The translations under genes were made by a program, and so were the position numbers. 11,326 nucleotides of DNA from Victivallales bacterium. GTDB taxonomy: Bacteria > Verrucomicrobiota > Lentisphaeria > Victivallales > UBA1829. The notes under the pieces were generated by a model that had not been told where the DNA came from, ran no database searches, and saw nothing but the letters and a program-made list of their open reading frames with translations. Of this stretch, positions 1 to 11,326 are shown piece by piece. Position 1 is the first letter of the stretch. The number at the start of each line of letters is the position of its first letter. The stretch spans positions 1 through 11,326 of the forward strand of contig JAEEQO010000082.1 in the NCBI GenBank assembly GCA_016285335.1. The letters run 5' to 3'.

Positions 1-10
1 CCGGTTCGCC

Positions 11-2371
11 ATGCTTTTCGATCACGAAAGAAAGAAAGGGAAACAGGTCTGGTACATCAAAGTCGGCGGTCTGCGCCTGACTCTGAACCGCATCCTGATC
101 CTCTGCGGATTCCTGCTTGTTTTCCTGATCTGCCTCGGCGCCTGTTTCTATTATGCGTTCAAGGATCTCGGCAAATACAGAAACTATTCCCGTGCATCCT
201 CGCTTTACGCGGCCGGAGACTATGACGCCGCGAAAGAGATGTTCCTCAAGGTGCTTTCCGAGGACCCGAACAAGGAAGACGCCGTGGCTGCAATGGCGGA
301 TATTTACCATCGCGAGGGCAACTGGAACAACGAGACGTTTTTCCGGCAGCGTCTGATGCGCCTGAACCCCCTGGATCAGAAACTCCGAACCGATTTTCTC
401 GAAAGCGCGTTCCGCGCCAGAAATTACGCCGTTATTTACTCCTTCCTTAACCTGAGAATCATGGAAGGCGTGGAGTTGTCGCCTGACGAGGCGGCTCTGT
501 TTGTGATCTCGGCGCTTCATTCCGGTCATATCTCGAATGGAAAAAGCTTCTACGATTTGAAACGGAAAAATAATCCGAAGTTTTTCCTCGGCACAGAGAG
601 AGGCCGCTTCATTGAGCTGAAAATGGACACGAGTGAGATGGATGAATCGAGGGTGCAGGAGTTCCTTGCGTTTCTCAAGGCTGCGCAGGACCCGATGGTT
701 CGATTCGAGACGATCGACTCCCTGCTTTACTATTATGCCCTGCAGAACGACAGCGAATCGGAAGAAAAGATGGAGGAACTGCTCCGCGAATGCGCCGAAC
801 TGAACAGTTTTGCGGGTGCGCCGCTTCTGGCCAACTTTTATTTCATGCGCTACCGCTTCGACGATGCGATCGAGGTATGCGAGGAGTTTCTTGAGACGAA
901 GATCAATGCCATCATCCCGATTCTCCTCGGAGAGAGCTATGCATTGTCCGGCCATGCAGAGAAAATCCCGCCGCTTGCCGAGAGAATGATGGCGCTGGGT
1001 GTCCGTCAGTCGAAGATCATCGCCTCCTACCTGAACGCTCTGTATGCATTCTGTGAGGGAGACAACGCCCGGCTTCAGAACAGTCTGATGGAGTCGTTCT
1101 CTACAATCAATACGCCGCTTTCCGGTCTCATGTCCCTGCAAATCGCCCTCCTGACCGATTCATCGAAAGGGATCCGGCAGAACCTCGAAAAGATCATGAG
1201 GGAACGTCCGTTCATGGATTTCCGGCAGCGGGCCAGGACGGCCGCCCTGTATTACCTGATGAATAAAGCGGAGGGGGACCTCGCCTCCGATCCGGATAAA
1301 CTGAACGACTGCGCCGAGATCGCCGCCCTGATCCAGACCCCGGGCGATGACGTTTCGTTCCTCCGCCGCATCATCCTGCTGGACCACTTCAACCGGGACG
1401 TGCTGACGGAAGACGAGCTTCAGGATGCGCTCAAAACGTACCCGGGCGACGCCGTCCTGCTTCAGACTGCCGCAAAGTATTATCTGCTGAACGGCAAGCC
1501 GACCCGTGCCATGGAATACATCGTCGAATACAACGAGCTGGAGGCCGATGCCGTTCCGGACAAAAGCACGATCGCCATCCTGCACATGGTGGCGCTGGAC
1601 CAGCTTGGACGCAAGGCCGATGCGGAAAAGGAATTCCGCGCCATCCTGGAACGCAGCGAGGACGATTCTCTCCTGTACCTTTATTATTCGTTCTGCATCG
1701 AAAACAGTTTCTTCGAATCTCTGGAATCGTTTGCGAAATGGCTTGAGACGCTCCCGAAGGATGCCGCTTCCCGTTCCGTCCTGCCGTTTGTCCGGGCGGA
1801 GATCCTCTTCGCCGATGCCGCCACGAAAGATCAGGCGCTCGACCTCTTCGAAAAGAGCAACTCGGCCGATCCGCGTTTCATCTTCCATGCGGCATCGCGT
1901 CTTATCGAAGCCGGCCGCTTCGACGCTGCTCTCAGCCGGTATTTCTCCATTCAGGATACCTACCCGGACAAAGTCCTTCTCAAAGTCAGCATCTCCGACC
2001 TTTACGGGAAAAAGGGCGACAAGAAGTCCGAGCTCGCCTATGCCCAGGCCGCCTGGCAGGAGAACAAGAACGACTTTTCGGCCCGGTATGCCTACGGGAA
2101 ATGCCTTTTCGAGGAGGGGCAGGTCGCGGACGCGTTTTCCGTGCTCGGTTCCCCGCAGTACCGCGCCGATTTCCCGGCCGATATGCTGAAGCTCTGGGAA
2201 AAGGTCGTCCGCGCACAGATCAAGTCGGATTTCGATGCCGCCCGCTACACCCCGGTCATGGAAAATGCCAGGCGTCTTCTGACCTGCTTCCCCGACGACA
2301 AGGAAGCCAGGGAGTATCTTGATAAGGTCGAGAACATCCGCCAGCTTGAGAAAAACAGCGTCCGGCAGTGA
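11..2371 (+). CDS. Membrane-anchored tetratricopeptide-repeat (TPR) protein, 786 aa, possibly 5'-incomplete
   Basis: A short basic cytoplasmic N-terminus (residues 1-27) is followed by one strong hydrophobic segment (about 28-50, rich in Leu/Ile/Phe/Cys). The rest is a long helical region with TPR character. Clear TPR-like helix pairs occur near residues 58-130 (an ASSLYAAGDYDAAKEMF-type repeat with a following DPNKEDA turn) and near 622-715 (SRLIEAGRFDAAL, then YGKCLFEEGQVADAF). The middle is more diverged. TPRs act as protein-protein scaffolds; no catalytic motif is visible, so a scaffold or assembly role in the envelope is inference. The reading frame is open to the left window edge and no Shine-Dalgarno sequence is visible in the 10 bases before ATG at 11, so the real start may be upstream. 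It converges on the GH31 gene. A 5-bp GC hairpin follows the stop (2379-2395) but has no T-tract, so I call no terminator for this gene. The exact family is not recognised. Confidence 0.88.
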   Translation: MLFDHERKKGKQVWYIKVGGLRLTLNRILILCGFLLVFLICLGACFYYAFKDLGKYRNYSRASSLYAAGDYDAAKEMFLKVLSEDPNKEDAVAAMADIYHREGNWNNETFFRQRLMRLNPLDQKLRTDFLESAFRARNYAVIYSFLNLRIMEGVELSPDEAALFVISALHSGHISNGKSFYDLKRKNNPKFFLGTERGRFIELKMDTSEMDESRVQEFLAFLKAAQDPMVRFETIDSLLYYYALQNDSESEEKMEELLRECAELNSFAGAPLLANFYFMRYRFDDAIEVCEEFLETKINAIIPILLGESYALSGHAEKIPPLAERMMALGVRQSKIIASYLNALYAFCEGDNARLQNSLMESFSTINTPLSGLMSLQIALLTDSSKGIRQNLEKIMRERPFMDFRQRARTAALYYLMNKAEGDLASDPDKLNDCAEIAALIQTPGDDVSFLRRIILLDHFNRDVLTEDELQDALKTYPGDAVLLQTAAKYYLLNGKPTRAMEYIVEYNELEADAVPDKSTIAILHMVALDQLGRKADAEKEFRAILERSEDDSLLYLYYSFCIENSFFESLESFAKWLETLPKDAASRSVLPFVRAEILFADAATKDQALDLFEKSNSADPRFIFHAASRLIEAGRFDAALSRYFSIQDTYPDKVLLKVSISDLYGKKGDKKSELAYAQAAWQENKNDFSARYAYGKCLFEEGQVADAFSVLGSPQYRADFPADMLKLWEKVVRAQIKSDFDAARYTPVMENARRLLTCFPDDKEAREYLDKVENIRQLEKNSVRQ

Positions 2372-2600
2372 AGTCGCCGCGGGCTTCTGTCCCGCCGTAT
2401 CATTGACGCCTGTTATCTGACGTTGCGAAATCAAGAATTCGGATCATCTCCCGTTTCCGCAGGACGCATTTCCCTTTTTCATTGACTCTCCCCTCATCGA
2501 CAGCGGCGCCGTCGGGCGGATCACCGGCGGCTGGTTCCTGGCTGTTTCCCCGGGGTAAAGTCCAGCCTGAAGTTGTTGCGCCGCGCTGTTTCATTGTACG

Positions 2601-2633
2601 AAAAAGCGGCCGTCCGAATGAACGGGCGGCCGC
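2601..2633 (-). terminator. Intrinsic terminator of the GH31 gene
   Basis: Read on the minus strand, an 11-bp GC-rich stem (2623-2633 with 2606-2616, including one G-U type pair) closes a 6-nt loop (2617-2622). It is followed directly by five T residues (2601-2605). It lies about 30 nt beyond the stop codon of the glycosidase gene, the expected place and form of a rho-independent terminator. On the plus strand the hairpin is followed by no T-tract, so it should act mainly for the minus-strand gene. Confidence 0.9.
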
Positions 2634-2663
2634 GGATCGCAGTCTTGAATCGTGCGGAATACG

Positions 2664-5090
2664 TCAGAGTTTGAGCGTGACGGACTTGCCGGAATATTTG
2701 ACCGTCTTGCACTGTTCGGGATCGGTGCGGGTCTCGCCGACGCCGAAGCCTTCCTTCACCAGCACGACGCGGAACGTGCGGTTCTTCAGCATGCCGGGGA
2801 AGCTGCCCTGGACGTCGCCGATGGTGAGCTTGCCGTCCTTGTACGTGAACTCGATGGTGCTGAACTCGCCTTTCTCATAGTTGTAGTTGTCGAACTCGTC
2901 CTCGTAGAGCGTGAAGGACCCGTTCGCGCCCGGATAGACGCGGATTTCGAGGTCGTCCCACTTCTTCTGTTCGGCGTATTCGACGGGCTCGGCGATCGGG
3001 ACGATGCTGCCGGCCTTCACGAACAGCGGCACGAGGTCGAGCGGAGCGGCGATCGTGACGGTCTGGCCGCCCTCGTAGGACTTGCCGGTGTGGAAGTCGA
3101 TGAACTTGGAGCCCGCGGGCAGGTAGACGTCCCAGTTCTTGGTCTGCGAGACGTCGATGCGGTTGTTCGCGAGATACATGGACTTCACGACCGGGGCGAC
3201 GAGCAGCGACTTGCCGAACAGGAATTCGGTGTCGATCTTGTGCGTCTTCTTGTCGGCGGCGAAATCGGCGAAGAGCGGGCGCATCATGGAGCCGCGGTTC
3301 GCGGAGACGTCGTGCATCATGGCGTAGATGTACGGGATGAACGCGTAGCGCGTCTTGACCGCGCGGACCATGGCGTCGTACACGGGTTCGCCTTCCTTGC
3401 CGAAGTAGTAGATCTCGCGCGGGCCGTCGGTGCCGTGGCTGCGCATCATGGGCGTGAACGCGCCGAACTGCATCCAGCGGGCGTAGAGCTCGGAGAACGC
3501 GACGTTGCGGCTGCGGTTCGGGTAGTTCCAGAGGAAGAATCCGCCGATGTCGGCGTTCCAATAGGGCAGGCCCACGAGGCCCATGTTCAGGCCGCACGCG
3601 ATCTGGTCCTTGAGGGAAGCCCAGCTGGTCACGGTGTCGCCGGACCAGGTGTTCGTGCCGAAGCGCTGCTGCCCGGCGTAGGCGCAGCGGGTCAGGATGA
3701 ACACGCGGTTGCCGTCCGGATTGTCGGCGCGCTGGTGCTCGTAGACGCCGCCGGTGGTGTAGAAGGGATAGAGGTTGCGGATGCGGCGGAACGTGCCCTG
3801 CGCGGTCATGAGGTCGAAGTCGGCGTCCTTGATGTTGTGGTGGTCGGGCTCGGTGGAGTCCATCCACCAGGCGTCGGGGCCGTAGTCAAGCAGCTTGGAG
3901 GCGTAGCTCCAGTAGATGTCGCGGGCGTCCTTGCCGGAGGGGTCGTAGGGACGCGCGCCGCCGGAGCCGCCGACGGACGTGTCGTTCGGCCAGGTGTCGA
4001 TGTCGAGGAGGTAGCCCTTCTCCTTCATGACGGCGAACTGCTCGGTCTTCTGTCCGAAGTCGGGCCAGATCACGAGCATGGCGTGCGCGTTCAGCTCGTG
4101 GACGCGGTCGAACATCTGCTTCGGTTCGGGGAAGCCGGGGTTCAGGAACTGCATGGCGTTCCAGTAGTCGTTGTCCTCGCCCCAGTACTGCCAGTCCTGG
4201 ATGATGCCGTCGAGCGGGATGTGGAGCTTGCGGTAGGTCTCGACGACTTCGAGGAGTTCCTTCTGCGTTTTGTAGCGTTCGCGGCTCTGCCAGAACCCGA
4301 GCGTCCACAGCGCCTGCATCGGGCTGTCGCCGGTGAGCTTGCGCATCTGCGCCACGACGCCGTCGGTGGAGCCGCCGAACATGAAGTAGTAGTCCAGGTT
4401 TTCGCCGTCCTTGAACATGAAGTTCAGCACGTTGTCCTTCTCCTCGAACTCGCCGCTGGCGGGATTGTCCAGGAAGACGCCGTAGCCCTTCACGGTCTGG
4501 AACATCGGCACGGAGACGAATCGGTAGCCCTGATGGATCGGGAACTTGCTGCCGCGCTGGGAGAACTTGTCGTTCTGAGGCTGGCCGAAGCCGTAGATCT
4601 CCTCGTCGGCGTCCACGCGGAACCGCGCGGTCACGGTGTTCGTCTTGCCGCTGGGATACTCGACCGGGGCCATTTTGAATGGAGCGGCGGCGTCTTCGGC
4701 GAGCAGGCGCGTGCCGTCCGGCTTCAGAAATTCGAGCGCGCCGGTCTTGCGGTCCAGGACCACGTTCAGCGCTGACGTCTTCGCTGTGACCTTGGCGTCG
4801 GTCTTTTCGACCTCGACCTGGACTTTTTCCGGTTTGAGGATCACGGTGGGCGTGACGAACGGCGTGGCGGTGCTGTCCGCCGGGGTCTTGGTGATGCGGA
4901 CGATCTCGGGCGTGTAGAAGACGACGCTCGTCACGACGCCGTTGTCCTTCACTTCGAATCCGTTCCTGTTAACATACTTGCTCATTTTGATGTTCTGCGG
5001 TTCGAGGGTTGATTGCGCTTCGTTCGCACAGGCTCCGGCGGCCGCGGCGGCCGCGATCGCCATGCAAACGGGGAGGATGAAAAGTTTCAT
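2664..5090 (-). CDS. Secreted glycoside hydrolase family 31 (alpha-xylosidase / alpha-glucosidase type), 808 aa
   Basis: GH31 enzymes are retaining exo-acting alpha-glycosidases or transglycosylases. The N-terminus is an export signal (MKLF plus an Ala-rich core), cleaved after Ala22 or possibly a lipoprotein signal ending at Cys21. Domains in order: an N-terminal mutarotase-like beta-domain (about 30-230, with FGQPQNDKFSQRG), a TIM barrel (about 240-570), then C-terminal beta-domains ending in a DUF5110-type module (about 715-795, LYEDE at 728-732). The nucleophile is Asp411 in WWMDSTEPD. The acid/base is Asp485 in NTWSGDTVTSW. DWQYW at 299-303 lines the sugar pocket. Both catalytic residues are present and the length is normal, so it should be active. 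The DWQYW/WWMDSTEP style resembles the bacterial alpha-xylosidase and 4-alpha-glucosyltransferase branch, but substrate cannot be fixed from sequence. I see no PA14 insert. The start is supported by GGAGAAG (5095-5101) and by the signal peptide directly following it. Third codon positions are strongly G/C biased compared with the neighbours. It is a single-gene unit with its own promoter and terminator. Confidence 0.95.
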   Translation of the reverse strand: MKLFILPVCMAIAAAAAAGACANEAQSTLEPQNIKMSKYVNRNGFEVKDNGVVTSVVFYTPEIVRITKTPADSTATPFVTPTVILKPEKVQVEVEKTDAKVTAKTSALNVVLDRKTGALEFLKPDGTRLLAEDAAAPFKMAPVEYPSGKTNTVTARFRVDADEEIYGFGQPQNDKFSQRGSKFPIHQGYRFVSVPMFQTVKGYGVFLDNPASGEFEEKDNVLNFMFKDGENLDYYFMFGGSTDGVVAQMRKLTGDSPMQALWTLGFWQSRERYKTQKELLEVVETYRKLHIPLDGIIQDWQYWGEDNDYWNAMQFLNPGFPEPKQMFDRVHELNAHAMLVIWPDFGQKTEQFAVMKEKGYLLDIDTWPNDTSVGGSGGARPYDPSGKDARDIYWSYASKLLDYGPDAWWMDSTEPDHHNIKDADFDLMTAQGTFRRIRNLYPFYTTGGVYEHQRADNPDGNRVFILTRCAYAGQQRFGTNTWSGDTVTSWASLKDQIACGLNMGLVGLPYWNADIGGFFLWNYPNRSRNVAFSELYARWMQFGAFTPMMRSHGTDGPREIYYFGKEGEPVYDAMVRAVKTRYAFIPYIYAMMHDVSANRGSMMRPLFADFAADKKTHKIDTEFLFGKSLLVAPVVKSMYLANNRIDVSQTKNWDVYLPAGSKFIDFHTGKSYEGGQTVTIAAPLDLVPLFVKAGSIVPIAEPVEYAEQKKWDDLEIRVYPGANGSFTLYEDEFDNYNYEKGEFSTIEFTYKDGKLTIGDVQGSFPGMLKNRTFRVVLVKEGFGVGETRTDPEQCKTVKYSGKSVTLKL

Positions 5091-5140
5091 GTGTCTTCTC
5101 CAGACATTTTTTGGGTGATAATACGAAATGCTGTTGCAAT

Positions 5141-5169
5141 ATTATACCCCCGCACGCGCGAAAAATCAA
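5141..5169 (-). promoter_or_regulatory. Promoter of the GH31 gene
   Basis: On the minus strand, TTGATT (5169-5164) and a perfect TATAAT (5146-5141) are separated by 17 nt, the ideal sigma70 spacing. Transcription should start near 5134, giving a leader of about 44 nt that ends with the GGAGAAG ribosome-binding site. The palindrome TTTTCGAAAA at 5175-5184 sits directly upstream of the -35 box and could be an operator, which is unproven. Confidence 0.75.
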
Positions 5170-5360
5170 CCGTGTTTTCGAAAAAAACGGGACATTCCGA
5201 AAAAGTCCTGAAAAGTCCGCGAAAATCCCGCGTTCCTTAACTCGCCGGACATGAGCGGAGCCGAGGCTGCTTTCTTGAGTTTGACGAGGCGAGAGGAACG
5301 TTATTAACGTATTTATGACATGTTTTCCCGGAAAAATCCGGAGATTCCCTGTTTCCGGAC

Positions 5361-5389
5361 TTGACTTTTCTCTCAGGGGAATGTAAATT
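5361..5389 (+). promoter_or_regulatory. Candidate sigma70-type promoter for the lipoprotein cluster
   Basis: TTGACT (5361-5366) matches 5 of 6 positions of the -35 consensus. After 17 nt comes TAAATT (5384-5389), 4 of 6 of the -10 consensus. Predicted transcription start is about 5395-5397, which leaves a 5' leader of about 310 nt before ATG at 5707. No better promoter is visible closer to the gene. Confidence 0.55.
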
Positions 5390-5395
5390 GTCTCA

Positions 5396-5409
5396 TGAAA
5401 CCGGTTTCC
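5396..5409. promoter_or_regulatory. LacI-family-like operator at the transcription start
   Basis: GAAACCGGTTTC (5397-5408) is a perfect 12-bp palindrome. With flanks it reads TGAAACCGGTTTCC, one base away from the symmetric TGAAACCGGTTTCA form. Even palindromes with a central CG flanked by A-rich and T-rich arms are typical of LacI/GalR family operators. It lies right at the predicted start site, where bound repressor would block transcription. No regulator gene is in the window, so the family assignment is inference. Confidence 0.5.
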
Positions 5410-5463
5410 GCCTCAGGCAAAATCCGGATTTCGAGCTCATTGCATCGGTTATTTCAGCAAAAG

Positions 5464-5603
5464 TATATGAAAACCGACCAAGTTTCTCCAAAACACCTTT
5501 TGCCGCTGAATCGAAATAAACCAGCAAGGACCATTGTGTCTTCGTGTCTTGCTGGGCGTTTCCCTGTCGTTCAGTGGCAGGTTCTTGGTCGGACCTTCAT
5601 ATA
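5464..5603 (+). repeat. Nested imperfect inverted repeat in the 5' leader (candidate structured RNA)
   Basis: Four helices nest around one centre. The outer helix pairs TATATGAA (5464-5471) with TTCATATA (5596-5603), 8 bp. Next is CCGACCAAG (5474-5482) with CTTGGTCGG (5584-5592), 9 bp. Then TGCCGCTGAA (5501-5510) pairs with TTCAGTGGCA (5570-5579), 10 bp with one G-U. The inner helix pairs CCAGCAAG (5521-5528) with CTTGCTGG (5548-5555), 8 bp. Four collinear helices are unlikely by chance. It would lie inside the leader of the 5707 gene, so it could be a regulatory RNA structure. Alternatively it is a decayed MITE-like palindrome, since TATATGAA could be a terminal inverted repeat, though I see no target-site duplication. 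It matches no riboswitch class I know. Confidence 0.55.
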
Positions 5604-5632
5604 CGCGTATGGGGATGCGTCCGGCTTTTTTT
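5603..5632 (+). terminator. Weak attenuator-like hairpin with T7 tract
   Basis: ACGCGT (5603-5608) can pair with ATGCGT (5615-5620), 6 bp with one G-U, around a 6-nt loop. CCGGC follows and then seven T (5626-5632). The T-tract is 5 nt from the stem, further than in classical terminators, so this is only a candidate attenuator. The first base overlaps the last base of the outer helix at 5596-5603. Confidence 0.25.
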
Positions 5633-5706
5633 GTATCCGGGCTGTTCCCGCCTAATGTCCAGCAAGACTCCCCCCCAACCAGGAAATACCCCACGGAGGA
5701 TTTTAC

Positions 5707-8700
5707 ATGAAAATGAAAACAAAAACGATTCGCCGCCTCGCACTCGTCATGATCGCATTGTCTCTGGCTGCCGCGGTTTTCACCGGATGCGGCAAAAGCG
5801 AAGAAGGCGCGGGAACGAAGACCGAAGCGGCATCCGGCAGTTCGACCCTCGAACAGGAAAAGAGCGCTCCGGGCGAAGCGGAACTCAGGAACGGGCTTGC
5901 GGCCTGTGACAAGAATGACTACGAAGCGGCCGCGAAGTTCTTCCGAGCCGCTGCGGAACAGGGCAACTCGGACGCCATGCTGCTGTACTATGATTGTCTG
6001 GTGAGCAGCAAGATCGCGAAAGACAGGGCCGACTCCGTAGAATGGCTGAAAAAAGCCGCGGAGGCCGGAAACCTGACGGCGCAGGCGCTCTACGGCAGTA
6101 AATTTGTGGGCGGGGGGCAGGAAGCGAAGGGGCTCGAATACATGAAGCGGTCCGCGGACAGCGGAAACATCCTGGGCATGCACCTGCTCGGGATGACCGC
6201 CTTTGAAAAAAAGCCCGGAGAAGCGGGCGAGGATGCCTTGAAGTCTCTGAAAACGCTTGCCGGCCTGCCGTTCTCGGAACAGAAAACAGTTTTGGATTAT
6301 CTGCACCGGATCAGCAGCGACTTCAATCTGACGGGAAAACTCAACACCAATACGAACAAGCTCATCGTCATGGATCAATACATGCTCGGCATGTATTACC
6401 TCGAAGGCAGAGCGCCTGGCGGGCAGCGGGATCTCGACGAGGCGGCGAAGTGGCTGAAGATGGCAAAGGACAACGGGCTTCCCGATGTCGATCCGCTCCT
6501 GCGGAGGGTTGAGGTGATGAAGCAGAGCCCCGACGCAGGCCGGACCAATGAGGAACTCCAGAAGGCCAGAGCCGAAGCCTTCCTGGCCGATACGCAAAAC
6601 CAGATCGACGCTTCGGAATTCGATCTTCAATTCACCATCACGGACGATGACGGCAAGCCGCTGGACGGCGTCATGATGAAAATGAGACTGGAGCGTCCGA
6701 TCGTCCAATTGCTCCTGAGCGGCGAATCGGAATCTAAAGTTATGGAAAAGAAGACGGTCGACTCCAAATTCCGCATTCACGAAAAAGGCTGGACGAGAAT
6801 AGAACTTACGTTCACGAAAAGCGGCTACTATCTCGAAGACCGCTACTATTATATCAACTTCATGCCGAACAGTTCTGACGAGCTCGGCCCGGACGGCAAA
6901 CCGAAGCTCGTGATGAAGGAAGACGTCCAGGTCGTCATGTACAAGGGCGTCCCCCCCGGCGACCTGACCGGGACCAGAGGAACGCTGAGATACGATTTTG
7001 AAAAGGGAACAAGGTCGATCTTCGATCTTTCCGCGTTCGACAAAAAAACGGAAAAACCCAAAAAGACGACCGTTTCCGAGGAGGACGGGGAGGAAGAAGA
7101 CGAAGAAGACGAAGAGGAATATGCGGAGGAGAGAATCAGGATCGAAATGAAGTCGGTCGACCTGAAGGCGAAACCGAAAGCATCAAAATATATCGAACTG
7201 GATTTCAGGCGGGACGAAAACGGCGAGATCTTGTTCGACGGGATGCTTCGGGACACTCCTTGTCCGGCATCGTTCATCATCCGGCTCCATTCCGACGATC
7301 CCGGCGACGGTTTCATTCCCGTGGACAAACCGGGACCTGGATTTGTCAGAAAGAAAGAATACTACAAGCGTTATCCGACCGCCCCGGAAACGGGCTACAA
7401 AAAGGAGCTCGTGCTGGATTTCGGGAAAAAGGATGCCGACGGGAAATACCCGTATGAAACGAATTACCTGTTCGCCTTCGTGAAATGCGGACAGCGCTAC
7501 GGAACAGTCTTTTTCCATCCCATTGTCATTGATGGCGGACCGAACAAGACGATCCGTCAGATCAGGCTGGGGGTCGAATCGCTGACCATGAACCGGACCG
7601 CAGACGACAGGAACGTGTCGGAAGGCAGTTTCTATGTCGAACCCGAACACCCCGCGCAAACCGGGAACGACTTGAAGAAAACGGATGCGAAGAACAAAGC
7701 CGAAAACGCTCCCGAGGACAAGGCCGAACTGGCGAAAAAACAGATCCAGCTGCTCGACGACGCGCTGGAAGTCTACAGGCTGGATACCGGGACCTATCCC
7801 TCCAGTCTGCGCTGCCTCGAAAAGAACATCGACGACGATCCGCGCTGGGACGGCCCCTACATCAGGCCGAACGTGCCGCTGGATCCCTGGGGCAACGAGT
7901 ACCGATACAGCGTCGACGAGACGGGAAAATCGTATCGCCTGACCTCGTCCGGCCTTGCCGAAGCGGGGACCGGGGAACAGAAGGATCCTCCGGAAACGGA
8001 ACAGGAAAAGAATGCCGGAACCGGAGACCGGAAAGAACCGGACATCTTCGCAGGTTTGCCGCTCTGGAATACGGAGCAGGACGGACAGCCCGAAGTCATG
8101 CTCCCCAGACTCGTCAAGGATGCGGCGAAACGTGCGAATGTCAATCTCCAGTCGCTCGGCGACGTCAAGATCGATTCGATCGACGCAGAGCATTCCTACG
8201 CCGACCTCAATCTGGATGTCGTCGACGAATACGGCAAAGTCGTCCGCTTCATCGAAGAAATCGGGAAGAAACCGCCGCGTCTTGGGTGGCACAGACTCGA
8301 ACTCCGCGTCAATTCCGCCCGCGAACGCATCGCGGCCGAACTGCAGGATACACCGTCCGTCGCGGCCTCCGCCAAAGCGATCCGCATGATCGGACGGATC
8401 CGCGTCATCGCGTACACTCCGGTGGCCGCCCCCTCGGCGCCGGCGAAGGAAAAACGGAACGATGACATACCGATTACCCCCGGCGAAACGGACATTCTCA
8501 CCATGCTTTACGATTTGTCTGTCTCGCTCCCCGACGACGCGCTCGTGACCGATTTCCGGCTCTTGATTGGAAAAAGCTGCGAATTCACGATCCAGACGAG
8601 GGAAAGTTCTCCCGACCTCTCTCGATTCCAGCGCTTCCCCGCCTGGAGGCTCGGTCGCCTGGTGCGGAGGGCCATTTCCGACGACGTTTACTCTTTCACC

Positions 8701-9066
8701 GTGGGCCTTGGAAAAAAGGACAATCCGGAGCCGCGAAAGGACAGCGTGACCCCGGAAAACAAGATCAAGACCATCGTGGCTTTGAACCTCTTCGACCCGG
8801 AAGCCGTTCCCCGTAAGGCGGCCTCCTCCGGCATGCCCGCCTCGAACGACACGCGCACGAACAACGCGAAAGACCCCGAAGCGGAACTGAAACAGCAGTT
8901 GCAGAAGGCAATCAACAACCAGAATGAACTGAAAGAACTGCTCAAAACGCTTTCGAAGACGCCGGGCGCCACAAAAGAGCAGACCGATCTGGTCCGCCAG
9001 CGGCTGGAACGCAACGAACAGGAGATCAGGCGCCTTCGGGAACAACTGAAGAAGCTTCGTCCCTGA
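5707..9066 (+). CDS. Mosaic lipoprotein with Sel1-type repeats, beta-module, GspG-type pseudopilin core and PilO/PilN-like segments, 1119 aa
   Basis: Start: GGAGGA at 5695-5700 is 6 nt before ATG. The N-terminus is a lipoprotein signal with basic n-region, Ala/Leu core and lipobox VFTGC (Cys28). Sel1/TPR-like repeats span about 58-272 (motifs AAKFFRAAAEQGN, EWLKKAAEAGN, EAAKWLKMAKDNG). A beta-rich module spans about 305-645 (TVDSKF, RLHSDDPGDG at 526-535, NRTADDRN from 629), with an acidic tract inserted at 458-475. A type II secretion GspG-like domain spans about 671-755: QIQLLDDALEVYRLDTGTYP, then WDGPY at 714-718 and LDPWGNEYRY at 725-734. Residues about 799-905 resemble PilO/GspM periplasmic domains (RANV, YGKVVRFIEEI, PPRLGW). 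Residues 927-1002 resemble PilN/GspL (ILTMLYDLSVSLPDD). NLFDPEAVP follows, then a charged coiled coil (about 1059-1119). The GspG call is firm; the PilO/PilN calls are pattern-based. It should be an envelope lipoprotein with a scaffold role; no enzyme motif is seen. It is first in the cluster. Confidence 0.85.
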   Translation: MKMKTKTIRRLALVMIALSLAAAVFTGCGKSEEGAGTKTEAASGSSTLEQEKSAPGEAELRNGLAACDKNDYEAAAKFFRAAAEQGNSDAMLLYYDCLVSSKIAKDRADSVEWLKKAAEAGNLTAQALYGSKFVGGGQEAKGLEYMKRSADSGNILGMHLLGMTAFEKKPGEAGEDALKSLKTLAGLPFSEQKTVLDYLHRISSDFNLTGKLNTNTNKLIVMDQYMLGMYYLEGRAPGGQRDLDEAAKWLKMAKDNGLPDVDPLLRRVEVMKQSPDAGRTNEELQKARAEAFLADTQNQIDASEFDLQFTITDDDGKPLDGVMMKMRLERPIVQLLLSGESESKVMEKKTVDSKFRIHEKGWTRIELTFTKSGYYLEDRYYYINFMPNSSDELGPDGKPKLVMKEDVQVVMYKGVPPGDLTGTRGTLRYDFEKGTRSIFDLSAFDKKTEKPKKTTVSEEDGEEEDEEDEEEYAEERIRIEMKSVDLKAKPKASKYIELDFRRDENGEILFDGMLRDTPCPASFIIRLHSDDPGDGFIPVDKPGPGFVRKKEYYKRYPTAPETGYKKELVLDFGKKDADGKYPYETNYLFAFVKCGQRYGTVFFHPIVIDGGPNKTIRQIRLGVESLTMNRTADDRNVSEGSFYVEPEHPAQTGNDLKKTDAKNKAENAPEDKAELAKKQIQLLDDALEVYRLDTGTYPSSLRCLEKNIDDDPRWDGPYIRPNVPLDPWGNEYRYSVDETGKSYRLTSSGLAEAGTGEQKDPPETEQEKNAGTGDRKEPDIFAGLPLWNTEQDGQPEVMLPRLVKDAAKRANVNLQSLGDVKIDSIDAEHSYADLNLDVVDEYGKVVRFIEEIGKKPPRLGWHRLELRVNSARERIAAELQDTPSVAASAKAIRMIGRIRVIAYTPVAAPSAPAKEKRNDDIPITPGETDILTMLYDLSVSLPDDALVTDFRLLIGKSCEFTIQTRESSPDLSRFQRFPAWRLGRLVRRAISDDVYSFTVGLGKKDNPEPRKDSVTPENKIKTIVALNLFDPEAVPRKAASSGMPASNDTRTNNAKDPEAELKQQLQKAINNQNELKELLKTLSKTPGATKEQTDLVRQRLERNEQEIRRLREQLKKLRP

Positions 9067-9090
9067 TAGCTCTTACTCCTCACCACCCCC

Positions 9091-9133
9091 AGCCGACTAC
9101 CTCCCGGCAACATCCATGGAGGAAAATAATACC
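9091..9133 (+). repeat. Leader element copy 1 (diverged), with ribosome-binding site
   Basis: CACCACCCCC followed by AGCCGACTA (9091-9099), and further on CAACA and ATGGAGGA, correspond in order to the leader copies at 10088 and 11183, though the centre has diverged and is 8-9 nt longer. GGAGGA at 9118-9123 is 10 nt before ATG at 9134. The gap between the flanking genes is 67 nt, the same as the next gap. Confidence 0.6.
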
Positions 9134-10054
9134 ATGCAACAAACAAGCTCCAGTGAACCGAAAACGAACAGAAAACGGAAATGGCTCAGATCGTGCCTAA
9201 TCGTGTTCCTCGGATATCTCGTCGTGTCCTTCGTCATCGTCTGCTGTTTCGGCGGATGTTGCACGGTCCGGGCGATCGATTATATCTGGCCCAAAGATGG
9301 CAGACTTGAAGATCGGCGTTTCGAGCTGTCGCCCGATGGCAGCGCGATCCTTTATTCTTCCGTGCTGAGAGTATACCGTCCTGATATCGCGGGCTACTAT
9401 ACCATACGCCAGGAAAAACAGCATTTCGAGAAACGGATCCCGTTGGATCCCGTTCCGGACGGCATGTTTCCCTTTACTCTGGTGGTCGAGGAAAATCCAT
9501 CCATACCGCATCCAGAAATCCTGAGCGGTTCGGTGGCGCAGTTTACCGCTTCCCCGGTGCGGCATCTCAGTGAAGAGCGCGACCCCGTTCTCCATCAGGA
9601 TCAAAGCATCTGGCTTTGGCCCGGGGGCACCTTTGTTTTGCCGATTCATCCCGAAGACATGGATAAGCTGTCACGGCCGTTTTGCATTATGGTCCCGGAA
9701 TATGCCAAGCCGTATGATCCTTCGCGAATAAAGCCTGTCCTTGTGTTTCCGCGTGGGAAAATAGGAAAGTATTATGACGTTCTGACCGCGGAAAGACCCC
9801 TCAAGAAGCAATTCGATCCGGGAGGGCTCAGAAACGAATATCCGCACGCCCCGTGGCACTATACGCTGGGTAATTACGTTTTCTGGCCGCAGCCGTTCGA
9901 GGAGGAATATGATGCCATCGCGGTAAAGGAAACACACGGCAAGGTCAAAGGCGGCCTTTTCCTTGTGGGCGGCGCAGTTCTTCTGGATATTGTGCTGCTT
10001 CCCGCTGAGGCGCTGTACTGGATCGGACGGGTGATCATCGAGGAATGTTTCTGA
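9134..10054 (+). CDS. Membrane or lipid-anchored envelope protein of unknown function, 306 aa
   Basis: I chose ATG at 9134 because the in-frame ATG at 9116 overlaps the ribosome-binding site GGAGGA (9118-9123). A basic N-terminus (KTNRKRK) precedes a hydrophobic segment at about 21-39, which ends in a Cys-rich stretch (Cys37, Cys38, Cys42, Cys43). FGGC at 39-42 looks like a lipobox, so it may be either a signal-anchored membrane protein or a lipoprotein. The body (about 45-270) is rich in aromatic residues and proline, suits a beta-sheet fold, and contains no motif I recognise. A second hydrophobic segment lies at the C-terminus (about 273-300) and contains DIVLLP at 285-290. That D-x-x-LLP pattern recalls the C-terminal helix of small YceK-like lipoproteins, a weak resemblance. 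It lies second in the four-gene cluster with 67-nt gaps on both sides. Function is unknown. Confidence 0.8.
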   Translation: MQQTSSSEPKTNRKRKWLRSCLIVFLGYLVVSFVIVCCFGGCCTVRAIDYIWPKDGRLEDRRFELSPDGSAILYSSVLRVYRPDIAGYYTIRQEKQHFEKRIPLDPVPDGMFPFTLVVEENPSIPHPEILSGSVAQFTASPVRHLSEERDPVLHQDQSIWLWPGGTFVLPIHPEDMDKLSRPFCIMVPEYAKPYDPSRIKPVLVFPRGKIGKYYDVLTAERPLKKQFDPGGLRNEYPHAPWHYTLGNYVFWPQPFEEEYDAIAVKETHGKVKGGLFLVGGAVLLDIVLLPAEALYWIGRVIIEECF

Positions 10055-10087
10055 ACCATATCAGGGAATGCGCGAATCACCACACCA

Positions 10088-10121
10088 AGCCGACTAAACA
10101 CGACAACACGGAGGATATAAC
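10088..10121 (+). repeat. Leader element copy 2, with ribosome-binding site
   Basis: Positions 10088-10116 are identical over 29 nt to 11183-11211: AGCCGACTAAACACG, then ACAACACGGAGGAT. GGAGGA (10110-10115) is 6 nt from ATG at 10122. The copy contains TAA in one frame, unused here but used as a stop codon in the downstream copy. The CACGGAGGATxT part also occurs before the 5707 gene (5693-5702). Confidence 0.85.
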
Positions 10122-11192
10122 ATGAAATACAAATCGGTCAGCACCATCGCCGCGATCCTTGCTGCCGGGTTGATGTGCGGTTCCTGTGCGCATCGGGAGC
10201 CCGCGGATCCGGCTGTTTCGAACGAGTCCCGGAACAGCTTGACCGGTCTCGCGTCCGGCGCGGCAAACAGGCTGAAATCCACGCAAATCGTGCTGGAGGG
10301 AAACATCGTTGACGCGAACGGAAACCTGTTGAACGGCGTCGTTGTCAAGGTCGAGTATTCCCGCCCGAAAACGATTCTCACGTTGTCGGACAGTGCGGAG
10401 AATGAGACAAAGACTGTCAGAGAAACGGTCGATTCCAAGTTCAGTTTCCGGGAAAGCGGCTATGCGGGCGTCGCCATCAGTTTCTTCAAGGACGGTTACA
10501 CGGAGCAAAGCCTGAAGTTCCAGCGGACTGGTCTCCTTTCCGATCGGGAAGACGACGCCGATGCCATGATCCGCCGCGACCTGCGGATCGTCCTGCGGAA
10601 AGCGCGCCCCGTCAACGACTACATCGAAATGAAAAGCGTGCAGATGAAGGTCGACATTCACCGCGGGACCAGAAGGATCTGCGATCTTTCCCCCTCCGGC
10701 TTCGAACGCGGGATCCTCGCGTTGAAGGATGTCCCGTTCGATCGGGTCCCCGGCACAAAATATCTGGAAATCGACCTGTCGCGCGATGAAAACAACGGAG
10801 TTTTGCCTGGTGTAACGGACCAGAAATTGACTTTTCCGGCGGAATATGTGCTCCGGCTCCATTCCGACGATCCCTCCGACGGTCTTCTTCCGGTCGAATC
10901 GTTCGCGGAAGAAGCGCCGGATGCGGAGTATTCCCGGAAGGAAATCCGTCTGACCCTGAACGAACCGAATCCCCGGACAAAGGCCGCCTGCGGCTACCTC
11001 AAAATCGGTGGCCGTTACGGCAGGATCCAGCTGCGATCCCCCAACGTCATAACGGAAATTGACCAGGAAACGTTTCAGTATTTCGTTTCGGGTTACTGCT
11101 GTTATGTCAGCCTTTTCATCAACCGGACGCCGGGCGACCGCAACCTGACGGAATCCGAAACCGCCGCCACCTCGCCACCCTCAGCCGACTAA
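10122..11192 (+). CDS. Lipoprotein paralogous to the beta-module of the 5707 gene product, 356 aa
   Basis: GGAGGA at 10110-10115 sets the start. The N-terminus MKYKSVST plus an Ala/Ile/Leu core ends in CGSC (Cys22), an imperfect lipobox with Cys at -3, so lipidation is likely but not certain. From about residue 54 to 340 the protein aligns with residues 305-636 of the 5707 product: TVDSKF, RGTRRICDLS against KGTRSIFDLS, KYLEIDLSRDENN against KYIELDFRRDENG, RLHSDDPSDG at 245-254, and INRTPGDRN from 333. It lacks the Sel1, acidic, GspG-like and PilO/PilN-like parts. The N-terminal half (about 54-115) has the look of a carboxypeptidase-regulatory-like beta-sandwich (VDANGNLLNGVVVKVEY). No catalytic motif is visible. 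The last three codons and the stop come from the next leader repeat. It is probably an envelope protein co-transcribed with its neighbours. Role unknown. Confidence 0.85.
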   Translation: MKYKSVSTIAAILAAGLMCGSCAHREPADPAVSNESRNSLTGLASGAANRLKSTQIVLEGNIVDANGNLLNGVVVKVEYSRPKTILTLSDSAENETKTVRETVDSKFSFRESGYAGVAISFFKDGYTEQSLKFQRTGLLSDREDDADAMIRRDLRIVLRKARPVNDYIEMKSVQMKVDIHRGTRRICDLSPSGFERGILALKDVPFDRVPGTKYLEIDLSRDENNGVLPGVTDQKLTFPAEYVLRLHSDDPSDGLLPVESFAEEAPDAEYSRKEIRLTLNEPNPRTKAACGYLKIGGRYGRIQLRSPNVITEIDQETFQYFVSGYCCYVSLFINRTPGDRNLTESETAATSPPSAD

Positions 11193-11217
11193 ACACGACA
11201 ACACGGAGGATTTTAAC
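11183..11217 (+). repeat. Leader element copy 3, overlapping the 3' end of the upstream gene
   Basis: Positions 11183-11211 repeat 10088-10116 exactly. GGAGGA (11205-11210) is 7 nt before ATG at 11218. Here the element begins inside the upstream coding sequence and supplies its final sense codons and its TAA stop (11190-11192). Confidence 0.85.
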
Positions 11218-11326
11218 ATGAAAAAGAAAAAAGGCTTTACTATCGCCGTGATAGTCGCCCTCTGCCTGACAGCAGGGCTTTCCCTGCGGTATGCCCTCAC
11301 TCCATATCTTTTGCCTATTGCCGAAC
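11218..11326 (+). CDS. Start of a fourth envelope-protein gene, cut by the window end
   Basis: Only 36 codons are visible. The ATG follows a strong GGAGGA with 7-nt spacing in the repeated leader. The N-terminus has four lysines (MKKKKGFT), then a hydrophobic segment at about 7-22 (IAVIVALCLTAG), a signal peptide or signal anchor. KKGFT resembles the cleavage context of type IV prepilin signals, but position +5 after the Gly is Val rather than the usual Glu, so I do not call it a prepilin. The gene is separated by only 25 nt from the preceding stop and is very likely in the same operon. Function cannot be said. Confidence 0.75.
   Translation, partial: MKKKKGFTIAVIVALCLTAGLSLRYALTPYLLPIAE

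Follow-up and report, generated by a model that had tools for sequence, protein, structure and literature searches.

The 11,326-nucleotide stretch of Victivallales DNA analyzed here (the window; contig JAEEQO010000082.1) carries a gene whose product appeared to join several parts of a type II secretion system (T2SS) in one chain, which raises the question of where these parts came from and what an envelope protein might use them for. The mosaic gene is one long open reading frame on the forward strand (5707..9066, +) encoding 1119 amino acids, and P0001-P0003 are close relatives of its product over the whole length. A likely ribosome binding site, GGAGG (5695..5699, +), lies 7 bases upstream of the ATG at 5707. 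The protein starts with a signal peptide (5707..5790, +) that ends in the lipobox-like motif FTGC (residues 25-28), which we take to be a lipobox, and the hydropathy scan revealed a sole hydrophobic stretch, that of the signal peptide itself (residues 7-31). Behind this motif stands a solenoid of Sel1 repeats at about residues 57-290 (5875..6576, +), where Pfam PF08238 scored over its cut-off in two stretches and which matched Sel1 structures. The following beta-module (residues 298-639; 6598..7623, +) reached the cut-off of no Pfam family; it is shared with the product of a neighboring paralogue (10122..11192, +), which consists of the beta-module only (27.6% identity, E 1.8e-29 by blastp) and has homologous frames beside the mosaics at L002 and L004. 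The lipobox, Sel1 repeats, and beta-module noticed in the initial annotation were all recovered, and from its sequence the product is predicted to be a lipidated envelope protein. The lipid anchor is plausible for this protein given its FTGC motif, but it is not a general feature, as the signal peptide of the relatives of about 860 amino acids lacks the cysteine.

Between the mosaic gene and the beta-module paralogue, the window encodes a 312-amino acid protein (9116-10054) with two hydrophobic stretches, for which neither a Pfam family over its cut-off nor an NCBIfam match was found. Genes for a GH31 glycosidase (2664-5090, -) and a TPR protein (11-2371, +) lie upstream and show no visible link to the mosaic. 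PADLOC returned nothing for the three proteins of the window or for L001; L018 gave a single marginal row (E 0.0089).

Within the C-terminal half, the first recognizable piece is a GspG head (residues 669-759; 7711..7983, +). It matched PF08334 (T2SSG) over the cut-off (E 5e-18) and was 52.7% identical to the native GspG of L008 (E 6e-28); the full-length GspG equivalog TIGR01710 was missed (55.3 bits versus a cut-off of 88.85). Native GspG has a hydrophobic helix at 8-40, and the mosaic head begins downstream of the equivalent point: no prepilin leader or hydrophobic helix precedes residue 669, the hydrophobic stretch at 7-31 being far away. Alignment further showed the loss of the C-terminal FGADGQEGG loop of native GspG, which presumably has a calcium-related role. 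These losses bear out the earlier claim that the head cannot form a normal pseudopilus. The GspG assignment itself held by sequence, through PF08334 and the native protein; because the model was poor in this region, the match was judged by sequence only.

The remaining pieces are a GspM/PilO-like domain (M; residues 785-908; 8059..8430, +), a GspL/PilN-like domain (L; residues 924-1006; 8476..8724, +), both recognized by sequence and fold, and a GspC-derived tail (C; residues 1009-1113; 8731..9045, +). Because the full-length model was poor (mean pLDDT 57.4, with the C-terminal half mostly below 60), residues 779-1009 were folded alone, giving a pLDDT of 71.4 and a pTM of 0.48 that leaves the arrangement of M and L loose. 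In the search with the predicted structure, the GspM-like domain matched PilO and the L-like domain matched a GspL domain; an E value below 0.001 was reached by only one of the 767 Foldseek matches, and receptor and tail proteins of low probability made up many of the rows ranked below PilO. The PilO/PilN-like folds anticipated within 799-1002 were therefore present, and the reading of T2SS parts within one lipoprotein chain was right for the three that it named (GspG, GspM/PilO, and GspL/PilN). The GspC-derived tail, the origin of the pieces in the lineage's own operon, and the apparent mobility of the M-L-C block, described below, go beyond it.

For the C-module, neither a profile search of PDB sequences nor scans of its members against Pfam gave a meaningful match, and tblastn at E 0.01 found nothing in phage or plasmid collections; its relation to the T2SS became visible only because native genes and structure comparison were used. 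Scanning genome contigs with a single mosaic protein yielded no relative, and scanning them with an alignment of ten sequences yielded nine loci, six from sheep, yak, or goat rumen samples. The named sources of the mosaic's nearest relatives are Lentisphaeria MAGs, and the host bacterium is probably rumen-dwelling. At L006-L009, L-like and M-like genes adjoin and are followed by a third gene that matches the mosaic tail. Pfam detected a secretin with the GspD N0 domain, T2SSE, T2SSF, and T2SSG over their cut-offs at L008, with T2SSK just below. We took this locus to be the native gsp operon, whose order is L-M-C-D-E-F-G as compared to G-M-L-C in the mosaic. On the native proteins, Pfam gave GspL_C for L at E 0.08 only and, at L008, nothing for M and no T2SSC for C; T2SSC was seen for the related L018 only (E 3e-4, below the cut-off). 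The native genes were thus named L, M, and C from their position, their fold, and the T2SSC match in L018.

The M, L, and C segments each correspond by homology to the periplasmic portion of a native gsp gene product. The native M, L, C, and G proteins have one hydrophobic helix each (8-38, 250-276, 1-24, and 8-40, respectively), and apart from its own signal peptide the mosaic has none. The N-terminal anchor of native M (8-38) is absent before the mosaic M domain, while mosaic L matches only the part of native L beyond helix 250-276 and thus has no cytoplasmic domain. The tail aligned with the native GspC of L009 (E 1.9e-10, 35.6% by blastp), the alignment being interrupted at the position of the HR strands. 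It retains the NIFDP segment of the local GspC-like gene (NLFDP in the mosaic) and the coil hairpin, and skips the HR strands between them; the HR domain, which binds the secretin in GspC/PilP, is absent from the window mosaic, and L018 keeps an HR-like end (PF11356, E 3e-4, below the cut-off). Homology, joined by fold in the case of M and L, shows the C-terminal half to be a soluble copy of the T2SS periplasmic face in one chain, G-M-L-C. The nearest counterparts of these pieces are in the lineage's own gsp operon, and their fusion followed a new order and dispensed with the membrane anchors. One MAG, RGIG10120 (G002), holds two mosaics and, on other contigs, native L, M, C, F, and G genes, the C gene being cut by a contig end and MAG binning being subject to error. 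Given this MAG, the mosaic is unlikely to replace the native system. An assembly artifact was rejected since related fusions occur in separate records.

A search with the full mosaic returned 32 related proteins, some of them partial records (alignment A2 comprises 23 of the 32; alignments A1 and A5 were hand-chosen). Their related N-terminal halves either end after the beta-module or go on with variable C-termini: nothing, GspG, M-L-C, GspG-M-L-C, or GspG with four FGE-sulfatase domains. A profile of eight relatives matched 125 proteins, and among the best 120 we found, besides short mosaics, mostly proteins of about 405 amino acids that match the PilN-like part only, and four proteins of 281-304 amino acids that match the PilO-like part only. 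When the block of the serpin fusion P0030 was used as a query, 36 proteins were found, 17 of which, P0030 included, have a serpin domain, in a search confined to 0.55-1.75 times the query length and thus favoring long fusions. All 36 contain M and L, and the serpin hinge (DE.STKAAAATAI or similar) looks inhibitory in 17 of 17, assuming that we interpret this pattern correctly. Some other M-L-C proteins, such as P0168, carry a lipobox-like motif (by eye) without Sel1 repeats, and L018 (451 amino acids) has a Sec-type start (by eye) and nothing but M-L-C with the HR-like end. P0182 (1345 amino acids) combines a Ser/Thr kinase, a hydrophobic stretch at 370-396, an FGE domain, and M, L, and GspC-like stretches. 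Judged by eye, the coils and two HR-like ends are retained in it, though T2SSC did not reach E 0.001. Its makeup resembles that of a receptor kinase with an ectodomain of secretion-platform parts. Judged by such carriers, the M-L-C block is a mobile module, recurring behind unrelated proteins (serpins, a kinase). In P0043, a SIR2 N-terminal stub is joined to a GspL domain and an apparently full GspC periplasmic part. Around the mosaic of L002 (L002:6188-20347), same-strand frames with similar signal peptides encode beta-modules, weak Sel1 repeats, and BspA-type LRR.

To place the mosaics relative to the native genes, we inspected trees of the M and L domains, the first of which were built without duplicate loci and, for L, with only 19 named database proteins. 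In these, 26 mosaics formed one group for M (support 95/88) and 21, including P0043, for L (88/84), in both cases beside natives of the same family. Upon addition of P0182, with the rows of 18 named ids omitted, the soluble mosaics of the L tree still formed one group (25 rows, 99/98), with P0182 and P0043 on the native side, and in the M tree P0182 lay among natives at a poorly separated fork outside the mosaics. The position of P0182 suggests a second capture, although a common origin is an alternative, given that the M-L-C order is shared. GspG is additionally fused to a glutathione-peroxidase (GPx)-like domain, as shown by a Pfam run on L066, and T2SSG frames of 346-364 amino acids were present in seven of 12 genomes, three of the frames having been read. 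This fusion is apparently a separate capture of GspG; the GspG tree took in one of the seven GPx rows. Because the soluble mosaics form one clade, P0182 goes with natives in the L tree, and the GspG-GPx fusion stands apart, T2SS parts were apparently captured on more than one occasion. Profile matches occurred in 32 of 36 genomes of the family and in at least 103 of 197 genomes of the class. Among the matches listed, M and L shared one frame in at least six genomes (G001, G002, G003, G004, G007, and G028), and the block is therefore not needed for secretion. In L066 (1264-2355), L068, and L077, the GspG head of the GPx-like fusion is membrane-anchored and keeps a GSDGKEGG-type loop.

These comparisons establish the composition and origin of the mosaic; for its function, we can offer a proposal. 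Tentatively, we favor the M-L-C block as a docking module on the native T2SS platform. Native GspM, GspL, and GspC at the inner-membrane platform would be the partners of the block's M and L domains, which would bring the fused domain to the machine, here the Sel1 repeats with the beta-module and elsewhere a serpin or a kinase with FGE. The docked protein might stay as an accessory or might itself be a substrate for export, with a platform-like unit already bound to it; without an HR domain, the mosaic should not hold the secretin itself. Two considerations favor docking: components of a single machine were captured and have stayed joined behind exported proteins, and elsewhere GspC, GspL, and GspM assemble into a complex that, its authors suggest, may exchange in a substrate-bound state. 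As described in PMC11981180, XpsC, XpsL, and XpsM form a trimeric complex in another bacterium, which the authors assume may bind substrates and exchange, and the ferredoxin-like periplasmic domains of XpsL and XpsM are predicted to pair. The M-L-C block has the same three components; however, the Xps proteins are three membrane proteins, while the mosaic is fused, anchorless, and attached to other domains (PMC11981180). Also in favor are the homology to four genes of one operon, the PilO and GspL folds, the retention of folded periplasmic domains without the native membrane helices, the recurrence of the block behind unrelated proteins, the apparently repeated capture, the position of mosaic M and L beside natives of the same family, and the presence of mosaics and natives in RGIG10120. 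Of 125 columns that are invariant among nine native sequences for each domain, 43 are moreover retained by at least 90% of mosaics. Against docking, 56 of 83 such columns in M and 26 of 42 in L were not kept at this level (27 and 16 were, in 25 and 20 mosaics, respectively), and the examined flanks of L001, L002, L004, and L005 contained no native L, M, GspC-tail, or GspG frame. The loose M-L arrangement, the small number of listed genomes with M and L in one frame, and the naming of native L, M, and C from position and fold weigh on the same side. Some of the column retention may reflect shared descent; the kept columns D840, E841, Y842, E865, and C958 occur seldom or never in natives from other than the rumen group.

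The T2SS-derived domains change much faster than the machine of origin. In a set of seven mosaics and five natives (omitting L003, L018, L019, and natives outside the rumen group), the median pN/pS, obtained from pairwise counts of non-independent pairs and uncorrected for codon bias, was 0.84 for M and 0.83 for L in mosaics (21 pairs each), as compared to 0.17 and 0.20 in natives (10 pairs each). A face that docks on such a conserved partner should be under tighter constraint, and this rapid evolution is the main argument against docking. It supports instead the possible, though somewhat doubtful, explanation that T2SS folds were repurposed as interaction or display modules of fast-diversifying exported and lipid-anchored envelope proteins. 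Such modules would no longer touch the secretion system, and paralogues would swap cassettes under diversity selection or loose constraint. In line with this, divergence jumps along the gene: pS between the window mosaic and L072 was 0.053 for Sel1, 0.041 for the beta-module, and 0.345 for GspG, and between the window mosaic and L002 it was 0.035 for Sel1 and 0.285 for the beta-module, with the Sel1 values resting on 4 to 6 synonymous changes. Several-fold differences in synonymous divergence between segments of one gene pair are a sign of cassette exchange. The variable C-termini behind related N-terminal halves, including GspG-FGE, the same-strand beta-module, LRR, and Sel1 neighbors in L002, and the loss of HR and the FGADG loop also fit repurposing. 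However, it leaves unexplained the probably repeated capture and the joining of parts of one machine, as well as the coils and HR-like stretches of P0182. Moreover, closer mosaic pairs had lower ratios in M (window-L002 0.58, L001-L005 0.55, and L004-L030 0.11, the last from very few changes); therefore, the M domain is not free of constraint.

Frequent shuffling, high pN/pS, and odd stubs such as the SIR2 N terminus of P0043 would also be expected of recombination debris, that is, chance in-frame fusions among repeated sequences that happen to be still present. We consider this improbable, as mosaic frames of 764-1182 codons are free of stops in several MAGs at pS mostly of 0.2-0.45, related fusions recur in many separate sequences, and the signal peptides look intact.

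Returning to docking, we suggest, with slightly less confidence, that the tethered GspM-GspL-GspC unit, here with the GspG head, might be a portable plug attaching protease inhibitors, solenoid lipoproteins, and receptor kinases to the bacterium's own T2SS. What is attached would form an accessory ring, or it would be cargo joined to a platform unit that can exchange, and the kinase form would sense the state of the machine. GspL and GspM homo- and hetero-oligomerize via their periplasmic domains, according to the same paper (PMC11981180), and the mosaic kept the oligomerizing domains while anchors and HR are gone. Thus, it could be a decoy that restrains or regulates the T2SS by filling GspL/GspM/GspC contacts without a membrane anchor, a role that would suit L018, which is little more than M-L-C. 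A decoy is nevertheless unlikely in our view: the block evolves fast and often stands behind a large extra domain such as a serpin, for which a decoy has no need, though the length limits of our search favored long proteins.

Compared with GspG, GspM, GspL, and GspC of the T2SS, to a periplasmic part of which each segment is homologous, the mosaic is one chain rather than four, arranged as G-M-L-C, and lacks the native membrane helices, the cytoplasmic part of GspL, the HR strands, and the prepilin leader. In the evolved VgrG proteins of type VI secretion, a machine part is fused to cargo, and the mosaics likewise join an apparatus part to an unrelated domain; they differ in the machine involved, in joining several of its parts, and in that docking is here a proposal. 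Amuc_1100 of Akkermansia (6kny) is a separate protein with its own transmembrane region and not a mosaic. Among the best literature matches, fused T2SS parts of this kind were not described. The mosaics show that a secretion machine can supply shuffled domains for envelope proteins. They also bear on how substrates arrive at the T2SS and whether platform subunits exchange during secretion, and for both questions a platform mimic that occurs naturally as one chain, already joined to other proteins, would provide ready-made, testable reagents. As to single carriers, one M-L-C protein, P0160, is labeled Lachnospiraceae while its named relatives are Lentisphaeria, and is perhaps misbinned. A second serpin-like frame (L001:20517-21083, by eye) lies near the serpin mosaic on the same contig.
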